Assembly: GCA_016938675.1 (NCBI GenBank)
Contig: JAFGUF010000033.1
Location: 62,001 to 126,000 of the forward strand
Source: Clostridia bacterium
Lineage (GTDB): Bacteria > Bacillota > Clostridia > Christensenellales > UMGS416
Length of the DNA: 64,000 nucleotides
Direction: 5' to 3'
This document shows, in pieces, positions 1 to 64,000 of the stretch; position 1 is the first letter of the stretch; each line of letters begins with the position of its first letter. The position numbers were made by a program, and so were the translations under genes. The notes under the pieces were generated by a model, which saw nothing but the letters and a program-made list of their open reading frames with translations, had not been told where the DNA came from and did not search any database.

Positions 1-673
1 CTTTATCGTCTGGCAGCTCACCCTCGTAGAACTCAAAAGGAATATCGCTGTTGTCGCGATCATTGTTCTCCATCTCTATCTCAGGTACAAAATAATCCAG
101 TTCACTCTCTAATATAGTTGACATCATCTCAACTCTAGATACAAATGTTATGGCCAGCTCATCCTCAGGCACGTATGCTTCTGCCCTGTGACCCGCAAGC
201 AAAGAGTACATATCGCCATAGGGCGTAAAGAAGTCATAATCAATATAAGTCTCTTCATCCTCTGTATGCTTTGTTACATAGGTCAGCAGATTGTTTCCGT
301 TATACGCAAGGTAATAGAATGTGAGTTCCGGTTCGTCCTTACTTAAGTGATAGAAATCAATTTTATATTCGCACATTGCCTCAGCGGAAAATATATAGCT
401 GGGCTTGTCCGCATTCTCGGCGGCATAAATCGAGTTGAGTATTGTGATGAAATCGCCGCTGTCGCCTCCCAATGTAGTATATATCTTGTCGCCGGTTCCT
501 CGAGTCTCACTGATATAGACTATTTCCATTGACCACTCGGAAAGGTTCTCCTGTGTCATTCCGCACTCTGCTATAATGTCCCCGGCCGTTTCCTTGCCGC
601 AGCCTGAGAAAAGCGAAACTATTAAAATGATAAGTATAAAAAACAATAAATTTGTCTTTAGTTTAAATTTCAT
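1..673 (-). CDS. Partial lipoprotein of unknown function (runs off window)
   Basis: About 224 codons are open from an ATG at 673 to the window edge, so the C-terminus is missing. Residues 1-24 are a positively charged start, a hydrophobic stretch and a lipobox ending SLFSGC, so the mature protein should be lipidated and face outside. The rest is acidic and rich in Tyr, Asp and Glu. A weak AGCAGG lies before the start. I recognise no family. It is on the same strand as murF downstream of it in transcription direction reversed (murF lies upstream), but 157 bases separate them. Gene-like composition and the lipobox make it real; function is unknown. Confidence 0.75.
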   Translation of the reverse strand, partial: MKFKLKTNLLFFILIILIVSLFSGCGKETAGDIIAECGMTQENLSEWSMEIVYISETRGTGDKIYTTLGGDSGDFITILNSIYAAENADKPSYIFSAEAMCEYKIDFYHLSKDEPELTFYYLAYNGNNLLTYVTKHTEDEETYIDYDFFTPYGDMYSLLAGHRAEAYVPEDELAITFVSRVEMMSTILESELDYFVPEIEMENNDRDNSDIPFEFYEGELPDDK

Positions 674-830
674 GTTTTACCTGCTCTTTGTTATTAGCCA
701 TCATGATTGACGGCGTAGATGTTTAACACCGCATTAATTATACACGATTTAACAGAAAAAATAAAATGTTTATTAAGTCAAGAGAATTAATTAACAATGC
801 TGCCACAAAAAACGGCGGATAAATTCTGCG

Positions 831-2189
831 CTACAGCTTCTTGAGCTCTTCTACGGTCTCTTCGAATGCGCAGCCGCGGGATGCCTTTACATACACTGTG
901 TCGTCCTGCTCAATGATTCCGTTAAGCTCCCTGTGCATAGCGGGCTTATCCTCGAAATAATATACCTGCATTCTGCCCGAGTCCAAAAGCCCCTGATAGG
1001 TGTGCCTTGAAAGCTCTCCGCAGCATATGAACAAGTCAACCTTTTTTTGCGCTGCCTTCTGCCCCACATTGTAGTGCACTCTCTGCCCGTGCTCGCCGAC
1101 CTCGCGTATATCCCCCAGTATGGCCACCTTTCTTTCCTCTGCCAGCTCCAGTATATCAAGCCCTGCCATTATGGAATCCTCGCATGAATTGTAGCAGTCG
1201 TTTATTATGGTTATATAATCAGTCTTTATTATTTCATTGCGCATTTTGGAAGGCTCATAATTCAGCACTCCCGCTGCAATCTGCTCCTTGCTCAATCCCA
1301 TGCTTTGGGCTATAGCCGCAGCGCACAGCACAGGCTGCAGCATATGCCTGCCGGGTACGTCTATCTTTATATCCATCTCTTCGCCATTCGCATTGACTAC
1401 TATTTCAGAGCCCTCAATGTCCATACGCTTGATCTGCTTAACGCTTACATGATTATAACTGCTTTCGCCGAAAAAAACGGGGTTTAAATCGCTTTCATTC
1501 AACGAGACCAGCATGTCATCGTCGCCATAGAGAAAAACACCGCCGCCTTCTTTCATGTAGTCAAATATCTCGGTTTTAGCCTTGAATATCCCTTCGCGGC
1601 TTCCCAGCCTGCCGATGTGAGCATCGCCGATATTCATAATAACGCACATATCTGGCCTTGCAGTTTTGCTCAATCTGCTTAATTCGCCGAAGCTGTTCAT
1701 GCCCATCTCAATAACTGCAATTTCATGCATTTTTGTAAGGTTCAATAATGTCTTCGGCACGCCGACTTCATTGTTGAAGTTGCCTATATTTTTAAGCACA
1801 TTATATTTTTGAGAAAGCACGGAAGCTATCATTTCCTTGGCTGTTGTCTTGCCTACGCTTCCTGTAACCGCTATAACCTTTACATCGAAAAGCCCTCTGT
1901 AGTATTCGGCGATATTTTCATATGCCCTGCCTGTGTCCTCAACCAGAATATAATTGCCCTTGTCCTGCTTTACATGCGATAAAAAGCACATGCAGCCATT
2001 TTCTACTGCATCGCCAATAAAATCGTGTGCGTCATATTTATCGCCGACTAGGGGAATAAACAAGCAGTTCTCGCCTATTTGTCCGCTGCTGGTTGAAATA
2101 TCTTTTATATATTTATCTGCAAGGCTGCTTTCGCCGAATAGCTCTCCGCCGCACGCCCTGACTATATCTTTTACCTTGATAGGCTCCAT
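831..2189 (-). CDS. murF: UDP-N-acetylmuramoyl-tripeptide--D-alanyl-D-alanine ligase
   Basis: MurF joins the D-Ala-D-Ala dipeptide made by Ddl to the UDP-MurNAc-tripeptide in the cytoplasm, using ATP, giving the pentapeptide precursor of peptidoglycan. The 452-residue length is normal for the family. An N-terminal substrate domain (about 1-95) is followed by the ATP-binding P-loop TGSVGKTT at 109-116, the central Mur ligase domain with MNIGDAHIG, and the C-terminal domain with the NDCYN motif near residue 330. It starts 12 bases after ddl ends, so the two form one operon for consecutive steps. The assignment is secure. Confidence 0.97.
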   Translation of the reverse strand: MEPIKVKDIVRACGGELFGESSLADKYIKDISTSSGQIGENCLFIPLVGDKYDAHDFIGDAVENGCMCFLSHVKQDKGNYILVEDTGRAYENIAEYYRGLFDVKVIAVTGSVGKTTAKEMIASVLSQKYNVLKNIGNFNNEVGVPKTLLNLTKMHEIAVIEMGMNSFGELSRLSKTARPDMCVIMNIGDAHIGRLGSREGIFKAKTEIFDYMKEGGGVFLYGDDDMLVSLNESDLNPVFFGESSYNHVSVKQIKRMDIEGSEIVVNANGEEMDIKIDVPGRHMLQPVLCAAAIAQSMGLSKEQIAAGVLNYEPSKMRNEIIKTDYITIINDCYNSCEDSIMAGLDILELAEERKVAILGDIREVGEHGQRVHYNVGQKAAQKKVDLFICCGELSRHTYQGLLDSGRMQVYYFEDKPAMHRELNGIIEQDDTVYVKASRGCAFEETVEELKKL

Positions 2190-2201
2190 GTGTTTACTCC
2201 G

Positions 2202-3254
2202 TTACTTATATTTATCTAATGAAAGCATCACCATCTGATGGCAGAGTTCGTCGTAATCTATTCCAACTGCCTTTGCCTCCTGCGGCAGCAGGCTGGTGGG
2301 CGTCATGCCGGGAAGGGTGTTTGACTCCAGGCAGTACATTCTGCCTTCGCTGTCTATTATGAAGTCCGCACGGGAATATACATCCAGATCCAGCGCATTG
2401 TGCGCCTTCACGGCTATCTCCTGCATCAATTTTGCCTGCTCGTCAGTAAGCGACGGAGCGGGGCATATCTCAACAGTCGTTCCCGCCTGGTATTTATGCT
2501 CGTAGTCGTAGAATCCTTCGTTGGGGCGTATCTCAACCACCGGGAGGCCAACGCCATTGAAAACGCCGCAGGTATACTCTACACCTTCGATGTATTCTTC
2601 TATTATGACGGTGTCTTCCATGCTGAAGGCTTCATCCAGCGCTTTTTTCAGCTCGTCTTTGGTGTTTGCTATATACACGCCTATGCTGGAGCCGCCGCCG
2701 CTCAATTTAACGACGCATGGCAGCTTGGTATTATCCAGCAGCTCCTCTGTATAGTCGTCTATGAAAATCGTCTTGTATTCCGGAGACAGAATGCCGTTGA
2801 TTTCAAAAATCTGCTTTGTGTATCTTTTGCTCATGGCTACAGCGCTGCCCAATGAATTGGAGCCTGTATACTTGACGCCGAACAAATCCAGCGCCGCCTG
2901 TATCCTGCCGTCCTCGCCCTCGCCGCCGTGGAGAGCCATGAACACTATGTCTGACGCCATGCAAAGATTTAATACGTTGCGTCCGAAGATGCCCTTGCCC
3001 TTTGCTTCGACCTGTGCTCTTATATACTTTATGTCGGGGGCTTGTTTGCTTACGGTGTATATTTTTGCTTCCCTGTCCCTGCAGGTTTCTATATATTTTT
3101 TATAGTCGTTATCTGCAATGTCATAATCGCCTATGACATCAGCCAGCACGGCATTGTGCCCCTTCCTCAATAGTGCCTGGGCTACCAGCGAGCCTGTGCA
3201 AAGCGATACGTCCCGCTCTGCGCTTAGTCCGCCGCATAATACTACTATATTCAT
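2202..3254 (-). CDS. ddl: D-alanine--D-alanine ligase
   Basis: Ddl condenses two D-alanines with ATP to form the dipeptide used by MurF. The 350-residue protein has the ATP-grasp layout: an N-terminal domain with VVLCGGLSAERDVS, then LHGGEGEDG near residue 110, a glycine-rich SGGGSSIGV loop near 185, and the C-terminal EVNP-equivalent CLESNTLPGMT that binds metal and substrate. The long N-terminal insertion (around residues 55-90) is more like the VanA/DdlA-type enzymes than the short DdlB type. GGAGAG lies 8 nt before the ATG. A strong promoter at 3312-3340 is the likely start of the ddl-murF transcript. Confidence 0.96.
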   Translation of the reverse strand: MNIVVLCGGLSAERDVSLCTGSLVAQALLRKGHNAVLADVIGDYDIADNDYKKYIETCRDREAKIYTVSKQAPDIKYIRAQVEAKGKGIFGRNVLNLCMASDIVFMALHGGEGEDGRIQAALDLFGVKYTGSNSLGSAVAMSKRYTKQIFEINGILSPEYKTIFIDDYTEELLDNTKLPCVVKLSGGGSSIGVYIANTKDELKKALDEAFSMEDTVIIEEYIEGVEYTCGVFNGVGLPVVEIRPNEGFYDYEHKYQAGTTVEICPAPSLTDEQAKLMQEIAVKAHNALDLDVYSRADFIIDSEGRMYCLESNTLPGMTPTSLLPQEAKAVGIDYDELCHQMVMLSLDKYK

Positions 3255-3311
3255 GTGGTTACTCTCCGTTTATATATTTATTCGCAGATTTATTTATACA
3301 TGCTGAATAAG

Positions 3312-3340
3312 ATTATATCATTTTTGATATAACTTGTTAA
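3312..3340 (-). promoter_or_regulatory. Promoter of ddl-murF
   Basis: Reading the minus strand: -35 TTAACA (3335-3340), 17-base spacer, -10 TATAAT (3312-3317), preceded by TG to give an extended -10. The same bases also form an inverted repeat TTATATCA-TTTT-TGATATAA at 3313-3332. It lies about 55 bases above the ddl start. Confidence 0.75.
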
Positions 3341-3457
3341 TTATATATTTAGTGGGGGGGAAAGTCAAACGGGGTGAACATTTACTTACCTAGTTTTGAA
3401 TCTCGTACTATTTATTTAAAATTGAAACTGTTACTTTTTCAATAATCTATAGTTTTT

Positions 3458-4045
3458 CTAAAACATCATAATTATTTTATGGATTAAGTTAGCAATCAAA
3501 TAATGTACAAATCTGATGACCTCAAAAGCAAAAATAACTGAAGATATTCCAATTATGCTATTCGTGATGAATTTAACGTTCTTAAATTGTCCCTTATCAT
3601 GCCTTTGCTCAATAAAGTTTTTAATTGTGCCTGTATTCTTTCTTTCTAATATGTGATCTTTCATAACTAACGAATCGTTTGGCCAATCTTTACTATTATA
3701 AATTTCTATACTATCCAAACCCAATTTTTCTTCAAGGATAACAACCTTAGCAATATTTTCAAGAGAATGTTTTATGCTCCTATAAACCATTCTTCTTAGT
3801 CCAATTGACAATAGAATAGCCATTAGCGAACCCATACAAACCAATAAAGTTTCAATTCCAAGCGATAAGCTAGAGGTAATACCCAAAACGCACGCTCCTA
3901 AAACTACAAAAATTCCACCAATAAAAACCGACATATATGTTGTAAATAAATTATTTATAGTTGAAATATTATTATAATATATTGCTAATAATGATATTAA
4001 TTCAGATTCATTAAGCAGAACATTACGCTTGCTTTTTTCAGCCAT
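3458..4045 (-). CDS. Unknown membrane protein, probably four membrane segments
   Basis: A 195-residue protein from the ATG at 4045, chosen because AAGGAGAT lies 6 nt before it; the in-frame start at 4066 lacks a site. Hydrophobic segments lie at roughly 35-55 and 60-82, and a C-terminal pair at about 160-192. Between them is a charged middle region of about 75 residues. The layout resembles small SLATT-like accessory membrane proteins, but I cannot assign it to that family by sequence. It has its own strong promoter (4067-4095) and sits with the DUF2188 gene in an AT-rich pocket, suggesting recent acquisition. Function is unknown. Confidence 0.7.
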   Translation of the reverse strand: MAEKSKRNVLLNESELISLLAIYYNNISTINNLFTTYMSVFIGGIFVVLGACVLGITSSLSLGIETLLVCMGSLMAILLSIGLRRMVYRSIKHSLENIAKVVILEEKLGLDSIEIYNSKDWPNDSLVMKDHILERKNTGTIKNFIEQRHDKGQFKNVKFITNSIIGISSVIFAFEVIRFVHYLIANLIHKIIMMF

Positions 4046-4066
4046 ATTCATCTCCTTTTTTAACAT

Positions 4067-4095
4067 ATTTTACCGCTTGCTTTAACTTAAGTCAA
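4067..4095 (-). promoter_or_regulatory. Promoter of the membrane protein gene at 3458-4045
   Basis: Minus strand: -35 TTGACT (4090-4095), 17-base spacer, -10 TAAAAT (4067-4072). The start codon lies about 22 bases below the -10, with AAGGAG between, so the untranslated leader is very short. Confidence 0.7.
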
Positions 4096-4118
4096 TATTA
4101 ATATAGGATATATTTACT

Positions 4119-4146
4119 AAAAACCACTCTCTATGGAGTGGTTTTA
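4119..4146 (-). terminator. Terminator of the DUF2188 gene
   Basis: AAACCACTC and GAGTGGTTT form a 9-base stem around a 5-base loop. It begins about 10 bases below the stop of the DUF2188 gene, with a T run on the minus strand. Confidence 0.8.
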
Positions 4147-4155
4147 GTTGAATTA

Positions 4156-4392
4156 TTAGTCTCTATCAATTGGTGGGCAAGGATCATTACCATAGCTTCT
4201 AGTTTCTCTTATTTTTCCATCAGCACCGTGAATTCTTAGTTCAGCTTTCTGATTTCTACTTATATCTATAGCTTTATTTATTGCTTCCTTTTGAGTGTTA
4301 AATGTTTCAGTGTATTTTTTTGACCCGCCTTTTTTTACACTCCATCCACCATTTGGGTTATGTACTACATGTTGTGTTGTTTTTTTCGCCAT
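4156..4392 (-). CDS. DUF2188 family small protein
   Basis: A 78-residue protein starting MAKKTTQHVV, with AAAGGTGAT as ribosome site. The pattern HVVHNPNGGWSVKKGG, then a T-x-T/A-x-x-EA helix with KEAINKAIDISRNQ, then ELRIHGADGKIRE, is the usual DUF2188 layout: a small beta-hairpin and helix repeated. Members are common in mobile and accessory DNA, and their role is not established. The C-terminal tail SYGNDPCPPIDRD matches the usual RxSYGxDPxPPxD ending. The gene lies downstream of a roughly 250-base structured leader and is followed by a clear terminator, so it is probably transcribed alone. Confidence 0.85.
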   Translation of the reverse strand: MAKKTTQHVVHNPNGGWSVKKGGSKKYTETFNTQKEAINKAIDISRNQKAELRIHGADGKIRETRSYGNDPCPPIDRD

Positions 4393-4664
4393 TTTTATCA
4401 CCTTTCATTAATATTATGAAAGAGATTTAGCCAGCAAAAACCTCAATATTTTGCTAATAAGCTAATTGTTTTTTTAACTAGTTATCCACATATGGAGGAC
4501 CTCCTTCTATTTGATATTGCTAAATCACTCCACATATGCTAAAATTAATTTTAGAAAACAATATGTATGCTGGCTATAGACTGTTAGCAACTATATGTAA
4601 ACCAGTATTGCAGTACTGGGAATTCTAAGTTAAACCCCACTAGGGGTTTTCTTTTATTATACCA
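4393..4664 (-). promoter_or_regulatory. Palindrome-rich leader with promoter upstream of the DUF2188 gene
   Basis: A minus-strand extended -10, TGGTATAAT, lies at 4656-4664, so a transcript should start near 4649. It would open with the hairpin AAACCCC-ACTA-GGGGTTT (4632-4649). Next come a CCAGTA/TACTGG hairpin (about 4602-4619), the perfect palindrome CTAAAATTAATTTTAG (4549-4564), the palindrome GGAGGACCTCC (4504-4514) and two direct copies of TCCACATATG (4495-4504 and 4539-4548). A micro-ORF of five codons follows the GGAGGTCC on the minus strand. On the plus strand the first hairpin would look like a terminator (TTTTCTTTT follows), so a plus-strand small RNA is the alternative reading. Confidence 0.45.
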
Positions 4665-5025
4665 CAAGTCTTTATTAATTTCCATCTTTTTTATTTTATT
4701 TTATTAACATATACACAATTTTTTCCATTTTATACCTATATTAATGCGCTTATACACATATTTCGGGCAATTTTAACACTTATTAACAATAATTATTGGT
4801 TATTCAAAAGAATTATTAACATAATATTTTCCAATAATATTTCAACCTCAAATATTATGTATATCTAAGCGAAAACACTTCGCTAGTCGTCCTAAAATTA
4901 GACTATCTATATACAAATAAAAACAGCTTGTTAATCTTAAATACACCTGCTGTAGGCACAAAAAGCAAATGCTAAAAGCATAAACTTCATAAGCCATTTA
5001 TAACCCCATAACCAGTTGCGCACCA
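4665..5025. other. AT-rich gene-free stretch
   Basis: No ORF, RNA gene or promoter pair that I can support. It contains TTATACACA at 4750-4758, which fits the DnaA-box consensus TTWTNCACA; ATATACACA at 4709-4717 is one base off. The exact consensus TTATCCACA lies nearby at 4492-4500. A small hairpin AGCGAA-AACAC-TTCGCT lies at 4868-4884. Confidence 0.5.
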
Positions 5026-5640
5026 TCAAACCCCCTTCACAAACACCCCATCCCCATCCTTCACAAACCCCATCTTCCGAAGATACTTAACATGCGCCTT
5101 ATTATCCGTCCTACAAACAAGACTGCTATATCCCTTCTCCAAAAAGCTCTTCGCCTCATGCTCAAATATATACGTCCCCACACGAAAATCACGATATTGC
5201 GGCGTAACATAATCCAGCTCAATATTCAGCACCCCATCCCCTGCATCCGAACAAATAAATATACCCGCAGGCACTGTATTGCGCAGCACAAAAAAGCTGA
5301 TTGCTGGATTACTAATATCATAATCAGGATATAATTTATCTATTTCAATCGCATAATGATCCATAAAATATTTAAGATAGCTTGACGAGCCCTCAATCGG
5401 CAGTATCTTAAAATACTCTTTTGAGCGGTAAATCTGATTCAAATAGTAAATATTTATAACAACTATTCCCGCGTTCATAAAGCCCACAGGCAGCGAACCA
5501 ATAAGGAATCCATATACAGAAAAAAACAGCGACCCGGCAAGATTAATCCAGCGAAGCCTCTTTACAGAGCTCATTAAAAGTGATACCAGCACCGTAACAG
5601 ATGCCAGATATCCCAGCCACTCCAGCCAATTGATATTCAT
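5026..5640 (-). CDS. YgjV-like membrane protein fused to a GNAT-like domain
   Basis: The start is the ATG at 5640, since GGAGGGTG lies 6 nt before it; an in-frame TTG at 5655 overlaps that site. The first 80 or so residues hold three membrane segments with the YgjV pattern (WLGYLASVTVLVSLLMSS, then LRWINLAGSLFFSVYG). Residues about 105-204 look like a GNAT acetyltransferase fold: DYVTPQYRDFRVG, then a helix with FLEKGYSSLVC, then NKAHVKYLRKMGFV, which resembles the usual GNAT C-terminal helix before the last strand. Substrate is unknown. Operon partners are not evident; the flanking gene psuK is divergent. Confidence 0.8.
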   Translation of the reverse strand: MNINWLEWLGYLASVTVLVSLLMSSVKRLRWINLAGSLFFSVYGFLIGSLPVGFMNAGIVVINIYYLNQIYRSKEYFKILPIEGSSSYLKYFMDHYAIEIDKLYPDYDISNPAISFFVLRNTVPAGIFICSDAGDGVLNIELDYVTPQYRDFRVGTYIFEHEAKSFLEKGYSSLVCRTDNKAHVKYLRKMGFVKDGDGVFVKGV

Positions 5641-5812
5641 ATATTCACCCTCCAATATTATAAAAATATTTTAACATAACACAGTGAGATAGTAAAAGAA
5701 ACCGTGCAAAATTCTTGCAGCCCACGCAATAAATTATTATATAATTTTAAATCGCTGAATTTTAAATTAATCTATGCTAAAATACAATTATATAAAACGC
5801 AGGAAGTAAAGC

Positions 5813-6733
5813 ATGCAAAAAGATATCATACTCATCGGCGGCGCCCACATAGACATAGCAGGCACGCCGCTGCATAAGCTTCGCAAGGGCGAAAAAAACC
5901 ACGGCAGCGTCACCTTCGCAGCGGGAGGCGTAGCCTTCAACACAGCCCGCTATTTGTCGCGCCTAGGCGTTGAGCCCGGCCTTATCTCCCTCATCTGCGA
6001 TGACACACACGCCGAGATAGTTAAAAACGCCTGCGCAAAGCACAACATAGATATATCCCACAGCCTAAAACTTTCGGGCTGCGACTCGCCCAAATACCTG
6101 TATATATCAGACGTGGACGGCGATACATACTTCGGCATATCGGACATCAAAATGTACGAGAAGATTACGCCGGAGTTCCTGCAAACAAAGATACGTCTGA
6201 TAAACAAATACAACCTGTGCTATATAGACGCCAATCTTTCCCGCGAGGCATTGGAATTCCTCATGAATAATGTTACAATACCTGTGGTCATCGACCCCGT
6301 GTCCCCCGACCACTGCGTTAAGATTCAGGACATAATACACAAAGCCTACGCCATCAAGCCCAACGAAAAGGAGCTGAAAGCGCTGTGCGGTATCTCCCCT
6401 GATACAGACAAGGATATGCAGGCGGCAAGGGAACACTTTTTGTCAAAAGGCGTGAAAGAGGTGTATATATCTCTCGGCGAACGCGGGCTATTCTACGGCA
6501 ACAGAGATGTCTCCGGGCATATCACCCCACACGTGGAAAACATAATAAACACAAACGGCGCAGGCGACGCCATGACGGCCGGGCTAATCTACGGCATACT
6601 AAATGATTACACCATAGATAAAACAGCCCTCTGCGGCACAGCGGCGGCGTGCATATCGCTGCAGTCTAGTATGGATGACGAAAGCGCTATTACAGAAGAA
6701 ACATTTACTAAGAAAATGGAGGAAATCAAATGA
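5813..6733 (+). CDS. psuK: Pseudouridine kinase (PfkB/ribokinase family)
   Basis: This 306-residue PfkB-family sugar kinase has GGAHIDIAG at the N-terminus (substrate contacts), GGVAFNTARYLSRLG as first family signature near residue 40, and NTNGAGDAMTAGL near residue 245 as second signature with the catalytic Asp. PfkB members vary in substrate. Pseudouridine is inferred because the stop overlaps the start of psuG by four bases (ATGA); that gene encodes the next enzyme. PsuK phosphorylates pseudouridine and PsuG then cleaves it to uracil and ribose 5-phosphate. AGGAAG precedes the ATG. No nucleoside transporter is adjacent. Confidence 0.92.
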   Translation: MQKDIILIGGAHIDIAGTPLHKLRKGEKNHGSVTFAAGGVAFNTARYLSRLGVEPGLISLICDDTHAEIVKNACAKHNIDISHSLKLSGCDSPKYLYISDVDGDTYFGISDIKMYEKITPEFLQTKIRLINKYNLCYIDANLSREALEFLMNNVTIPVVIDPVSPDHCVKIQDIIHKAYAIKPNEKELKALCGISPDTDKDMQAAREHFLSKGVKEVYISLGERGLFYGNRDVSGHITPHVENIINTNGAGDAMTAGLIYGILNDYTIDKTALCGTAAACISLQSSMDDESAITEETFTKKMEEIK

Positions 6734-7650
6734 ACCTCGGAACATATTTATCAGCAAGCAATGAAGTGATGGAAGCAGTCAAAGAAAATAGACCTATTGT
6801 TGCGCTGGAATCAACTATAATATCCCACGGCATGCCCTATCCCAAAAATGTTGAGACGGCACTCAACGTGGAGCAGATAATAAAGGACGCCGGAGCAGTG
6901 CCTGCTACAATCGCCGTAATCGGCGGCAGGATAACCGCAGGGCTCAACCATGACCAAATAGACTACCTCGGCAAGGAAGGCACGAAAGTCGCAAAGGTGA
7001 GCCGCAGAGATCTGCCCTATATCCTCTCGCAGAAAAAAGACGGCGCGACAACCGTGGCGGCAACAATGATAGGCGCAGCGCTCGCTGGCATTAAGGTATT
7101 TGCAACCGGAGGCATCGGCGGCGTGCACAGAGGCGCAGAGCGGACATTCGATATCTCGGCGGATTTAGAGGAGCTCAGCCAAACGGACGTCACCGTGGTG
7201 TGCGCCGGGGCGAAGGCTATATTAGACCTTAAGCTCACCCTTGAATATCTGGAAACTAAAGGCGTGCCCGTGCTGGGCTATAGGACGTCCGTACTGCCTG
7301 CCTTCTATAGCAATAAGAGCCCGTATAACGTTGATTATCAGGTGGATTCGGCCAAGCAGATAGCCGAGATGATGTACGCAAAGTACAAGGTAAACCTAGC
7401 GGGCGGCATGCTGGTAGCCAACCCCATACCGGATGAATACTCGATGGACTTTGATGAGATAGAAGAGGTTATTCTTAAGGCAATTGCCGAAGCTGACCAA
7501 AAAGGCATACACGGCAAGGATATTACGCCGTTTCTTTTAGACAGGATTCAGCAGCTGACAATGGGCGATTCTCTGGAGGCGAATATTAAGCTGGTTTATA
7601 ATAATGCCCGGCTGGCGGCGGAGATTGCGATTGAGTATATGAAGTTATAA
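6730..7650 (+). CDS. psuG: Pseudouridine-5'-phosphate glycosidase
   Basis: PsuG breaks the C-C glycosidic bond of pseudouridine 5'-phosphate, giving uracil and ribose 5-phosphate, and needs a divalent metal. The 306-residue protein shows the highly conserved ALESTIISHGMPYPKN near residue 25, the AVIGGRITAGL segment, TTVAATMIGAALAGI, FATGGIGGVHRGAE and the C-terminal DSLEANIKLVYNNARLAAEIA. The whole length aligns with the family as I know it. It overlaps psuK by four bases and is followed by a hairpin terminator. The pair is noticeably richer in G+C than the AT-rich genes on either side. Confidence 0.97.
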   Translation: MNLGTYLSASNEVMEAVKENRPIVALESTIISHGMPYPKNVETALNVEQIIKDAGAVPATIAVIGGRITAGLNHDQIDYLGKEGTKVAKVSRRDLPYILSQKKDGATTVAATMIGAALAGIKVFATGGIGGVHRGAERTFDISADLEELSQTDVTVVCAGAKAILDLKLTLEYLETKGVPVLGYRTSVLPAFYSNKSPYNVDYQVDSAKQIAEMMYAKYKVNLAGGMLVANPIPDEYSMDFDEIEEVILKAIAEADQKGIHGKDITPFLLDRIQQLTMGDSLEANIKLVYNNARLAAEIAIEYMKL

Positions 7651-7654
7651 AATT

Positions 7655-7684
7655 AAAACACTGCGATTAAGCAGTGTTTTTTTA
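7655..7684. terminator. Bidirectional terminator between psuG and the lipoprotein gene
   Basis: AAAACACTGC-GATTAA-GCAGTGTTTT followed by more T on the plus strand and preceded by A-rich bases on the other. It lies between two convergent genes and can serve both. Confidence 0.85.
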
Positions 7685-7685
7685 A

Positions 7686-8279
7686 TTATCCGGCTATGTT
7701 ATTGTACTCTCTCTCATAGGTATCTTTCATGCTTTGTATCATGCTGATAAGCTCCAAATAATCACTATAGTGCATATCTTCTTCTTTAACTCCAATTTCC
7801 TCTGTCTCTTCTTCAATCTCTGCAATTACGCCGGAAAAGTCTTCGATATAAGATAGCATTTCACCTTTATCGGTTGTACCCTTCATTTTAATATCCCATA
7901 TAGCGCTTTCGCCGCCTAACATATAAACTAATTTTATCATCCGTTGCATTTGAATTTCATTATACATCGTTGTAATATTATCATTATATACTTTGGCGTC
8001 AATCAACAATTTAAAATCTTCATACTTTTTCGTCACTTCTTGTAGTTCTATTATGTTCTCGTCAAAAGTTTTCTCGCATTCATCTAATACTATTCTATAT
8101 CCTTCTACGCTGGTATTGCTAAACATCGTATCATTCAGATTATCTGAGTAATCTACTAATTCCTGATTTATAGCTGTAAATTCATCAACAATATCATTCG
8201 ATAGGCTTATTACGGATGGTTGACAGCCTGCAGATAGCAGTACGACTAATACAATTAGCAACGCAAACTTTTTATTCAT
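7686..8279 (-). CDS. Small lipoprotein of unknown function
   Basis: The start at 8279 (MNKKFALL) is preferred because GGAG lies 7 nt before it; longer in-frame starts exist to 8333. The 197-residue product has a signal peptide with the lipobox LSAGC, so it should be anchored outside the membrane. The mature part is strongly acidic and helical with long runs suited to coiled coil (for example EECEKTFDENIIELQEV-like heptads). No enzyme motif is seen. It is convergent with psuG. I do not recognise the family. Confidence 0.75.
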   Translation of the reverse strand: MNKKFALLIVLVVLLSAGCQPSVISLSNDIVDEFTAINQELVDYSDNLNDTMFSNTSVEGYRIVLDECEKTFDENIIELQEVTKKYEDFKLLIDAKVYNDNITTMYNEIQMQRMIKLVYMLGGESAIWDIKMKGTTDKGEMLSYIEDFSGVIAEIEEETEEIGVKEEDMHYSDYLELISMIQSMKDTYEREYNNIAG

Positions 8280-8382
8280 TTTTTTCTCCATTATCAATAT
8301 ATTCCTATAACTAACATTACCACTATATACCATTTATTGCAAGCTAAAAATTGTTGCTGAAACATTCTAAAAACTATTCCAC

Positions 8383-9360
8383 TCAGGCAAAAGCCCCCTG
8401 TATTGGCTGCTGGATATTTGTATTTACTTGGCTTCCTGCGGAAAACGCTCTGCTTTCATGTGCTCTGCGCAAGAAAGAAACGCTGCCAAGTGCTGCAAAG
8501 AAAAATCCCATCAATATCTCTCCCCATAATCCGTACCCCATACCTTCAGATGTGAACGGCAGAACAACAACATATTTAAACAGCTCCCAGATACTAATTT
8601 GAGATAATGAATATCCTTGATCCATTAAGCTCTGTAGAAGAAACCACATCTGGGATGCCATAATTCCAAGGTATGTGAATAATATTATAACAATAATCAA
8701 AATGCCCATCTGCATTCCGCCTTTTTTGCCTTTGGCCTTTTCATACCCTGTCTTCACCAGCCAGCCCATTGCAAGCCCGCTGATTGAGCTGATATATCCC
8801 ACCATCGCAAAAAGAATCCATGGAATCATTCCAATTATTCCGCCAATGCCCGCGCCTACTATGCCTGGAAAATAGCTCTTATCTTCATTACTAACTTCTG
8901 AACTTTCATCATTTAATTTCAGATTTTCGACCACCTGGCTCGAAAGAGCCATAACCTGACCTTTATAATCTACAAACATTATATTTTCATTTGACTGAGA
9001 CAAAGAGCAGCCTGATACAAAAGAGTTTTCTGTGAAAAATGCAATTATCCCATTTAGAATATTGGATAATCCATCTTTTCTCGTTGGAAATACTTTTAGA
9101 AAAATAGTAACTACGTTATCCTTAAATGTTACCCCTCTAAGTTTCAATTCTTTCTTGTTCTGTTTTACAAATTGCTTTATTTTTTCTTTGTCATCTACCG
9201 AAAGGTTTAGCAAGGAAAACCTTAATCCATATGCTTTTACATATCCCTCGTCTTTGTATTGTGAGCATATATGATAGCCCTCTTTGATTCCATATAATTG
9301 ATTTCTAATAAGCAGCAGCTCGTTTTCTCTCGCTAACTTCTCCATGATTGTCATCGCCAT
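8383..9360 (-). CDS. Membrane protein of unknown function, soluble N-terminus plus four membrane segments
   Basis: A 325-residue protein. Residues 1-160 are soluble and mixed alpha/beta, with a repeated pattern of lysine-rich helices and aromatic strands. From about 163 on there are four hydrophobic segments (roughly 165-202 as a pair rich in Gly, 218-240, 265-300), and a polar C-terminus ending NTNIQQPIQGAFA. AGAGGT precedes the ATG. The upstream lipoprotein gene starts beyond its stop with about 100 bases between, so the two may be cotranscribed. I do not recognise a family and infer no function. Confidence 0.7.
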   Translation of the reverse strand: MAMTIMEKLARENELLLIRNQLYGIKEGYHICSQYKDEGYVKAYGLRFSLLNLSVDDKEKIKQFVKQNKKELKLRGVTFKDNVVTIFLKVFPTRKDGLSNILNGIIAFFTENSFVSGCSLSQSNENIMFVDYKGQVMALSSQVVENLKLNDESSEVSNEDKSYFPGIVGAGIGGIIGMIPWILFAMVGYISSISGLAMGWLVKTGYEKAKGKKGGMQMGILIIVIILFTYLGIMASQMWFLLQSLMDQGYSLSQISIWELFKYVVVLPFTSEGMGYGLWGEILMGFFFAALGSVSFLRRAHESRAFSAGSQVNTNIQQPIQGAFA

Positions 9361-9526
9361 CTTTTTACCTCTTACTTATAATAATTTTATAAATTTTATC
9401 ATATTATGCCTTATAATGTCAAAATATAGTTTTGGTAATATTATAACTTTTTTATGGCGCGGAAGCTCAAAATATATTCCTAATATGCTTCTTCTTGTAA
9501 AGTTAGTGTTCTTTTTATTTACTTCT

Positions 9527-9555
9527 TTGTTGTGTTCTTTCGATTGTGGTATAAT
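9527..9555 (+). promoter_or_regulatory. Extended -10 promoter
   Basis: TGGTATAAT at 9547-9555 is a full extended -10. A poor -35 (TTGTTG, 9527-9532) lies 17 bases upstream. The downstream gene starts 21 bases after the -10 with AAGGAG between. Confidence 0.7.
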
Positions 9556-9576
9556 ATCCCAGTAAGGAGATATGTT

Positions 9577-10116
9577 ATGTATACATTAATCATTGCCTTA
9601 ATTGGTGCCGTTACCGGAATACTAGGTTGTGTTCTATCAATAATTCTTTTTCGCAGGTCAGTTTACAAACTTAAGTTATCAATGATTTCAGCAAATTTAT
9701 CAGGTGGCCATGAATTACTCATTTGCGATTTCTTAATATCTAACGGTTCAAGCTTGCCTATTTCAATAAGTAATATCGCTATTAAAGGTAGGGATGGCAG
9801 CCTGTTGTATTTCTCCACTCAAGAGAAAATAATTTTCCAAACACATGCCGGTGAGGAACTAAAGTTAGAGATACGTTCAAATTGTCCACCTATAGCTTTA
9901 AATCCTTATCAGTCATTCAAAGGCTTTTTTACAATATTCAAAAAAGACATTTCAAGCGAAGCATTCCCGGGTTTACTTGATTCAACTTCTTCGCCAGCAA
10001 AGGAATGGACTATTGTTTTAGAAACCACAAGACGTACTTCAAAATACAAAGTCACTGCTCCTAAAGCCAATGATTACTATACACCTTTTGCCAAAACAAG
10101 AGATAGAGTTATCTAA
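9577..10116 (+). CDS. Unknown protein with N-terminal membrane anchor
   Basis: The ATG at 9577 is chosen because AAGGAGA ends 6 nt before it; an open frame continues upstream to 9532 through the promoter and is not credible. The 179-residue product has one membrane segment at about 3-26 (IIALIGAVTGILGCVLSII) followed by a beta-rich domain of about 150 residues with the feel of an immunoglobulin-like fold: alternating strands such as ELLICDFLISNGSSLPISIS. Such proteins occur scattered in Firmicutes without a known role. It is followed by a hairpin terminator. Confidence 0.7.
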   Translation: MYTLIIALIGAVTGILGCVLSIILFRRSVYKLKLSMISANLSGGHELLICDFLISNGSSLPISISNIAIKGRDGSLLYFSTQEKIIFQTHAGEELKLEIRSNCPPIALNPYQSFKGFFTIFKKDISSEAFPGLLDSTSSPAKEWTIVLETTRRTSKYKVTAPKANDYYTPFAKTRDRVI

Positions 10117-10130
10117 GTGGTATACAGTAA

Positions 10131-10175
10131 TAATTCGATAGTGCCATCATTAATTAAGGCACTATCGAATTTCTT
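10131..10175 (+). terminator. Hairpin terminator
   Basis: AATTCGATAGTGCC and GGCACTATCGAATT form a perfect 14-base stem around a 12-base loop, 15 bases after the stop of the preceding gene. The T run after it is short (TTCTT). Confidence 0.7.
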
Positions 10176-10192
10176 GAGAAATAACTTCAAAA

Positions 10193-10291
10193 TTATTCAT
10201 CCCTCCCAATCGTACAATTTCTCTTAGTGAATATATTTTTTATGTCCTTAGCCACTTCAACATATCTGCCATACTCCAAACTCACTGACAT
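10193..10291 (-). CDS. Possible 32-residue peptide ORF overlapping the XRE relic
   Basis: ATG at 10291 overlaps the stop of the XRE relic (ATGTCAGTGA), as in translationally coupled pairs. It encodes 32 residues (begins MSVSLEYGRYVEVAKD, ends GRDE) and then stops. It may be the start of a second gene of the old regulator unit, cut short. I recognise no family. With the regulator upstream truncated, expression is doubtful. Confidence 0.35.
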   Translation of the reverse strand: MSVSLEYGRYVEVAKDIKNIFTKRNCTIGRDE

Positions 10292-10434
10292 TCACGCCCC
10301 CGTCTCTCCGGCAGCGCTCCTATCAGCTCCTCTATACTGCACTCCAGTGCTGCAGGATACTCTGGCAGCATATCTACCGTTGGTCGTCTGTCTCTATTCT
10401 CGTATCTTGTAATTGTTACAGTTGAACGAACGCC
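10282..10434 (-). pseudogene. C-terminal relic of an XRE-type helix-turn-helix regulator
   Basis: On the minus strand an open frame without a start codon reads TVTITRYENRDRRPTVDMLP then EYPAALECSIEELIGALPE and stops at 10282. This is the last part of a lambda-repressor-like HTH domain: helix 3 with the R-Y-E-N-x-x-R-x-P-x-x-x-x-L pattern and helix 5 ending in IEELIG. The N-terminal half (helices 1-2) is absent. The frame begins at the edge of the 36-base terminator repeat (10432-10467), which marks the truncation point. It is a remnant, not an active regulator. Confidence 0.7.
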
Positions 10435-10467
10435 AAACAAAAAAGACCTTTCGGTCTTTTAATTTGG
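10432..10467 (-). terminator. Repeated terminator, copy 1
   Basis: A 36-base block, identical to 13293-13328. Its core is AAAAGACC-TTTC-GGTCTTTT (10441-10460) inside outer CCAAA/TTTGG arms. On the minus strand it ends in a T run, and it lies 43 bases below the stop of the gene at 10511, which it probably terminates. Confidence 0.75.
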
Positions 10468-10510
10468 GTGTTTAGCTCGGAATAGATGTGCTAAATATTG
10501 ATTATTGCCT

Positions 10511-11383
10511 TTACCCCTTCATTACGTTTGCAGTAAATGAATAATCATCCACTTTATTATCAAAGAAAGTCATATCTATATGCATAGTCGCACCATAGCC
10601 GGCGTCAAAATCAAAGCTAAACTCCATAGTCCTTATTTCATCACCTGAATAGCTTATATTTATGCTACCGACTTCGTTTTCTCCATCTGCATCATATATT
10701 GGGACAGTATCGTCCGCTCTCAAATCAATATCTGCAATATCAATCCCAAAGGATGACATTACTTTTTCTGTGCTGTCACCTATCTTTATGCCGTAGGGGC
10801 ATTCTGAGCCTGTCTTCATCACTTTTACACTCTCCACTATGCCAACATCTTTGTAGCCCATTGTATTATTGTAATATGTTACAAATCCAAACTCATACAC
10901 TGAGTATGTATACCATCCACCATCCAGACATTCCCACCTGTCCCACTGACTGTAGTACAGAGGTACACCATATATACTACGTACCTCCTTCTCTGTCATG
11001 CCGTACTTTATTCCCACAATAGCCAAATCATCCACATTCAGTTCTCTGTCGATTGTCAATGGTTCATATTTTTTATCACTAGGTACAGGAGTATCTATGG
11101 CCTCATTCAATGTCTGCGTGATTTCAGGTGTTTGGCTGCTCGCTATTGGTGTAGCAGATGGAAAGGTAGCAGGTATAGATGGCGTTATATTTACGAGCGT
11201 AGGTATTAGTGTAGGTATTTGATCCTCGTTTTCGCTATGCCCTGTCTCCTTATCTATATACTCTTCTGTTTTATATACCCTACCATTTATGTTAAACAAC
11301 AGAACTATACCAGCTACAATTAAGCTGAACAATATAACCACTAATATCAAAAGCGTTTTTATTTTATTATCTTTCATTATCAT
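10511..11383 (-). CDS. Membrane-anchored surface protein with two SmpA/OmlA-like repeats
   Basis: About 290 residues. A membrane anchor lies at about 8-30, then a Pro/Thr/Ser linker (PTLIPTLVNITPSIPATFPS and on), then two tandem modules. The first contains VGIKYGMTEKEVRSIYGVP (near 125), the second YGIKIGDSTEKVMSSFG (near 200). Both follow the 'I-x-x-G-x-t-x-x-x-v-x-x-x-f/y-G' pattern of SmpA/OmlA-type lipoprotein folds. The start is ATG at 11383 or 11377, inside the end of the upstream gene (17-base overlap), so translation is likely coupled. No enzyme motif. Role unknown; probably part of an envelope complex with its partner. Confidence 0.75.
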   Translation of the reverse strand: MIMKDNKIKTLLILVVILFSLIVAGIVLLFNINGRVYKTEEYIDKETGHSENEDQIPTLIPTLVNITPSIPATFPSATPIASSQTPEITQTLNEAIDTPVPSDKKYEPLTIDRELNVDDLAIVGIKYGMTEKEVRSIYGVPLYYSQWDRWECLDGGWYTYSVYEFGFVTYYNNTMGYKDVGIVESVKVMKTGSECPYGIKIGDSTEKVMSSFGIDIADIDLRADDTVPIYDADGENEVGSINISYSGDEIRTMEFSFDFDAGYGATMHIDMTFFDNKVDDYSFTANVMKG

Positions 11384-12827
11384 CAAATATTCTAGTTTTC
11401 TTCTTCTTAATTATAGCAATTTTTATCATCACGACTGCACTGATTGCTATCAACATAACAAAAACCAATAAAAAAATATAAACATTATATCTTTTCTTTA
11501 CTATTACCTTAGTGCTGCTGTCTGTTGCTGAATCTGCTGTTTCAGAAACAGTAACAGCAACCTTAGACTGCTCTGTTTGTAGTGACGTTTCAGATGCAAT
11601 TGCTTCCTGAACATCGTGCTCTTCAAATTCCACCATATACTGGTAATCTATACAATCACAAAAATATAAATCCATACTAAAATCACCTTGGCTAAAAGAA
11701 AGTGTATCTTCTATAGGTTTATCGACCCATATTGTCCAGCAATACACCAAACCATCAACTAAGTATCCAGCTTTCACTATAAAATACCGATCATCTGCCA
11801 GATGGCTGCCTTTCATTATCCACTCTTCATCTAAAGAAAGGCTGCCAATTCTAAATAAGTTTTCGTCCTGAATACTATATTTATCATCTTCCAATGTAAT
11901 AAACAAATTTTCTATTATTTCGTTGCCTGCATTGCTTACTTTCACTTCATAAAAATCGTTGCCATCCCCATCAATACGTGATATCTCTATATTTATTGTC
12001 GGCGGTTCAATGTAGTCAACAGTATATTCCCTCTCTGCATAAATAGCATAGTATTTGTCTTCATGTACAAATATATCAGAATGACAAAGATTATATATAT
12101 CTAATACTTCATCGTTCGGGAATATCATAGTCCTATGATTTTCATGTATATACATTCCTTCTTCAGGCTCAAGTGTATATACAATATCATCACTTTTATT
12201 TGTTATCAGCAGTTCATAATAAACGCTACCTATAGGCATTACCTCAACATTATTTTCATCATAATATCTATACTCCTTGCCATGATAATAAAATGTATCC
12301 CTAGTGTCCAGCCAAGTGTATTCTAAGAACTCCTCCCCATCGTTTAAATTAGCAATCTTTAAAGAAATCGGATTATTACCCATACTGTATAGATCACGGT
12401 AATTATAATTATTATCTATCCAAAACTCAATATATGGTACAACGTCCACAAAAAAGTTATCATCTTTTTTATAAAAGTACAAATCCTCACCTATTTCGCA
12501 TGTAAATTCATATACAACAGATTCAAATCCTTTTACTAAATTAGCATCTGCTCCTTCAACCATCTCAAATTGTCTATCCCAAAAGTTTGAATTTCCTAAT
12601 TGATAAAAGCTAATATATTCAATCTCTATATCATATCTAGTCAGATTGGTAATAGTCATTTCGAATACAAATTCTTCACCAATATTTACATCCGTTATAT
12701 CAATACGAGAAACCACATCCAGTATTTTTTCATCAGTATGCATATGTTCCGGCGCTGAATTTGCATATGCAATAGCCACAGTTAGCAGCATCAATATGAC
12801 AGTAAATGCTATTATCCTCTTAATCAT
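11367..12827 (-). CDS. Large surface protein, signal peptide plus C-terminal membrane anchor
   Basis: 486 residues. Signal peptide at 1-23 (cleavage after YANS region), a long acidic Tyr-rich ectodomain, and a C-terminal membrane segment (about 447-470: VYIFLLVFVMLIAISAVVMI) followed by lysines, so the bulk faces outside. The ectodomain has repeated beta-rich modules of the CARDB/DUF11 kind, with the 'G-E-E-F-V-F-E-M-T-I-T-N' strand near 50 and 'I-E-I-S-R-I-D-x-x-G-x-x-F-Y-E-V-K-V-S-N-A-G' near 285. GGAGAG precedes the ATG. It overlaps and is cotranscribed with the repeat protein downstream. Function unknown. Confidence 0.75.
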   Translation of the reverse strand: MIKRIIAFTVILMLLTVAIAYANSAPEHMHTDEKILDVVSRIDITDVNIGEEFVFEMTITNLTRYDIEIEYISFYQLGNSNFWDRQFEMVEGADANLVKGFESVVYEFTCEIGEDLYFYKKDDNFFVDVVPYIEFWIDNNYNYRDLYSMGNNPISLKIANLNDGEEFLEYTWLDTRDTFYYHGKEYRYYDENNVEVMPIGSVYYELLITNKSDDIVYTLEPEEGMYIHENHRTMIFPNDEVLDIYNLCHSDIFVHEDKYYAIYAEREYTVDYIEPPTINIEISRIDGDGNDFYEVKVSNAGNEIIENLFITLEDDKYSIQDENLFRIGSLSLDEEWIMKGSHLADDRYFIVKAGYLVDGLVYCWTIWVDKPIEDTLSFSQGDFSMDLYFCDCIDYQYMVEFEEHDVQEAIASETSLQTEQSKVAVTVSETADSATDSSTKVIVKKRYNVYIFLLVFVMLIAISAVVMIKIAIIKKKKTRIFDDNER

Positions 12828-13177
12828 AATCTCTCCACAAATATTTTAAATACATTATACATTATCAAAAACAGATATGCAAAATATTGGCAAACGAAGA
12901 GTACATGTGTTTTCTACAATAATCCTTATACAAAAACAAAGCGACCGCTAATAACGATTAGGATATACACGTTTCAACTCTTTACTGTTTTGCTTTTTAT
13001 TTTTCATTTTTTCTTGTATTTCATATTATTTTGGTACAAAAAGCAACTATCTCTCTTCTATTGATTACCACTATAAATTTTCTTGCTTTATTAGAATCAA
13101 AGCTCAAATCCCCGTTAATACCGACAATACTCAAACACACTTAAGGTTTATTAATAAAAAACTATCTCAAAAATGCA

Positions 13178-13202
13178 AAAAACCGCTTGTACTGCGGTTT
13201 TT
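13178..13202. terminator. Bidirectional hairpin terminator
   Basis: AAAAACCGC-TTGTACT-GCGGTTTTT, a 9-base perfect stem with T runs on both strands. It lies between the surface gene promoter region and the pilin-like gene end. Confidence 0.7.
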
Positions 13203-13209
13203 CTTATGG

Positions 13210-13351
13210 TGCATCTATTTTAGCTAGACACATGGTCTGCGCTTTCGAAACTTTATTTCGTAAAGTTTCTTTCGCGTAACAGCCGAGCCTAGGCCAAACA
13301 AAAAAGACCTTTCGGTCTTTTAATTTGGTTTTAGTATACAAAATAGATGCA
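13210..13351. repeat. 142-base block with 12-base terminal inverted repeats
   Basis: TGCATCTATTTT (13210-13221) is exactly complementary to 13340-13351. The inside has a strong hairpin and the 36-base terminator repeat. The size and ends suit a MITE-like element, but I cannot see a second full copy in the window. The copy-1 repeat at 10432 also has ATAGATG shortly to its right (about 10485), a partial echo of the right end. Confidence 0.4.
13293..13328 (-). terminator. Repeated terminator, copy 2
   Basis: Same 36 bases as 10432-10467, with stem AAAAGACC-TTTC-GGTCTTTT at 13302-13321. It lies about 70 bases below the stop of the pilin-like gene and has the T run on the minus strand. Confidence 0.75.
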
Positions 13352-13400
13352 TTATGTTCTGTCCAATAAAAATGTTCATATCTTAGTACTTAATTCAGTT

Positions 13401-14300
13401 TTAATTGTTTGTAATGGCAAACCATTGATCGCTGTTCGAATCCGGATGGTACGCCCATTTATCTGTACTAATGTACATCATATACTGTCCATTAATTTCA
13501 CATATATCACCTTTGTCCACATCCTTGATTCTTGTGATGTCTCCTGAATAGTCCCTAATTGTTCCGGTTAATTTCTGAATGAAATTTCCACAGTTACCGG
13601 GTCCGGATGCTGCTTGGCTTATTGTCAGTTCAATATCCTCGGTTACCACATAATACTCGTCCTCATACTCAAAAACGTCCCCTCCCTGGGCGGTTTTACC
13701 TCCGGAATAATTCTGCGACTGCGGCCAATAGTTTTCATGTGCTCTTAAATTAGTATTTGGCATTGTTGTAAACTGTGCTGAAGGCTCCGGTGTAGAAGTT
13801 GATGCCGTGGTCGGTGCAGGGGTCATAGATGGCTCTACTGTTGCCGAGCTATTATCGTCACTCGGTGTCGCAGTTACAGGTGTTCCTCCTCCGCTATTGC
13901 CGCCACTTGGTGTCGGTTCCGGTGTAGGAGTTGGTACATTGCTGTTTGCCTCTTCTGCTGCTTCCTCGTTGCCACCATGGACTGTACACTTTAAGTGTCC
14001 GTCATCCCCAACATAATATGTGCCCCCATCAGGGCAAGTGCACATTTCGAGTTCGCTATTTAGTTCACTGTAGTGTCCTGCAAGGCATCCCTGCAAAGTT
14101 GCACCAGGATAATCTACCTGGTAGCGCAAAAATATTGCCTCTATTTGCTCTCTATTTATCTGGCAAGCACTTTCTTCCGATCTGCGTACCATCGAACTGT
14201 ACGAAGCTACACCTATACTTGACAAAATGGCAATTATGCCAATCACCACTAATATTTCTACAAGCGTGAAGCCTTTTTCATTGGTTACGTGTTTAATCAT
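13401..14300 (-). CDS. Type IV pilin-like protein with Pro/Thr/Ser linker
   Basis: The start is ATG at 14300 because GAGGAG lies 9 nt upstream and it gives a short prepilin leader, MIKHVTNEKG, cut before Phe; an upstream in-frame ATG at 14423 would add 41 odd residues. The class III signal is textbook: KG then FTLVEILVVIGIIAILSS (Glu at mature position 5). After the pilin helix comes a short Cys-containing domain (CTCPDGGTYYVG), a 60-residue linker rich in PTP and ST, and a C-terminal domain ending DQWFAITNN. No prepilin peptidase, assembly ATPase or other pilin lies in the window, so it is an orphan. Surface display is inferred. Confidence 0.85.
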   Translation of the reverse strand: MIKHVTNEKGFTLVEILVVIGIIAILSSIGVASYSSMVRRSEESACQINREQIEAIFLRYQVDYPGATLQGCLAGHYSELNSELEMCTCPDGGTYYVGDDGHLKCTVHGGNEEAAEEANSNVPTPTPEPTPSGGNSGGGTPVTATPSDDNSSATVEPSMTPAPTTASTSTPEPSAQFTTMPNTNLRAHENYWPQSQNYSGGKTAQGGDVFEYEDEYYVVTEDIELTISQAASGPGNCGNFIQKLTGTIRDYSGDITRIKDVDKGDICEINGQYMMYISTDKWAYHPDSNSDQWFAITNN

Positions 14301-14434
14301 ATCCACTACTCCTCTGCCCATTCTACAATAAATGTTTCTATGCAATATAGATGCACTTACCTTGAAACTTATTAGCAATTTATAAAAAAGAACTATTATA
14401 AGAGAAATTTCACTTTTACTCATTAATTAAAAGT

Positions 14435-14443
14435 ATTATATCA
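14435..14443 (-). promoter_or_regulatory. Extended -10 promoter above the pilin-like gene
   Basis: Minus strand TGATATAAT. No good -35 is visible; four decamer repeats (14451-14490) lie just upstream. The distance to the ATG at 14300 gives a leader of about 128 bases. Confidence 0.55.
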
Positions 14444-14450
14444 TATTTTT

Positions 14451-14490
14451 CACACAATTTCACACAATTTCACATATTTTCACACATTTA
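14451..14490. repeat. Four tandem 10-base repeats
   Basis: CACACAATTT, CACACAATTT, CACATATTTT, CACACATTTA in a row. The 10-base period keeps every copy on one face of the helix. They sit directly upstream of the extended -10 at 14435-14443, where an activator site or UP-like element could act. Confidence 0.7.
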
Positions 14491-14527
14491 ATAAATCTCT
14501 TCCTTCTCCGCTAATGGGGTTCTCATG

Positions 14528-14698
14528 CTATTTCACCACATTTTTACATCTAACTTCAAAAAAAATGATGGATGGGCTGATTTGCTTGGTGATACTGTAT
14601 AAGCAACAGTGCTACTAGATTGGTTAACATATAAGTGTCAAGCTATTAGTCTTTCAGGCGACAGCTATAGGTTAGTACATAGACAGAACATATTTTAA
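14528..14698 (+). pseudogene. Relic of an IS21-family IstB helper ATPase
   Basis: One plus-strand frame reads FHHIFTSNFKKNDGWADLLG, DTV, an in-frame stop (TAA at 14600-14602), then ATVLLDWLTYKCQAISLSGD, SYRLVHRQNIF and a final TAA. This is the C-terminal end of IstB: the sensor 'TSN-x-x-F-x-x-W-x-x-L-G-D' and the 'LDRLxxxCxxIxLxGDSYR' motif (the usual Arg is Trp here). The internal stop and loss of the N-terminal ATPase region show decay. IstA, the transposase, is absent. It marks an old IS21-like insertion beside tRNA-Pro. Confidence 0.75.
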
Positions 14699-14876
14699 AA
14701 AACTACATAAAGTAAAAAAACTTGTTTACCATAAACTAGGGAATAATATTTGAAAGCAACATACTTTTATATCAAATACTTACTCCTATATTGAGCTTTA
14801 TAAGCTGCGCACAGAGATTGAGAAAATATAACGGTGGCTAACAAGTGGCTAACAAAATGAAAAAGTTAAGAATAGC
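14699..14876. other. Remnant DNA between istB relic and tRNA
   Basis: No intact gene. A short frame ending at about 14847 reads NTYSYIELYKLRTEIEKI then stop, which could be the tail of a lost gene. It is followed by two direct copies of GTGGCTAACA (about 14834-14855). Such tails next to tRNA 3' ends are often integration scars, but no second attachment copy is visible. Confidence 0.3.
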
Positions 14877-14913
14877 AAAAAGCCTCTAAACATAATGTTT
14901 AAAGGCTTTTTTT
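14877..14913 (-). terminator. Terminator of tRNA-Pro
   Basis: AAAAAGCCTCTAAACAT pairs with ATGTTTAAAGGCTTTTT around a tiny loop, with one mismatch. T runs on both strands; on the minus strand it lies directly after the tRNA. Confidence 0.8.
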
Positions 14914-14914
14914 G

Positions 14915-14991
14915 TGGTCTGGGTGAGAAGATTCGAACTTCCGGCCTCTTGAACCCCATTCAAGCACGCTACCAAGCTGCGCCACACCCAG
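14915..14991 (-). tRNA. tRNA-Pro (anticodon GGG)
   Basis: The minus strand folds as a complete cloverleaf of 77 bases with encoded CCA. The acceptor is CTGGGTG/CACCCAG with discriminator A, the D arm begins GCGC-AGCTTGGTA-GCGT, the anticodon stem is CTTGA/TCAAG around ATGGGGT, so the anticodon is GGG, and the T arm is GGAAG-TTCGAAT-CTTCT. This decodes CCC and CCU proline codons. No other tRNA is adjacent. Confidence 0.95.
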
Positions 14992-15054
14992 ATATTTAAA
15001 TTGTCTCGGCTTTCGAAGGTTCTTACGCCTTCACTCCCGCCAATTCAGAAATAC

Positions 15055-15084
15055 ATTATATCTTAATTATATATCAAAAATCAA
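15055..15084 (-). promoter_or_regulatory. Promoter of tRNA-Pro
   Basis: Minus strand: -35 TTGATT (15079-15084), 18-base spacer, -10 TATAAT (15055-15060). The tRNA begins about 64 bases below, so a short 5' leader must be removed by RNase P. Confidence 0.55.
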
Positions 15085-15129
15085 GTCTTTTAAATATTTT
15101 ATCTGGCAAGCATATTTAATGACAACAGC

Positions 15130-16356
15130 CTACTCTCCTTCATCCTCTTCGGCTTCTGCTTTTTTATTCATTTCATCAGTATATACATAATCGAAGGTCC
15201 AGATATTTCTGTCGTTTTTATATACCCATATCTCCTTACCGATGCTCATATCAAGTATAATATCATCGTCAAAGTAAAGCTCCATTCCCCATCCTTCTAA
15301 TGGCTCAATATCCTCCAGCACCTTTTCATGTCCATGATATGTGTATACCTTTTCGTAGTCGCCATGCGGCACAGCGAATATCGCCTGCATCTGCAGCATG
15401 GTCATCTGAACAATTCCTCCGTCATCCAGCTCGATATCAATATAGTCTAGGCTCGATATATTATCATCAGTAAATCCAAACACAAAGCCTTTCACTTTCG
15501 CCGAATGCTTTGAATCGTCCGATTCTCTTGCTATCTGCCAGTATTCATTGTTTTCACTCTTTTCAAGCCTTATCTCATCGCCTGCCTTCAGGGTGAATAC
15601 TTCGCCGCCTAACATTATTTCAACACTGAAGCCTTCGCCTTCTTTTACATCAAATATATGCCTTCCCTCGGCATCCCCCGCATAATATACGGACATTTCA
15701 CCTTTTGATTTTATTTGCTCCACCATCATGCTATATGGATATACATGCACAGTCTCGCCCTTTTTGTTTTTGACGGTAATGCTGTTTAGGTATATAGTGC
15801 CTTCCTTATTTGAAAGCGGCAGAAAAACGAAGTCTTCAATATTTCCTGTGAACTCCTCGCCAGCAGACTGAATATGTTCTCTTTGATCCAGTGTCCATTT
15901 TCCTTCTTCACTCTTATAAAGCCTTGCTTCCTGCTCTTCAGCCAAATCCAATTCTCCGCCCGTCCTGAAGACAAGCCGCACTTCGTCTATTCCGTTTTCT
16001 TTTTTAGTCTGAAGGATTTCTGTGCTGATAAGCTCTAGGCTGCTATAGAGAATAGTGTACTCTGTGCCGCTTCCTGCTTCAATTATGAATTGTTTTATTT
16101 TATCACCGGCGAATACAATATCCTTAAGAGTTCCTATAATCACAGTCTCATCTGTATGTATATAATTATCTGCGTTTACATGCAGGTCCTGGCTTGTTGT
16201 TATCAGGTAATCATGCGGTGCTTCAAATATTTCGCCCTTTGTCTGCGTTTCTTCCTGCTCTTGTTCATCAGGCATGGCGTAATTGAACGCGACAGCCAGC
16301 GCGGCTATCACGATTAGAGCAAGGCCTATAAATATTTTATTAAGGTGTTTTTTCAA
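15130..16356 (-). CDS. Membrane-anchored extracellular protein of unknown function, partner of the L,D-transpeptidase
   Basis: The start is TTG at 16356 (reads MKKHLNKIFIGLALIV), with GAGGAAAG 5 nt upstream; a TTG at 16386 overlapping the upstream gene is the alternative. The 408-residue product has one membrane anchor at about 9-28 and an acidic extracellular part made of repeated 50-60 residue beta modules. These share the pattern 'G-D-E/K-I-R/K-L-x-x-x-x-x-x-W-x-I/F' (ending WTLDQREH, WQIAR, WTFDYVY). They resemble Kyrpides-style repeats in unnamed clostridial proteins. It is cotranscribed with the transpeptidase gene, so a wall-related role is inferred only from context. Confidence 0.7.
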   Translation of the reverse strand: MKKHLNKIFIGLALIVIAALAVAFNYAMPDEQEQEETQTKGEIFEAPHDYLITTSQDLHVNADNYIHTDETVIIGTLKDIVFAGDKIKQFIIEAGSGTEYTILYSSLELISTEILQTKKENGIDEVRLVFRTGGELDLAEEQEARLYKSEEGKWTLDQREHIQSAGEEFTGNIEDFVFLPLSNKEGTIYLNSITVKNKKGETVHVYPYSMMVEQIKSKGEMSVYYAGDAEGRHIFDVKEGEGFSVEIMLGGEVFTLKAGDEIRLEKSENNEYWQIARESDDSKHSAKVKGFVFGFTDDNISSLDYIDIELDDGGIVQMTMLQMQAIFAVPHGDYEKVYTYHGHEKVLEDIEPLEGWGMELYFDDDIILDMSIGKEIWVYKNDRNIWTFDYVYTDEMNKKAEAEEDEGE

Positions 16357-16378
16357 GTGTCTTTCCTCGCCTAGTTGC

Positions 16379-17800
16379 TTACTCAATTACTATAACAGTG
16401 CAGTTGCCAATATCTACCCAGTCATACATAAACTTCGCATGTGATGTATAGTTCCTTACGCACATGTGGGATTTAGGAACAGTGCCGATAGACTGCAAAT
16501 ATTCAACGTAGCCGGATGGAGACTGTTTATTGCCGTACTTGTCGAAACTGTATGACATCGGCACACCGTGCAGATAGCCTCCCGCTGAAAAACGAATTGC
16601 ATAAGGCGCAAATCCAACTATGGTGGTTGTTCCGTCCTCTACATAGTCAAACTTCGGCTTTTTCTCGATAGCCATGTAGTAGCCAAGCGGCGTCGGCAGA
16701 GAATACTGCCCGACTTTACCGGTTGATGAATAGTTTATTGATATCACTTTCCATCCGTCATCATACTCAAATACTGCAATGTTTTGGTTTTCCCTGTCTA
16801 CTATGATTGCTTGATTCAATACATCCGGGGCGTCTTCGTCTTCATTTAAATATTTGCTTTCTACCCATACCGAAGCATCAAAGCTGGGTATATACAGCTT
16901 CACTGCTTTTACTTCTGTTCCCTCGTTGTATTTTTTTACAGCGTCCTCTTCATCATCATCTTCTTCTGGCTCTTCTTCATCTATGTCGAGATATTTCGAA
17001 TATGCCTTTATATCAGTGAATACACCCTTTTCATCTATTGCTATTGTGTTTTCTGCGGCTTTTGTTTCCTCAATGACCTGCTCTACAATTCCCAGCGTTC
17101 CATCGGGAATATATCTGAATCCGCCTTCCATGCTGGAATCAAAATACCCATCTATGGATTGCCCGCGCCTGTAGCCGAAATCATCATAATATGACCCGTT
17201 AGGCATTACAGAGGGATAGCCATTTTCATTCCTATAATTTTTTACATATACTATATGGCCAAGTTCATGAAAGGTGCTTACATTCTGCAGGTATTCGTTC
17301 ATTTTTTCTAATTGGAATTCTCTTTTAGCTACTTTATCTTCCTCTATATAGCCAATTACAGGGGCATCTTCATATTCGTAAACAACAGCATACCACAGCT
17401 CTCCGTCGCCATCTTTTACCTTTGCGACGACCTGCAGCTTCTCGCCATAGCTTAGCTTGCCGTAATATTCCGCGCCAGTGTCCGCTTCCTTATATATTTT
17501 TCTCCTTGTAGATGAAAGGTTTACAACATAGTTTGGAAAAACGTCATATTTATCATATTGAATATCATATATCAAAAAATCTGGCCATTCTGTCTCGTAT
17601 ATCTCCGACAATTCATAGTCATCAGATAATTCCGGCGTTTCCAGCATGTAGGGTGTCTTCGGCTCATTTTTATCAGCCTGCTCCTCAACAACTGCATTCG
17701 CTAGGGGGAGAAAGTTTCCATCAAATAGCGTCATTGCCCCCATAGCACAAGTGAATATTAAAATGAATGATATATAAATTTTATTTAGTTTACTTCTCAC
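16379..17800 (-). CDS. L,D-transpeptidase (YkuD domain) with SH3-like domain
   Basis: Starts at GTG (17798-17800) with GGAG 8 nt before. 473 residues: signal anchor at about 8-35, an SH3-like wall-binding domain near 95-160, and a C-terminal YkuD domain from about 335. The catalytic region has HGVP, then SHMCVRN with the nucleophile Cys447 and Arg449. The family norm is SHGC, so Met replaces Gly here. L,D-transpeptidases make 3-3 peptide cross-links or attach proteins to peptidoglycan on the outer face of the membrane. The stretch around 268-300 is a run of Glu and Asp. It is the first gene of a pair. Confidence 0.88.
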   Translation of the reverse strand: MRSKLNKIYISFILIFTCAMGAMTLFDGNFLPLANAVVEEQADKNEPKTPYMLETPELSDDYELSEIYETEWPDFLIYDIQYDKYDVFPNYVVNLSSTRRKIYKEADTGAEYYGKLSYGEKLQVVAKVKDGDGELWYAVVYEYEDAPVIGYIEEDKVAKREFQLEKMNEYLQNVSTFHELGHIVYVKNYRNENGYPSVMPNGSYYDDFGYRRGQSIDGYFDSSMEGGFRYIPDGTLGIVEQVIEETKAAENTIAIDEKGVFTDIKAYSKYLDIDEEEPEEDDDEEDAVKKYNEGTEVKAVKLYIPSFDASVWVESKYLNEDEDAPDVLNQAIIVDRENQNIAVFEYDDGWKVISINYSSTGKVGQYSLPTPLGYYMAIEKKPKFDYVEDGTTTIVGFAPYAIRFSAGGYLHGVPMSYSFDKYGNKQSPSGYVEYLQSIGTVPKSHMCVRNYTSHAKFMYDWVDIGNCTVIVIE

Positions 17801-18083
17801 TTATTATCTCCGGTAAATTTCGTTTCCCGCATTTCTGATGATACATTAGATTAGGAATAAATGCAACCGAATACTACACAAATATTAATATATTTTAATA
17901 CTATCGTAACATAAAAGTTCTTTTTTTATCTGTCTTTTCTATATAGTGGGCAAAAACGATATTTTTTCTTCTTATTTTGCTGCTGCGGGCTTCTTTATCC
18001 AATATTTTCTTGAATTTTTGTATATATATCAATATAATAGACTTAATGTTTTAATAAAAAAAATATACCTGAGAGAGAATTTG

Positions 18084-20534
18084 ATGAAAAAGAAAATTAT
18101 TGCCATTGCTATTTTTGCTGCTATTTTGGTTTTGTCTTCCTGCCTAAAAGTTGACTTCAATTTACTGCAGACAGAATTTGATAACCTGCTTAAATCCGGC
18201 AGCTATGAAACAGCGAATACGCTGTATACTGCGGCCGAAGACGAAAGAATCGACTACTATAATACTTCGCTTGAGCTATTTTCCGAATCACTCATGCAGG
18301 AAGCATTGAATGACATGCCTATAGAAGAGGCTAAAAGCTCACTTGAGGATTTCCTTATTTTTGATTATACAAAGCCCGCTGTTCAGGCAGCTCTTGATGA
18401 ATTAGCTGCTAAGGAACAAGCAATCATTCAATCTAATACGGATTACGCAGAAGGTTTAGGCCTGTATTTATCGCGCCGATTTGATGAATCTCTGGAAAAG
18501 CTTTCAGCCGTTCAGGATTATGATGTGAATTATGATAGTGCATTGGAAATGATAGCAGAGCTAGAATCACGAGCTGCTATGTGGGAAAATGCTGCTGCAG
18601 AAAATTTATCAGGAAGGAATACCAGCGTAAACTCACTGGCATACAGCGATGGCTATGTGTACTTCCCTGCAAAAAGTGACGGCGTCTATTCAATCGTCAA
18701 GTATAATTATGAAACAGGCGAAACTTCACTGTTTCCTATTATTGAGTTTATAGGTACATTCCATATTAAAGGAATTAACGTTATAGGTGATTATATATAT
18801 TTTATTGCGGGCGAGGAGCTAGGCAGGGGCCTTATGCTTAATTCTCCTTATAATATATATGAGATGAAAACCGACGGCACTGGCCTTGCTATGGTGAAAT
18901 CGGGCGACTATTTCGACCTTATAAGCTATGGGGATACATTCTATGCGCTATCCTATTCAAAGGGAATAGTTAAGATGGATCAGAATCTTCAAAATGAAGA
19001 AATTATATCTGATAAATGGATCATTGAGATGCAGGCAACAGTTGACGGGCTTTATTACATTGAGAAGCTCGAAAACGAATGTGATTCTATACATATACTT
19101 TATCTCTATAAAGATGGTGTAAGCACAGAAGTGATGAGAGAGGAAATGCTGCACGCATATTTCTTTGATACCTTCAGCATATATTACCATGACATGGGTG
19201 AAAACAATTATGAGGAGATATACGTGGCCGATGCATCTCTGCAAAACGCAGAACGCATTGCAACCCTTAAAGACAGCAATAACGGCGACATGTACGGCTT
19301 CATCGGCGCCATCGGGGACAAAGTTATGTTCAATGCCGCAGGCTGGCTGAAGACTACTGCATCCTCTGCATCAATGCGCCAGAGTATATACAGTGAAATC
19401 CAAATCTCAAGGAAACTTGTGGAAAGATTCCAGGATCCCATGTATGTCCCTGACTATGAAGCAATAAATGTCCTATATGAAGAAGGCATGATTCTGGTCA
19501 AATCATCTGACGGCTCGTATTCACTTACGGCGACGCCCGGAAACAACAATTATGATAGAATTGTAAGTATACCTGATTTTGATTCAAATATCCTTAATAC
19601 TAATATGAGCATAATCAGCGAATACCGTCCGGGAGAGAGTGATTTCTATTCAGATGAAGAGGTTGTCGTAGAACTTGATAGTTTCTGGTACTACAGTTCA
19701 CCAAATCTTAACGTAACTATTGAAAAAATATATGATGAGAGCATTGAGACTTTAATTTTCGTTACACATATCAGAACAAAGGACTCGTCCGGCTTCAGCC
19801 TCGGATACAGCAATCTGGAAGAGCCGGGAGTATACACAATAGGCGTAAAGACAGACACCATAGCGCAGATAAACAAAGCTGTATTTGCTACAAACGGCGA
19901 CTTTGGGCTCAACGCGGAAAACAACTGGATAGGCAAAGTAATAAGGAACGGGAGAATATTTGACGCCTATTATAATGACGGCGGCAGGATATCCTTAAAA
20001 GAGTTCACGGTTGAAGAGGTTTATGATACCCCCAGCAACTGCAAAGATTTCCTTGCTATGTACCCGGACGGCACTATGGCGGTCTACTCAAATGCTGATA
20101 AGATTACATACGGAGAGCTTATTGATGCGGGAGTCGAGAACACTATTTCATTCGGCCCGATTTTAGTAAGGGACGGCGAAAAGGCAGAGGCATGCGTAGA
20201 CCCAAGCTATTATATAAGCGGGGCCAACCCTCGCTGCGCATGGGGCATGGTTGAACCGGGACATTATGTCAACGTTGTGGCAGAGGGAAGGCAGCCCAGT
20301 GTAAGCAGAGGTATGTCATTCTATACAATGGGCACCTATTTCCAGCAGCTTGGCTGCAGCGTAGCGTACAATCTAGACGGCGGTCAGACAGCAGCAATTG
20401 CCTTTATGGGAAGATTCCTTAACACTCACCAGAATGATGTTATGTTCCAGAATCACAGGCCAGTGCAGGAAATAATATATTTCGGAACATCAGACCTTGT
20501 TCCATACGATCTGGAAAACTATTATGAAAGATAA
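18084..20534 (+). CDS. Lipoprotein with beta-propeller-like region and C-terminal NAGPA phosphodiester glycosidase domain
   Basis: The ATG at 18084 opens a signal peptide with lipobox LSSC; the open frame upstream to 17946 is not credible. The 816-residue product has a helical repeat region (about 25-165, TPR-like), then a DUF5050-type propeller (about 180-440, repeats such as 'I-Y-F-I-A-G' and 'K-T-D-G-T-G'). The last 230 residues form a NAGPA domain: AVFATNGDFG, NTISFGPILVRDGE, NPRCAWGM and YNLDGGQTAAIAFMG, with the N-G-D-F and N-L-D-G-G motifs of family active sites. These enzymes remove GlcNAc from phosphodiester-linked glycans. Its stop overlaps the PIG-L gene by 11 bases. Confidence 0.87.
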   Translation: MKKKIIAIAIFAAILVLSSCLKVDFNLLQTEFDNLLKSGSYETANTLYTAAEDERIDYYNTSLELFSESLMQEALNDMPIEEAKSSLEDFLIFDYTKPAVQAALDELAAKEQAIIQSNTDYAEGLGLYLSRRFDESLEKLSAVQDYDVNYDSALEMIAELESRAAMWENAAAENLSGRNTSVNSLAYSDGYVYFPAKSDGVYSIVKYNYETGETSLFPIIEFIGTFHIKGINVIGDYIYFIAGEELGRGLMLNSPYNIYEMKTDGTGLAMVKSGDYFDLISYGDTFYALSYSKGIVKMDQNLQNEEIISDKWIIEMQATVDGLYYIEKLENECDSIHILYLYKDGVSTEVMREEMLHAYFFDTFSIYYHDMGENNYEEIYVADASLQNAERIATLKDSNNGDMYGFIGAIGDKVMFNAAGWLKTTASSASMRQSIYSEIQISRKLVERFQDPMYVPDYEAINVLYEEGMILVKSSDGSYSLTATPGNNNYDRIVSIPDFDSNILNTNMSIISEYRPGESDFYSDEEVVVELDSFWYYSSPNLNVTIEKIYDESIETLIFVTHIRTKDSSGFSLGYSNLEEPGVYTIGVKTDTIAQINKAVFATNGDFGLNAENNWIGKVIRNGRIFDAYYNDGGRISLKEFTVEEVYDTPSNCKDFLAMYPDGTMAVYSNADKITYGELIDAGVENTISFGPILVRDGEKAEACVDPSYYISGANPRCAWGMVEPGHYVNVVAEGRQPSVSRGMSFYTMGTYFQQLGCSVAYNLDGGQTAAIAFMGRFLNTHQNDVMFQNHRPVQEIIYFGTSDLVPYDLENYYER

Positions 20535-21948
20535 CAAAACAAAAAAAATAATTTCTTACATATCAAAAACTATCATGTTAGCCATGATAGTTTTTGTATT
20601 ATTTTTGCCTGCTGCTATTGCAGGAAATGAGGCAAGGGACATAACTGAAACAGCAATATACAACGCAAATAACGGAATGTGGGCCGGCTCAACAGTTGAT
20701 GATAATTATGAATCCTACTGGTACACAAATGAAGCGGCATACAAATACCTGGAGATTGAAACTGAAGAACCTGTAAGCTCCCTTTATGTGTGCTATGCAT
20801 TCAAGCCCAGTGAGCTCGCTATACAGATATCTGATGACGGCGATTCCTGGAGAGACTATGTGTATGAATACCCTGATGAATTCTACAACAAAGTATATGA
20901 ATTCGAAACCCCCGTTTCCTTTATCCGGATACGCGGCACAGAGGACTCGCAGGGCAAATTCGGCATTGTTGAATTCAAAACCTTTACCGAGGGTTCATTG
21001 CCTGATTATGTTCAGCTTTGGGAGCCGACATATGACAAATGTGATATGATGATTATTTCCGCACATCCTGATGACGAAGCCGTCTTTTTCTCCGGGCTTA
21101 TACCCTACTACGGGGGAGAAAAAGGCAAAAAAATAATCACCGTCTATATGGCCGTTTTAGACCCCAGCAGAAGGAGCGAAGCTCTGAATTACCAATGGAC
21201 CATGCACCAGACGCATCTCCCTATGTTCGGGCCATTTGAAGATGTATATGAAATGGATAAAAGCAGCTACACCAGAAGCATCTGGGGCGAAGAGGAAACG
21301 CTTGATTACCTTGTAACAATAATAAGGCAGAAAAGGCCAGAGGTTATAGTCAGCCATGACCTAGATGGCGAATACGGGCATGGAGCGCATATATTTACTG
21401 CGTCCTGCCTAAGAAGGGCAGTAGTTCTGGCAGCTGACCCAAAATACCATACAGAATCCTACGAAGCTTACGGCACATATGAGGTTAAAAAACTATACCT
21501 CCATTTATACGATGAGTACAAAGTCCATATGGATGTGTTTGATGAGCCGCTTGAAGCATACAATGGGCTAACTGCAATTCAAGCCGCCAGAAACGGACTT
21601 CTGCAGTATGCTTCCCAGCTTAAATTTGAAGTGGTTAGAGTACACGACAAAGAGTCTAATTTTTCATGCTATAATTACGGCCTTGCATATACAACTGTAG
21701 GGCATGATACAAAAGGAAATGACATGTTTGAAAATATTGAGCCCGAACCCACGCCGGAGCCTTCGCCCTCTGCTACACCATCCATTGAGGATACACCATC
21801 TCCAACTCCTGCAAAGGCAACTGCTGCTGCGACTGAAAGCCCCGTAAAAGCACTTTTGAGCCCTGCTGTTAAAATATTCATTTGCGCTGCTGCAGGCATA
21901 ATATTCATAGTCTGTGTGCTTCTAATAATCACTATTGCAAAAAAATAA
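20524..21948 (+). CDS. Surface-anchored PIG-L family deacetylase
   Basis: The ATG at 20524 lies within the end of the preceding gene. 474 residues: signal peptide (about 1-38, AIAG), a galactose-binding/discoidin-like domain (about 40-150, ending with the strand 'F-I-R-I-R-G-T'), then a PIG-L metal-dependent deacetylase domain with AHPDDE near 174-179 (His and Asp ligands, catalytic Asp), R-x-x-E (RRSEAL) and GEYGHGAH (third ligand). A PTP/SPSPT linker and a C-terminal membrane segment follow, ending in KK. PIG-L enzymes remove acetyl from GlcNAc groups. The topology puts the catalytic domain outside the cell. It is paired with the NAGPA glycosidase. Confidence 0.9.
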   Translation: MKDNKTKKIISYISKTIMLAMIVFVLFLPAAIAGNEARDITETAIYNANNGMWAGSTVDDNYESYWYTNEAAYKYLEIETEEPVSSLYVCYAFKPSELAIQISDDGDSWRDYVYEYPDEFYNKVYEFETPVSFIRIRGTEDSQGKFGIVEFKTFTEGSLPDYVQLWEPTYDKCDMMIISAHPDDEAVFFSGLIPYYGGEKGKKIITVYMAVLDPSRRSEALNYQWTMHQTHLPMFGPFEDVYEMDKSSYTRSIWGEEETLDYLVTIIRQKRPEVIVSHDLDGEYGHGAHIFTASCLRRAVVLAADPKYHTESYEAYGTYEVKKLYLHLYDEYKVHMDVFDEPLEAYNGLTAIQAARNGLLQYASQLKFEVVRVHDKESNFSCYNYGLAYTTVGHDTKGNDMFENIEPEPTPEPSPSATPSIEDTPSPTPAKATAAATESPVKALLSPAVKIFICAAAGIIFIVCVLLIITIAKK

Positions 21949-21972
21949 ATAGTATTACTTGTTATAAATACA

Positions 21973-22001
21973 AAAAGATTGAGTGATGTTCAATCTTTTT
22001 T
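21973..22001 (+). terminator. Terminator of the glycosidase-deacetylase unit
   Basis: AAAAGATTGA-GTGATG-TTCAATCTTTT followed by TT; 24 bases after the stop. Confidence 0.85.
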
Positions 22002-22125
22002 ATTGCGCCTATCTAGGCTGCAAAATATATATAAAACTCGCTTAATCCGCATTTGGTTAAGTGTAATATTTTACTCTTTTTACGTTTTTATTTTAATAAA
22101 CACTCTATTATTAAGAAAATCCCCC

Positions 22126-22154
22126 TATACAAAATGTTGTAATTATATTACAAT
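22126..22154 (+). promoter_or_regulatory. Promoter of nrdD
   Basis: -35 TATACA (22126-22131), 17-base spacer, -10 TACAAT (22149-22154). The first NrdR-like box overlaps the -35 and spacer, the second covers the start region. Confidence 0.45.
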
Positions 22155-22174
22155 AAATCTACTATCAGTTGTGA
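22127..22174 (+). promoter_or_regulatory. Candidate tandem NrdR boxes
   Basis: Two 16-base sequences resemble the NrdR box (consensus near ACACWATATATWGTGT): ATACAAAATGTTGTAA at 22127-22142 and CTACTATCAGTTGTGA at 22159-22174, about 10-11 matches each. Their centres are 32 bases apart, which is the three-turn spacing known for NrdR operators. They sit over the presumed promoter of a ribonucleotide reductase gene. NrdR itself is not in the window. Confidence 0.5.
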
Positions 22175-22199
22175 GAGAAGTGAAAGAAGAGGGACTCCG

Positions 22200-24290
22200 A
22201 TGCATATTAGAAAAAGAGACGGAAAGATTGAGAAATTCAGCAAGGAAAAAATTACATGGGCTATTTTTAAGGCGGCAAAGGCAGTAGGAGGAGACGACTG
22301 GTCTATCGCTGAAAACCTTACAAACCAGGTTATAGACATAGCCAAGCTGAAGTACAAGGACGATATTGTGGACGTTGAGGACATTCAGGATATTGTCGAA
22401 AAAGTGCTTATTGAAAACGGGCATGCCAAGACTTCAAAAGCATATATTCTATACAGAGAAAAACGCAGAGGAGCAAGGGAAGCAAATGCTCTTATTGGCG
22501 CTACCATAAATTTATTCAGCAATTATCTTGACGATATGGACTGGGAGATAAAAGAAAACGCGAATACCCAGAAATCCATAAACGGAATGAATAATTATAT
22601 AAGGGAGGCCTTTACCAAGCAGTACTGGCTTCATGAAGTATATACAACGGATATCCGCAACGCCCATATCTCCGGCGATGTCCATATCCATGACCTTGGT
22701 TTTTTTGGCCCATACTGCGCCGGATGGGATCTTAGACAGCTGCTTCTTGAGGGCTTTGGCGGCGTATCCGGAAAGATTGAATCATCGCCTGCTAATCACC
22801 TTCGCTCTTTCTTGGGACAGGTGGTAAACTCCACATTCACAACCCAGGGCGAAACAGCGGGTGCACAGGCATGGAGCTCCTTTGACACATACTGCGCTCC
22901 ATTTATCAGATATGATAACCTTACATTCAAAGCCGTAAAGCAGGCTCTCCAGGAATTTATTTTTAATATTAATGTTCCTACACGTGTAGGCTTCCAGTGC
23001 CCTTTCTCTAATCTGACTTTTGATATAAAAGTGCCCTCTACTCTTAAGAATGAATATGTAGTTGTAGGCGGCGAGTACAAGAACGATAAATACGGCGACT
23101 TCCAAAAGGAAATGGATCTATTCAACTTGGCTTTCTGTGAAGTCATGCTGGAAGGCGATTCCAAGGGAAGGGTGTTTACATTCCCCATTCCAACTATAAA
23201 TGTAACAAAAGGCTTTGACTGGAACAGTGAAGTAGTAAACAAATTCATGGAGATTACATGCAAATACGGCATACCCTATTTCTCAAATTACGTTAACTCC
23301 GACCTTTCCCCTGAGGATGCCGTCAGCATGTGCTGCAGGCTGCGCATAGACACAAGCGAATTAAGGAAGCGAGGCGGCGGCCTTTTCGGTTCCAATCCGA
23401 TGACAGGTTCTATTGGCGTGTTTACAATCAACCTGCCTAGAATAGGATACCTCTCAAAAACCAAGGATGAATTCAAGTCAAGGCTTTGGCGCATGATTCA
23501 CCTGGGCAAGCAGTCCCTGGAAATAAAGAGAAAAATAATCGAACGCCAGACTGAAAGAGGCCTGTATCCCTACTGTGCCAATTATCTAAAGGATATCAAG
23601 CTCAGAACTGGCCAGTACTGGTCAAATCACTTCAATACGATAGGCATATTGGGCATGAACGAAGCTGTTCTCAACTTCTTAGGTAAAGACATAACTACTT
23701 CTGAAGGACAAGACTTCGCAGAAGAAATTCTCGAATATATGCGCGAAGTGCTGAAAGATGTGCAGGAAGAAACAGGCAACAACTACAATCTTGAGGCTTC
23801 ACCTGCCGAAGGCACATGCTACAGAATGGCAAAACTCGATAAAGAACGTTATCCTGATATCATTACAGCAGGAGGAAACGTACCTTTCTATACGAATTCT
23901 ACACACCTGCCTGTAGGGTACACCGATGATATTTTTGAAACACTGGATCTGCAGGATAAACTTCAGACAAAATACACAGGAGGCACAGTGCTGCACCTTT
24001 ATCTCGGTGAAAGAATACAGGACATTGAAGTCGCGAAAAACCTGATTAAGACGGCCTTCACAAACTATCAGCTGCCTTATATGTCTCTTACGCCTACGTT
24101 CTCCATCTGCAATGAACACGGGTACATTACCGGGGAGGTTCAGCAGTGCCCTACGTGCGGCTCAAATACAGAAATATGGAGCCGTGTAACAGGCTATCTA
24201 CGGCCTATTCAGGACTACAATAAAGGCAAAAAGGCCGAGTACGACCAGCGGCTAAAATATGTAATCGCTGAAGAGAAATGCCAGGCATAG
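22200..24290 (+). CDS. nrdD: Anaerobic (class III) ribonucleoside-triphosphate reductase
   Basis: NrdD makes deoxyribonucleotides without oxygen, using a glycyl radical. The 696-residue protein has an N-terminal ATP-cone (about 1-95, beginning RKRDGKIEKFSKEKI) for allosteric control, the catalytic barrel with SMCCRLRID and GGGLFGSNPMTGSIGV, and a C-terminal zinc and radical region. The latter reads SICNEHGYITGEV, CPTCG, then RVTGYLRPIQ with the radical Gly near residue 663. The zinc site has C-x-x-H plus C-x-x-C rather than four Cys. AGAGGGA precedes the ATG. The activating enzyme NrdG is not next to it; a terminator follows at once. Confidence 0.96.
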   Translation: MHIRKRDGKIEKFSKEKITWAIFKAAKAVGGDDWSIAENLTNQVIDIAKLKYKDDIVDVEDIQDIVEKVLIENGHAKTSKAYILYREKRRGAREANALIGATINLFSNYLDDMDWEIKENANTQKSINGMNNYIREAFTKQYWLHEVYTTDIRNAHISGDVHIHDLGFFGPYCAGWDLRQLLLEGFGGVSGKIESSPANHLRSFLGQVVNSTFTTQGETAGAQAWSSFDTYCAPFIRYDNLTFKAVKQALQEFIFNINVPTRVGFQCPFSNLTFDIKVPSTLKNEYVVVGGEYKNDKYGDFQKEMDLFNLAFCEVMLEGDSKGRVFTFPIPTINVTKGFDWNSEVVNKFMEITCKYGIPYFSNYVNSDLSPEDAVSMCCRLRIDTSELRKRGGGLFGSNPMTGSIGVFTINLPRIGYLSKTKDEFKSRLWRMIHLGKQSLEIKRKIIERQTERGLYPYCANYLKDIKLRTGQYWSNHFNTIGILGMNEAVLNFLGKDITTSEGQDFAEEILEYMREVLKDVQEETGNNYNLEASPAEGTCYRMAKLDKERYPDIITAGGNVPFYTNSTHLPVGYTDDIFETLDLQDKLQTKYTGGTVLHLYLGERIQDIEVAKNLIKTAFTNYQLPYMSLTPTFSICNEHGYITGEVQQCPTCGSNTEIWSRVTGYLRPIQDYNKGKKAEYDQRLKYVIAEEKCQA

Positions 24291-24308
24291 ACAAAATATT
24301 ATATACTT

Positions 24309-24334
24309 AAAAAGGATGCTTTCGCATCCTTTTA
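24309..24334. terminator. Terminator between nrdD and mscS
   Basis: AAAAAGGATGC-TTTC-GCATCCTTTT, 19 bases after nrdD stops and just below the convergent mscS stop. Confidence 0.85.
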
Positions 24335-24346
24335 TTTTCTCATTGA

Positions 24347-25222
24347 TTATTTATTTACGATCGTGACATGTGGATAAGGAATTTCAATTTCATTTTTATC
24401 CAGAGCCATTTTTATCTCCTCATTCAGGTATATCAGTGTTTCATAATATATTTCTTTATCAACCCACACTTTTACTGTGAAGTTGATGGAGCTGTCCGCC
24501 AGCTCCACTACGCCAACAATCGGCGCAGGATCACTATATATTCTCTCATTTGAATTAATGACATCCATTATAACAGAGCGCACCTTCTGTATATCGCTTT
24601 CATAATCTACACCTATAGTTATCTCTACCCTGCGTCTTTCATTGGTTGAGTAATTGATCAGTGTGCTGGATGATGTTTTTGAATTTGGTATAATTATTCT
24701 TTTATTATCCAGTGTATCCAGCTTCGTAGCAATAATAGTCATCGAGTGGACAGTCCCTTTATATTCACCTACTTCTATAAAATCGCCTACCTTAAAAGGC
24801 TTGAATATCAGCAGCATTACGCCGCCCGCGAAGTTCTCCAAGGACCCCTGCAGTGCTAGGCCCACCGCGAAAGACGCAGCGCCGAATATTGCAATTATCG
24901 ATGTTATCTCAACCCCGAGCGTGGCAACCACAGAGAGCAGCAGCACGATTTTAAGAGCTATATCTATTGAAGACAAAGTAAATGTCTTTACTGTTTTATC
25001 AAGTTTCTGGTTTTTATCAAAAGCTTTTCTTAAGGCTTTCCTAATAATTCTTATTGCGATTAGGCCCACAATAAACAGCAAAATAGCGCTTGCTATTGAT
25101 TTCGCTAATGGAATCGCGGCCTCCCATAGTTTGCTTACGTCTTGATTTATATTATCCAGATTTACATTCTGAATTGTCTGTAATATATCATTTCCAGTTG
25201 TGTTAGCTGTATCCAGCAGCAT
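24347..25222 (-). CDS. mscS: Small-conductance mechanosensitive channel (MscS family)
   Basis: MscS channels open under membrane tension and release solutes on osmotic downshock. The start is ATG at 25222, 8 nt after GGGAGGT. The 291-residue protein has three membrane segments (about 27-50, 65-90, 95-125); the third is the pore helix with the Gly/Ala pattern FGAASFAVGLALQGSLENFAGG. The beta domain signature KPFKVGDFIEVGEYKGTV and PNSKTSSSTLINYS follow, then the C-terminal alpha/beta domain. The gene end converges on nrdD. The GT2 gene lies 23 bases upstream in the same direction, so both may share a transcript. Confidence 0.95.
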   Translation of the reverse strand: MLLDTANTTGNDILQTIQNVNLDNINQDVSKLWEAAIPLAKSIASAILLFIVGLIAIRIIRKALRKAFDKNQKLDKTVKTFTLSSIDIALKIVLLLSVVATLGVEITSIIAIFGAASFAVGLALQGSLENFAGGVMLLIFKPFKVGDFIEVGEYKGTVHSMTIIATKLDTLDNKRIIIPNSKTSSSTLINYSTNERRRVEITIGVDYESDIQKVRSVIMDVINSNERIYSDPAPIVGVVELADSSINFTVKVWVDKEIYYETLIYLNEEIKMALDKNEIEIPYPHVTIVNK

Positions 25223-25245
25223 TTTTCTACCTCCCATTTATTTTT

Positions 25246-26184
25246 TTATTTATCCATATTCACCGTTTCATCTATTATGTAGATTGGCCTCTGCTTGCTT
25301 TCCTCATATATCCTCGCTATATATTCGCCTACCACACCAAGAGCTATGAGCTGAACACCTGAAAGCATGGTAACGAGTATCATTATTGAGGCCCAGCCCT
25401 GCATCAACGCATTCCCTGTAAATTTTGAAATCAGTACATATATAATTATAGCAAATGAAAAAAGCAAAGTAAGTATTCCAAGTTTTGTGACCAGCTGAAG
25501 CGGCTTAATTGAAAACGAAAGTATCCCGTTAAGAGCAAACCTTATCATCTTTCTTAATGGATATTTTGTTTCACCTGCATATCTTTCATCCCTGATATAT
25601 TCGATAGGGACCTGCTTGAATCCAAGCCACGGCACCATACCGCGTATAAACCGGCTGTGCTCTGTCATTTGGTTAAAAGCGTCCGCTACCTTCCTATCAA
25701 TCAGCCTGAAATCTCCGGTATCTCTCGGTATTTTTGTCTCCGTCAGCCCGTCGAGTACTTTATAGAATAATTTAGCCGTAAGCAGTTTAAATGCTGATTC
25801 GCCCTTCCTCTTCTTTCTTTTTGCGTATACTACGTCATTGCCTTCCTGCCATAGTTTGATCATGTCAGGTATCAGCTCAGGCGGATCCTGCAGGTCAGCG
25901 TCGATTATTACTACGCAGTCGCCCTCTGAATTCTGTACGCCGGCCGTCACTGCCGCCTGATGTCCAAAATTGCGGGAAAACGAAATTACTCGTACATTTT
26001 TGTTTTTTTCTGCTATGCCTTTCAATATTGGCAGAGTTCCATCCCTTGACCCATCATTTACGTATATAATTTCATAATCATATTCTTTTAGAGTGGCATT
26101 CAGCCTTCTGTCGCATTCTTCTGCTACCTCTTCTTCGTAGTACATAGGTACAACAACTGATACTTTAAATTTATCTTTTGTCAT
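25246..26184 (-). CDS. GT2 glycosyltransferase, polyprenyl-phosphate sugar synthase type
   Basis: A 312-residue protein with a cytoplasmic GT-A domain and two C-terminal membrane helices. Motifs: VVVPMYYEEE at the N-terminus, YVNDGSRDGT (about 42-51), the metal-binding DADLQDPPE near 96-104, and GDFRLIDRKV near 160. The helices at about 230-255 and 265-290 match GtrB/DPM1-like enzymes, which load a sugar from a nucleotide donor onto polyprenyl phosphate for export. The sugar and the acceptor polymer cannot be told from sequence. AAAGGACGG precedes the ATG. Confidence 0.92.
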   Translation of the reverse strand: MTKDKFKVSVVVPMYYEEEVAEECDRRLNATLKEYDYEIIYVNDGSRDGTLPILKGIAEKNKNVRVISFSRNFGHQAAVTAGVQNSEGDCVVIIDADLQDPPELIPDMIKLWQEGNDVVYAKRKKRKGESAFKLLTAKLFYKVLDGLTETKIPRDTGDFRLIDRKVADAFNQMTEHSRFIRGMVPWLGFKQVPIEYIRDERYAGETKYPLRKMIRFALNGILSFSIKPLQLVTKLGILTLLFSFAIIIYVLISKFTGNALMQGWASIMILVTMLSGVQLIALGVVGEYIARIYEESKQRPIYIIDETVNMDK

Positions 26185-26329
26185 ATATTCCGTCCTTTAT
26201 GGATTAATACATAGACATTATACCCATTATCACTAGATGTATCAACCGCTAATTAATGTGCAGCCAATTATTAGGGCTTAATTAATATTAATTATTGCAA
26301 AATAGGTTCTTGCCTTTTTATATGCATCA

Positions 26330-26367
26330 AAAAAGGGCTTTCTATTTTTTAAATAAATAGCCCTTTC
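26330..26367 (-). terminator. Terminator of the cyclophilin gene
   Basis: AAAGGGCT and AGCCCTTT arms with A/T-rich inner pairing TCTATTT/AAATA extend the stem. It lies 18 bases below the stop at 26385 with T on the minus strand. Confidence 0.7.
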
Positions 26368-26384
26368 AAATAATCAAATTTTAT

Positions 26385-27089
26385 TTAGTTCAGTTTATCC
26401 GGCTCAGGGTAGCTGACGCCGAAGGTCTCTACAGTAATAGTCTTTATTACAGGGGGATTAACAGGCCTATCCTGTGCCCCCGTAGGCACAGTGGACATTT
26501 CCATGCATATGTCTGTGCTTTCCTGGTCAGTCGTTTTGCCGAATGCAGCGTAGTCGCCATCTAGGAATCTAGCATCGCCTACAACAAGAAAAAATTGTGA
26601 ACCGCCTGAATTATAGCTAGCTGCCCTTGCCATTGATATTACGCCTTCTGTGTGCGAAATATTGTTGTCTACACCGTTTGACTTAAATTCGCCTTTTATG
26701 CTGTATCCCGGGCCTCCTGTTCCTGTGCCGTTCGGGTCGCCGCCCTGCAGCACAAAGCCCTGAATTATTCTGTGAAATATCAGTCCATCATAGAAGCCGC
26801 TGTTTGCAAGATAAATAAAGTTATATACTGACTGCGGAGCAATTTCCGGATACAACTCCAGACTGATTTTATCTCCGCTTTCCATTATTATTGTAGCTAT
26901 AGGGTTTTTTTCGATTACCATTTTCTCATCTCCTGTTTGTGATATATTAATATGTTCAGGGCAATGCTGAGCGCAGAAAATGCCGTTTTCTCCTGATCTT
27001 TTTTCTAAATATATGCCCAAAACCATTGATGCAACTATAACACATACAAAGAGCAACATCAATATACTTTTCCAAACTATGCTTTTCAA
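26385..27089 (-). CDS. Membrane-anchored cyclophilin-type peptidyl-prolyl isomerase
   Basis: Cyclophilins catalyse cis-trans isomerisation of proline bonds. The start is taken as TTG at 27089 (MKSIVWKSIL), 8 nt after AGGA; a TTG at 27104 is the alternative, and no ATG precedes the membrane segment. Residues about 8-30 form an N-terminal anchor, so the catalytic domain likely faces outside. That domain has FHRIIQGFVLQGGDPNGTG (catalytic Arg, Gln motif), MARAASYNSGGSQFF and AAFGKTT, all normal. Length is 234 residues. It is divergent from the pseudouridine synthase gene. Role as an extracytoplasmic folding aid is inferred. Confidence 0.9.
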   Translation of the reverse strand: MKSIVWKSILMLLFVCVIVASMVLGIYLEKRSGENGIFCAQHCPEHINISQTGDEKMVIEKNPIATIIMESGDKISLELYPEIAPQSVYNFIYLANSGFYDGLIFHRIIQGFVLQGGDPNGTGTGGPGYSIKGEFKSNGVDNNISHTEGVISMARAASYNSGGSQFFLVVGDARFLDGDYAAFGKTTDQESTDICMEMSTVPTGAQDRPVNPPVIKTITVETFGVSYPEPDKLN

Positions 27090-27315
27090 ATTCAAATTCC
27101 TCAATATACTTTATATTTGCTATAATACTACACACAAAAAAATATATAATGACCTGTTTGTTAATAACTTGTATAAATTATAAGCAATTTGTAACATCTG
27201 ATACCTCTGTTTTCACTTTTCAGCAATTATATTTTTTTAAGTAAAAATAAGGCTATTTATTTGTTCATTCATGCACTGGATTCCGTTTCAATAAACTATA
27301 CATTTTCTGATTGTA

Positions 27316-27324
27316 TGCTATAAT
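27316..27324 (+). promoter_or_regulatory. Extended -10 promoter, predicted leaderless start
   Basis: TGCTATAAT; its last base is 7 bases before the A of the ATG at 27332, so transcription should start at or within a base or two of the start codon. No Shine-Dalgarno sequence lies between. Confidence 0.6.
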
Positions 27325-27331
27325 TATCTGC

Positions 27332-28057
27332 ATGAGACTTCAAAAATATATAGCAATGTGCGGTGCGGCATCACGGCGCGGCGCAGAAGAGCTGATAAAA
27401 CAAAATAGAGTCAAAGTCAATGACATTCTAATTAGCGAAATGGGGCATATAATTGACGAATCCACAGACGTTGTCAAAGTGGATAACAAGGTCATATCGC
27501 CGCAGGAACAAAAGCATTACTACGCCTTCAATAAACCTGTCCGGATTATATCCTCATCTTCTGATGAAAAAGGCCGCAAAAATGTGCTGGACTACTTCAA
27601 TAAAATTGATGACCGCCTTTTTATGGTCGGGCGGCTTGATTTTGAAAGCTGTGGATTAATCCTCGTTACAAATGACGGCGAGTTCGCAAACCGCGTAACA
27701 CACCCGAAATACGAATGTACAAAGACATATCTGGTGCGTACATCGGGAAAAATCAGCGAAGAAAAGCTGAATATGCTGCGTCAGGGAATTGTGATAGAGG
27801 GCTACAAAACATCACCCGCAGAGATAAATGTGCAGTCATCCGGCAGCGATTCTCAGCTAATATCCTTTAAAATCAGAGAAGGCCGAAACAGGCAGGTGAG
27901 AAAAATGGTTGAGGCTGCAGGTGCGCAGGTCAAGCACCTGGAAAGAACTGCCGTTGGCATTGTTCAATTAGGCGCGCTAAACCCCGGCGAATACAGAAAG
28001 CTGAGCCATTCAGAAGTGCAGTATTTCTTTTCGCTAAAAACTAAACAGAAAAAGTAA
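27332..28057 (+). CDS. RsuA/RluB family pseudouridine synthase
   Basis: This enzyme converts a uridine to pseudouridine in ribosomal RNA. The 241-residue protein from ATG 27332 has an N-terminal S4 RNA-binding domain (MRLQKYIAMCGAASRRGAEE) and the catalytic domain with GRLDFESCGLILVTNDGE, where the Asp is the nucleophile. NRVTHPKYECTKTYLV and REGRNRQVRKM follow. Among the family it is closest in layout to RluB (23S rRNA position 2605) but RluF or RsuA cannot be excluded. No ribosome site precedes the ATG; an extended -10 lies 7 bases above it. It is followed by a shared terminator. Confidence 0.93.
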   Translation: MRLQKYIAMCGAASRRGAEELIKQNRVKVNDILISEMGHIIDESTDVVKVDNKVISPQEQKHYYAFNKPVRIISSSSDEKGRKNVLDYFNKIDDRLFMVGRLDFESCGLILVTNDGEFANRVTHPKYECTKTYLVRTSGKISEEKLNMLRQGIVIEGYKTSPAEINVQSSGSDSQLISFKIREGRNRQVRKMVEAAGAQVKHLERTAVGIVQLGALNPGEYRKLSHSEVQYFFSLKTKQKK

Positions 28058-28083
28058 AAGCAGGCATTGACCTGCTTTTTATA
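28056..28083. terminator. Bidirectional terminator after the pseudouridine synthase gene
   Basis: AAAAGCAGG-CATTGA-CCTGCTTTT, overlapping the stop codon and lying just below the convergent LCP gene stop at 28087. Confidence 0.85.
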
Positions 28084-28086
28084 TTT

Positions 28087-29244
28087 CTATTTGTATATGA
28101 ATTCAACCAGCAATTCATTATTCTTTACGAAGTCTATGCTTATTACGCTCATGCTTCCGTATCTTGCGAATTCCCAGGTGTTGTCAAAGGGCACTGTGGC
28201 ATGCTGTATCTCCAAATCTTTCATAGAGTAAAGCAGCTTGGTATACTTTATTATCTCGTCTTGGGACATATCTGTAAATATCATATTGGGCAGTTTGTCA
28301 ATAATCGCTATTACATCCAAAAGATCCATTTCGCTGATGCGGATTTTCAAGGCCTCAAGCACCTCATGCTGGCGGTCAATCCTGCCGAAATCGGAATCTA
28401 TCTTCCTTATTCGCATAAAGCTAACTGCCTGCCTGCCGTTTAAAAACTTCACTCCTGCTCCATGGGTAACGAAGTTTTCATCAATCGGATGATCATATGT
28501 TTTGTTATAGGCAGCCAGCACATCATTCAGTGCGTACGTTTCCTTGTCTGTAAGGTATACCCGTACTCCGCCGAGAGTATTTATTATTTTCTCTACTCCC
28601 CAATAGTCTGTCAGCATATAGTAGTCTATCCCTATACTGAAGTTTTCTTCAATGGTCTTAATGACACCATCTGGATGGTCATAGAATTGCAGTGCGGCGT
28701 TCAGCTTATTATACCCGCCTTCATTTCCATCCAACCCTGTTAGGAAATCATAATAGACCATTATATCTCTCGCGAAAGATGTAAGCTTTATTTCATTATT
28801 TATTTCATCTATAGTAAGTATCATATTTACGTCGCTGCGAGCATTGTCAAACGCGCCCATTTTCTTTGAGTCGCATCCTATAATCAGTATATTGGTTATT
28901 CCTTCCGGCGTCGGGGAAGGGCTGGGTTTTGCAGTAATTACGGCCTCTGACGGCGACGGGCTGGGTGTAGCCGGCTGAAACTCCGGAAGCCCTTCCACAT
29001 CATCAGTCACTTCAGGTGTTTCAATATCCATACTTGGATTGTTGTTCATTTCGCCTTTATACTCTAAATCTGCGAGTTTATTATATAAAGTAAAAACATA
29101 TATGAAAAGGGCTATCAGCAAAGTCATAAAGACTGCCAGCAATATGACAGTGACTTTCTTTAGCTGAATACCAGGCTTTTTCGTATCTTCGCTTTTTACC
29201 TCAGCCTTCTCTATAGCGGTTGTCTCTTTTTTTTCTTTTTTCAT
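28087..29244 (-). CDS. LytR-CpsA-Psr (LCP) family wall polymer ligase
   Basis: LCP proteins transfer lipid-linked secondary wall polymers onto peptidoglycan on the outer face of the membrane. The start is ATG at 29244, 6 nt after AGAGGTAAG. The 385-residue protein has a Lys/Glu-rich cytoplasmic N-terminus, one membrane segment (about 30-52), a Pro/Ser/Thr linker (PATPSPSPSEAV and PSPSPTPEG), then the LCP domain. The domain has IIGCDSKKMGAFDNARSDVN, SFARDIMVYY, NAALQFYDHPDG and LNGRQAVSFMRIRKIDSDFGR, whose conserved Asp and Arg bind the lipid phosphate. Substrate polymer unknown. Confidence 0.93.
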   Translation of the reverse strand: MKKEKKETTAIEKAEVKSEDTKKPGIQLKKVTVILLAVFMTLLIALFIYVFTLYNKLADLEYKGEMNNNPSMDIETPEVTDDVEGLPEFQPATPSPSPSEAVITAKPSPSPTPEGITNILIIGCDSKKMGAFDNARSDVNMILTIDEINNEIKLTSFARDIMVYYDFLTGLDGNEGGYNKLNAALQFYDHPDGVIKTIEENFSIGIDYYMLTDYWGVEKIINTLGGVRVYLTDKETYALNDVLAAYNKTYDHPIDENFVTHGAGVKFLNGRQAVSFMRIRKIDSDFGRIDRQHEVLEALKIRISEMDLLDVIAIIDKLPNMIFTDMSQDEIIKYTKLLYSMKDLEIQHATVPFDNTWEFARYGSMSVISIDFVKNNELLVEFIYK

Positions 29245-29444
29245 CAATCTTACCTCTGCTCAGCTGCTTATGCGGCCATATTGGTTATACACTTTGAATT
29301 CTTATATTATATTAGCACATCGCAGTACAATTTGAAAGAAAATTAATTAAAGTAAAAAGGTATTATATGTAATTCAAAGAGTATTTTTCAATACAGATTT
29401 ATGTATGGTATAAATACAAAATTACTGTTTAGAAGCCGAAATAA

Positions 29445-29473
29445 TTGACTAAAAAATATAATAAACATATACT
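29445..29473 (+). promoter_or_regulatory. Promoter of the SPFH gene
   Basis: -35 TTGACT (29445-29450), 17-base spacer, -10 TATACT (29468-29473). The ATG lies 32 bases below the -10 with AGGGGGA between. Confidence 0.7.
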
Positions 29474-29505
29474 TAAATAAATTAAAATTTTAGGGGGAAA
29501 ATATC

Positions 29506-30333
29506 ATGCGTATAGTATATAAAATGTTTTACGTTGTTAAGCAGTATGAAAGGGCAATAAGAGAGACCTTCGGCAGCTATTCCGGTTATATTAATCCCGG
29601 TCTTCACATTCAGATTCCTATCATTCAGGTAACTAGGGTCAGAGACGTAAGGGAACATACGATGGACATTAGGCCGCAGGAAGTAATCACCAAGGATAAC
29701 GTGGAAATTAAGGTGGACGGCATAATGTGGGTTCGCCCGGATATAAGCGAAGAATACATCAAAAGGACTTTCTATAATATCGATAACTGGAAAGATGCAG
29801 TAATGGAGCTTGCACAGACCAATCTGAGGCAGGAATTCGGACACCTCACACTGGATGAAAGCCTGACAGCAAGAGAAAAAATATCCGACAATCTGCAAAG
29901 GTCATTGGACGAGCTTACCGATAACTGGGGTCTTAAGGTAACTAAAGTTGAAATCAAGCTTATTGACCCTCCGGTCGACATAAAGGCCGCTATGCATAAG
30001 CAAAAGACAGCAGAGCAGGAACGCCGCGCTATGAAGCTGCTTGCTACAGGAAGGTTTGAAGCTGCAGAGCAGGATAAACTGGCAGCCATTCAGCTGGCAG
30101 AGGGCAAGAAGGAAGCAGCAATCAGGGTAGCTGAAGGTAAAGCAGCAGCAATCCAATTAGTAAATGAAGCTGCGCAAAAATACTTTACCGGCAATGCAAA
30201 AGAGCTGAAAAAATGGGAGACTGTTGAAAACTCGCTGAAGGACAATACGAAAGTGATCGTTACAAGCGAGGGAATCTCCCCCAATCTTTTCGTTGGGGAT
30301 ATACCCGTAAAGACTGGCAAGGAAACCGAATAA
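29506..30333 (+). CDS. SPFH/prohibitin (stomatin-like) domain protein
   Basis: SPFH proteins oligomerise on membranes and organise membrane microdomains or proteases. The 275-residue protein holds the domain at about 10-165: VVKQYERAIRETFG, GLHIQIPIIQ, VREHTMDIRPQEVITKDNV, then TLDESLTAREKISDNLQ and LKVTKVEIKLIDPP. An Ala/Glu-rich helix (about 165-235, repeated AEGK and EAAIRVAEGKAAA) follows, the usual oligomerising coil. Unusually no N-terminal membrane segment is visible; the first 12 residues are only moderately hydrophobic. AGGGGGA precedes the ATG. A partner NfeD-type protein is encoded at 62556, far away. Role inferred from family only. Confidence 0.9.
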   Translation: MRIVYKMFYVVKQYERAIRETFGSYSGYINPGLHIQIPIIQVTRVRDVREHTMDIRPQEVITKDNVEIKVDGIMWVRPDISEEYIKRTFYNIDNWKDAVMELAQTNLRQEFGHLTLDESLTAREKISDNLQRSLDELTDNWGLKVTKVEIKLIDPPVDIKAAMHKQKTAEQERRAMKLLATGRFEAAEQDKLAAIQLAEGKKEAAIRVAEGKAAAIQLVNEAAQKYFTGNAKELKKWETVENSLKDNTKVIVTSEGISPNLFVGDIPVKTGKETE

Positions 30334-30350
30334 ACCTATGAAGCAGACAC

Positions 30351-30379
30351 AAAACCGGTAAAATAATTTACCGGTTTTT
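30351..30379 (+). terminator. Terminator of the SPFH gene
   Basis: AAAACCGGTAAA-ATAA-TTTACCGGTTTTT, a 12-base perfect stem 17 bases after the stop. Confidence 0.9.
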
Positions 30380-30572
30380 CAATATATATTATGGATACAA
30401 ATAGTGCTAAAAACCCTCTTATAGGCCTCGTATAAATTAAATGCTGATAATCTGACTACAGCTTGATTTTTGTATATTTTAATCAGCTGCTATTGTTTTT
30501 TTCAATGTATATGTTAGTATTTTATTAAGGAATAAATGTACTTGGATATATCCAGGTAAAAAGGAGATTAAG

Positions 30573-31394
30573 ATGAGCAATTGGAGCAGAGCCCAGCTGA
30601 AAGACAGGGCTAAAAGCGTATTAAGGCAAAACTATTGGATAGCGTTCGTTGTAGCGCTGATTCTAGGGATTGCATCAGGCGGGGGCAGCGGTGTCAGCGG
30701 AAGCGGCACAAGCTACAGAACATCATTTAACGAAAATCAGCAAATCGGTGAGCACTATAATTATGAAACGAATTATGAAATTGATAACTATCGTGATTTC
30801 AAAGAGTTAATTAAGGACAGAATTACACCTGAAATGGGCCTTTTTATGGGCTTGGCTGCACTAGCCGTAACGATAGCTGTTTCTTTCGGGTTAGCGTTAA
30901 AGATATTTGTTTTCAATCCCTTAGCGGCAGGATGCTATAAATTCTATTCATCCTCTGCCGAATCGCCTCATAGCAACATGGCGCCTCTAGGAATCGGCTT
31001 CAAAAAGGGAAACTACTGGGGAGTTGTTAAAGCAATGTTCCTAAAGAATCTTTATATACTCTTTTGGTCGCTGCTGCTTGTTATCCCCGGCATAATAAAA
31101 TCATACTCATACAGGATGGTGCCATATATTATATCCGATAATCCGCAGATGGCCGCAAATGACGCAATCACATTATCTAGAAATATGATGAGCGGATCTA
31201 AATGGAAAGCATTCGTTTTGGATTTGTCATTCCTAGGATGGTACATACTTGGCATACTGGTATGTGGCATCGGAGTTATATTCGTTAACCCGTATAAATT
31301 CTCAACTGATGCACAATTATATCTTGCAGTAAGAGATCAGGCAATCGAGAATAATTTCACTACACCGCAAATGCTTAACCTGACAGCAAACTGA
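30573..31394 (+). CDS. DUF975 family membrane protein
   Basis: A 273-residue integral membrane protein, with AAAAGGAG before the ATG. The opening NWSRAQLKDRAKSVLRQNYW is typical of DUF975, as is the ending region with SYRMVPYIISDNP, NDAITLSRNMMSGSKWKAF and the final FVNPYKFSTDAQLYLAVRDQA. Membrane segments lie at about 22-40, 85-112, 150-172, 212-232. Loops are enriched in Gly/Ser after the first segment. The family has no known function. It is probably a single-gene unit, since hairpins lie before and after it. Confidence 0.92.
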   Translation: MSNWSRAQLKDRAKSVLRQNYWIAFVVALILGIASGGGSGVSGSGTSYRTSFNENQQIGEHYNYETNYEIDNYRDFKELIKDRITPEMGLFMGLAALAVTIAVSFGLALKIFVFNPLAAGCYKFYSSSAESPHSNMAPLGIGFKKGNYWGVVKAMFLKNLYILFWSLLLVIPGIIKSYSYRMVPYIISDNPQMAANDAITLSRNMMSGSKWKAFVLDLSFLGWYILGILVCGIGVIFVNPYKFSTDAQLYLAVRDQAIENNFTTPQMLNLTAN

Positions 31395-31458
31395 CATATT
31401 TTACAATAGATTATATTGCCATGTAAGGGATTAAATGATATAATCTCAAAGTCATGTG

Positions 31459-31489
31459 AGCCTGGTTGCCTTATGGCATCCGGGCTTTA
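31459..31489 (+). terminator. Hairpin after the DUF975 gene
   Basis: AGCCTGGTTGCC-TTAT-GGCATCCGGGCT with two small mismatches, then TTATTATT. It lies about 65 bases below the stop and just above the next gene, so it may attenuate readthrough. Confidence 0.55.
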
Positions 31490-31513
31490 TTATTATAATT
31501 TTTGGAGTAATCA

Positions 31514-32335
31514 ATGAAAAACCTAATTTTACTTGCAGCAATACTATTAGCAGCTGTTTCATTCTCTTCAATAGTTCTGGCCGGAAACGTATATGATATT
31601 CCGGAGCTTAAGCTTTCCGCTGAGGTACCCGACGGATGGATTGCTATAACACGCAACGCAGATGATAACGTGGCGGCTGAGGCTGCTTTGTGCGTTGATT
31701 CACAGGCTCTAATCAACTATATGGAAAAATCACTAATATATCTAAACCTGCTGAAAGAAGATTTAAGCGCTGAAATATTTATAAATAAAATGGAAGATGA
31801 AAATTCTAAAAAGGTTATCAGCATTAATGGCTTCAACGATAGGCAGCTGAATGCGATGGCGGAAGAAATGATGGGCTTAAGTATGGATGAGATAAAAGAA
31901 AGCTTAGAATCTACTGAATTCGACGGCATCATGGCGGAAAACATAAAATGGCAAGGTTTTGAGATATATAGACACCATCAGGCTGTATTTATAAAGCTTT
32001 ATTTTACAAAATATCTTGATGGTGTAGCTACACCTTCGATTCAGTACTCCACCATACAAAATGGCCAGAATATAAATATATCAATTAGCTCCTACAGCGA
32101 TGAAATATCAAGCTCTTTAGAAAAAACATCACAGGCATTTGTAGACAGCATAGTATTTACGGAAATTCAAAAAGGACCCATAGGGTTCAATTATTTCGAA
32201 ATTCTTAAAAAAATGCTGTCAGTTGGACTGATAGGTCTCATTGTAGGCATAGTGTTAACCCTTATCAATAAAAAAGCCAAGAAAAATAATCCGGATCTTA
32301 CTCCCGAAAATACCTATGACAGAACAAATGAATAA
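31514..32335 (+). CDS. Exported protein of unknown function with C-terminal membrane anchor
   Basis: 273 residues. A signal peptide (about 1-23, ending SIVLAG) and a C-terminal membrane segment (about 232-255, MLSVGLIGLIVGIVLTLI) followed by Lys-rich tail mean the middle faces outside. The ectodomain starts with PELKLSAEVPDGWIAITR, a 'mature strand then PxGW' opening common in small clostridial envelope proteins of the PsbP/DUF1795-like kind. Helices and strands follow with FVDSIVFTE before the anchor, consistent with a PsbP-like fold. TTGGAG precedes the ATG. Function unknown. Confidence 0.75.
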   Translation: MKNLILLAAILLAAVSFSSIVLAGNVYDIPELKLSAEVPDGWIAITRNADDNVAAEAALCVDSQALINYMEKSLIYLNLLKEDLSAEIFINKMEDENSKKVISINGFNDRQLNAMAEEMMGLSMDEIKESLESTEFDGIMAENIKWQGFEIYRHHQAVFIKLYFTKYLDGVATPSIQYSTIQNGQNINISISSYSDEISSSLEKTSQAFVDSIVFTEIQKGPIGFNYFEILKKMLSVGLIGLIVGIVLTLINKKAKKNNPDLTPENTYDRTNE

Positions 32336-32341
32336 TATAAC

Positions 32342-32373
32342 AAAAGGGCCGGACGTACGTCCGGCTCTTTTTT
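32342..32373. terminator. Bidirectional terminator between the exported protein gene and tkt
   Basis: AAAAGGGCCGGACGT pairs with ACGTCCGGCTCTTTT; T runs follow on both strands. It lies between convergent genes ending at 32335 and 32392. Confidence 0.9.
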
Positions 32374-32391
32374 ATATATTTCTTTTTTATA

Positions 32392-34383
32392 TTACTTACT
32401 CTTTCCTACTGTCTTCACAGCGGCTTCTACTACGCTTTCTGTCACTATGCCAAAGCGCTCAAATACCTCTTCAGCAGGGCCTGAAGCTCCGAATCCGTTC
32501 ATGCAGACCATTTCTCCGTCTAGACCAATGTATTTATACCATCCGAAGGATGAAGCAGCTTCAACGCCTACGCGAGCTCTTACCGCATTCGGTATGACGC
32601 TCTCTTTGTATTCGGCGCTCTGCTTTTCAAATGCTTCAAATGACGGCATTGATACAACTCTTGCGTCTATGCCTTTTGCCTTAAGCTCCGCTTTCGCGTT
32701 CATGCAAAGCTCCACTTCAGATCCGCTTGCTAGCAGTAATACGTCCGGCACAGCCTTGTCGCTGTCTGATAAAATATATGCTCCTTTTTTTACGCCTTCT
32801 GGTGAAGATGAATCATATAGCGGCAGGTTCTGCCTTGTCAATACTAATGCTGTGGGGCCGTCCGCTTCCAGTGCGTATATCCATGAAGCGGCAGTTTCTT
32901 TTGAGTCTGCCGGGCGCATCACAGTCATGCCGGGAATTGACCTCAATGATGCCAGCTGCTCAATAGGCTGATGTGTAGGGCCGTCTTCACCTACGCCAAT
33001 GGAATCGTGTGTCAGCACGTATACAAGGCTCTGCTTCATCATTGCAGAGAGCCTTACAGAGGGCTTTAAGTAGTCGCTGAACACAAAGAATGTTGATACA
33101 TAAGGCCTTAATCCGCCATGAAGCGCTATGCCGTTCCCTATGGCTGCCATTGCGTGCTCACGTACGCCAAAGTGCAGGTTTTTGCCTTCTGGTGTTTCCT
33201 TGGAGAAGTCTCCCTGGCCGTTCATTAGAGTTTTTGTGGATGGCGCAAGGTCAGCCGATCCTCCGAAAAGGTTAGGCACTTTCTTTGCCAGCCTGTTTAT
33301 AGTTGTGCCTGATGAAGCGCGTGTTGCTGTTGCGCCCTCAAAATCGAACATCTCAGCATCGTTCCATAAATCCGGCAGCTTGCCGGCAAAGTCATCCTGA
33401 TACTGCTGTGCCATCTCAGGGTATTTCTTTTCATACTCTGCGAATGTCTTTTTCCAGTTCTCTTCTGCCTGCTGTCCCTTTTTTGTTACCTCTGCGGTAA
33501 AGTCGTATACTTCCTGCGGCACGTAGAAATCCTTATCTACCGGCCATCCCAGGTTCTTCTTTGTTTCTATAAGGTTGTCTTTCCCCAGAGGTTCGCCGTG
33601 AGCGGAGTGCTTGCCCTGCTTTGCCGGGCAGCCAAAACCTATCTGAGTGTGGCATACAACTAATGAAGGATGCTCCGTATCCTTTTTGGCTTCCTTAATG
33701 GCTGCGCTTATGGCTTCAATATCATTGCCGTCTGCTACGTCTATAACCTGCCAGCCATAGGCTTTGTAGCGCATCTGCACATCTTCTCTGAAAGATATAT
33801 CCGTATTGCCTTCAATTGATATTTCGTTGTCATCATAAATTGCAATCAGCTTGCCGAGACCCAATGTGCCTGCAAGTGAGCTTGCCTCGCCTGATATTCC
33901 TTCCATCATGCATCCGTCGCCCATAAGCGTATATGTATAATGGTCAACAATCTTTAAATCATCTTTGTTGAATTTTGCAGCAAGGTGCTTTTCCGCCATT
34001 GCAAATCCTACTGCGTTCGCTATTCCCTGTCCCAAAGGACCGGTTGTCACTTCGATGCCTACAGTGTGGCCGAACTCAGGATGGCCGGGAGTTTTGGAAT
34101 CCATCTGCCTGAAATTCTTAAGGTCATCAATTTTAAGCCCATAGTTAAAAAGGTGAAGCAGTGAGTACATAAGCATGGAACCGTGGCCTGCAGACAGCAC
34201 GAACCGGTCTCTGTTTTCCCATTTCGGGTTGCTGCTGTTGTGCACCATATTCTCTGCCCACAGAGCAAATGCCGCGGGAGCTGCTCCCATCGGAAGCCCC
34301 GGATGGCCGGAATTGGCCGCCTGAACTCCTTCTGCTGAAAGGATTCGTATGGCATTAACTGCCGTTTCCTTAATATTGTTCAT
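32392..34383 (-). CDS. tkt: Transketolase
   Basis: Transketolase moves two-carbon units between sugar phosphates in the pentose phosphate pathway, using thiamine diphosphate. The start is ATG at 34383, just after GGAGGTAC. The 663-residue single-chain enzyme has SGHPGLPMGAAPAAFALW near the N-terminus, LSAGHGSMLMYSLLHLFNY, the cofactor motif GDGCMMEGISGEA ending in YDDN (about 150-180), HDSIGVGEDGPTHQP near 455-470 and a C-terminal domain with ASGSEVEL. In anaerobes this is often the main route to pentoses. It is the last gene of a run of five on this strand. Confidence 0.97.
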   Translation of the reverse strand: MNNIKETAVNAIRILSAEGVQAANSGHPGLPMGAAPAAFALWAENMVHNSSNPKWENRDRFVLSAGHGSMLMYSLLHLFNYGLKIDDLKNFRQMDSKTPGHPEFGHTVGIEVTTGPLGQGIANAVGFAMAEKHLAAKFNKDDLKIVDHYTYTLMGDGCMMEGISGEASSLAGTLGLGKLIAIYDDNEISIEGNTDISFREDVQMRYKAYGWQVIDVADGNDIEAISAAIKEAKKDTEHPSLVVCHTQIGFGCPAKQGKHSAHGEPLGKDNLIETKKNLGWPVDKDFYVPQEVYDFTAEVTKKGQQAEENWKKTFAEYEKKYPEMAQQYQDDFAGKLPDLWNDAEMFDFEGATATRASSGTTINRLAKKVPNLFGGSADLAPSTKTLMNGQGDFSKETPEGKNLHFGVREHAMAAIGNGIALHGGLRPYVSTFFVFSDYLKPSVRLSAMMKQSLVYVLTHDSIGVGEDGPTHQPIEQLASLRSIPGMTVMRPADSKETAASWIYALEADGPTALVLTRQNLPLYDSSSPEGVKKGAYILSDSDKAVPDVLLLASGSEVELCMNAKAELKAKGIDARVVSMPSFEAFEKQSAEYKESVIPNAVRARVGVEAASSFGWYKYIGLDGEMVCMNGFGASGPAEEVFERFGIVTESVVEAAVKTVGKSK

Positions 34384-34411
34384 TTTTGTACCTCCAATTA
34401 TATATAAATTA

Positions 34412-35113
34412 TTAAATTTTTTGCTTTTCAAATCTTACTTTTCTACCCAGAACAAAATCATAAAGAGGCACTAAATCAAAGAACGCTTCTTCTATCTCAT
34501 TTACCAGCTCTTCTGAATATACCTTGCTGTCTAAAGGCTTTCTAAGATATACATAAAAACCTTTCCTATTATACCATTCAGCAATCGGATTAGACAAATC
34601 GAATTTTTTTATCGGCCTTTTGTACTGCTCGCCTTCCAGCTTATACTTATCCATTTTTATTGCTTCCAACACAGATTTGAATAGGGCTGGGTTAGCGTCA
34701 ATTCTATGCCGAAACTCCTCCATAAGCTCTTTGTGGTATCCGTAAAACCCTATGCCTATTTCATAATATGCTGTATCATAGTAAAAAAAGTACGTAAAAT
34801 AATCAGTATTGCTTCTGTCTGCCGGTTTATATGACATCCACATATGGGTCCTGTATGGGTTGTCTTTGGCGTATCTCGCATCTTTCCTTATTCTGCACAA
34901 AGTTCTCTTTGCCCTTGTGTCCAATTCCGGATCTATAGCCTTTACGCAGGGCTCAAGAGCACTATTGAGCTTTTCCAGTGGTTCTTTTATATGCTTTGTG
35001 TATACTTCCTTGTTCGCATTAAAAAATATGGGGTCATTCTGCGCTGCCAGCGCGTCCAGAAAAATCATCCCTTCTTTGTGAAGGCCCGCAAACTTCTCTA
35101 TATTCTTCGTCAA
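34412..35113 (-). CDS. DUF2461 family protein
   Basis: A 233-residue protein beginning at TTG (35113), with AAGGCG 7 nt upstream and no suitable ATG near. The family pattern is clear: FLDALAAQNDPIFFNANKEVY at the N-terminus (in place of the usual NNNKEWF), RTLCRIRKDARYAKDNPYRTHMWM, YYEIGIGFYGYHKE and KGFYVYLRKPLD. DUF2461 proteins are widespread and of unknown function. It starts two bases after the upstream gene stops, so translation is coupled, and 28 bases before tkt. Confidence 0.88.
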   Translation of the reverse strand: MTKNIEKFAGLHKEGMIFLDALAAQNDPIFFNANKEVYTKHIKEPLEKLNSALEPCVKAIDPELDTRAKRTLCRIRKDARYAKDNPYRTHMWMSYKPADRSNTDYFTYFFYYDTAYYEIGIGFYGYHKELMEEFRHRIDANPALFKSVLEAIKMDKYKLEGEQYKRPIKKFDLSNPIAEWYNRKGFYVYLRKPLDSKVYSEELVNEIEEAFFDLVPLYDFVLGRKVRFEKQKI

Positions 35114-35115
35114 AA

Positions 35116-36594
35116 TTATCGCCTTGCCCTTCTGATTATGGATGCCAGCGCCGAAAACAGAATAAGAGCAAGTATTATAACTGCAAAAATCAAAGTCCTG
35201 GAGTTTGCAAAGGGCTCTGATTTATCATTGTCGAATTCCGTCGGCGTGAAGCTGCTGCCCGGCTCTGCTGTGCTATCTTCCTGTTCGGCAGAACCAGCCT
35301 GCACACTTATCTCAATCGGTGTTGACGAAAGGTACTGAACTTTGCCCTCTTCGTCAGGGATGCTTAACGTGAAGTAATACATATCCGTTTCATTCACAGT
35401 TACGTTTACCTGAAACTGGCTCTTTCCAGGCAGAAGCTGATTAATCTCCTCTACGACTTCTCCGTCCTTGTCCTTAACTTCAAGATTACTATATATATTA
35501 TCTCCTGTATTTTCAATCGTAATATTGAATACAACTATTTCAGGAAACTCAAGTTTCGTTTCAGAAGGCACTGCCTCAATTGTAATATCAAGCGTTTCCA
35601 TATTCTCATCAATCAGCAGATCAAGTGTTTTTCTTACAAGCCATTCCTTTTCACTTCCATTGTCGCCTACTGCTGCAATATTCAGCGTTGTGTTTTCTTC
35701 CACTGCTAATTCGTAGCTTAATGTCTTCGTTTCCCCTGCTGCCAGGCTGCCCACTGCAAAAAGCTCACCCGCCTTATCTTCTGAAATAACTACATTGCTA
35801 AGACCGGATGTGCCGGGATTTGACACCGTGCACGAAATTGTAACTTTGTCTCCTTTTGCAACAGTAGTTCTGCTCGCAGTCACCATAAGTTCAAGGTCAG
35901 GGTTACCCGCTGTTACAGCCACAGCATCTAGGCTTTCTTTATATGTTGTGCTTCCTACGGTATATGTAATAGACGGAACAGACGTGAACCCGCTGTTTAT
36001 CTTTGATGTATACACAGCTTCCGTTTTCTGCCCAGTTTTTAATACAGGCAAAGTCTTAACGGTGCCAAATGCAGAGTCCTCAATTTTCAAGTCGTATATA
36101 TGAACAGTACCAACATTTTCAACCATATAAGTCAGAGTCACTGTGTCATCACTTTCACCTGTGGTCTTAGAGAGATTGCAGTTGAATTTTAGGCTCGGCT
36201 TAGCCTCCTGAACCTGGCTAAACTTAACAGTAAAATCTTTTACTACCTGCCTTTGTCCGCTCTCTGAATACTTCAATGTTAGCACAACTCCATCCGTCTC
36301 ATCGGCAGATACATTGAGCGTGCCCGACTGCGTAACTTCCTGTCCAGCATATATATTGCCGAAGGATATAACCAAATTTGAGCCTTTATATATCTCTGTA
36401 TTGCTCATTACATATGCGCTGTTATAATCGTGAGATATCTTTACTGTAAGCGTTACGTCCCCGCCTGTGCTCGCAATAGCCGTTGGGTCCGTATAGTGCT
36501 CCATAGTAAAATAGTCCTCATCGGCATATGCCGGAAAGGACATCGCCGCCACTAGCAATGCAGCTATAATCCATGTAATCCATTTCATTTTCAT
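35116..36594 (-). CDS. Surface protein with tandem CARDB/DUF11-like domains and C-terminal anchor
   Basis: 492 residues. Signal peptide cut after AYA (residue about 24), then four beta-sandwich modules of about 100 residues, and a C-terminal membrane segment (about 465-485, TLIFAVIILALILFSALASI) followed by RRARR. Modules carry the typical 'V-T-L-T-Y-M-V-E-N-V-G' and 'V-T-I-S-C-T-V-S-N-P-G' strands, with LSYELAVEENT-like closures, as in COG1361 S-layer-like proteins. Such modules serve adhesion or spacing at the cell surface. The ribosome site AAGAAGG overlaps the stop of the DUF3810 gene. Function inferred only from architecture. Confidence 0.82.
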   Translation of the reverse strand: MKMKWITWIIAALLVAAMSFPAYADEDYFTMEHYTDPTAIASTGGDVTLTVKISHDYNSAYVMSNTEIYKGSNLVISFGNIYAGQEVTQSGTLNVSADETDGVVLTLKYSESGQRQVVKDFTVKFSQVQEAKPSLKFNCNLSKTTGESDDTVTLTYMVENVGTVHIYDLKIEDSAFGTVKTLPVLKTGQKTEAVYTSKINSGFTSVPSITYTVGSTTYKESLDAVAVTAGNPDLELMVTASRTTVAKGDKVTISCTVSNPGTSGLSNVVISEDKAGELFAVGSLAAGETKTLSYELAVEENTTLNIAAVGDNGSEKEWLVRKTLDLLIDENMETLDITIEAVPSETKLEFPEIVVFNITIENTGDNIYSNLEVKDKDGEVVEEINQLLPGKSQFQVNVTVNETDMYYFTLSIPDEEGKVQYLSSTPIEISVQAGSAEQEDSTAEPGSSFTPTEFDNDKSEPFANSRTLIFAVIILALILFSALASIIRRARR

Positions 36595-36603
36595 TCTAGT
36601 TTT

Positions 36604-37698
36604 CTACCTTCTTTCTGCCAGCAGCAGGTCCACCATTCGTCCGTAGCTTTTCACTCCGTCTTCCTGGTCATTGCTCTTAAGATACGCGTCGTTGACGTTT
36701 TCCGCCACATCAGCTGCCTTGCCCTCATACTGTTTCCAGAATTCGCTGTTGGCTATCAAGTCTGCCCTTACGCCGTCACTATATTGTGAAGCCAGCTCAT
36801 AAAATCTGTCTGCGTCGCTGCCGTAGAGAGCATTCATTGAGTGAATAAGCGCAAGCATGGTGCCTGAATACTGCATGTATGTATCGCCGTAGTCCCTGCA
36901 TATGAGATACGACATAAAATTGGCTTCGTCCTCACGCGCAACGCCTCTCTGATGTGCCGCCTCATGCGCTGCCGTACTGGCAAGCGACATCGGCATAATA
37001 TTTACATTAACATTTGCTTCCGCCGTAAACGGTATATACACTCCCATTATTTCCGTATAGCTCATTGCCTTGCTGAAAAAAACAGGCTTCGGATCGCTGT
37101 ATAGTCCCCTGAATATTCCGTTAGATTCTCCGTATTGCTGATAAGCTAAATTAACATTATGAAAAAGCTCATCTTCCGTATACGGAAGCGCAAGAACTCC
37201 ATTTTCATCTGCAGCAAGCTGGCTTCTTAGTTCATTGGCATCTGCAATCAGGTCATCACAAAGCTCTGAAAGCTCATCAACGGTTGATGGCCTTACTTCA
37301 TATCCCAATGTATCAGCAAGTGGCATCCTGTAGTAATTCAGCCCCCAAACAGCTATGAATAGGAAATACCCAACAGCTGCAGTGATCAATAGATTGATAA
37401 TATACTTAGCTGTAAAGTATCCGTTGTTCTCTCTTCTTGCTATATTGAAAACGAGCCCTAAAGGCACACCTATGACCAGCGCTATAAGCAGAAACTCCGC
37501 CACAGAAAAGCCTGCCCAGCTAAAAAGAAAGGATATACTCCTGCCAATCACCGGGTATATTGCGTTGCTGTATATCTTTTCTACCTTTTCAGGATTGTTT
37601 TTTGCAATATCTATCAAAATCAGCGCTGCCGGAAAAAACAAAATATACGGCAGCCTGAAAATTATTCTGAAAACCGAAGGTTTTCTTTTTTCACGCAT
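36604..37698 (-). CDS. DUF3810 family membrane protein, putative zinc peptidase
   Basis: 364 residues. Three membrane segments lie at about 15-32, 60-85 and 98-120. The rest is extracellular and contains HEAAH at 245-249 with Glu257/258 in AREDEANF downstream, the layout of a gluzincin-type zinc site. The segment STAAHEAAHQRGVAREDEAN is the DUF3810 hallmark. No substrate is known. GGAG lies 9 nt before the ATG, inside the end of the DUF1638 gene, which it overlaps by 8 bases. A role in processing a surface protein such as its neighbour is a guess from context. Confidence 0.85.
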   Translation of the reverse strand: MREKRKPSVFRIIFRLPYILFFPAALILIDIAKNNPEKVEKIYSNAIYPVIGRSISFLFSWAGFSVAEFLLIALVIGVPLGLVFNIARRENNGYFTAKYIINLLITAAVGYFLFIAVWGLNYYRMPLADTLGYEVRPSTVDELSELCDDLIADANELRSQLAADENGVLALPYTEDELFHNVNLAYQQYGESNGIFRGLYSDPKPVFFSKAMSYTEIMGVYIPFTAEANVNVNIMPMSLASTAAHEAAHQRGVAREDEANFMSYLICRDYGDTYMQYSGTMLALIHSMNALYGSDADRFYELASQYSDGVRADLIANSEFWKQYEGKAADVAENVNDAYLKSNDQEDGVKSYGRMVDLLLAERR

Positions 37699-38428
37699 CT
37701 TCCTTTACTCCTACAATGTACTTGTCGTTTGTCGCAATTATTTTCTGTCCGGGAGCTACGAACAAAAACTTCTCGTCGTCCCATCTGCCCTCCAGTAGGT
37801 CTGCGAGCAGCGCGGACGATCCCCATACCTCTTCATATGCCCATTCTAAATATCTAGCACATTCCTGTGTATATTCTATGTATTCTTTGTTTCTGCCGTC
37901 GTCAAATTCTTTCCAACGGATATATGTGGCGCAGGTATATTCCTGCATCCAGTTCTGCTCCATCTCCATCAGGTATTTGGCGTTGTCTTCGCCGAATTTA
38001 TCTACGTAATCCTGATAGGTCTTTTCGTATCTTTCCTTGCCCGGCTGCAGCGCATTGTCTATCCATCCGCAGCTATACCAATATATGCCTCCGTCGCGGC
38101 TGTCGAATAGTTCCCTGTATTTTTCCTTTGAACCCAAAAGCATCGTAATGCAGTCGTGAGCCCTTGGTACAACCAAAGGGGTCTTCAGCGCCTTTACTCC
38201 CAAAGTACCCTTGCTGCAAAGTCCGTAGCCAAGAAGTATTGCATCATACTTTTCATCTTCATTTTCAATTTTTTCTATAGCCTCATTTATCAGCCTGCGC
38301 AGCTTGTCCGGTGTATCGTGCAAGGCCTGCTGAAGCCATAATATATCTATTTGGTTTTTGCTTTTCGATGCAATTGTATAAAGCTCTTTGGAAAGCACTT
38401 TACACGCAATTACCTTGTATTTTTTCAT
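37691..38428 (-). CDS. DUF1638 family protein
   Basis: Start at ATG 38428 (MKKYKVIACK), 6 nt after GGAG; ATG 38431 is equally possible. The 245-residue soluble protein has the DUF1638 features: KVIACKVLSKELYTIA, ILLGYGLCSKGTLGVKA with its Cys, PRAHDCITMLLGSKEKY and WYSCGW with a second Cys. The conserved H-D-C and C residues suggest a metal or cofactor site. Family members often sit near corrinoid methyltransferase genes, but none is present here. It is the first gene of the five-gene run and has a strong promoter under an inverted repeat. Function unknown. Confidence 0.85.
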   Translation of the reverse strand: MKKYKVIACKVLSKELYTIASKSKNQIDILWLQQALHDTPDKLRRLINEAIEKIENEDEKYDAILLGYGLCSKGTLGVKALKTPLVVPRAHDCITMLLGSKEKYRELFDSRDGGIYWYSCGWIDNALQPGKERYEKTYQDYVDKFGEDNAKYLMEMEQNWMQEYTCATYIRWKEFDDGRNKEYIEYTQECARYLEWAYEEVWGSSALLADLLEGRWDDEKFLFVAPGQKIIATNDKYIVGVKEDA

Positions 38429-38455
38429 CATATTCTCCAGTGTCGCAAAAAGCAC

Positions 38456-38490
38456 AATGGTACTAACCGTAGCGCTAGGTCAGTACCATT
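38456..38490. promoter_or_regulatory. 35-base inverted repeat over the promoter start
   Basis: AATGGTACTAACC (38456-38468) pairs with GGTCAGTACCATT (38478-38490) with one mismatch around GTAGCGCTA, itself holding the palindrome AGCGCT. It overlaps the last three bases of the -10 and covers +1 to about +25. It can be a repressor operator or an mRNA leader hairpin. Confidence 0.6.
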
Positions 38491-38516
38491 ATAATATCAA
38501 GGCTTTTTTCTTTCAA
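38488..38516 (-). promoter_or_regulatory. Promoter of the DUF1638-tkt gene run
   Basis: Minus strand: -35 TTGAAA (38511-38516), 17-base spacer, -10 TATAAT (38488-38493). Expected start near 38481, about 50 bases before the DUF1638 start codon. Confidence 0.75.
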
Positions 38517-38525
38517 GTAAAAGTA

Positions 38526-39992
38526 TTATTTGCTGCAGTAATTATAAATGAGCTGTATATAGAATCTTACCCCGTTTTTAAGGGTTTCAATAGCTATCTT
38601 TTCATTTGTTCCGTGAATTGAGCCCAACGCTTCGGTTGTCATTTTGAATGGCCCTACCCTAAATATTTTTTCGCATATATTCTCATAAAAGCACGAGTCT
38701 GTTCCTCCAACCATAAGGTACGGGGTTACAGGCATGTTTCCATGTATCTGCTTAACTGTCTTTTTAACTATTTCAAATTCTTCGCAGTCAATTGTTGATA
38801 CCTTAGATGGCTCCTTGCCTCTTAAAAGCTCCATTTCTATGTCTATGCCTTTTGCACATTTTTTTATGTAATCTTCGACATCCTTTATTTTCTGCCCATG
38901 CAGCACTCTTGAATTTATGCTTACGTTAGCTGTCTGCGGCAATACATTGCCCGCAGGCGAGCCCTCCGCCATCGTAGGAACGATTGTAGTTCTTGTCAGG
39001 GCGTTAGTTGTCGGCGAATTGGCAAGCGCTTTTAGTACCAGCGGCTTTGTAATCCAAAGATTGCTTAGCATGAGCCTCATTCCGAAGTTCATATACCTTC
39101 CTGTGCAGTCAAACAGATTCTTAACAGCATATGTGAAGCGTTGCTTCATCTGCCTTTTATCCAGCTTTACCAATATCTTTGATAGGTCGACAATGCCATT
39201 GTCCTTTGGAGGCTGCGATGAATGTCCGCCTTTTTTCCTGCAGGTTAATTTTATATCAGCATATCCTTTTTCAGCAATTCCAATTACAGCAAGGTCGCTG
39301 CCATCCAGGCTGAACATACTTCCCGGAACTACAGCTCCGCCTTCATCTATTACCATGCCAAGCCTTATGCCGCGCTTTTCAAGTGTTTCGGCTATTGCCT
39401 TCGCGCCGCCGCCTACTGAGCCAACTACTTCCTCATTATGTCCGAAGCACAGGTATATGTCGCATTCCGGCACATATTTTTGTCCTATCAGCTGCTCGAC
39501 AGCTTCACATAAGGCAATGAGATGGCCTTTCATATCCTGCGTGCCACGCCCCCATACATATTCATCATCAACGTGGCCCGAGAAAGCCTTCTGGTCCCAG
39601 TCAACTTCAGTGCCCGGCATAACCGGCACAACGTCCATGTGAGAAAGCAATGCAATCGGTGCCTTAGCCGCGTCTTTTCCTTTCCACTTATATATAAGTG
39701 AATGCTCGGATATGACTTCTCTTTCCATTTTCTCGTGGATTCTAGGATATGTCTTAATCAGGTATTCCCTGAACTTTTCGAACTCTTTCCAGTCAGTTTT
39801 GTCCGCGTCGGGGTTTGAAACTGTCTTTATTTTTATGGCTCCTGACAGATGCTGCGCTATTTTATCGCTTTCAAGCTTAATGTCTGAAGGTTCAACTTCC
39901 TTGTTGTCTTTCGGTGTAAACATAAGCGCACGAATTAGCATAATGCAAATCAACGCCACCAGGGCCGCTCCTGCTCCAATAATTATATACAT
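38526..39992 (-). CDS. M20 family metallopeptidase, membrane-anchored
   Basis: M20 enzymes are di-zinc peptidases or amidases. The 488-residue protein has an N-terminal membrane segment (about 2-25), so it may be tethered. The catalytic domain has LLSHMDVVPV (zinc His and catalytic Asp near 117-120), WGRGTQDMKGHLIAL, GHNEEVVG with the general-base Glu pair, VIDEGG, and a C-terminal zinc His in the GSIHGTNEK segment. Between them lies the dimerisation domain. Layout matches carboxypeptidase S/Gly-X type M20 members rather than ArgE. AAGGAGAG precedes the ATG. It follows two transport-like genes in one direction. Confidence 0.92.
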   Translation of the reverse strand: MYIIIGAGAALVALICIMLIRALMFTPKDNKEVEPSDIKLESDKIAQHLSGAIKIKTVSNPDADKTDWKEFEKFREYLIKTYPRIHEKMEREVISEHSLIYKWKGKDAAKAPIALLSHMDVVPVMPGTEVDWDQKAFSGHVDDEYVWGRGTQDMKGHLIALCEAVEQLIGQKYVPECDIYLCFGHNEEVVGSVGGGAKAIAETLEKRGIRLGMVIDEGGAVVPGSMFSLDGSDLAVIGIAEKGYADIKLTCRKKGGHSSQPPKDNGIVDLSKILVKLDKRQMKQRFTYAVKNLFDCTGRYMNFGMRLMLSNLWITKPLVLKALANSPTTNALTRTTIVPTMAEGSPAGNVLPQTANVSINSRVLHGQKIKDVEDYIKKCAKGIDIEMELLRGKEPSKVSTIDCEEFEIVKKTVKQIHGNMPVTPYLMVGGTDSCFYENICEKIFRVGPFKMTTEALGSIHGTNEKIAIETLKNGVRFYIQLIYNYCSK

Positions 39993-40058
39993 TTATCTCT
40001 CCTTGTGTCGTATTCCTCTATCCCTTTTTAATTATATACTTTAATTCCTATCCGGCCT

Positions 40059-40724
40059 TTACTGCCATCCTTTTTTATAAATAACTCTTGCACAAAGTAT
40101 CGCTATCAAGGCCGCGACCGGTATCATTATACCCAGCAGAGACTTATCAACAAATATAAATGCTATGAGCATCAAAATGACAGGAACCACTGCTATCTTC
40201 CAATATTTACGCAGCCATACAACGCCTAGAGCGCCAAAGAGCGCAGGTATTACATTGGCAAATGCAGGTGCAGCTGTTGGCGATTCCAGCAATGGCTGGA
40301 GCATAGCTGCCGCAGCAACGCCGATAATTATTATAACATCAGTTACAATAGCTGATACTGCGACTGAAATTGTGCCTATTATATCTGCTTCCTTCGTTCC
40401 CGGCTTTACTTCGGCCACTTCCAATGCATTAAGTGCGCAGGGAACTTTTAGGTTGGTCAGGTTTCCCGTAACAAACATAAGGTATGAGCTACCTGTTCCA
40501 AGCATCGGTACGTACGTGAAGAACTCGATTGCGCCTACCGGCACGTATATCATTGCAACACCGCCAAGGCCGATGAAAAACGCCTTCCATGTTGGCATTG
40601 CATTGTAATATAGCATGATAGCTACAGGGATACCCAGAATAATTATTAGTGCCAGCGCCGCGAATATCTTGCCCAGTCTGTGCAATGACTGTTCATATGA
40701 TCCATCTATATTTTTAGTTGTCAT
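40059..40724 (-). CDS. Integral membrane protein, partner of DUF5058 protein
   Basis: Start at ATG 40724, 8 nt after GGAGGA. The 221-residue protein has about six membrane segments (near 18-40, 46-72, 105-130, 140-160, 165-182, 185-210) with Gly/Pro-rich loops such as YVPVGAIEFFTYVPMLGTGSS, LTNLKVPCALNALEVAEVKPGT. No named transporter family is recognised, but it is always expected beside DUF5058: its start codon shares one base with the DUF5058 stop (TAATG). The two likely form one membrane complex. The 66-base gap to the M20 gene has no terminator. Confidence 0.75.
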   Translation of the reverse strand: MTTKNIDGSYEQSLHRLGKIFAALALIIILGIPVAIMLYYNAMPTWKAFFIGLGGVAMIYVPVGAIEFFTYVPMLGTGSSYLMFVTGNLTNLKVPCALNALEVAEVKPGTKEADIIGTISVAVSAIVTDVIIIIGVAAAAMLQPLLESPTAAPAFANVIPALFGALGVVWLRKYWKIAVVPVILMLIAFIFVDKSLLGIMIPVAALIAILCARVIYKKGWQ

Positions 40725-41494
40725 TATATACTTCCTCCTAACGCTGAATAATAAACTACTGCAAGTACCATGGATATTACCATTGCTACAGGCAGTGCAA
40801 ACTGCTCTACCCATTTTAGCTTTTCTGACTTTTTAGAAATAGTTGTGAAAACAAGCATCAGCACAGCAGAGGTAACCAATACAAGAATTGAAGTTACAGC
40901 GTCATATACCTGCATTGTTCCTCTTACCAATCCTACAAGTGGAGGCATAACTATGCTTCCGAAGAAGGTGGCTACAAGTCCCATGAACAGAGCGCCTACG
41001 AACATCTCGCCCCATTTCCTATCGGTATTCTGCATCTTATCCATTTTTTTCTGAACCAACTTTACGCCGTTGACAACGCAAAGTACAAGGCCGATGATTA
41101 TTCCTACGCTCATGGTAAGGACAACACCTGCAAATATATCCATGTTGAAGTTAGGGTCAGTAAGGCCGGTCATCCCCGCTGCTGCTGCAGCTGACTCTGC
41201 CGCGGGCAGTTCGTATGTAACTGCACCTATTACAGAAAGCCTTATCCATGCCATAGGCACACCTATTGCCTGCATCAGCGTAAACACACCTATAACAATC
41301 GGTATTGACGGAACTATTGAAAAAAGCGCCGAGCTTTTTATAGCGCCGTTTAATTTCTTTTTGTCCATCCCCATCTTTATTCCCTGTCTATATGCCCTGA
41401 TAAGAAAGACTGCCGACTGAATGAGCACGAATGCGGCGACTATTCCCCCCAGGATATACATGAACGGGGAATTTATTTTATCTCTATATCCCAT
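40724..41494 (-). CDS. DUF5058 family membrane protein
   Basis: 256 residues with about six membrane segments. Family features include SPFMYILGGIVAAFVLIQSA, AYRQGIKMGMDKKKLNGAI, SALFSIVPSIPIVIGVFTLM, GVPMAWIRLSVIGAVTYELP and a Gly/Ala-rich segment after it. DUF5058 proteins are uncharacterised and are thought to be transport components. The last codons GGA GGA AGT ATA also serve as ribosome site for the partner gene. Context with an M20 peptidase suggests uptake or export of a peptide or acylated amino acid that the peptidase then hydrolyses; that is inference. Confidence 0.85.
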   Translation of the reverse strand: MGYRDKINSPFMYILGGIVAAFVLIQSAVFLIRAYRQGIKMGMDKKKLNGAIKSSALFSIVPSIPIVIGVFTLMQAIGVPMAWIRLSVIGAVTYELPAAESAAAAAGMTGLTDPNFNMDIFAGVVLTMSVGIIIGLVLCVVNGVKLVQKKMDKMQNTDRKWGEMFVGALFMGLVATFFGSIVMPPLVGLVRGTMQVYDAVTSILVLVTSAVLMLVFTTISKKSEKLKWVEQFALPVAMVISMVLAVVYYSALGGSI

Positions 41495-41516
41495 TTGTTC
41501 CTCCCTTGTTTTTTAT

Positions 41517-41541
41517 AAAAAAAGCAGCATACTAATGCTGC
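41517..41541 (-). terminator. Terminator of the gyrB-gyrA-hisC transcript
   Basis: On the minus strand GCAGCAT-TAGT-ATGCTGC followed by TTTTTTT. The stem contains the last two codons and the stop of hisC. Confidence 0.85.
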
Positions 41542-42608
41542 CCTTCTGCAACTATTTTTTTGAGTACTTCTACTAGTTTCTCCATCTGTTTGTCTGTTCC
41601 TATGCTTATTCTTAAGTGCTGGCTTATTCTTTCGGGCTTTTTGAAATGCCTTACCAGAATATTGCTCTTCCTTAATTCATTGAAAATGTATTCTCCGTCA
41701 ATTTCAGGGTGCTTAACGAATAGGAAATTGCTCTTTGAGTTTGTAAGTTCAAATCCAATTTCATGTAATTTCTTTGCTGTTTTATCCCTAGTTTCTGCTA
41801 TTTTAGCGCAGGCTGCGTTTTTATACTCCGTGTCCAGTATACTCATTGTCGCCCCAGCCTGAGCTATTGTATCGCAGGTATATGAATTAAATGAGTTTTT
41901 CACTCTTATAATACCATCAATCAGATGCGGCTGTCCCATTGCATAGCCCAGCCTTAATCCGGCCAGCGAATGGGACTTGGACATGGTGCGTATAATCAGA
42001 AGATTAGGATACTTCTCTATATACTTCGCTGCCGATTCTCCGCCGAATTCTATGTAAGCTTCATCCACTATTACAACCTTGTCCATGTTTTTGGCAAGCA
42101 GCGCCTCAATATAGGATAATTCTATGTATTCCCCAGTCGGTGCGTTGGGGTTTGGGAATATTATTCCCGCACTCTCGCCGGCATAATCATCAAGATTGAT
42201 ACGCAGGTTTTTATCAAGCGGTATTTCCCTGTATTTCAGCCCGTACAGTGCGCAGTAAACGGGATAAAACGAATATGTCACATCCGGAAAGAGCACATCC
42301 TTATCGTCATCAAAAAACGCCTGAAAGCAAAATGCCAGAATCTCATCTGAGCCGTTCCCAACATATACATATGTATAGTCCGGCAGATTCTCGACCAATG
42401 CAATAGCCTTGCGCAAAGGCTCGCATTCAGGCTTAGGATATTTTTTCAGCCTCTTGTCCGTTGCGTCTTTCATTGCTTCCAGTGCCTTAAGACTTGGCGG
42501 ATACGGATTTTCATTGGTATTCAATTTTATTAAATTGCCCCCTATGGGCTGCTCGCCCGGAACATAGGGGACTAATTCTTTTGCTCTTCTGCTTAAGTAT
42601 TTATCCAT
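41532..42608 (-). CDS. hisC: Histidinol-phosphate aminotransferase
   Basis: A PLP-dependent class I/II aminotransferase of 358 residues that makes histidinol phosphate from imidazole-acetol phosphate and glutamate; some members also act on aromatic acids. Motifs: NTNENPYPPS near the start, YVGNGSDEILAFCFQAF, FPNPNAPTGEY, VVDEAYIEFGG and MSKSHSLAGLRLGYAMG, whose Lys (near residue 211) binds PLP. The C-terminal RISIGTDKQMEKLVEVL is typical. No other his gene lies in the window. It starts four bases after gyrA ends, with GAGTAAG as ribosome site, so it is cotranscribed with gyrase. Confidence 0.93.
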   Translation of the reverse strand: MDKYLSRRAKELVPYVPGEQPIGGNLIKLNTNENPYPPSLKALEAMKDATDKRLKKYPKPECEPLRKAIALVENLPDYTYVYVGNGSDEILAFCFQAFFDDDKDVLFPDVTYSFYPVYCALYGLKYREIPLDKNLRINLDDYAGESAGIIFPNPNAPTGEYIELSYIEALLAKNMDKVVIVDEAYIEFGGESAAKYIEKYPNLLIIRTMSKSHSLAGLRLGYAMGQPHLIDGIIRVKNSFNSYTCDTIAQAGATMSILDTEYKNAACAKIAETRDKTAKKLHEIGFELTNSKSNFLFVKHPEIDGEYIFNELRKSNILVRHFKKPERISQHLRISIGTDKQMEKLVEVLKKIVAEGQH

Positions 42609-42612
42609 TTAC

Positions 42613-45081
42613 TTACTCGTTTTCATTTGTTGTTTCTTCTTCTTCGTCTTCTCTTTCCACTACTTCGAATGCCACAACCATATCGTCCTCTCTCAGCCTC
42701 ATTACTTTTACTCCCTGAGTGGCTCTGCCTATGGTTGTTATTCCGCTTGCTTCCATCCTTATTATAGTGCCGTCTGTAGATATAATCATTACATCATTAT
42801 CATCATCAACGGGTTTTAGGCCGACCATTTTTCCGGTTTTTTCATTAAGGCGCATTGCTATTATGCCCATGCCGCCTCTATTCTGCTGGCGGTATTCATC
42901 AAATGCTGTCCGCTTTCCGTAGCCGTTTTCAGTGATTGATAGGAGTTCCTTGCCCTCTTCAACTAATCCCATATCGACTGCATAATCTCCCTCGCGCAGC
43001 TTGATACCTCTTACTCCTGTTGCTACACGGTGCATCGAGCGAACATCCTCTTCGTTGAAGCGTATTCCGAAGCCCTCATTGGAAGCCATGTATATATCCT
43101 TCTTGCCATCTGTCAGCACTGCAGATATCAGCTCGTCGCCTTCAACAAGGTTTATAGCCCTCAACCCGACATTTTTAAGGTTGGAGTACTCCTCAAGCGG
43201 AGTGCGCTTGATAGTGCCTAATTTTGTTGCAAGCACCAGGTAACGCCCATCATCATCAATGTTTTGTGCTAGAGGAATAACTGTATTTACTTTTTCACCC
43301 GGATCAAGCATAAGCAGGTTTATTACTGCCGTGCCTCTCGCCATCCTGCCTGCCTCCGGCACCTGCCAGCATTTCAGCCTGTGCACCCTGCCGAAATTCG
43401 TGAAGAACAGCAGCCAGTCATGGGTGCTGGTTGCCAATATCTGATCTACATAATCCTCGTCTTTGGCAGTCTGCGCCTTTATTCCCACTCCGCCTCTGCG
43501 CTGCGATTTATACGTATCGGAAGAAAGCCTCTTTATATATCCTAAGTGAGTCATGGTGATTACCATTTCCTCTTCCTGAATCAGGTCTTCAGCATCAATA
43601 TCATTGTAGTCCGCTTCTATTTTGGTGCGCCTCTCATCGCTGAATTTTTGGGCAATCTCCTTCAGTTCATCGCTGATTATTGTCATCAGCAGATTTTCAT
43701 CTTCAAGTATTGAGCGTAAATATTCCATTTTCTTAAGCAGTTCTTCATATTCAGACTGCAGCTTTTCTCTCTCTAAACCCGTCAGTCTGCGGAGCCTCAT
43801 GTCCAGTATTGCCTGCGCCTGACGCTCTGACAGGTCAAAAGTTTCCATTAGCCCTGCTTTGGCAACAGCGTCGTTTTCGGATGCTCTGATAAGAGCTATT
43901 ACTTCATCTATGACATCCAGAGCCTTTAGAAGTCCTTCTACTATGTGAGCCCTAGCCTCGGCCTTATTCAGCTCAAAACGTGTCCTTCTGGTAATAACAT
44001 CCTTCTGGTGATTGATGTAATGCCTTAATACTTTCTTCAAGGAAAGCACTTTTGGTTCTCCGTCAACCAGTGCCAGCATGTTTACTCCGAATGTTTCCTG
44101 AAGCTGTGTATGTTTATAGAGATGGTTCAGCACTATATTTGCGTTAACATCACGACGCAGCTCGATAACCACTCGCATTCCTGTCCTGTCGGATTCATCA
44201 CGTATATCTGAGACTCCTTCCAGGCGCTTCTGGTGTACCTGCTCAGCAATCTTCTCAACCATTCTTGCCTTGTTCACCTGATATGGAAGAGATGTGATGA
44301 TTATTCTCGTTTTGTTGTTTCCGTATTCTTCTATATCCGCTTCGCCGCGCATTATAACCCTGCCGCGCCCCGTGCGGTAGGCTGAGAGTATTCCGCCTCT
44401 GCCCATTATCTTCGCTCCCGTCGGGAAATCAGGGCCAGGCATATAATTCATTAAATCCTCTGTTGATATATGCGGGTCTTCTATCATCGCTACAGCGGCA
44501 TTAATAGTCTCACCCAGATTATGAGGAGGAATATTAGTGGCCATGCCTACGGCAATTCCGCTGGAACCATTTACAAGAAGGTTTGGATAGCGTGAAGGCA
44601 GAACCAAAGGCTGGGTCTGCGTCTCATCGAAGTTAGGGCCGAACTCAACTGTATCTTTGTCTATATCGCGCAAAAGCTCCAATGCCACCTTGGACATTTT
44701 CGCTTCTGTGTATCTCATTGCTGCCGCACCGTCTCCGTCTACTGAGCCAAAGTTGCCATGTCCGTCAACCAGCATGTACCTGGTGGAAAATTCCTGCGCC
44801 ATGCGTACCATCGCATCGTATACCGCTGCGTCGCCATGGGGGTGGTACTTTCCCAGAACGTCGCCGACAATACGAACCGACTTTCTGTACTGCTTGTCTG
44901 GCGTCAGCCCCAGCTCATGCATAGAGAAGAGTATCCTTCTATGTACAGGCTTTAGTCCGTCGCGTACATCCGGCAATGCTCTGGATACAATTGTAGCCAT
45001 AGCATATGAAATAAAGGATTTTTGAAGTTCATCCTCAATATTTACAGGTTTTATTATCTGACTGTCTAAATTAAATTCCAC
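42613..45081 (-). CDS. gyrA: DNA gyrase subunit A
   Basis: GyrA cuts and rejoins DNA in the A2B2 gyrase, which adds negative supercoils. The 822-residue protein has the winged-helix segment [39 protein letters not shown] (quinolone-binding region) and RYTEAKMS with the catalytic Tyr near residue 122. The C-terminal pinwheel carries the GyrA box QRRGGVG near residue 527, in place of the more usual QRRGGKG; this box separates GyrA from ParC. The C-terminus is acidic ([14 protein letters not shown]). It lies 14 bases below gyrB. Confidence 0.98.
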
Positions 45082-45095
45082 GTGAACTCATCCTC

Positions 45096-47063
<1,968 letters not shown>

Positions 47064-47082
47064 TTATTTATTTTTATAAAAA

Positions 47083-47110
47083 ATAATAGTGAATTCTTAT
47101 TACCTGTCAG
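47083..47110 (-). promoter_or_regulatory. Promoter of gyrB
   Basis: Minus strand: -35 CTGACA (47105-47110), 16-base spacer, -10 TATTAT (47083-47088). It leaves a leader of about 75 bases before gyrB. Confidence 0.6.
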
Positions 47111-47464
47111 TGAAGGCAGGCCCGTCCGGGCAGCTTCCAACTCCTTTTTAATTAAATAAAATGATAATAATCTGGTCATAAACCTACATTAATTTGCTGA
47201 ATCCAAATTATCAGAAGACATTTTCAGATATGCATAAATTATTGATTACATCATACCATATTTTTGCGTTTTTTTCAACAAAATGAACTATATTTGGCTT
47301 CATAATAAGTCCTGATTTCCGTATATATTTTATTTATTTTTTACCGCCTACAATAAAGCATTATTTATCCCAAAAAAACGCATGAATATTTAAATAATTG
47401 CTAATATTTAAAGGATATATTATTATATGTAATATGGTGTATCCTTCAAACAGAGGAGCTTTGC
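47111..47464. other. Divergent intergenic region between gyrB and the BMP-like gene
   Basis: AT-rich with no ORF or RNA gene that I can support. A short GC-rich hairpin GCCCG-TC-CGGGC lies near 47126-47137, just above the gyrB promoter. Supercoiling-sensitive control of gyrB would be expected here but cannot be read from sequence. Confidence 0.4.
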
Positions 47465-48577
47465 ATGAAAAACAAACTATTTATATTTTTTTTACTTCTA
47501 TTTCTGGTAATTGCGGTGATATCCTGCAGCAAGACCTTGCCTGAAGCTGAGCCGACTCCCTCCATCGCAGTATCCGCAGTGCCTGCAACGGAAATAATAC
47601 CTGCGGGTTCTATTGCATTTATTTTCTCAGAAAGTAATAAGACTGAAAATGAGTCTCTTTATCATCAGCTTGCCTATATAAGGATGCAGGAATCCGGCTA
47701 CAACATCAGAAATGCCTATGTATCCGATACACAGGCACTTTCTGATATATTATCCCAGCTTGAAGCGGAGGGCACAGAATATGTTGTGATTACGGATAGA
47801 GCATTCAATGCTCAGGCACATGAATATATCTCCGGCGGAACTAACACGATATTTATGTTGTACGGAGAGTCCCGTGAAGTCGCAGCATTGTCATATGAAA
47901 TAAAGCTGTATGAGTATTACTATCTGGCTGGTGCCGCTCTTTGCAGCATATCTGAATCGAAGTCAGCGGCCTTTATAGCAGACAGCCCTGATGAGCGCAC
48001 TATCCGCTGCATCAACGCATTCGCGCTCGGCATGAAAAAGGCTGATGAAAACGCGAAAGTATTTGTTCTGTGGGTTGAAGATGCGGCTGACTATGATGAG
48101 GTTTCCCGTTTGGCAGGCGAGCTGGCAGACGGAAACTGCGATGTTATGGCATACTATATGAACGGCGATAATGCAGAAAAGGCTGCTTCGGAGCTTGCTA
48201 TGAATTATATGACAATGTCCACCCACACAATGCTTACATCTGACGAAAGATTATTTATTAAACCTGAGATAAATCTGGATATTTTCTACAACAGCATAAT
48301 GAATGCCAAAAAAGATAATATTCCGACCGGATTTGAATACTTAGGAATAAAGCAGGGTATCCTTTCTTATCAGATTAATACCTCTGCCGATTCCGATACA
48401 GCAGCATTGCTTGCATCTTTGACAGGCGATTTACAAAATGGCTATGAGGTGTTCACCGGGCCAATATACAATGAATTTGGCCTAATAGTGCCTGCAGGCG
48501 AATCATTGCCCGATGACGACATTTTGCATATGCTGTGGTTTGTCGATAATGTAATAGGAGAGCTGCCAGCAGGATAA
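47465..48577 (+). CDS. BMP-like substrate-binding lipoprotein
   Basis: 370 residues with GAGGAG 7 nt before the ATG. Signal peptide with lipobox ending VISCS, a short linker with EAEPTPSIAV, and a two-lobed periplasmic-binding fold of the BMP/PBP1 kind: IAFIFSESNKTENESLYHQL, the segment LEAEGTEYVVITDRAF, EYYYLAGAALCSISESKSAA, FIADSPDERTIRCINAFALG, then GPIYNEFGLIVPAGESLPDD near the end. BMP proteins bind nucleosides in characterised cases; here no ABC permease or ATPase lies in the window, so the ligand is unknown. A terminator follows. Confidence 0.85.
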   Translation: MKNKLFIFFLLLFLVIAVISCSKTLPEAEPTPSIAVSAVPATEIIPAGSIAFIFSESNKTENESLYHQLAYIRMQESGYNIRNAYVSDTQALSDILSQLEAEGTEYVVITDRAFNAQAHEYISGGTNTIFMLYGESREVAALSYEIKLYEYYYLAGAALCSISESKSAAFIADSPDERTIRCINAFALGMKKADENAKVFVLWVEDAADYDEVSRLAGELADGNCDVMAYYMNGDNAEKAASELAMNYMTMSTHTMLTSDERLFIKPEINLDIFYNSIMNAKKDNIPTGFEYLGIKQGILSYQINTSADSDTAALLASLTGDLQNGYEVFTGPIYNEFGLIVPAGESLPDDDILHMLWFVDNVIGELPAG

Positions 48578-48587
48578 AACTGATCAA

Positions 48588-48613
48588 AAAAAGAGCGGCA
48601 AGCCGCTCTTTTA
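48588..48613. terminator. Bidirectional terminator after the BMP-like gene
   Basis: AAAAGAGCGGC-AA-GCCGCTCTTTT between convergent genes ending at 48577 and 48636. Confidence 0.9.
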
Positions 48614-48635
48614 ATTTGCTTGAAAATCTAATATC

Positions 48636-49286
48636 TTAGTAAACCCAGCCGAGGCTTGCCGCTATTATGTTCATAACTATAGGAACGGCATAGACTATCG
48701 AAATCATAGCTATCTTTTGTTTGTTGTTTTTAAGCCCCAGCAGGAAAGCAGCGCCGAAGAAAAATAGTCCGTAACCTATGAGAAGTATCAGCCATATGCC
48801 GGCAAAGCTTGCATTCCACCATGCATAATCCCATATAAGAAGATCCGCCTTGTTTAGAACAACCTCAATGAACACACAGAAAACTGTATACGCTAATGCC
48901 CATACCCATTTTTCATTGATTCCCAATATTTTTTTGTCCTGATTTTCAGTCAGTGAGTTGTAATATATTATTCCCAAAATCAAAAACATAAATATTATCT
49001 CGATATTCCAGCCAACAGTCACGCGCAATGCTGTCTCGCCCGGAGTCGTCCATGCGGCGGAAAATCCAGACAAGTGCATCAGCCAGCCATTCCATGTTTC
49101 ATTGAAAAAGTCTAATCCGAAAACTACCAGCCCGCAGAAAATTACATCCCAGTTGCCTCTCTTGCGTGCGTTCCCTATCTCCTTTGTATAGATGTAGAAA
49201 ACCACCGACAGCATAGGGATAACATACCATTTGAGCGCGGTCAAATCCCTTAATCCAATCAATGCCTGCATCGTTGCTTCAGTCAT
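48636..49286 (-). CDS. Polytopic membrane protein, target of the adjacent TetR regulator (inferred)
   Basis: 216 residues with AAAGGAG before the ATG and about six membrane segments (near 18-35, 48-65, 88-110, 128-148, 160-182, 192-212). Trp and aromatic residues are frequent: FFNETWNGWLMHLSG, WDYAWWNASFAGIWLIL. No transporter or enzyme motif is recognised. It lies 34 bases downstream of the tetR-type gene in the same direction, so it is the most likely regulated product, perhaps an export or membrane-stress protein. Function unknown. Confidence 0.75.
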   Translation of the reverse strand: MTEATMQALIGLRDLTALKWYVIPMLSVVFYIYTKEIGNARKRGNWDVIFCGLVVFGLDFFNETWNGWLMHLSGFSAAWTTPGETALRVTVGWNIEIIFMFLILGIIYYNSLTENQDKKILGINEKWVWALAYTVFCVFIEVVLNKADLLIWDYAWWNASFAGIWLILLIGYGLFFFGAAFLLGLKNNKQKIAMISIVYAVPIVMNIIAASLGWVY

Positions 49287-49320
49287 AATTATTCTCCTTT
49301 TCTTTAATGGTTATTTAATT

Positions 49321-49896
49321 TTACTTTTTAAGTAAACCGTGCTTTAATAAATCAATGGCGTCGTCCACCAGCTTATCAGTAACATATTTGTCTTTTTTGG
49401 AATATAGTTTTATTAGAAACATCATGTAATTTGAAAAAAGGTATTCTGATATATTATCGACATCTACAGTGCGAAATTCACCTGTCTTTATTCCCTCTGC
49501 AATAATATCTTTCAATATCTGCTGCGCACGACTGTTTACATCAATGAAACGGTCATCATCGTGGTTTGTTGAGAAAATGCCCCTGTCCTTTTCTGCCAGT
49601 CTTTTCAGTATCTCATTGTTCCCAATGTATTCAAATGACTTCCTGCATACTGTTTCAAATTTATCAGAAGCATATTTTTGTGACTGAACTGATTTTTCCA
49701 CTTCTTTTTCCCATTTAAGCAACTGATATGAAACGCTTTTTTTGTACAGGTCTTCTTTGTTTTTAAAATATATATACAGATTGCTCTTTGTCATGCCCAG
49801 CCTGTCGCCGATATCCTGCATTGATGTCTTTTTGTATCCATAGTCTGAAAAAACCTGCGAAGCAGCATCTAATATTTCATTTACCTTTTCACTCAT
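49321..49896 (-). CDS. TetR/AcrR family transcriptional regulator
   Basis: The start is ATG at 49896, 6 nt after AGGA; a TTG at 49917 is less likely. The 191-residue protein has the N-terminal HTH: ILDAASQVFSDYGYKKTSMQ, DIGDRLGMTKSNLYIYFKNKEDLYKK, which is a classic TetR recognition helix. The C-terminal ligand-binding domain is all-helical with no recognisable effector site. TetR proteins usually repress their own unit and are released by a small molecule. TTTGTTCAT repeats at 49926-49958 lie between its -10 and start and are the likely operator. Confidence 0.93.
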   Translation of the reverse strand: MSEKVNEILDAASQVFSDYGYKKTSMQDIGDRLGMTKSNLYIYFKNKEDLYKKSVSYQLLKWEKEVEKSVQSQKYASDKFETVCRKSFEYIGNNEILKRLAEKDRGIFSTNHDDDRFIDVNSRAQQILKDIIAEGIKTGEFRTVDVDNISEYLFSNYMMFLIKLYSKKDKYVTDKLVDDAIDLLKHGLLKK

Positions 49897-49925
49897 AAAC
49901 ATTCCTGACTGGTTCAAATTATTTT

Positions 49926-49958
49926 ATGAACAAATTAACTTTTTGTTCATTTGTTCAT
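49926..49958. promoter_or_regulatory. Candidate TetR operator with three TTTGTTCAT half-sites
   Basis: ATGAACAAA at 49926-49934 is inverted relative to TTTGTTCAT at 49942-49950; a further direct copy is at 49950-49958. The cluster begins immediately below the minus-strand extended -10 (TGATAAAAT, 49959-49967), so it covers the start of the tetR transcript. Confidence 0.6.
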
Positions 49959-49975
49959 ATTTTATCATTTCGTAT

Positions 49976-50003
49976 TTGTTATTTCAAGTATTTTAGCTAT
50001 AAT
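49976..50003 (+). promoter_or_regulatory. Promoter with predicted leaderless start
   Basis: -35 TTGTTA (49976-49981), 16-base spacer, -10 TATAAT (49998-50003). The ATG at 50010 is only 6 bases after the -10, leaving no room for a ribosome site. Confidence 0.6.
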
Positions 50004-50009
50004 ATATCT

Positions 50010-50807
50010 ATGAAAAAGAGAAAAATTCTATATGGGATATTAATTATCATTTCAATTATCGCTTTTCTCATTGCTCTCCCTCCCACCAGGAGCATGGCTG
50101 TAATGAGCGTATACTCCGCAATGGAGAGCAAAGAGAGCGTCATGCATGAAAACAATTTCATGATACAGGTGCCCTCATCTAGTGAGTGGTATCCCTTTGC
50201 GATAACATTTAATCCTGTCAATTTCGGCAAATGGTCCTATACAGGTGCTGATATGTCTATAATATATAATTTCGCAAGATTCCGCCTTAGCACACTATCA
50301 TCCGATATATTTAATCCGCAGAGCGACATGAACAGCTCCTTTTATGGAGCATACGCCCTGCATCAGGATGACGGCTACTTTGGATATTACGAAGATGGGA
50401 TTAATATCGATGATATTATCCTGACATTTGAATATGACTACAAATTCCTCGTCCTTCAGGATTTAGGGTGCGAAGATCTGGTCTTTAGGCCTGTTGATTT
50501 TCAAATAGCTGAAAATCTAGAATACGCAGGATATAAGGGTTGGACAAAAATAGACGCCGTTATTGAGACCAACTCCATGCTGCACAACTACAGCGAAAAC
50601 CATATGTCATATATGCAGTACGGAAAGCCAAAAACAGCCGTCGAAGACAATTTTGCTGTTACAAAAATGTACGGCCGGCTGTATATAAAAGCGTTTGAAG
50701 AATATAATTCAACAATAATTATTTATGTAATGTCACCTTCAACAGAGGTGATAGAAACCTGCGATGATGAAATCCTACGGAATATTGAAATACAAGATAT
50801 TAATTAG
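50010..50807 (+). CDS. Exported or anchored protein of unknown function
   Basis: 265 residues from ATG 50010. The open frame upstream to 49926 crosses the promoter and operator and is not used. An N-terminal membrane segment (about 5-27, ILYGILIIISIIAFLIALP) anchors it; the rest is an alpha/beta ectodomain rich in Tyr and Phe, with MIQVPSSSEWYPFAITFNP and DYKFLVLQDLGCEDLVF. No known motif. The gene lacks a Shine-Dalgarno sequence. Its last 8 bases overlap the convergent gene at 50800. Confidence 0.72.
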   Translation: MKKRKILYGILIIISIIAFLIALPPTRSMAVMSVYSAMESKESVMHENNFMIQVPSSSEWYPFAITFNPVNFGKWSYTGADMSIIYNFARFRLSTLSSDIFNPQSDMNSSFYGAYALHQDDGYFGYYEDGINIDDIILTFEYDYKFLVLQDLGCEDLVFRPVDFQIAENLEYAGYKGWTKIDAVIETNSMLHNYSENHMSYMQYGKPKTAVEDNFAVTKMYGRLYIKAFEEYNSTIIIYVMSPSTEVIETCDDEILRNIEIQDIN

Positions 50808-52737
50808 TCAGGACTTCTGTGCCGTTATATATCTCAATGTAGCTTTTTAGTTTATCATCTGATATATTCGCTGTTATCCCCTCGGCTATCCAGTTCATTT
50901 CGATAATATCAGACATCCTTGCTGTTTCGTTTTCCATTATGCGCAGCTTCCCTGTCTTGTCATACACCGGACCTTCGAAAGGAAATGCCACCTTGGCGAT
51001 TATGCCATTTTTCAGGAACTTGACAAGGCGCTTTGTATCCTCCGACAAAGAATCTGATATTTCAATGTCCAGCATTCCAGTGTCCAGCCCCCACCAATAG
51101 TTAAGCCTCTGGGTTTTCTCCGGCAATATGGAATGCCCCGCTCCAAACCTGGTCGAGAGAATGTCCTCAATCATAGTATCATAAAATTCTTCCCAGTTCC
51201 ATATGGGTGTGGCTATATTTTCCCAGCCGGTTTTTTTCATATGGTAAAGCCCCATTCCGCCGAACATACAAGCTTCCCCTGAGCAGAATGAAGTATTATA
51301 GCAGACATCGCAGTCTGTTTTTTTAAGCTCGTTTATTATTGTCTCGTTATACTCGTTTTCGTCCTGCAATGTGCTTGTTCGGGTAATCAGCCTTACGCGG
51401 GCGTCGTCCTTTATCATCCTCAATCCCAGGGTAAACGCATTAAGGCTCATAAGCGCAGAAGGCAGCATTCTGGATGTCAGAAAAGCAAATTCTGACTTGT
51501 TGCTGACAGATGCAGCAACAGCACCAAGAATAAACGCCTGTTCATAGCACCTCCCGTAATATGTTTCAAGGTATTCAAATTTTGAAAACGAAGAACAGAG
51601 GAACAGAGATTTTCTGCTATAGTGCAAAGACGCTCTCAGCATATTCTTGTGGTAAACAGGGCTCGTTGCGAAGATTACATCATTGTCCTTGACTATTTTA
51701 CGCATCTGGTCATAGTTGGCGCTTCTGAATGATACGTCATAGTAGCTCTTTGTGTTTATCTGCTTTTCATATTTTTCCTGCACCATGTCCTGCGCCTTTT
51801 TATGGTACATGCTCCAGCCCTGAGCGGCGTCATCCTGATATACAAAAGCTACATTGAGGTTATTGCGCCTGCGCCTCGGCGGGCGCCCTCCGGAAGTTGC
51901 AGGTATGTCAACAGTTACATATTCATCTATGTTATCACTAGCAACGGAGGCTAATGTGCTGATATATCTTTTTACCGTGTTTCTGTATTTTTCCGTGTGA
52001 GTTGCATCTTCAAATCCGTTTATAGTGGAAAAATATAAAAACGCATCAGCAGTGGTTATCGGCAGGCTTCGCCCGCCGTAGGCAAGATAAAGCTCCCTGA
52101 ACTTTTCATAAAGGGAAAATGCTACATAGTGGTATGGATTATCTGCAATAAATTTATCTTTGCTCTTTTCTATCAGGTTTATCAGCTTCCCGTATTTTTC
52201 AGGTTTGGAAAACCAAATTGCGTTATATCCTGCAAGCTTATAAAAATCTAGTGAAGCATAATATATGCGGTTTGTAAGGCTGCTTTCGTCCCTCTGGGGC
52301 ATCAGTCTGGTTACCATAGCGGGGAAAGAGAATGCGCCGCAGTATTTCAGGACGCTTACCCTCTTGTTGCCTTCAATTACATAAATCCTGTTCAAAAATT
52401 CGTATGCCTTAATTGGGTCTCTTAATCCCTCACTAAGCTGTATGTCATAGACGTTTGTCCATTTATGAGCAAACTCGCTTTTTGGGTCAAGCAGCGGCAT
52501 AAATGACCTGGAAAAGCTGTTTCCCCTCATCTTTGTATAGGTTCCTGTTATCTGCCTCAACGGAACGTCAATGATTCCCAGTGAAACCTGGCTAATTATT
52601 TTTACGCCTTTTGTTATTGTATCGAGGTCTCTTAAAAATGGGTATCTGTCCTGCCGTTCCAGTCTTTCAACCTCGTCCAATCCTCTTTTTCTGGCACTTA
52701 AGTATACATCTTCAAGGCCTTTTTCAAATATACTCAT
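50800..52737 (-). CDS. Cytoplasmic fusion of a ParB-like domain and a BMP/PBP1-like domain
   Basis: 645 residues with no signal peptide or membrane segment. Residues about 80-150 hold a ParB/sulfiredoxin-like pattern: EFLNRIYVIEGNKRVSVLKY, where the 'V-I-E-G-N-K-R-V-S-x-L' loop matches the ParB G-N-x-R-x-x-A motif. The middle (150-280) is helical. After an Arg-rich joint (GGRPPRRRRNNL, about 285-296) comes a substrate-binding-like fold: NVAFVYQDDAAQGWSMYHKK, IFATSPVYHKNML, YYGRCYEQAFILGAVAA, then MYGGMG-like CMFGGMGLYHM. Similar proteins exist in Clostridia labelled BMP family. A cytoplasmic sensor or nucleotide-using role is possible but unknown. Confidence 0.75.
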   Translation of the reverse strand: MSIFEKGLEDVYLSARKRGLDEVERLERQDRYPFLRDLDTITKGVKIISQVSLGIIDVPLRQITGTYTKMRGNSFSRSFMPLLDPKSEFAHKWTNVYDIQLSEGLRDPIKAYEFLNRIYVIEGNKRVSVLKYCGAFSFPAMVTRLMPQRDESSLTNRIYYASLDFYKLAGYNAIWFSKPEKYGKLINLIEKSKDKFIADNPYHYVAFSLYEKFRELYLAYGGRSLPITTADAFLYFSTINGFEDATHTEKYRNTVKRYISTLASVASDNIDEYVTVDIPATSGGRPPRRRRNNLNVAFVYQDDAAQGWSMYHKKAQDMVQEKYEKQINTKSYYDVSFRSANYDQMRKIVKDNDVIFATSPVYHKNMLRASLHYSRKSLFLCSSFSKFEYLETYYGRCYEQAFILGAVAASVSNKSEFAFLTSRMLPSALMSLNAFTLGLRMIKDDARVRLITRTSTLQDENEYNETIINELKKTDCDVCYNTSFCSGEACMFGGMGLYHMKKTGWENIATPIWNWEEFYDTMIEDILSTRFGAGHSILPEKTQRLNYWWGLDTGMLDIEISDSLSEDTKRLVKFLKNGIIAKVAFPFEGPVYDKTGKLRIMENETARMSDIIEMNWIAEGITANISDDKLKSYIEIYNGTEVLTN

Positions 52738-52767
52738 ATCTTTTCTTCCCTTCGCTCTCGCCCAATA

Positions 52768-53364
52768 TCAGTATTCGAACATATAATAAGGGCCGACGTT
52801 AATTATCTTTGTATTTTTATATTCGTGCTTTTGTGGTATGCGGCGATTATAGGCTGCATGCTGATGTCCGTGCAGGAAGTACCGCGGCTGGTATTCATCC
52901 ATCATATCAATGAAACACTTGAACCCAATATGCGCCCTGTCATCCCCATCACCAATACCGAAAGCCGGTGAATGAGCCACAAAGATATCAAAGCCTCCAG
53001 CCTTCTTAACAGCGCGCTTGGTTTTCTTCACGCGCTTTAGCATCTCTTCTTCGGTATATTGATGGTTTCTCTCCGGCCTGTATCTCATGCTTCCGCCAAG
53101 GCCGAATATCCGAATCCCACTTTTTAATATGTACATTTCTCCGTCAATATTAATGCACCCCTCAGGTGGCTTAACTGCATATCTTTCATCGTGGTTACCG
53201 TGCACATATAACAAAGGCGCGGGTATCATCGTGACTAAAAACTCCAGATACTCTGCCTTTAAATCCCCGCAGGATATTATTAAATCAACATCTTTAAATT
53301 TTTCATGGTCAAAATAATCCCATACAAATTTATCCTCTATGTCGGAAACTGCCAGTATTTTCAT
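52768..53364 (-). CDS. Calcineurin-like metallophosphoesterase
   Basis: 198 residues, YfcE/MPP-like. Metal-binding motifs: CGDLKAEY near 31-38, GNHDE near 55-59, AHSPAFG near 127, and GHQH near 163-166. The first motif, normally D-x-H, reads VSDIED, so the His is replaced by Glu; activity may rely on altered metal binding. These enzymes cleave phosphodiesters or phosphomonoesters in the cytoplasm. The gene lies between mgtC (17 bases upstream) and the ParB/BMP-like gene (30 bases downstream) and is probably cotranscribed. Substrate unknown. Confidence 0.88.
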   Translation of the reverse strand: MKILAVSDIEDKFVWDYFDHEKFKDVDLIISCGDLKAEYLEFLVTMIPAPLLYVHGNHDERYAVKPPEGCINIDGEMYILKSGIRIFGLGGSMRYRPERNHQYTEEEMLKRVKKTKRAVKKAGGFDIFVAHSPAFGIGDGDDRAHIGFKCFIDMMDEYQPRYFLHGHQHAAYNRRIPQKHEYKNTKIINVGPYYMFEY

Positions 53365-53381
53365 TCCTTTTTCCTTTAAAT

Positions 53382-54047
53382 TTATTTCACAATCTCAATC
53401 GAAATTACCTTTACATCCTCACGCTTTTTAAGCGATTCTTTAAGCCTGTCCATCGCCAGCTTGTTTGTTATTGTAGTATAAATAATTACTTCTGTCCATT
53501 TTTTATCGGTGCTCTGTATGTCAATGTCTTTGACAGATACTCCTGCCTTGCCGATATCCGTCATCACCTCTGCCATAGTTTCAGGCGTGTTTTTGATTCT
53601 TAGTTCAATTTCGGTGCGGTTACGTCCGGATATGAATTTGCTCTCCATCAGCTTAAGAAGAACCAACACCATAAAGACAACCAAACCACCAAATAAAGCC
53701 GCCCAGTAAAAGCCTGCACCTACCGCGACTCCCAGACAGGCAACAACCCAAAGCCCTGCCGCAGTAGTCAATCCTCTTACTCTGAAGCCGTCCTTTATTA
53801 TGCTTCCCGCTCCTAGGAAACCTATTCCGCTAATCACATAGCTCCCCATCCTTGCTACGTCAATATTCGCATCAGGAAACTGAAAATAGAGATATTCATT
53901 TGTAATCATTGCTACGCATGCACCAAGGCACACCAATATATGCGTGCGAAATCCGGCTGAGTTCCGGCTGAGTTCCCTCTGAAATCCTATAAGCCCGCCT
54001 AATACTGCAGATATTGATATTCTGATAATGATTTCCTGCGTACTTAT
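53382..54047 (-). CDS. MgtC/SapB family membrane protein, apparent AUA start
   Basis: A 221-residue protein if read from ATA at 54045-54047, which lies 7 nt after GGAGGA. This restores the conserved N-terminus: ISTQEIIIRISISAVLGGLI, GFQRELSRNSAGFRTHILV, then CLGACVAMIT. An in-frame TAG lies just upstream, and no ATG or GTG lies between it and 53936; the first ordinary start is a TTG after the signature, cutting off the first membrane segment. Five membrane segments are followed by an ACT-like C-terminal domain (about 140-221). MgtC proteins are membrane regulators, linked to magnesium stress and virulence in some bacteria. It heads a three-gene unit. Confidence 0.88.
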   Translation of the reverse strand: MSTQEIIIRISISAVLGGLIGFQRELSRNSAGFRTHILVCLGACVAMITNEYLYFQFPDANIDVARMGSYVISGIGFLGAGSIIKDGFRVRGLTTAAGLWVVACLGVAVGAGFYWAALFGGLVVFMVLVLLKLMESKFISGRNRTEIELRIKNTPETMAEVMTDIGKAGVSVKDIDIQSTDKKWTEVIIYTTITNKLAMDRLKESLKKREDVKVISIEIVK

Positions 54048-54128
54048 TGTAGTTTCCTCCTAAAATAATTTCGCTGTATATATTATACTACACATTGCCG
54101 CAATTTGATAATCAATGTGTCAAAATAC

Positions 54129-54158
54129 AAAAAAATCCGCAGACATTGAAGCTGCGAA
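54129..54158 (-). terminator. Terminator of the secA-yacP run
   Basis: Minus strand TTCGCAG-9-base loop-CTGCGGA followed by TTTTTTT. It lies about 45 bases below the last small gene (ends 54204). Confidence 0.8.
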
Positions 54159-54203
54159 TCCTGACTTATATATTTGCTTGCCATTCCCTATTTAAGCACG
54201 CTG

Positions 54204-54386
54204 CTATTTATCCGCATCTTTTTTCATTCGGCGCACTGTATCTCTGTCCAAAAAGGCGAATCTGGGGTTATCCCCTCCCATGCAGTCCTTGCATTGATGC
54301 ATGCACTCCGGGCATACGCAATAGCTGTCTTCACCTTTTTCCACGTGCACCATGAATGCTCCGCAAATCTCACAACCGCATTTCAT
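54204..54386 (-). CDS. 60-residue protein with eight cysteines, likely zinc-binding
   Basis: GGAAAGG lies 8 nt before the ATG. The N-terminal 35 residues hold eight Cys in two similar clusters: C-x-C-x-x-C (residues 3-8) and C-x-C-x-x-C-x-x-x-C-x-x-C (23-35), with His30 between, enough for two zinc ions. The tail is charged (FLDRDTVRRMKKDADK). I do not recognise a family; it could be a rubredoxin-like or zinc-ribbon adaptor. It follows yacP after 12 bases and ends the long operon, where many Firmicutes have sigH or rpmG nearby instead. Confidence 0.75.
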   Translation of the reverse strand: MKCGCEICGAFMVHVEKGEDSYCVCPECMHQCKDCMGGDNPRFAFLDRDTVRRMKKDADK

Positions 54387-54398
54387 ATATCGCCTTTC

Positions 54399-54905
54399 CT
54401 AAAAGTTCAGCAGTTCTTTAAGCTTGTCCTTTGTGTCCTCATCGAGGTACGCACCCAGCTGCATTGACGGGCTGTCACTGTGCTTTCTGCTTCGCTCCGT
54501 GCCCTTTTTTACAATATCATTTAAAAGTTCCCTAGCTGTTACCCTGCTTGCACCCTGTCCAAACACTGTCATCTGCTCAGCACCGTCTGATGTAGCAACA
54601 TATATGTTCTGCTGATACCTGTTGAGCTTAGATACAGCCATCTCTATAAAGCTATCCGCTGTTTGATGCTCCTTTGTATACACCAGCGTCACGCTTGGCC
54701 TTTCAATACGCTTGTCAAACGCTCCTTTAACCATGTGTGCATCAAAAACGACCACTGCGTCCAGTCCGGTATAGGATGCGTATTCGCCTATTATGTCGCC
54801 CAGTTTATCCCTTGCGGCTTCCAGGCTCACTGACCTTGATAGATATTTTAGCTCTTTCCAGTCGTGTATTATGTTATATCCGTCTACAAAAAGTATATCC
54901 TTCAT
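54399..54905 (-). CDS. yacP: YacP-like NYN domain ribonuclease
   Basis: 168 residues. NYN (PIN-like) domain with FVDGYNIIHDW at the N-terminus (first catalytic Asp), VVVFDAHMVKG near 55, EHQTADSFIEMAV near 82 and IYVATSDGAEQ near 105, all carrying the acidic residues of the active site. The Bacillus homologue (Rae1) cleaves mRNA on the ribosome. Order mrnC-thyX-rlmB-yacP matches a common Firmicutes cluster of RNA and ribosome functions. It begins directly after rlmB ends. Confidence 0.92.
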   Translation of the reverse strand: MKDILFVDGYNIIHDWKELKYLSRSVSLEAARDKLGDIIGEYASYTGLDAVVVFDAHMVKGAFDKRIERPSVTLVYTKEHQTADSFIEMAVSKLNRYQQNIYVATSDGAEQMTVFGQGASRVTARELLNDIVKKGTERSRKHSDSPSMQLGAYLDEDTKDKLKELLNF

Positions 54906-55646
54906 CTATCCTTTATTTGTCCTTTGCCTTACGCTTTCGAATATTAGTATACCGGCCGCCACTGAAGCGTTAAGTGAATTTATATTTCCGGTCATTGGTA
55001 TTGATACAACTCTGTCGCAGTTTTCCTTGACAAGCCTGCGTATACCTTCACCTTCACTGCCGATAACAAGGGCGAGCGCTCCGGTCAGGTCTGCATTATA
55101 GCATACTTCACCCTCTGCGTCAGCACCGATTACCCAAATATTTTTACTTTTCATGTAGTTTATTGCGTCAGTTAGGTTTGTTACCCTTGCGATAGGCATA
55201 TATGCCATCGCTCCTGCAGATGCTTTATAGGCCGTTGAGCTCAGCGGCGCGCTCCTCCTTGCCGGGACTATAAGCCCTGCTGCCCCTGCGCATTCACTGC
55301 TCCTGATTATTGCACCAAGGTTATGCGGATCCTGTATCTCGTCAAGCATTATAAAGAGGGGAGAATCACTCTCCTTAAGCGCTGCATCTACCATTTCCTC
55401 AAATTCCGAATACGCTACTTCCGGCAGTATGGCTATCAATCCCTGGTGCGCAGTGCTTTGCGCCATAGCCTCCAGCCTATGCTTAGGAACATATTCTATC
55501 ACTGCTTTCCCCTGCTTTGCAAGGGCTACTATATCACCAATTTTGCGGCTGTCTACGCCGTCCTGTATATAAAGGCGCTCTAATTTCTTGCCGGATTTCA
55601 AGGCCTCCATGATAGGATTTTTGCCCTCAATTTGTATTCTCTCCAT
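54906..55646 (-). CDS. rlmB: 23S rRNA (guanosine-2'-O-)-methyltransferase RlmB (TrmH/SpoU family)
   Basis: 246 residues. An L30e-like substrate-binding domain (about 1-75: GKNPIMEALKSGKKLERLYI) precedes a SPOUT knot methyltransferase domain. Motif 1 is LDEIQDPHNLGAIIRSSECAGA, motif 2 VIGSEGEGIRRLV and motif 3 IPMTGNINSLNASVAAGILIFE, which bind S-adenosylmethionine. RlmB methylates the ribose of G2251 in 23S rRNA. Its ATG shares a base with the thyX stop (TAATG), so translation is coupled. Confidence 0.96.
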   Translation of the reverse strand: MERIQIEGKNPIMEALKSGKKLERLYIQDGVDSRKIGDIVALAKQGKAVIEYVPKHRLEAMAQSTAHQGLIAILPEVAYSEFEEMVDAALKESDSPLFIMLDEIQDPHNLGAIIRSSECAGAAGLIVPARRSAPLSSTAYKASAGAMAYMPIARVTNLTDAINYMKSKNIWVIGADAEGEVCYNADLTGALALVIGSEGEGIRRLVKENCDRVVSIPMTGNINSLNASVAAGILIFESVRQRTNKG

Positions 55647-56380
55647 TATAGTTTACCCGCTCTCTCTCGCACCTCTTTTTGCTTCATGCAGCTTTTGCTG
55701 CCCTCGGTGCACTTTCCGCCGACGCAGCCCGGGCCTGCATTCTCAAAAAGCTCTCTTGCGCTTTCCTTGCACAATTTTAGCATCTGCCATGCCACATCCC
55801 TTATTTCCCATTGTGCCCTATTGCAGCACCGGATGGAAAAAAAGTGCCTTAGCTCCCTTGCGTTCATTGTTAATATCATTTTTGTTTCTGCGCTATTGGG
55901 GAGCACAAACCTTGCATCTTCATATGTGCTTTCTCCGGCGTCACCCAGCCTGTCTACCCACCCGTTATACCATTGCTGCAGGGTCTTCATCTGGTTTTCG
56001 TATTCTTTAACTGCTTCTTTGCCCAGCGCTTCTATCTGGGGAGGAATAACATAATTGAATGTTTCTCCCGCTGCTTTCACCTGGCCGACATACCTTTGGG
56101 ATTTAACCGAGAATGACGCAAGTCGATGCCTCGTGGCCTGCGCCAAAAATGACCGGGAAACGCCCTCTATCCCAAAAGTAAAGCTGACATGTTCTATTAC
56201 GGACATGTGCCCCATCTCAACAAGCATTTTAATATATTTGCCCTGATCCTTTTTCTCTACACCCTTTTGTATGGTTTCGATGTCTGCGTCACTGTAGCAG
56301 AGCTTTGCCGCCATAGCAACTATTTCCTCAGCGTTATATGTATGCCTGAGCAGTTCTACTTTCGGTATTACTTTTCCCAT
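55646..56380 (-). CDS. thyX: FAD-dependent thymidylate synthase
   Basis: ThyX makes dTMP from dUMP with methylene-tetrahydrofolate and FAD, without the ThyA chemistry. The 244-residue protein shows the signature RHR-x7-S as RHRLASFSVKS near residue 82, VIEHVSFTFGIEGVSRSF just before it, and LRHFFSIRCCNRAQWEIRDVA near 180 with residues for substrate binding. A Cys-rich tail (CVGGKCTEGSKSCMKQK) follows. The presence of ThyX together with NrdD fits an anaerobe making its own DNA precursors. It lies 3 bases below mrnC. Confidence 0.97.
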   Translation of the reverse strand: MGKVIPKVELLRHTYNAEEIVAMAAKLCYSDADIETIQKGVEKKDQGKYIKMLVEMGHMSVIEHVSFTFGIEGVSRSFLAQATRHRLASFSVKSQRYVGQVKAAGETFNYVIPPQIEALGKEAVKEYENQMKTLQQWYNGWVDRLGDAGESTYEDARFVLPNSAETKMILTMNARELRHFFSIRCCNRAQWEIRDVAWQMLKLCKESARELFENAGPGCVGGKCTEGSKSCMKQKEVRERAGKL

Positions 56381-56383
56381 ATT

Positions 56384-56818
56384 TCAGCTATTCATGCTCG
56401 CCTTGTCATACACAAGCCTGAATATTTCCTCCAGTCTTTGGTTCTTCATTGTAAGGTATAGATACCCTGCCAGTGCCTCAAATGCTGTCGCTTTAATGTA
56501 AGTATTCCTGTCACAGTTTTTGGGCGGGTTTATTTTTGCATTCTTCGCTCTGCGTACTATATTTTCTTCATCCTCAGTAAGGATATCTTCAATCATGTCA
56601 AGCGCTCTTGCCTGCCCATGAGCGCACACATATTTAACAGACATTTTATGAAGATCGCCCGATTTATAGTCTCCTGTATATATTAGCCGGCACCTAACGT
56701 ATAAATCATAAAGCGAATCTCCGATATATGCCAATACCACCGGGTCATTCCGCTTTACTTCATCTTCATCCAGAGTTCTTTTATTCGAATGAATATCCTT
56801 TATCTGCTCTATAAACAT
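56384..56818 (-). CDS. mrnC: Mini-ribonuclease III
   Basis: 144 residues: an RNase III catalytic domain without the double-stranded RNA-binding domain. The signature is VLAYIGDSLYDLYVRCRL (family E-x-x-x-D region, catalytic Asp) and the second site KATAFEALAGYLYLT, where Glu and the preceding residues bind metal. Mini-III trims the ends of 23S rRNA precursor in Firmicutes. The gene overlaps the end of tsaD by 10 bases. Confidence 0.95.
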   Translation of the reverse strand: MFIEQIKDIHSNKRTLDEDEVKRNDPVVLAYIGDSLYDLYVRCRLIYTGDYKSGDLHKMSVKYVCAHGQARALDMIEDILTEDEENIVRRAKNAKINPPKNCDRNTYIKATAFEALAGYLYLTMKNQRLEEIFRLVYDKASMNS

Positions 56819-57861
56819 TTGCTCTCCCCAAGAGGTATATATGATTTTGCGTTCATGTCCAGTTTGCCGTATTCTTCATTTTTTAGCATATAGTGCCCTG
56901 CTGCGCCTATCATTGCGGCGTTGTCCCCGCAGTATTTTAGCTCCGGTAAATATAACTTAACATCTATACTGTCGCACATCTGCTGCATCGCTTTGCGCAG
57001 CCTTGAGTTGGCTGCCACTCCGCCAGCTATTGAAAGCGACTTATATCTAGTTTTTATAAGTGCCTCTTTAGTATTGCTCACCAATACATCGACGATAGCT
57101 TCCTGATAGGACGAGGCTATATCGCATAAGTTTTCTTTGAATTCTTCTTCACTTATTTTATCTATGTGCTGCCTCAGCGCTGTTTTGACTCCGCTGAATG
57201 AAAAATCCAATTGATTGCCTTTAAGCCTTGCTCTGGGGAAGTCTATTTTTTCTGCGTCGCCTTTTTTGGCGAGCTCATCTATTTCCCTGCCGCCGGGGTA
57301 TGGCAGCCCCATCAGCCTTGCACCCTTGTCGAAGGCCTCGCCCGCTGCGTCATCCCGCGTAGTCCCAAGTATTTTGTACCTGCCGTAGTCTTCGCATTCT
57401 GCTATCAGGCTGTGCCCTCCCGATACTACTAGGCTTAAATAAGGTGGCTTCAGCTCATTATGTGTAAGATAATTTGAGCTTACATGCCCATCAATGTGAT
57501 GAACACCCACAAAGGGTATATTCAGCGACAATGCCAGTCCCTTGGCGTAGGAAACGCCGACCAAAAGCGCGCCTACAAGGCCAGGACCTTTGGTTACCGC
57601 AACTGCATCTATATCTTCAAATGTTTTATCTGCCTGCTCAAGCGCGGAAAGCACCACTATTGATATGTTCTCCATGTGCCTTCTGGACGCTACCTCCGGC
57701 ACCACTCCGCCGTATTTCTGGTGCTCTTTTATCTGGGATGATATAACAAGAGACAAAACGTCATTTCCTCCCTGTATAACGGAAGCCGACGTTTCGTCGC
57801 ATGATGTCTCTATCGCGAGAATTAAGTCATAATTATCTTTTTCTTTAAACTTATAAGGCAT
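56809..57861 (-). CDS. tsaD: tRNA N6-threonylcarbamoyladenosine synthase subunit TsaD
   Basis: TsaD transfers the threonylcarbamoyl group to A37 of tRNAs that read ANN codons, with TsaB and TsaE. The 350-residue ASKHA-fold protein has AIETSCDETSASVI at the start, the metal-binding HHIDGH near residue 123-128, SLVVSGGHSLIAE, DDAAGEAFDKGARLMGLPYPGG, and the C-terminal KYCGDNAAMIG. The ATG follows the lit stop directly. TsaB and TsaE are not in the window. Confidence 0.97.
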   Translation of the reverse strand: MPYKFKEKDNYDLILAIETSCDETSASVIQGGNDVLSLVISSQIKEHQKYGGVVPEVASRRHMENISIVVLSALEQADKTFEDIDAVAVTKGPGLVGALLVGVSYAKGLALSLNIPFVGVHHIDGHVSSNYLTHNELKPPYLSLVVSGGHSLIAECEDYGRYKILGTTRDDAAGEAFDKGARLMGLPYPGGREIDELAKKGDAEKIDFPRARLKGNQLDFSFSGVKTALRQHIDKISEEEFKENLCDIASSYQEAIVDVLVSNTKEALIKTRYKSLSIAGGVAANSRLRKAMQQMCDSIDVKLYLPELKYCGDNAAMIGAAGHYMLKNEEYGKLDMNAKSYIPLGESKCL

Positions 57862-58557
57862 TTAGCTGGGCCTTTTCTTTTTAATTGAAAGATAAACGGA
57901 TGATATCATTGCCGGCACTGATATGAAAACTACCGCATAGATACCTATCCATATTCCCAGCCCGTTGAAGAATTCTTCCGGGAACATCTGTATCATTATA
58001 TCTTCTTTCGGGTCTAAGAGCCACAAATCATTGTCAAATAAAAGCAGGTGGAATTTTGTGAATAGTGTTGAAAAATCAACAACCATTGCAATGCCAAGAG
58101 CAATAAGCAGCACAAAAAATATGCTGAAGCCTATCAGGTATCCTCTGGCTATGATCCTTCCTCCTGATTTTTTATATAAAAGCAGAATCAGAATGAAAAT
58201 CGCTGCTGCTGAGATTGCGCAAATATTCCTTATGGTAAACCCTGCATCAAAAAGCCTTAAGACGTCCACCATGTGCAGCTGCTCGCGCTCCTCGAAAACC
58301 ATCTGCTGCTCGCCCTTGATATCAGCATACATGATTATGTCTTCCCTATTGCCCTTCATATACTCCAACAGATTATGGGTAACATCATCAAGGTCTTGTT
58401 TTTCAATACCTATGTAATCATATATTTCATATTCTTCGTATGCCCTGTGGAATCTGGATTCATCAAAAACTACTGCCTGAACGGCAGTAAAGGTAAGCGC
58501 TATTACTGCGCTTAAGCCCCCGATTACTGCCAATATATATATCAATGCTTTTTTCAT
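57862..58557 (-). CDS. TIGR01906/DUF1461 membrane protein, Lit-type lipoprotein transacylase homologue
   Basis: 231 residues with four membrane segments (about 5-27, 108-128, 138-160, 200-222). The family pattern is clear in the large outer loop: RAYEEYEIYDYIGI, LLEYMKGNREDI, FEEREQLHMVDVLRLFDAG, and between segments 3 and 4 KFHLLLFDNDLWLLDPKEDI. In Lit, conserved His residues of these loops move an acyl chain from the glycerol to the lipoprotein N-terminus. The same His residues are visible (LHMVDV, KFHLLLF). Activity in this organism is inferred. It lies between prfB and tsaD in one run. Confidence 0.88.
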   Translation of the reverse strand: MKKALIYILAVIGGLSAVIALTFTAVQAVVFDESRFHRAYEEYEIYDYIGIEKQDLDDVTHNLLEYMKGNREDIIMYADIKGEQQMVFEEREQLHMVDVLRLFDAGFTIRNICAISAAAIFILILLLYKKSGGRIIARGYLIGFSIFFVLLIALGIAMVVDFSTLFTKFHLLLFDNDLWLLDPKEDIMIQMFPEEFFNGLGIWIGIYAVVFISVPAMISSVYLSIKKKRPS

Positions 58558-58591
58558 AATTTTCGCATGCCCGGCTTTCGAATTAATTTTA

Positions 58592-59689
58592 CTATATCAT
58601 TTTTAGGTACGCCGTAATAAATAAATCTATGTTGCCGTCCATTACTGCGTCTACGTTTCCAGTTTCTGCATTCGTCCTGTGGTCTTTTACCATTTTATAT
58701 GGGTGAAAAACATATGAGCGAATCTGAGATCCCCATTCGATTTTCTTCATCTCGCCTTTTATGTCGGCCAGCTTTTCCATGTTCTCACGCTCTTTCACCT
58801 CAACAAGCTTAGAGATCAGCATCTTCATGGCAGTTTCTTTGTTCTGCACTTGGCTTCTTTCATTCTGGCAGGAAGCAACTATACCCGTAGGTATATGCGT
58901 AATTCTAACAGCTGAATCAGTTTTGTTTATGTGCTGTCCACCTGCACCGCTTGAGCGGTATGTATCAATCCTCAGGTCGTCCTGATTAATATCAACTTCT
59001 GTAGAACTTTCAATTTCAGGCATTACATCCAGCGACGCAAATGATGTGTGCCTTCTGGCATTTGAATCAAAAGGTGAAATCCTTACCAGCCTGTGCACGC
59101 CCTTTTCCGCCTTCAAAAACCCATATGCATTTTCACCGGAAACAAGAAATGTCACGCTTTTAATTCCCGCTTCATTGCCGGAGAGATAGTCCATCACTTC
59201 AACTGAATAGCCGTGGCGCTCACAGTACATTTTGTACATGCGAAAAAGCATGTCATTCCAGTCCTGTGCCTCAGTTCCGCCTGCGCCCGCATTGAGAGAA
59301 AGAAACGCGTTATTCGAGTCATATTCGCCGGTAAGAAGTGTTTCCAGCCTCAGTTCCTCGCATTTTTCCGCCAGTACATTAAGCTCTTCATCCAGTTCGC
59401 TATATAGTTCCTCGTCGTCTGATTCCCTGCACATCTCAATCATCACCTGACAATCCTCTATGCTTTGAAAAACCTTGGTGATAGACTTTATCTTATTTTC
59501 CAGCGCCTTTATGCGCTTGTTTACATCCTGAGCTCTGTCCATGTCATCCCAGAATCCTGGGGCTGCCATCTCCAAGTTCAGCTCCTCATGTTCCTTTTTT
59601 GCGTCATCTATATTCAGAGCAGAATATACTTCATCAGCAGTTGATGAAATATCCCTCAGCCTTGATTTCGCCAGATCCAATTGTATCAT
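58592..59689 (-). CDS. prfB: Peptide chain release factor 2, uninterrupted
   Basis: RF2 ends translation at UGA and UAA. The 365-residue protein has the SPF stop-recognition tripeptide in RISPFDSNARR near 204 and the GGQ motif in SSGAGGQHINKTDSAVRITH near 248. Many prfB genes contain a UGA near codon 26 and need a +1 frameshift for expression. Here the region EVYSALNIDDAKKEHEEL is one open frame and has no CUU-UGA site. The ATG has GGAAGG upstream and lies 20 bases below secA. Confidence 0.97.
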   Translation of the reverse strand: MIQLDLAKSRLRDISSTADEVYSALNIDDAKKEHEELNLEMAAPGFWDDMDRAQDVNKRIKALENKIKSITKVFQSIEDCQVMIEMCRESDDEELYSELDEELNVLAEKCEELRLETLLTGEYDSNNAFLSLNAGAGGTEAQDWNDMLFRMYKMYCERHGYSVEVMDYLSGNEAGIKSVTFLVSGENAYGFLKAEKGVHRLVRISPFDSNARRHTSFASLDVMPEIESSTEVDINQDDLRIDTYRSSGAGGQHINKTDSAVRITHIPTGIVASCQNERSQVQNKETAMKMLISKLVEVKERENMEKLADIKGEMKKIEWGSQIRSYVFHPYKMVKDHRTNAETGNVDAVMDGNIDLFITAYLKMI

Positions 59690-59709
59690 ATATTTTTACC
59701 TTCCGAATG

Positions 59710-62532
59710 TTACTGATCCATACCACAGCATTTTTTGTATTTCTTGCCGCTTCCGCATGGACACGGGTCATTCCTGCCGACTTTCTTACCGCTTGCCCCG
59801 CCAACAGCTTTTTTTGTGTCAGAAGGGCCAAGCCTGATTCCCTGGTTTTCCTTCTCCATAGCCTCCGCCATAGCCTTTCTCTGGAGAATAGTTCCCACAA
59901 GGTTGGAGCGGAATATAGCCATTGCAGACTCTATTTTTATGTTGTGCACCAATGTGTCAAACATATCGCCTGTTTCAATCTTGTACTCTATCAAGGGGTT
60001 TCTTTGCCCATATGAGCGAAGGCCTATTCCCTGCTTAAGCTGCTCCGCTTCCTCCATATGGTTCTGCCAGTTGTAGTTTACAACAGTCAGCACCATGCTG
60101 CGCTCTGCCTCACGCATATTGAGTCCTTGTGATGATATATGGCTGTCCAGAGTGTTGTATATCTTCATTGCGCCATTATAGATAATGTCTTTCAGCTGCT
60201 CTCTGGTCATGTTTTCACGGTCACTTTTAGGAACAAGTATCCTGTACTCTTTTACAAAAATAGTCTTAAATACCTTTTCGTCCTTATTGGTTATCCACCA
60301 TCCTGCAGACAAGAAGAGATTGTTCGCGTCCACGAGCAGCTTGTCGAAGTCCCAGTCCTCAGGAAAATCGCTCTCTGCTGTTGCCTGCTCAACCATATCT
60401 GATACCAGATATTCGATCATTGATTTTATGTTATCACTGATATCATCCTGAACAAGCACTTCTCTTCTCTGTGAGTAGATAAGCTTTCTCTGTTCGTTTA
60501 TTATATCATCATACTGAAGGACATTTTTTCTGGCGGCGAAGCTATTGCTTTCTGCTGCCTTCTGTGCTCTCTCAATCGTTTTTGTTATAAATTTATGTTC
60601 GCCAAGATATCCGTCATCCTGCTCTATGCTCTGAAGCATGGCAACAAAATTCTCCCTGCCTTTTGTGTATAGCCTTATAAGCGGATCTTCTAATGCGATG
60701 TAGAATTTTGATGATCCCGGGTCACCCTGGCGTCCGCTTCTGCCTCGCAGCTGGTTGTCTATTCGCCTGGATTCATGCCTTTCCGATCCGATTACGCGCA
60801 GGCCGCCAAGCGCAACCACCTGCTCATGCTCATTGTCTGTAACGAGCTTATGCTTGGCTACTAAATCATTGTATTTCTGCCTGAGCTCAATAAGTCTTTC
60901 ATCGGTTAATTTTGTATGCCCTGCAGCAATTAATATCTCGTCATTTGTATAGTCCTGCATCATCAAATCTTTTGTCGCCATTACATCCGGGTCGCCGCCC
61001 AGCTTAATGTCGGTTCCGCGGCCGGCCATATTAGTGGCTATGGTTATTCTGCCCACTCTTCCTGCCTGAGATACTATTTCCGCTTCCCTTTCATGATTTT
61101 TTGCATTTAATACATTATGGTTTATCTTGCGTTTTTTAAGCATACCCGATAGCTTTTCACTGGCCTCAACAGAAGCCGTACCAACAAGCACCGGCTGGCC
61201 ATTTCGGTTACATTCTATTACATTTTCTATTATCGCCCTGAATTTCGCATCCTCGTTTGTATATATGGCATCGTCTTCATCTATTCTGATCATGGGCATA
61301 TTGGTGGGTACGACCACAACATCCATGCCATAGATTGCCTGGAACTCCTCTTCCTCCGTTTTTGCAGTACCTGTCATTCCTGATATCTTTTTATACATCC
61401 TGAAATAATTCTGCAATGTTATTGACGCGAGAGTTTTGGATTCGTCTTCTATGGTAACTCTTTCCTTTGCCTCAATTGCCTGATGCAGCCCGTCGGAAAA
61501 GCGTCGGCCTTCTCGCAATCTTCCTGTATTCTGGTCAACAATTATTACCCTGTTATCCTTTACAATGTAATCCTTGTCCCTGTGCATCAGCATATTGGCC
61601 CGCAGAGCCTGATTGATATGATGAGAAATAGCGATGTTTGCAGTATCGCTTAAGTTTTCGATATTAAAGAATTTCTCGGCCTTAATTATTCCCTCTTCAG
61701 ACAAAGCCACTGTGTTTGCCTTTTCATCCTTGTCAAAGTCCCCCTTGTATTTAGGGTCGTTTTCGTCGTATTCAACAAACCTGTCTGTCGGCGGCGCTTC
61801 CGGCCTCTCCTTGAGTGAACGCACAAATGAATCGGCAATTTTGTAAAGTTTCTGCTTGCCCTGTACACTTCCTGATATAATGAGCGGGCTTCTTGCCTCG
61901 TCTATCAAGATGGAGTCTATTTCGTCTATCATTACATATGTGAGCGAACGCTGCACAACGCCTTCCTTCAGTCGCTCCATGCTGTCTCGCAAGTAGTCAA
62001 ATCCGTACTCTGAGCTGATTCCGTAGGTAATATCTGCATTGTAGGCAGCCTGCTTTTCCTTCTTGGACTGCGCTCTTTCAATAAGCCCAACTGTAAGTCC
62101 CAAGTAATTATATATTTTGCCCATCCATTCGCTCTGGTGCTTTGCTAGGTATTCATTAACTGTTACCAGATGCACGCCTTCACCGGAAAGAGCGTTCAGA
62201 TACCCTGCCATAGTAGACATCAGGGTTTTTCCTTCGCCTGTTTTCAGTTCAGCTATTCGTCCCTGGTGCAGGACTATAGCTCCTAATATCTGCACATCAA
62301 AGGGCGTCTGTCCTATTGTCCTTGATGCCGCCACTTTAACTGCGGCAAAAGCTTCGCAGAGGATATCTTGCAGGGTTTCTCCTTCTTTCAGCCTCTTTTT
62401 AAACTGCTCTGTCAGCTCTCGCAGCTCATCTGCTGTGTAATCCTTATACTGCTTTTCTATTTCGTTGATTTTATAGACAAGCTTATAGAGTTTTTTTATT
62501 TCTTTTTCGTCTGATGATTTAAATATTCCCAT
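59710..62532 (-). CDS. secA: Preprotein translocase ATPase SecA
   Basis: SecA drives export of proteins through SecYEG. The 940-residue protein starts after AAAGGAAA. Motifs: QILGAIVLHQGRIAELKTGEGKT (Walker A near 100), VMIDEIDSILIDEARSPLIISG (Walker B, DEID), TNMAGRGTDIKLGGDP and RRIDNQLRGRSGRQGDPGSS. The C-terminus carries the zinc motif NDPCPCGSGKKYKKCCG, which binds SecB or membrane lipids. Length and order match a housekeeping SecA1. It is 23 bases below the nfeD-type gene. Confidence 0.98.
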   Translation of the reverse strand: MGIFKSSDEKEIKKLYKLVYKINEIEKQYKDYTADELRELTEQFKKRLKEGETLQDILCEAFAAVKVAASRTIGQTPFDVQILGAIVLHQGRIAELKTGEGKTLMSTMAGYLNALSGEGVHLVTVNEYLAKHQSEWMGKIYNYLGLTVGLIERAQSKKEKQAAYNADITYGISSEYGFDYLRDSMERLKEGVVQRSLTYVMIDEIDSILIDEARSPLIISGSVQGKQKLYKIADSFVRSLKERPEAPPTDRFVEYDENDPKYKGDFDKDEKANTVALSEEGIIKAEKFFNIENLSDTANIAISHHINQALRANMLMHRDKDYIVKDNRVIIVDQNTGRLREGRRFSDGLHQAIEAKERVTIEDESKTLASITLQNYFRMYKKISGMTGTAKTEEEEFQAIYGMDVVVVPTNMPMIRIDEDDAIYTNEDAKFRAIIENVIECNRNGQPVLVGTASVEASEKLSGMLKKRKINHNVLNAKNHEREAEIVSQAGRVGRITIATNMAGRGTDIKLGGDPDVMATKDLMMQDYTNDEILIAAGHTKLTDERLIELRQKYNDLVAKHKLVTDNEHEQVVALGGLRVIGSERHESRRIDNQLRGRSGRQGDPGSSKFYIALEDPLIRLYTKGRENFVAMLQSIEQDDGYLGEHKFITKTIERAQKAAESNSFAARKNVLQYDDIINEQRKLIYSQRREVLVQDDISDNIKSMIEYLVSDMVEQATAESDFPEDWDFDKLLVDANNLFLSAGWWITNKDEKVFKTIFVKEYRILVPKSDRENMTREQLKDIIYNGAMKIYNTLDSHISSQGLNMREAERSMVLTVVNYNWQNHMEEAEQLKQGIGLRSYGQRNPLIEYKIETGDMFDTLVHNIKIESAMAIFRSNLVGTILQRKAMAEAMEKENQGIRLGPSDTKKAVGGASGKKVGRNDPCPCGSGKKYKKCCGMDQ

Positions 62533-62555
62533 ATCAGTATTTCCTTTATCTTAGG

Positions 62556-63851
62556 TTATGTTCTTTGTTTTCTTACAATTACAGAGGAGCTTCTTTTGCC
62601 TGAAACTACAACCGGCACTCCTTTAGCGATAAAGCCCTCTTCGGACAATGCGTCCATCCTGTTTCCATCTACTTCAATTATGCCCGTGGGCCTGAGCTCT
62701 GTAACAGATATCGCCGCCGAGCCAATTATTTCATCCTTTACCTGGCTTATTATGTACCCTTCGGATACTGATTGTACATTCTTGTTGGCAATCCTGTCAA
62801 ACAGCTTAATCTTCCCAAATATCTTTATAAGTATTGGGATCAGCACAGCGCATGCTATCATAGCGAATCCCGCTCGCTTAGCAAACTCCTCAAATGAATT
62901 AGCAGAAAAGATAAGAGCGAGTGTGCACATAATGATGCCCGAAATGCCGAACACGCCAAAGCCCGGGACAAATATCTCAATTGTAAGAGCGATTATACCC
63001 AGTACAAATAGTCCGATTGCCCACCACTGGGCAGTTCCGGCTATCATTCCGCCGAAAAAATACATTACAAAGCAGACTATTGATATTATTCCCGCAACAC
63101 CAAAGCCTGCTGTGAAAATCTCAATTACCATAAATGCAAAGCCTATAGTAAAGAATATATCAAGTGCTGTAGTGCTTGTAATCGCTGAAGCTACCTTGTC
63201 TGATGTTGTATATGGGGCTATGCTGTATGTTTCGCCCAAATCAAAATACTCAATTACTTCTGATATATTTTCGCACAGCGCATCGCTGACACCTAGGTCA
63301 ACTGCCTGTCTTGCAGCCAGCGTCAGAAGCTCGCCTTCCTCACTGTAGTCTTCCACAACTATTCTTACGTCTGCCATTGCAAGTATTACATCCTCAGGCC
63401 TGCCTCTTTCTATTGCAGCGGTGCTAAGCATACCTTTCCATGCAGATAATATTTTTTCCGTATTAGGTATGGTTTCTGCTGCGCCGATATATGAGTTCGG
63501 AGACATAGCGATATTGTCGCATGATATTGCAATCAATACCCCTGCAGAGATTGCTTTATTGCTTACATATGCAGTTGTCTCAACGGGTGTGTTAAGCAGT
63601 ATATTTGATATGTCTCCTGCGGATGTAACGATTCCGCCCCATGTATCTATATCAATTATTGCAGGCTGATTGTTCTGACGTGCTATTTCCAGCTCTCTTT
63701 CAAGGTAGGAAACCATCGCACCGTTAACCTCGCCATGAAGCTTTATTACATAAACATCTGCGTCCTTTTCTGCACCGGAAATGCTAAGTATGCTTCCCAA
63801 AAGATATAGCAGAAAGCTCGCAGCAATTATTGTTCTTCTTAAAATTTTCAT
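62556..63851 (-). CDS. NfeD-type membrane protein with ClpP-like serine protease domain
   Basis: 431 residues from ATG 63851. Signal segment (about 5-25), an extracytoplasmic ClpP-class domain (about 30-205) with IDIDTWGGIVTSAGDISNIL and SNKAISAGVLIAISCDNIAM, where the Ser of ISAG is the expected nucleophile, then four membrane segments (about 225-335) and a C-terminal OB-fold NfeD domain (about 355-431: GSAAISVTELRPTGIIEVDG). Long NfeD proteins act with SPFH/stomatin partners. No ribosome site: the extended -10 lies 7 bases above the ATG, which predicts a leaderless mRNA. It is the first gene of the long secA run. Confidence 0.9.
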   Translation of the reverse strand: MKILRRTIIAASFLLYLLGSILSISGAEKDADVYVIKLHGEVNGAMVSYLERELEIARQNNQPAIIDIDTWGGIVTSAGDISNILLNTPVETTAYVSNKAISAGVLIAISCDNIAMSPNSYIGAAETIPNTEKILSAWKGMLSTAAIERGRPEDVILAMADVRIVVEDYSEEGELLTLAARQAVDLGVSDALCENISEVIEYFDLGETYSIAPYTTSDKVASAITSTTALDIFFTIGFAFMVIEIFTAGFGVAGIISIVCFVMYFFGGMIAGTAQWWAIGLFVLGIIALTIEIFVPGFGVFGISGIIMCTLALIFSANSFEEFAKRAGFAMIACAVLIPILIKIFGKIKLFDRIANKNVQSVSEGYIISQVKDEIIGSAAISVTELRPTGIIEVDGNRMDALSEEGFIAKGVPVVVSGKRSSSVIVRKQRT

Positions 63852-63858
63852 AATATAC

Positions 63859-63867
63859 ATTATATCA
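63859..63867 (-). promoter_or_regulatory. Extended -10 of nfeD-secA, predicted leaderless start
   Basis: Minus strand TGATATAAT; seven bases separate it from the ATG at 63851-63849. An in-frame ATG further up lies inside the promoter itself. Confidence 0.6.
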
Positions 63868-63920
63868 TACATCCATGCAATTCAAAACAGCTTTGGTCAA
63901 GGTTATTGTATAAAACAGAT

Positions 63921-63952
63921 AAAAAAGATGACACTTCAGCAAATGCCATCTT
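63921..63952 (-). terminator. Terminator of the gene entering from the right edge
   Basis: AAGATGACA and TGCCATCTT pair with one mismatch around a 10-base loop; on the minus strand TTTTTT follows. Confidence 0.7.
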
Positions 63953-63963
63953 AATCATTATTT

Positions 63964-64000
63964 TTATAGATTCAGGTTATATGTATCAGTTGTCAAGAAG
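63964..64000 (-). CDS. C-terminal end of a gene continuing beyond the window
   Basis: On the minus strand one frame reads FLTTDTYNLNL then TAA at 63964-63966; another frame ends LLDN at a TGA. The terminator just below supports a gene ending here, but which frame is used cannot be decided from 37 bases. Confidence 0.35.
   Translation of the reverse strand, partial: FLTTDTYNLNL

Follow-up and report, generated by a model that had tools for sequence, protein, structure and literature searches.

Two overlapping genes raise the question of whether a surface phosphodiester glycosidase and a surface deacetylase form a functional unit in a Clostridia bacterium and, if so, on which sugar phosphate that unit acts. 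The genes lie in the window, a stretch of 64,000 nucleotides of contig JAFGUF010000033.1, and the overlap described in an earlier sequence-only reading was confirmed by the coordinates of the two ORFs (Table 1).

Table 1. Coordinates of the gene pair, its domains and motifs, and nearby features in the window.
Feature	Position	Strand	Basis or remark
Gene 1: 816-aa lipoprotein, C-terminal NAGPA domain	18084-20534	+	ATG start, ORF call
NAGPA (phosphodiester glycosidase, PF09992) domain, aa 623-800	19950-20483	+	conserved NPR, GRQ, NLDGG segments
Overlap of genes 1 and 2, 11 bases, ATGAAAGATAA	20524-20534	+	
Gene 2: 474-aa surface PIG-L protein	20524-21948	+	ATG start, ORF call
Predicted signal peptide, hydrophobic aa 16-34, end near AIA/G	20524-20622	+	hydropathy; cleavage site by eye
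Perfect 14-bp inverted repeat, 5-nt loop, at start of PIG-L gene; possible attenuator	20564-20596	+	
Discoidin/CBM32-like domain, aa 51-147	20674-20964	+	GH89 chains matched with the clade profile; single sequence under Pfam cut-off
PIG-L (GlcNAc de-N-acetylase, PF02585) domain, aa 176-299	21049-21420	+	Pfam and alignment
AHPDDE motif, aa 180-185	21061-21078	+	H181, D183, D184 invariant in 25 aligned sequences
GEYGHGAH motif, aa 282-289	21367-21390	+	G282, E283, Y284, H289 invariant in 25 aligned sequences
Hydrophobic anchor near C-terminus (aa 451-469), preceded by Pro/Thr-rich linker, with short basic tail	21874-21930	+	hydropathy
Hairpin and T run after PIG-L gene; possible terminator	21967-22004	+	fold z -2.4
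ArnC/PgfS-like glycosyltransferase family 2; context, not operon partner	25246-26184	-	3.3 kb from pair
LytR-CpsA-Psr (LCP) ligase; context	28087-29247	-	6 kb from pair

The product of gene 1 had been read as a lipoprotein with a NAGPA domain, and both features were found. Its hydrophobic N-terminus (sequence and hydropathy scan) ends in LSSC at Cys20, which we take to be a lipobox, and the Pfam profile PF09992 was matched with 77.2 bits (cut-off 25, E 2.2e-21). Profile comparison related the domain to the bacterial DUF2233 protein 3ohg (E 3.5e-16) and to human NAGPA, the mannose-6-phosphate uncovering enzyme (E 4.4e-12 for 6pkg and 1e-12 for 6pku); the segments R..G, G-R/Q and NLDGG were common to all three in the profile alignment. 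Unlike these two proteins, the window protein is a lipoprotein, is gene-linked to a deacetylase and carries approximately 500 extra residues. This region, which was absent from the earlier account, lies between the lipobox and the NAGPA domain, contains no recognised domain and was helical and then strand-rich in a very low confidence AlphaFold model. The models of the gene 1 and gene 2 products were built from three and two aligned sequences, with mean pLDDT values of 50.1 and 31.4, respectively. The gene 1 product belongs to the phosphodiester glycosidase family, with a predicted activity of that kind.

The gene 2 product matched PF02585 with 44.3 bits (cut-off 28.2). A clade profile was built from 25 sequences, the window protein and 24 relatives; it matched the deacetylase MshB (1q74, 4ewl; E 3.3e-14 to 3.5e-14 for three MshB chains) and the PIG-L (LmbE) deacetylase 2ixd (E 3.3e-5). 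AHPDDE and GxYGHxxH aligned to MshB, and HPDDE and HxxH presumably have metal-binding and catalytic roles. MshB and BshB work in the cytoplasm on small molecules. In contrast to MshB and LmbE, the window protein is predicted to be secreted and anchored in the membrane, and it has a CBM32-like domain. The signal peptide, intact motifs, Pro/Thr linker and C-terminal anchor that had been reported for it were all recovered. A simple hydropathy scan, which also supplied both hydrophobic stretches, predicts an extracellular PIG-L domain rather than a cytoplasmic one. The discoidin-like domain was upheld in part: the clade profile matched the GH89 chain 4a42 in this region (8.1e-7), but the protein alone reached 23.5 bits for F5_F8_type_C, under the cut-off of 28.2. 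Since that cut-off was missed and the 4a42 match came from the clade profile only, the domain is referred to as CBM32-like. By family, the protein would be an N-deacetylase. The hairpin downstream of its gene did not appear in the consensus scan, and the promoter scan gave no excess over shuffled sequences.

Linkage of the two families was then counted across 101 genomes. A NAGPA domain was found within 3 kb of 16 of 38 surface-type PIG-L matches (0.96 expected), eight of the 16 being fused ORFs, as against none of 63 other PIG-L matches (0.4 expected). NAGPA was present in 16 of the 17 genomes with a surface PIG-L and in 22 of the 84 without one. These counts exclude 10 of 48 PIG-L rows, whose match lay wholly beyond the PIG-L domain or duplicated a stretch of a gene already counted, and the second pieces of two NAGPA frames; script gene calls were greedy longest ORFs. 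Elsewhere in the class, outside the order, eight of 17 loci were linked, and in all five class-sample genomes with a surface PIG-L and exactly one NAGPA match the NAGPA gene adjoined the PIG-L gene. At one linked locus in another class, PIG-L, GT2/GtrA and NAGPA stood in a row together with a third gene. The eight fused ORFs came from five genomes and had lost the motifs from the PIG-L half in seven cases; three such motif-less proteins were encoded directly behind an intact PIG-L gene, which suggests a physical complex.

Both gene orders, divergent arrangements and fusions were seen. Linkage changes forced by the starred branches numbered at least eight on the PIG-L tree and at least seven on the NAGPA tree, consistent with repeated gain or loss of linkage; both were quick trees with long-branch warnings, and the NAGPA-tree labels came partly from loci whose flanks spanned just 1.5 kb; some 'unlinked' labels may therefore be wrong. 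Linkage is thus conserved in other genomes, as the co-occurrence check proposed in the sequence-only reading had asked, and NAGPA and surface PIG-L are very probably functionally coupled. Counted against the pair was the window's own genome, in which seven of the eight NAGPA matches had no adjoining PIG-L. PIG-L matches in that genome numbered only two, and neither total figured in the sequence-only reading.

The first 25 families of each neighbour tally covered 47 of the 79 ORFs that surrounded 14 linked loci and 53 of the 69 that surrounded 11 unlinked ones. No neighbour family at linked loci had more than two of the 47 members. At unlinked loci three families had four matches each among the 53 neighbours, namely phosphatidylserine decarboxylase, CDP-alcohol phosphatidyltransferase and Rho; the three occurred together in L145, were read as the inherited synteny of one genus and were rejected as partners. 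A CapA-like gene (PF09587) adjoined the pair in L083 and L085, and L111 had a relative 4.4 kb from its unlinked PIG-L. Among the matches listed, no PIG-L/NAGPA or NAGPA/GtrA pair appeared in titles or abstract openings of the open-licence literature, which leaves absence unproven; the one listed article with both PIG-L and NAGPA family names was a review of human and Candida glycosylation. NAGPA has been paired with TelC (PMC12419801) and with calcineurin-like ShfP relatives (PMC11488536). These resemble the present case in that surface proteins combine NAGPA with a second enzyme; the partner enzymes differ, and PIG-L is not mentioned in the available parts of those articles.

A second association concerned GT2 enzymes of the polyprenyl-phosphate-sugar type, which adjoined or were fused to NAGPA in 17 loci from 13 families, one of them in the window's own genome and four with PIG-L (L139, L141, L142, partial, and L156). 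The GT2/GtrA-type profile gave 18 matches, spread over 17 loci and all either fused to a NAGPA frame or no more than 2.1 kb from one, a count that is partly circular because the profile was seeded with NAGPA neighbours. No match to it was found in 48 of 60 fetched NAGPA neighbourhoods (40 plus 20, the 20 from among the matches listed), which were hand-picked, mostly as strong or canonical-length matches, and not random; the short duplicate loci L113-L133 and L151-L155 were left out of this count and of those on the PIG-L tree. No GT2/GtrA gene adjoined the window pair, the GT2 in view being the one 3.3 kb away on the other strand. GtrA domains were present in four of six Pfam-scanned GT2 proteins (L139, L141, L156 and L189) and in neither L078 nor L217; one NAGPA-linked GT2/GtrA stood by an undecaprenyl-phosphate-translocase-like gene. 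As regards a possible GT-C transferase, 16 loci were scanned up to three genes from their GT2/NAGPA pair: the only ORF of at least 400 aa with at least seven hydrophobic stretches was a MatE protein in L156, and L216 had a 328-aa ORF with seven; these figures come from greedy gene calls and a hydropathy count that runs low, finding only two to four stretches in most full-length GT2/GtrA proteins. This neighbourhood is a better lead on the substrate than teichoic acid.

From these data we propose that the pair may be an extracytoplasmic unit of two enzymes, anchored in the membrane, and that its target may be a phosphodiester in the cell's own envelope that contains GlcNAc and is remodelled by the unit; its reactions and location are predicted from the families. 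A sugar-1-phosphodiester bond would be broken, or used as the donor in a transfer, by the NAGPA lipoprotein. With a C-terminal helix that keeps it on the lipoprotein's side of the membrane and a CBM32-like domain that guides it, the PIG-L protein would take the N-acetyl group off the same sugar, although the order of the steps is conjectural. The likeliest substrate would be outer-leaflet polyprenyl-phosphate-linked GlcNAc or a glycan built from it. Taken whole, this proposal has about an even chance of being right; action on the cell's own envelope is somewhat probable, and membership of a polyprenyl-phosphate pathway is suggested tentatively.

The sequence-only reading was supported in seeing a coupled surface pair, but not in the substrate that it named; for a host glycan, its other suggestion, the data pointed neither way. 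It had the pair uncap and deacetylate a teichoic-acid-type GlcNAc-phosphate polymer; both families fit GlcNAc-phosphate chemistry and Glyphos_transf genes occurred in five of 18 linked-pair genomes, but TagB/TagF-type teichoic acid and a Stealth-type GlcNAc-1-phosphate polymer were both rejected, as the window's own genome lacked Glyphos_transf and Stealth_CR2. Stealth_CR2 was found in three of 101 genomes and in two of 17 with a surface PIG-L, and the teichoic-acid-type polymer is now quite improbable. The bond that ties wall glycopolymers to peptidoglycan, GlcNAc-1-phosphate-6-MurNAc, is made by LytR-CpsA-Psr ligation. NAGPA might cut it and PIG-L deacetylate the freed reducing-end GlcNAc, a reversal favoured by LCP genes in all 18 linked genomes, one of them near the window pair, and by the likeness of this bond to the GlcNAc-phosphate-mannose bond cut by human NAGPA (PMC12024695). 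However, LCP genes also occurred in seven of 14 control genomes, and only five of 74 NAGPA matches (15 of 18 genomes) lay within 6 kb of one (1.2 expected), three of the five in one family, so we regard LCP reversal as unlikely.

Degradation of foreign glycans carrying GlcNAc-phosphodiesters, from diet, fungus, host or competitor, is similarly improbable. The surface location, the GH89 match of the CBM32-like domain, the multi-copy families and single glycoside hydrolase neighbours, such as a trehalase in L144, would suit it, as would the role in inter-organismal conflict suggested for NAGPA with TelC (PMC12419801). Against this, in the first 25 families of each tally no glycoside-hydrolase or sugar-transporter family was matched more than once, and the GT2/GtrA neighbours point to biosynthesis. 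Finally, 31 of 57 surface PIG-L domains had no NAGPA within 1.5 kb, some owing to contig ends, which counts against the proposed unit and for chance neighbours or a merely common 'surface glycan' neighbourhood. Given counts at approximately 16 times expectation and several gene orders, and since the fusions already contradict chance, this explanation is very improbable.

Within the proposal of envelope remodelling, a more specific version can be modelled on the three-component extracytoplasmic glycosylation systems of GtrA, GtrB and a GT-C transferase (PMC13390465, PMC11127046 and PMC7117936). The likeness is the GtrB-type GT2 beside or fused with NAGPA; the difference is a single-helix NAGPA protein at the expected place of the GT-C, and the window pair has no such GT2 neighbour. 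The NAGPA proteins of these Firmicutes would then be terminal enzymes of a GtrA/GtrB-type pathway. GT2 would put a sugar on undecaprenyl phosphate, GtrA would flip the product, and the NAGPA ectodomain, replacing GT-C, would take the sugar off by hydrolysis or transfer to an envelope acceptor and free Und-P; a linked PIG-L would deacetylate the sugar outside and leave free amino groups. This version is doubtful. GT2 synthases of this type should yield lipid phosphates with a beta linkage, while human NAGPA is named an alpha-glucosaminidase; this counts against a polyprenyl substrate. Galactosamine decoration of envelopes exists, and the proposed deacetylated sugar would parallel it, and Ara4N decoration, in function without being homologous.

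Bacterial NAGPA genes are widespread, being found in 238 of 341 class-sample genomes at E 1e-10, and to our knowledge no natural substrate has been established for them. Their repeated linkage or fusion, in some loci with a surface deacetylase and independently with a polyprenyl-phosphate-sugar synthase, narrows the substrate question to a few direct assays. If NAGPA does replace the GT-C transferase, it would define a class of enzymes new to extracytoplasmic glycosylation, and could bear on GtrAB pairs with no transferase visible nearby, such as those reported for Lactobacillus johnsonii (PMC7117936).

The two ORFs of the sequence-only reading, a lipoprotein gene with a NAGPA domain (PF09992) and a surface PIG-L gene (PF02585), were both recovered, as was their overlap. 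The PIG-L layout that it described also held: the hydropathy scan gave hydrophobic stretches at aa 16-34 and aa 451-469, the second preceded by a Pro/Thr-rich stretch, and alignment placed intact motifs at aa 180-185 (AHPDDE) and aa 282-289 (GEYGHGAH). Its discoidin-like domain fell below the Pfam cut-off when taken alone, but a profile of 25 aligned sequences matched GH89 chains in this region (4a42, E 8.1e-7). In the catalytic domain the same profile matched MshB with the motifs aligned (E 3.3e-14), and the NAGPA profile matched 3ohg (E 3.5e-16) and human NAGPA (E 1e-12). A perfect 14-bp inverted repeat with a 5-nt loop and a T-rich tail is present within the PIG-L signal-peptide codons; the RNA fold of 20504-20640 had a z of -3.5, and the repeat is a possible attenuator between the two genes.

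Features of the window and of the compared loci (L-numbers)
Feature	Position	Strand	Basis
NAGPA gene, 816 aa, lipoprotein start, C-terminal NAGPA domain	18084-20534	+	ORF, Pfam
PIG-L gene, 474 aa, PIG-L domain	20524-21948	+	ORF, Pfam
Overlap of both genes, 11 bases	20524-20534	+	Sequence
Inverted repeat	20564-20596		
Divergent neighbours: L,D-transpeptidase (YkuD with SH3-like part), 8-base overlap with gene for 418-aa single-helix protein	15130-17800	Divergent from pair	ORFs, Pfam, hydropathy
LCP ligase, 6 kb from the pair	28087-29247		
GT2 gene upstream of another NAGPA gene	L078:4581-6800		
Single ORF fusing GT2, membrane part (matches GT2/GtrA profile, no Pfam GtrA) and NAGPA	L217:4504-6606		
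CapA-like protein	L083:6988-8391		
CapA-like protein	L085:8090-9424		

A PIG-L protein search of the first sample (101 genomes: this one and 100 relatives) gave 38 domain-level surface PIG-L matches in 17 genomes. A NAGPA domain lay within 3 kb of 16 of these, where random placement expects 0.96; the 16 came from 13 loci in 10 genomes, and eight were fused ORFs. None of the 63 other PIG-L matches was within 3 kb of NAGPA, a control that is weak by itself since only 0.4 were expected. NAGPA was present in 16/17 genomes with surface PIG-L compared with 22/84 without it (Fisher p = 1.8e-7, relatedness not corrected). When 341 genomes were drawn from the class, surface PIG-L was detected in 18 at E 1e-20. 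NAGPA adjoined PIG-L at 8 of the 17 class loci outside the order (PIG-L first in four, NAGPA first in one, divergent in three), one further locus stopped 415 bases from the contig end, and all five surface-PIG-L genomes with a single NAGPA match had it beside PIG-L. Three of 398 genomes matched in the phylum sample; the PIG-L of the one outside the class (G784), its domain slightly below the Pfam cut-off, was also linked to NAGPA. The co-occurrence check proposed from sequence alone thus revealed a linkage kept in relatives.

PIG-L and NAGPA formed a single chain in eight ORFs from five genomes. Both PIG-L motifs were kept in 48 separate domains and one fused domain, and lost in seven fused and one separate (57 checked); at L081, L092 and L093 an intact PIG-L gene was followed by a fused protein with lost motifs. 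The motif-less half may be a duplicated PIG-L domain retained for docking or binding. In quick trees, the starred branches required at least eight linkage-label changes for PIG-L, where 26 of 57 domains are linked and 31 are unlinked; for NAGPA, where 23 of 57 domains are linked, they required at least seven. The linked NAGPA partners spanned several subfamilies, namely a large lipoprotein, a short single-helix form and the fused form. The repeated pairing of one PIG-L clade with differing NAGPA types speaks most strongly for a joint function of the two proteins.

This genome carries eight NAGPA and two PIG-L matches; the closest paralogue of the window NAGPA (53% identical) has no adjoining PIG-L. 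Three of the eight NAGPA genes (contigs C1, C10 and C21) are no more than about 2.5 kb from the start of their contig, a position that hints at repeats close to them. CapA-like proteins (PF09587) adjoin the PIG-L/NAGPA pair in two families. The surface PIG-L of L145 has genes of phospholipid metabolism as neighbours (PAP2, LPG-synthase TM region, CDP-alcohol phosphatidyltransferase and phosphatidylserine decarboxylase), and the neighbour tally found similar genes at L147, L148 and L149.

Stealth transferases make GlcNAc-1-phosphate polymers. They were not found in this genome and were present in 3/101 genomes; TagB/TagF-type Glyphos_transf was also not found here and was present in 5/18 linked genomes. 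These results argue against the teichoic acid-like GlcNAc-phosphate polymer of the sequence-only reading as the substrate. LCP ligases were present in 18/18 linked genomes, but also in 7/14 control genomes; 5 of 74 NAGPA matches were within 6 kb of one, compared with 1.2 expected.

A third gene, encoding a single-helix ectodomain protein, was common to the distant linked loci L135, L136, L139-L142 and L156, where it adjoins NAGPA and PIG-L or is not far from them; L137 had a weak match to it. A Pfam scan of the protein from L136, L139, L140 and L156 gave no match. Linked loci L139, L141, L142 (where the contig end cuts it) and L156 carry a glycosyltransferase family 2 gene of polyprenyl-phosphate-sugar type (GT2/GtrA). 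A profile built from four such genes gave 18 matches in 17 loci and 13 families across 123 loci (1.65 Mb), a count that is partly circular since all four are NAGPA neighbours. Every match was within 2.1 kb of a NAGPA frame, edge to edge, and 17 midpoints were within 2.5 kb of one; 35% of the bases searched fall in that zone. The family spread, the gene overlaps and one GT2-NAGPA fusion (L217) are not circular. Among 60 hand-picked NAGPA neighbourhoods, 12 had GT2/GtrA and 48 did not. Pfam scanning of six GT2 proteins detected GtrA in four and none in L078 and L217. In L078 (contig C37 of this genome) the GT2 gene encodes four hydrophobic stretches and stops some 20 bases short of another NAGPA gene, an order resembling that in relatives. 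In L196 an undecaprenyl-phosphate-translocase-like gene (PF04018, formerly DUF368) is next on the same strand. DUF368 proteins bring Und-P back to the inner leaflet, according to PMC12826051. No clear GT-C neighbour (the transferase of three-component extracytoplasmic glycosylation) was seen in sixteen loci, where the genes were called only roughly and the hydropathy scan undercounted hydrophobic stretches.

The NAGPA and PIG-L domains each are known families, and two papers describe NAGPA paired with the surface enzyme TelC (PMC12419801) and with calcineurin-like ShfP relatives (PMC11488536). Among the open-licence papers listed by literature search, there was none on PIG-L with NAGPA or NAGPA with GtrA.

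The window pair has no GT2/GtrA gene beside it; we therefore infer its polyprenyl link only from its family. On the opposite strand, 3.3 kb downstream, there is an ArnC/PgfS-like GT2, and the divergent neighbour is an L,D-transpeptidase gene; the two genes fit an envelope context but are not proof of it. Human NAGPA removes GlcNAc from a GlcNAc-phosphate-mannose phosphodiester (PMC12024695), and polyprenyl-phosphate sugars are likewise sugar-1-phosphodiesters. Because the bond type is shared, we propose that the NAGPA domain would cut or transfer GlcNAc from a polyprenyl-phosphate-type sugar-1-phosphodiester outside the cell, and that PIG-L would deacetylate that same GlcNAc.
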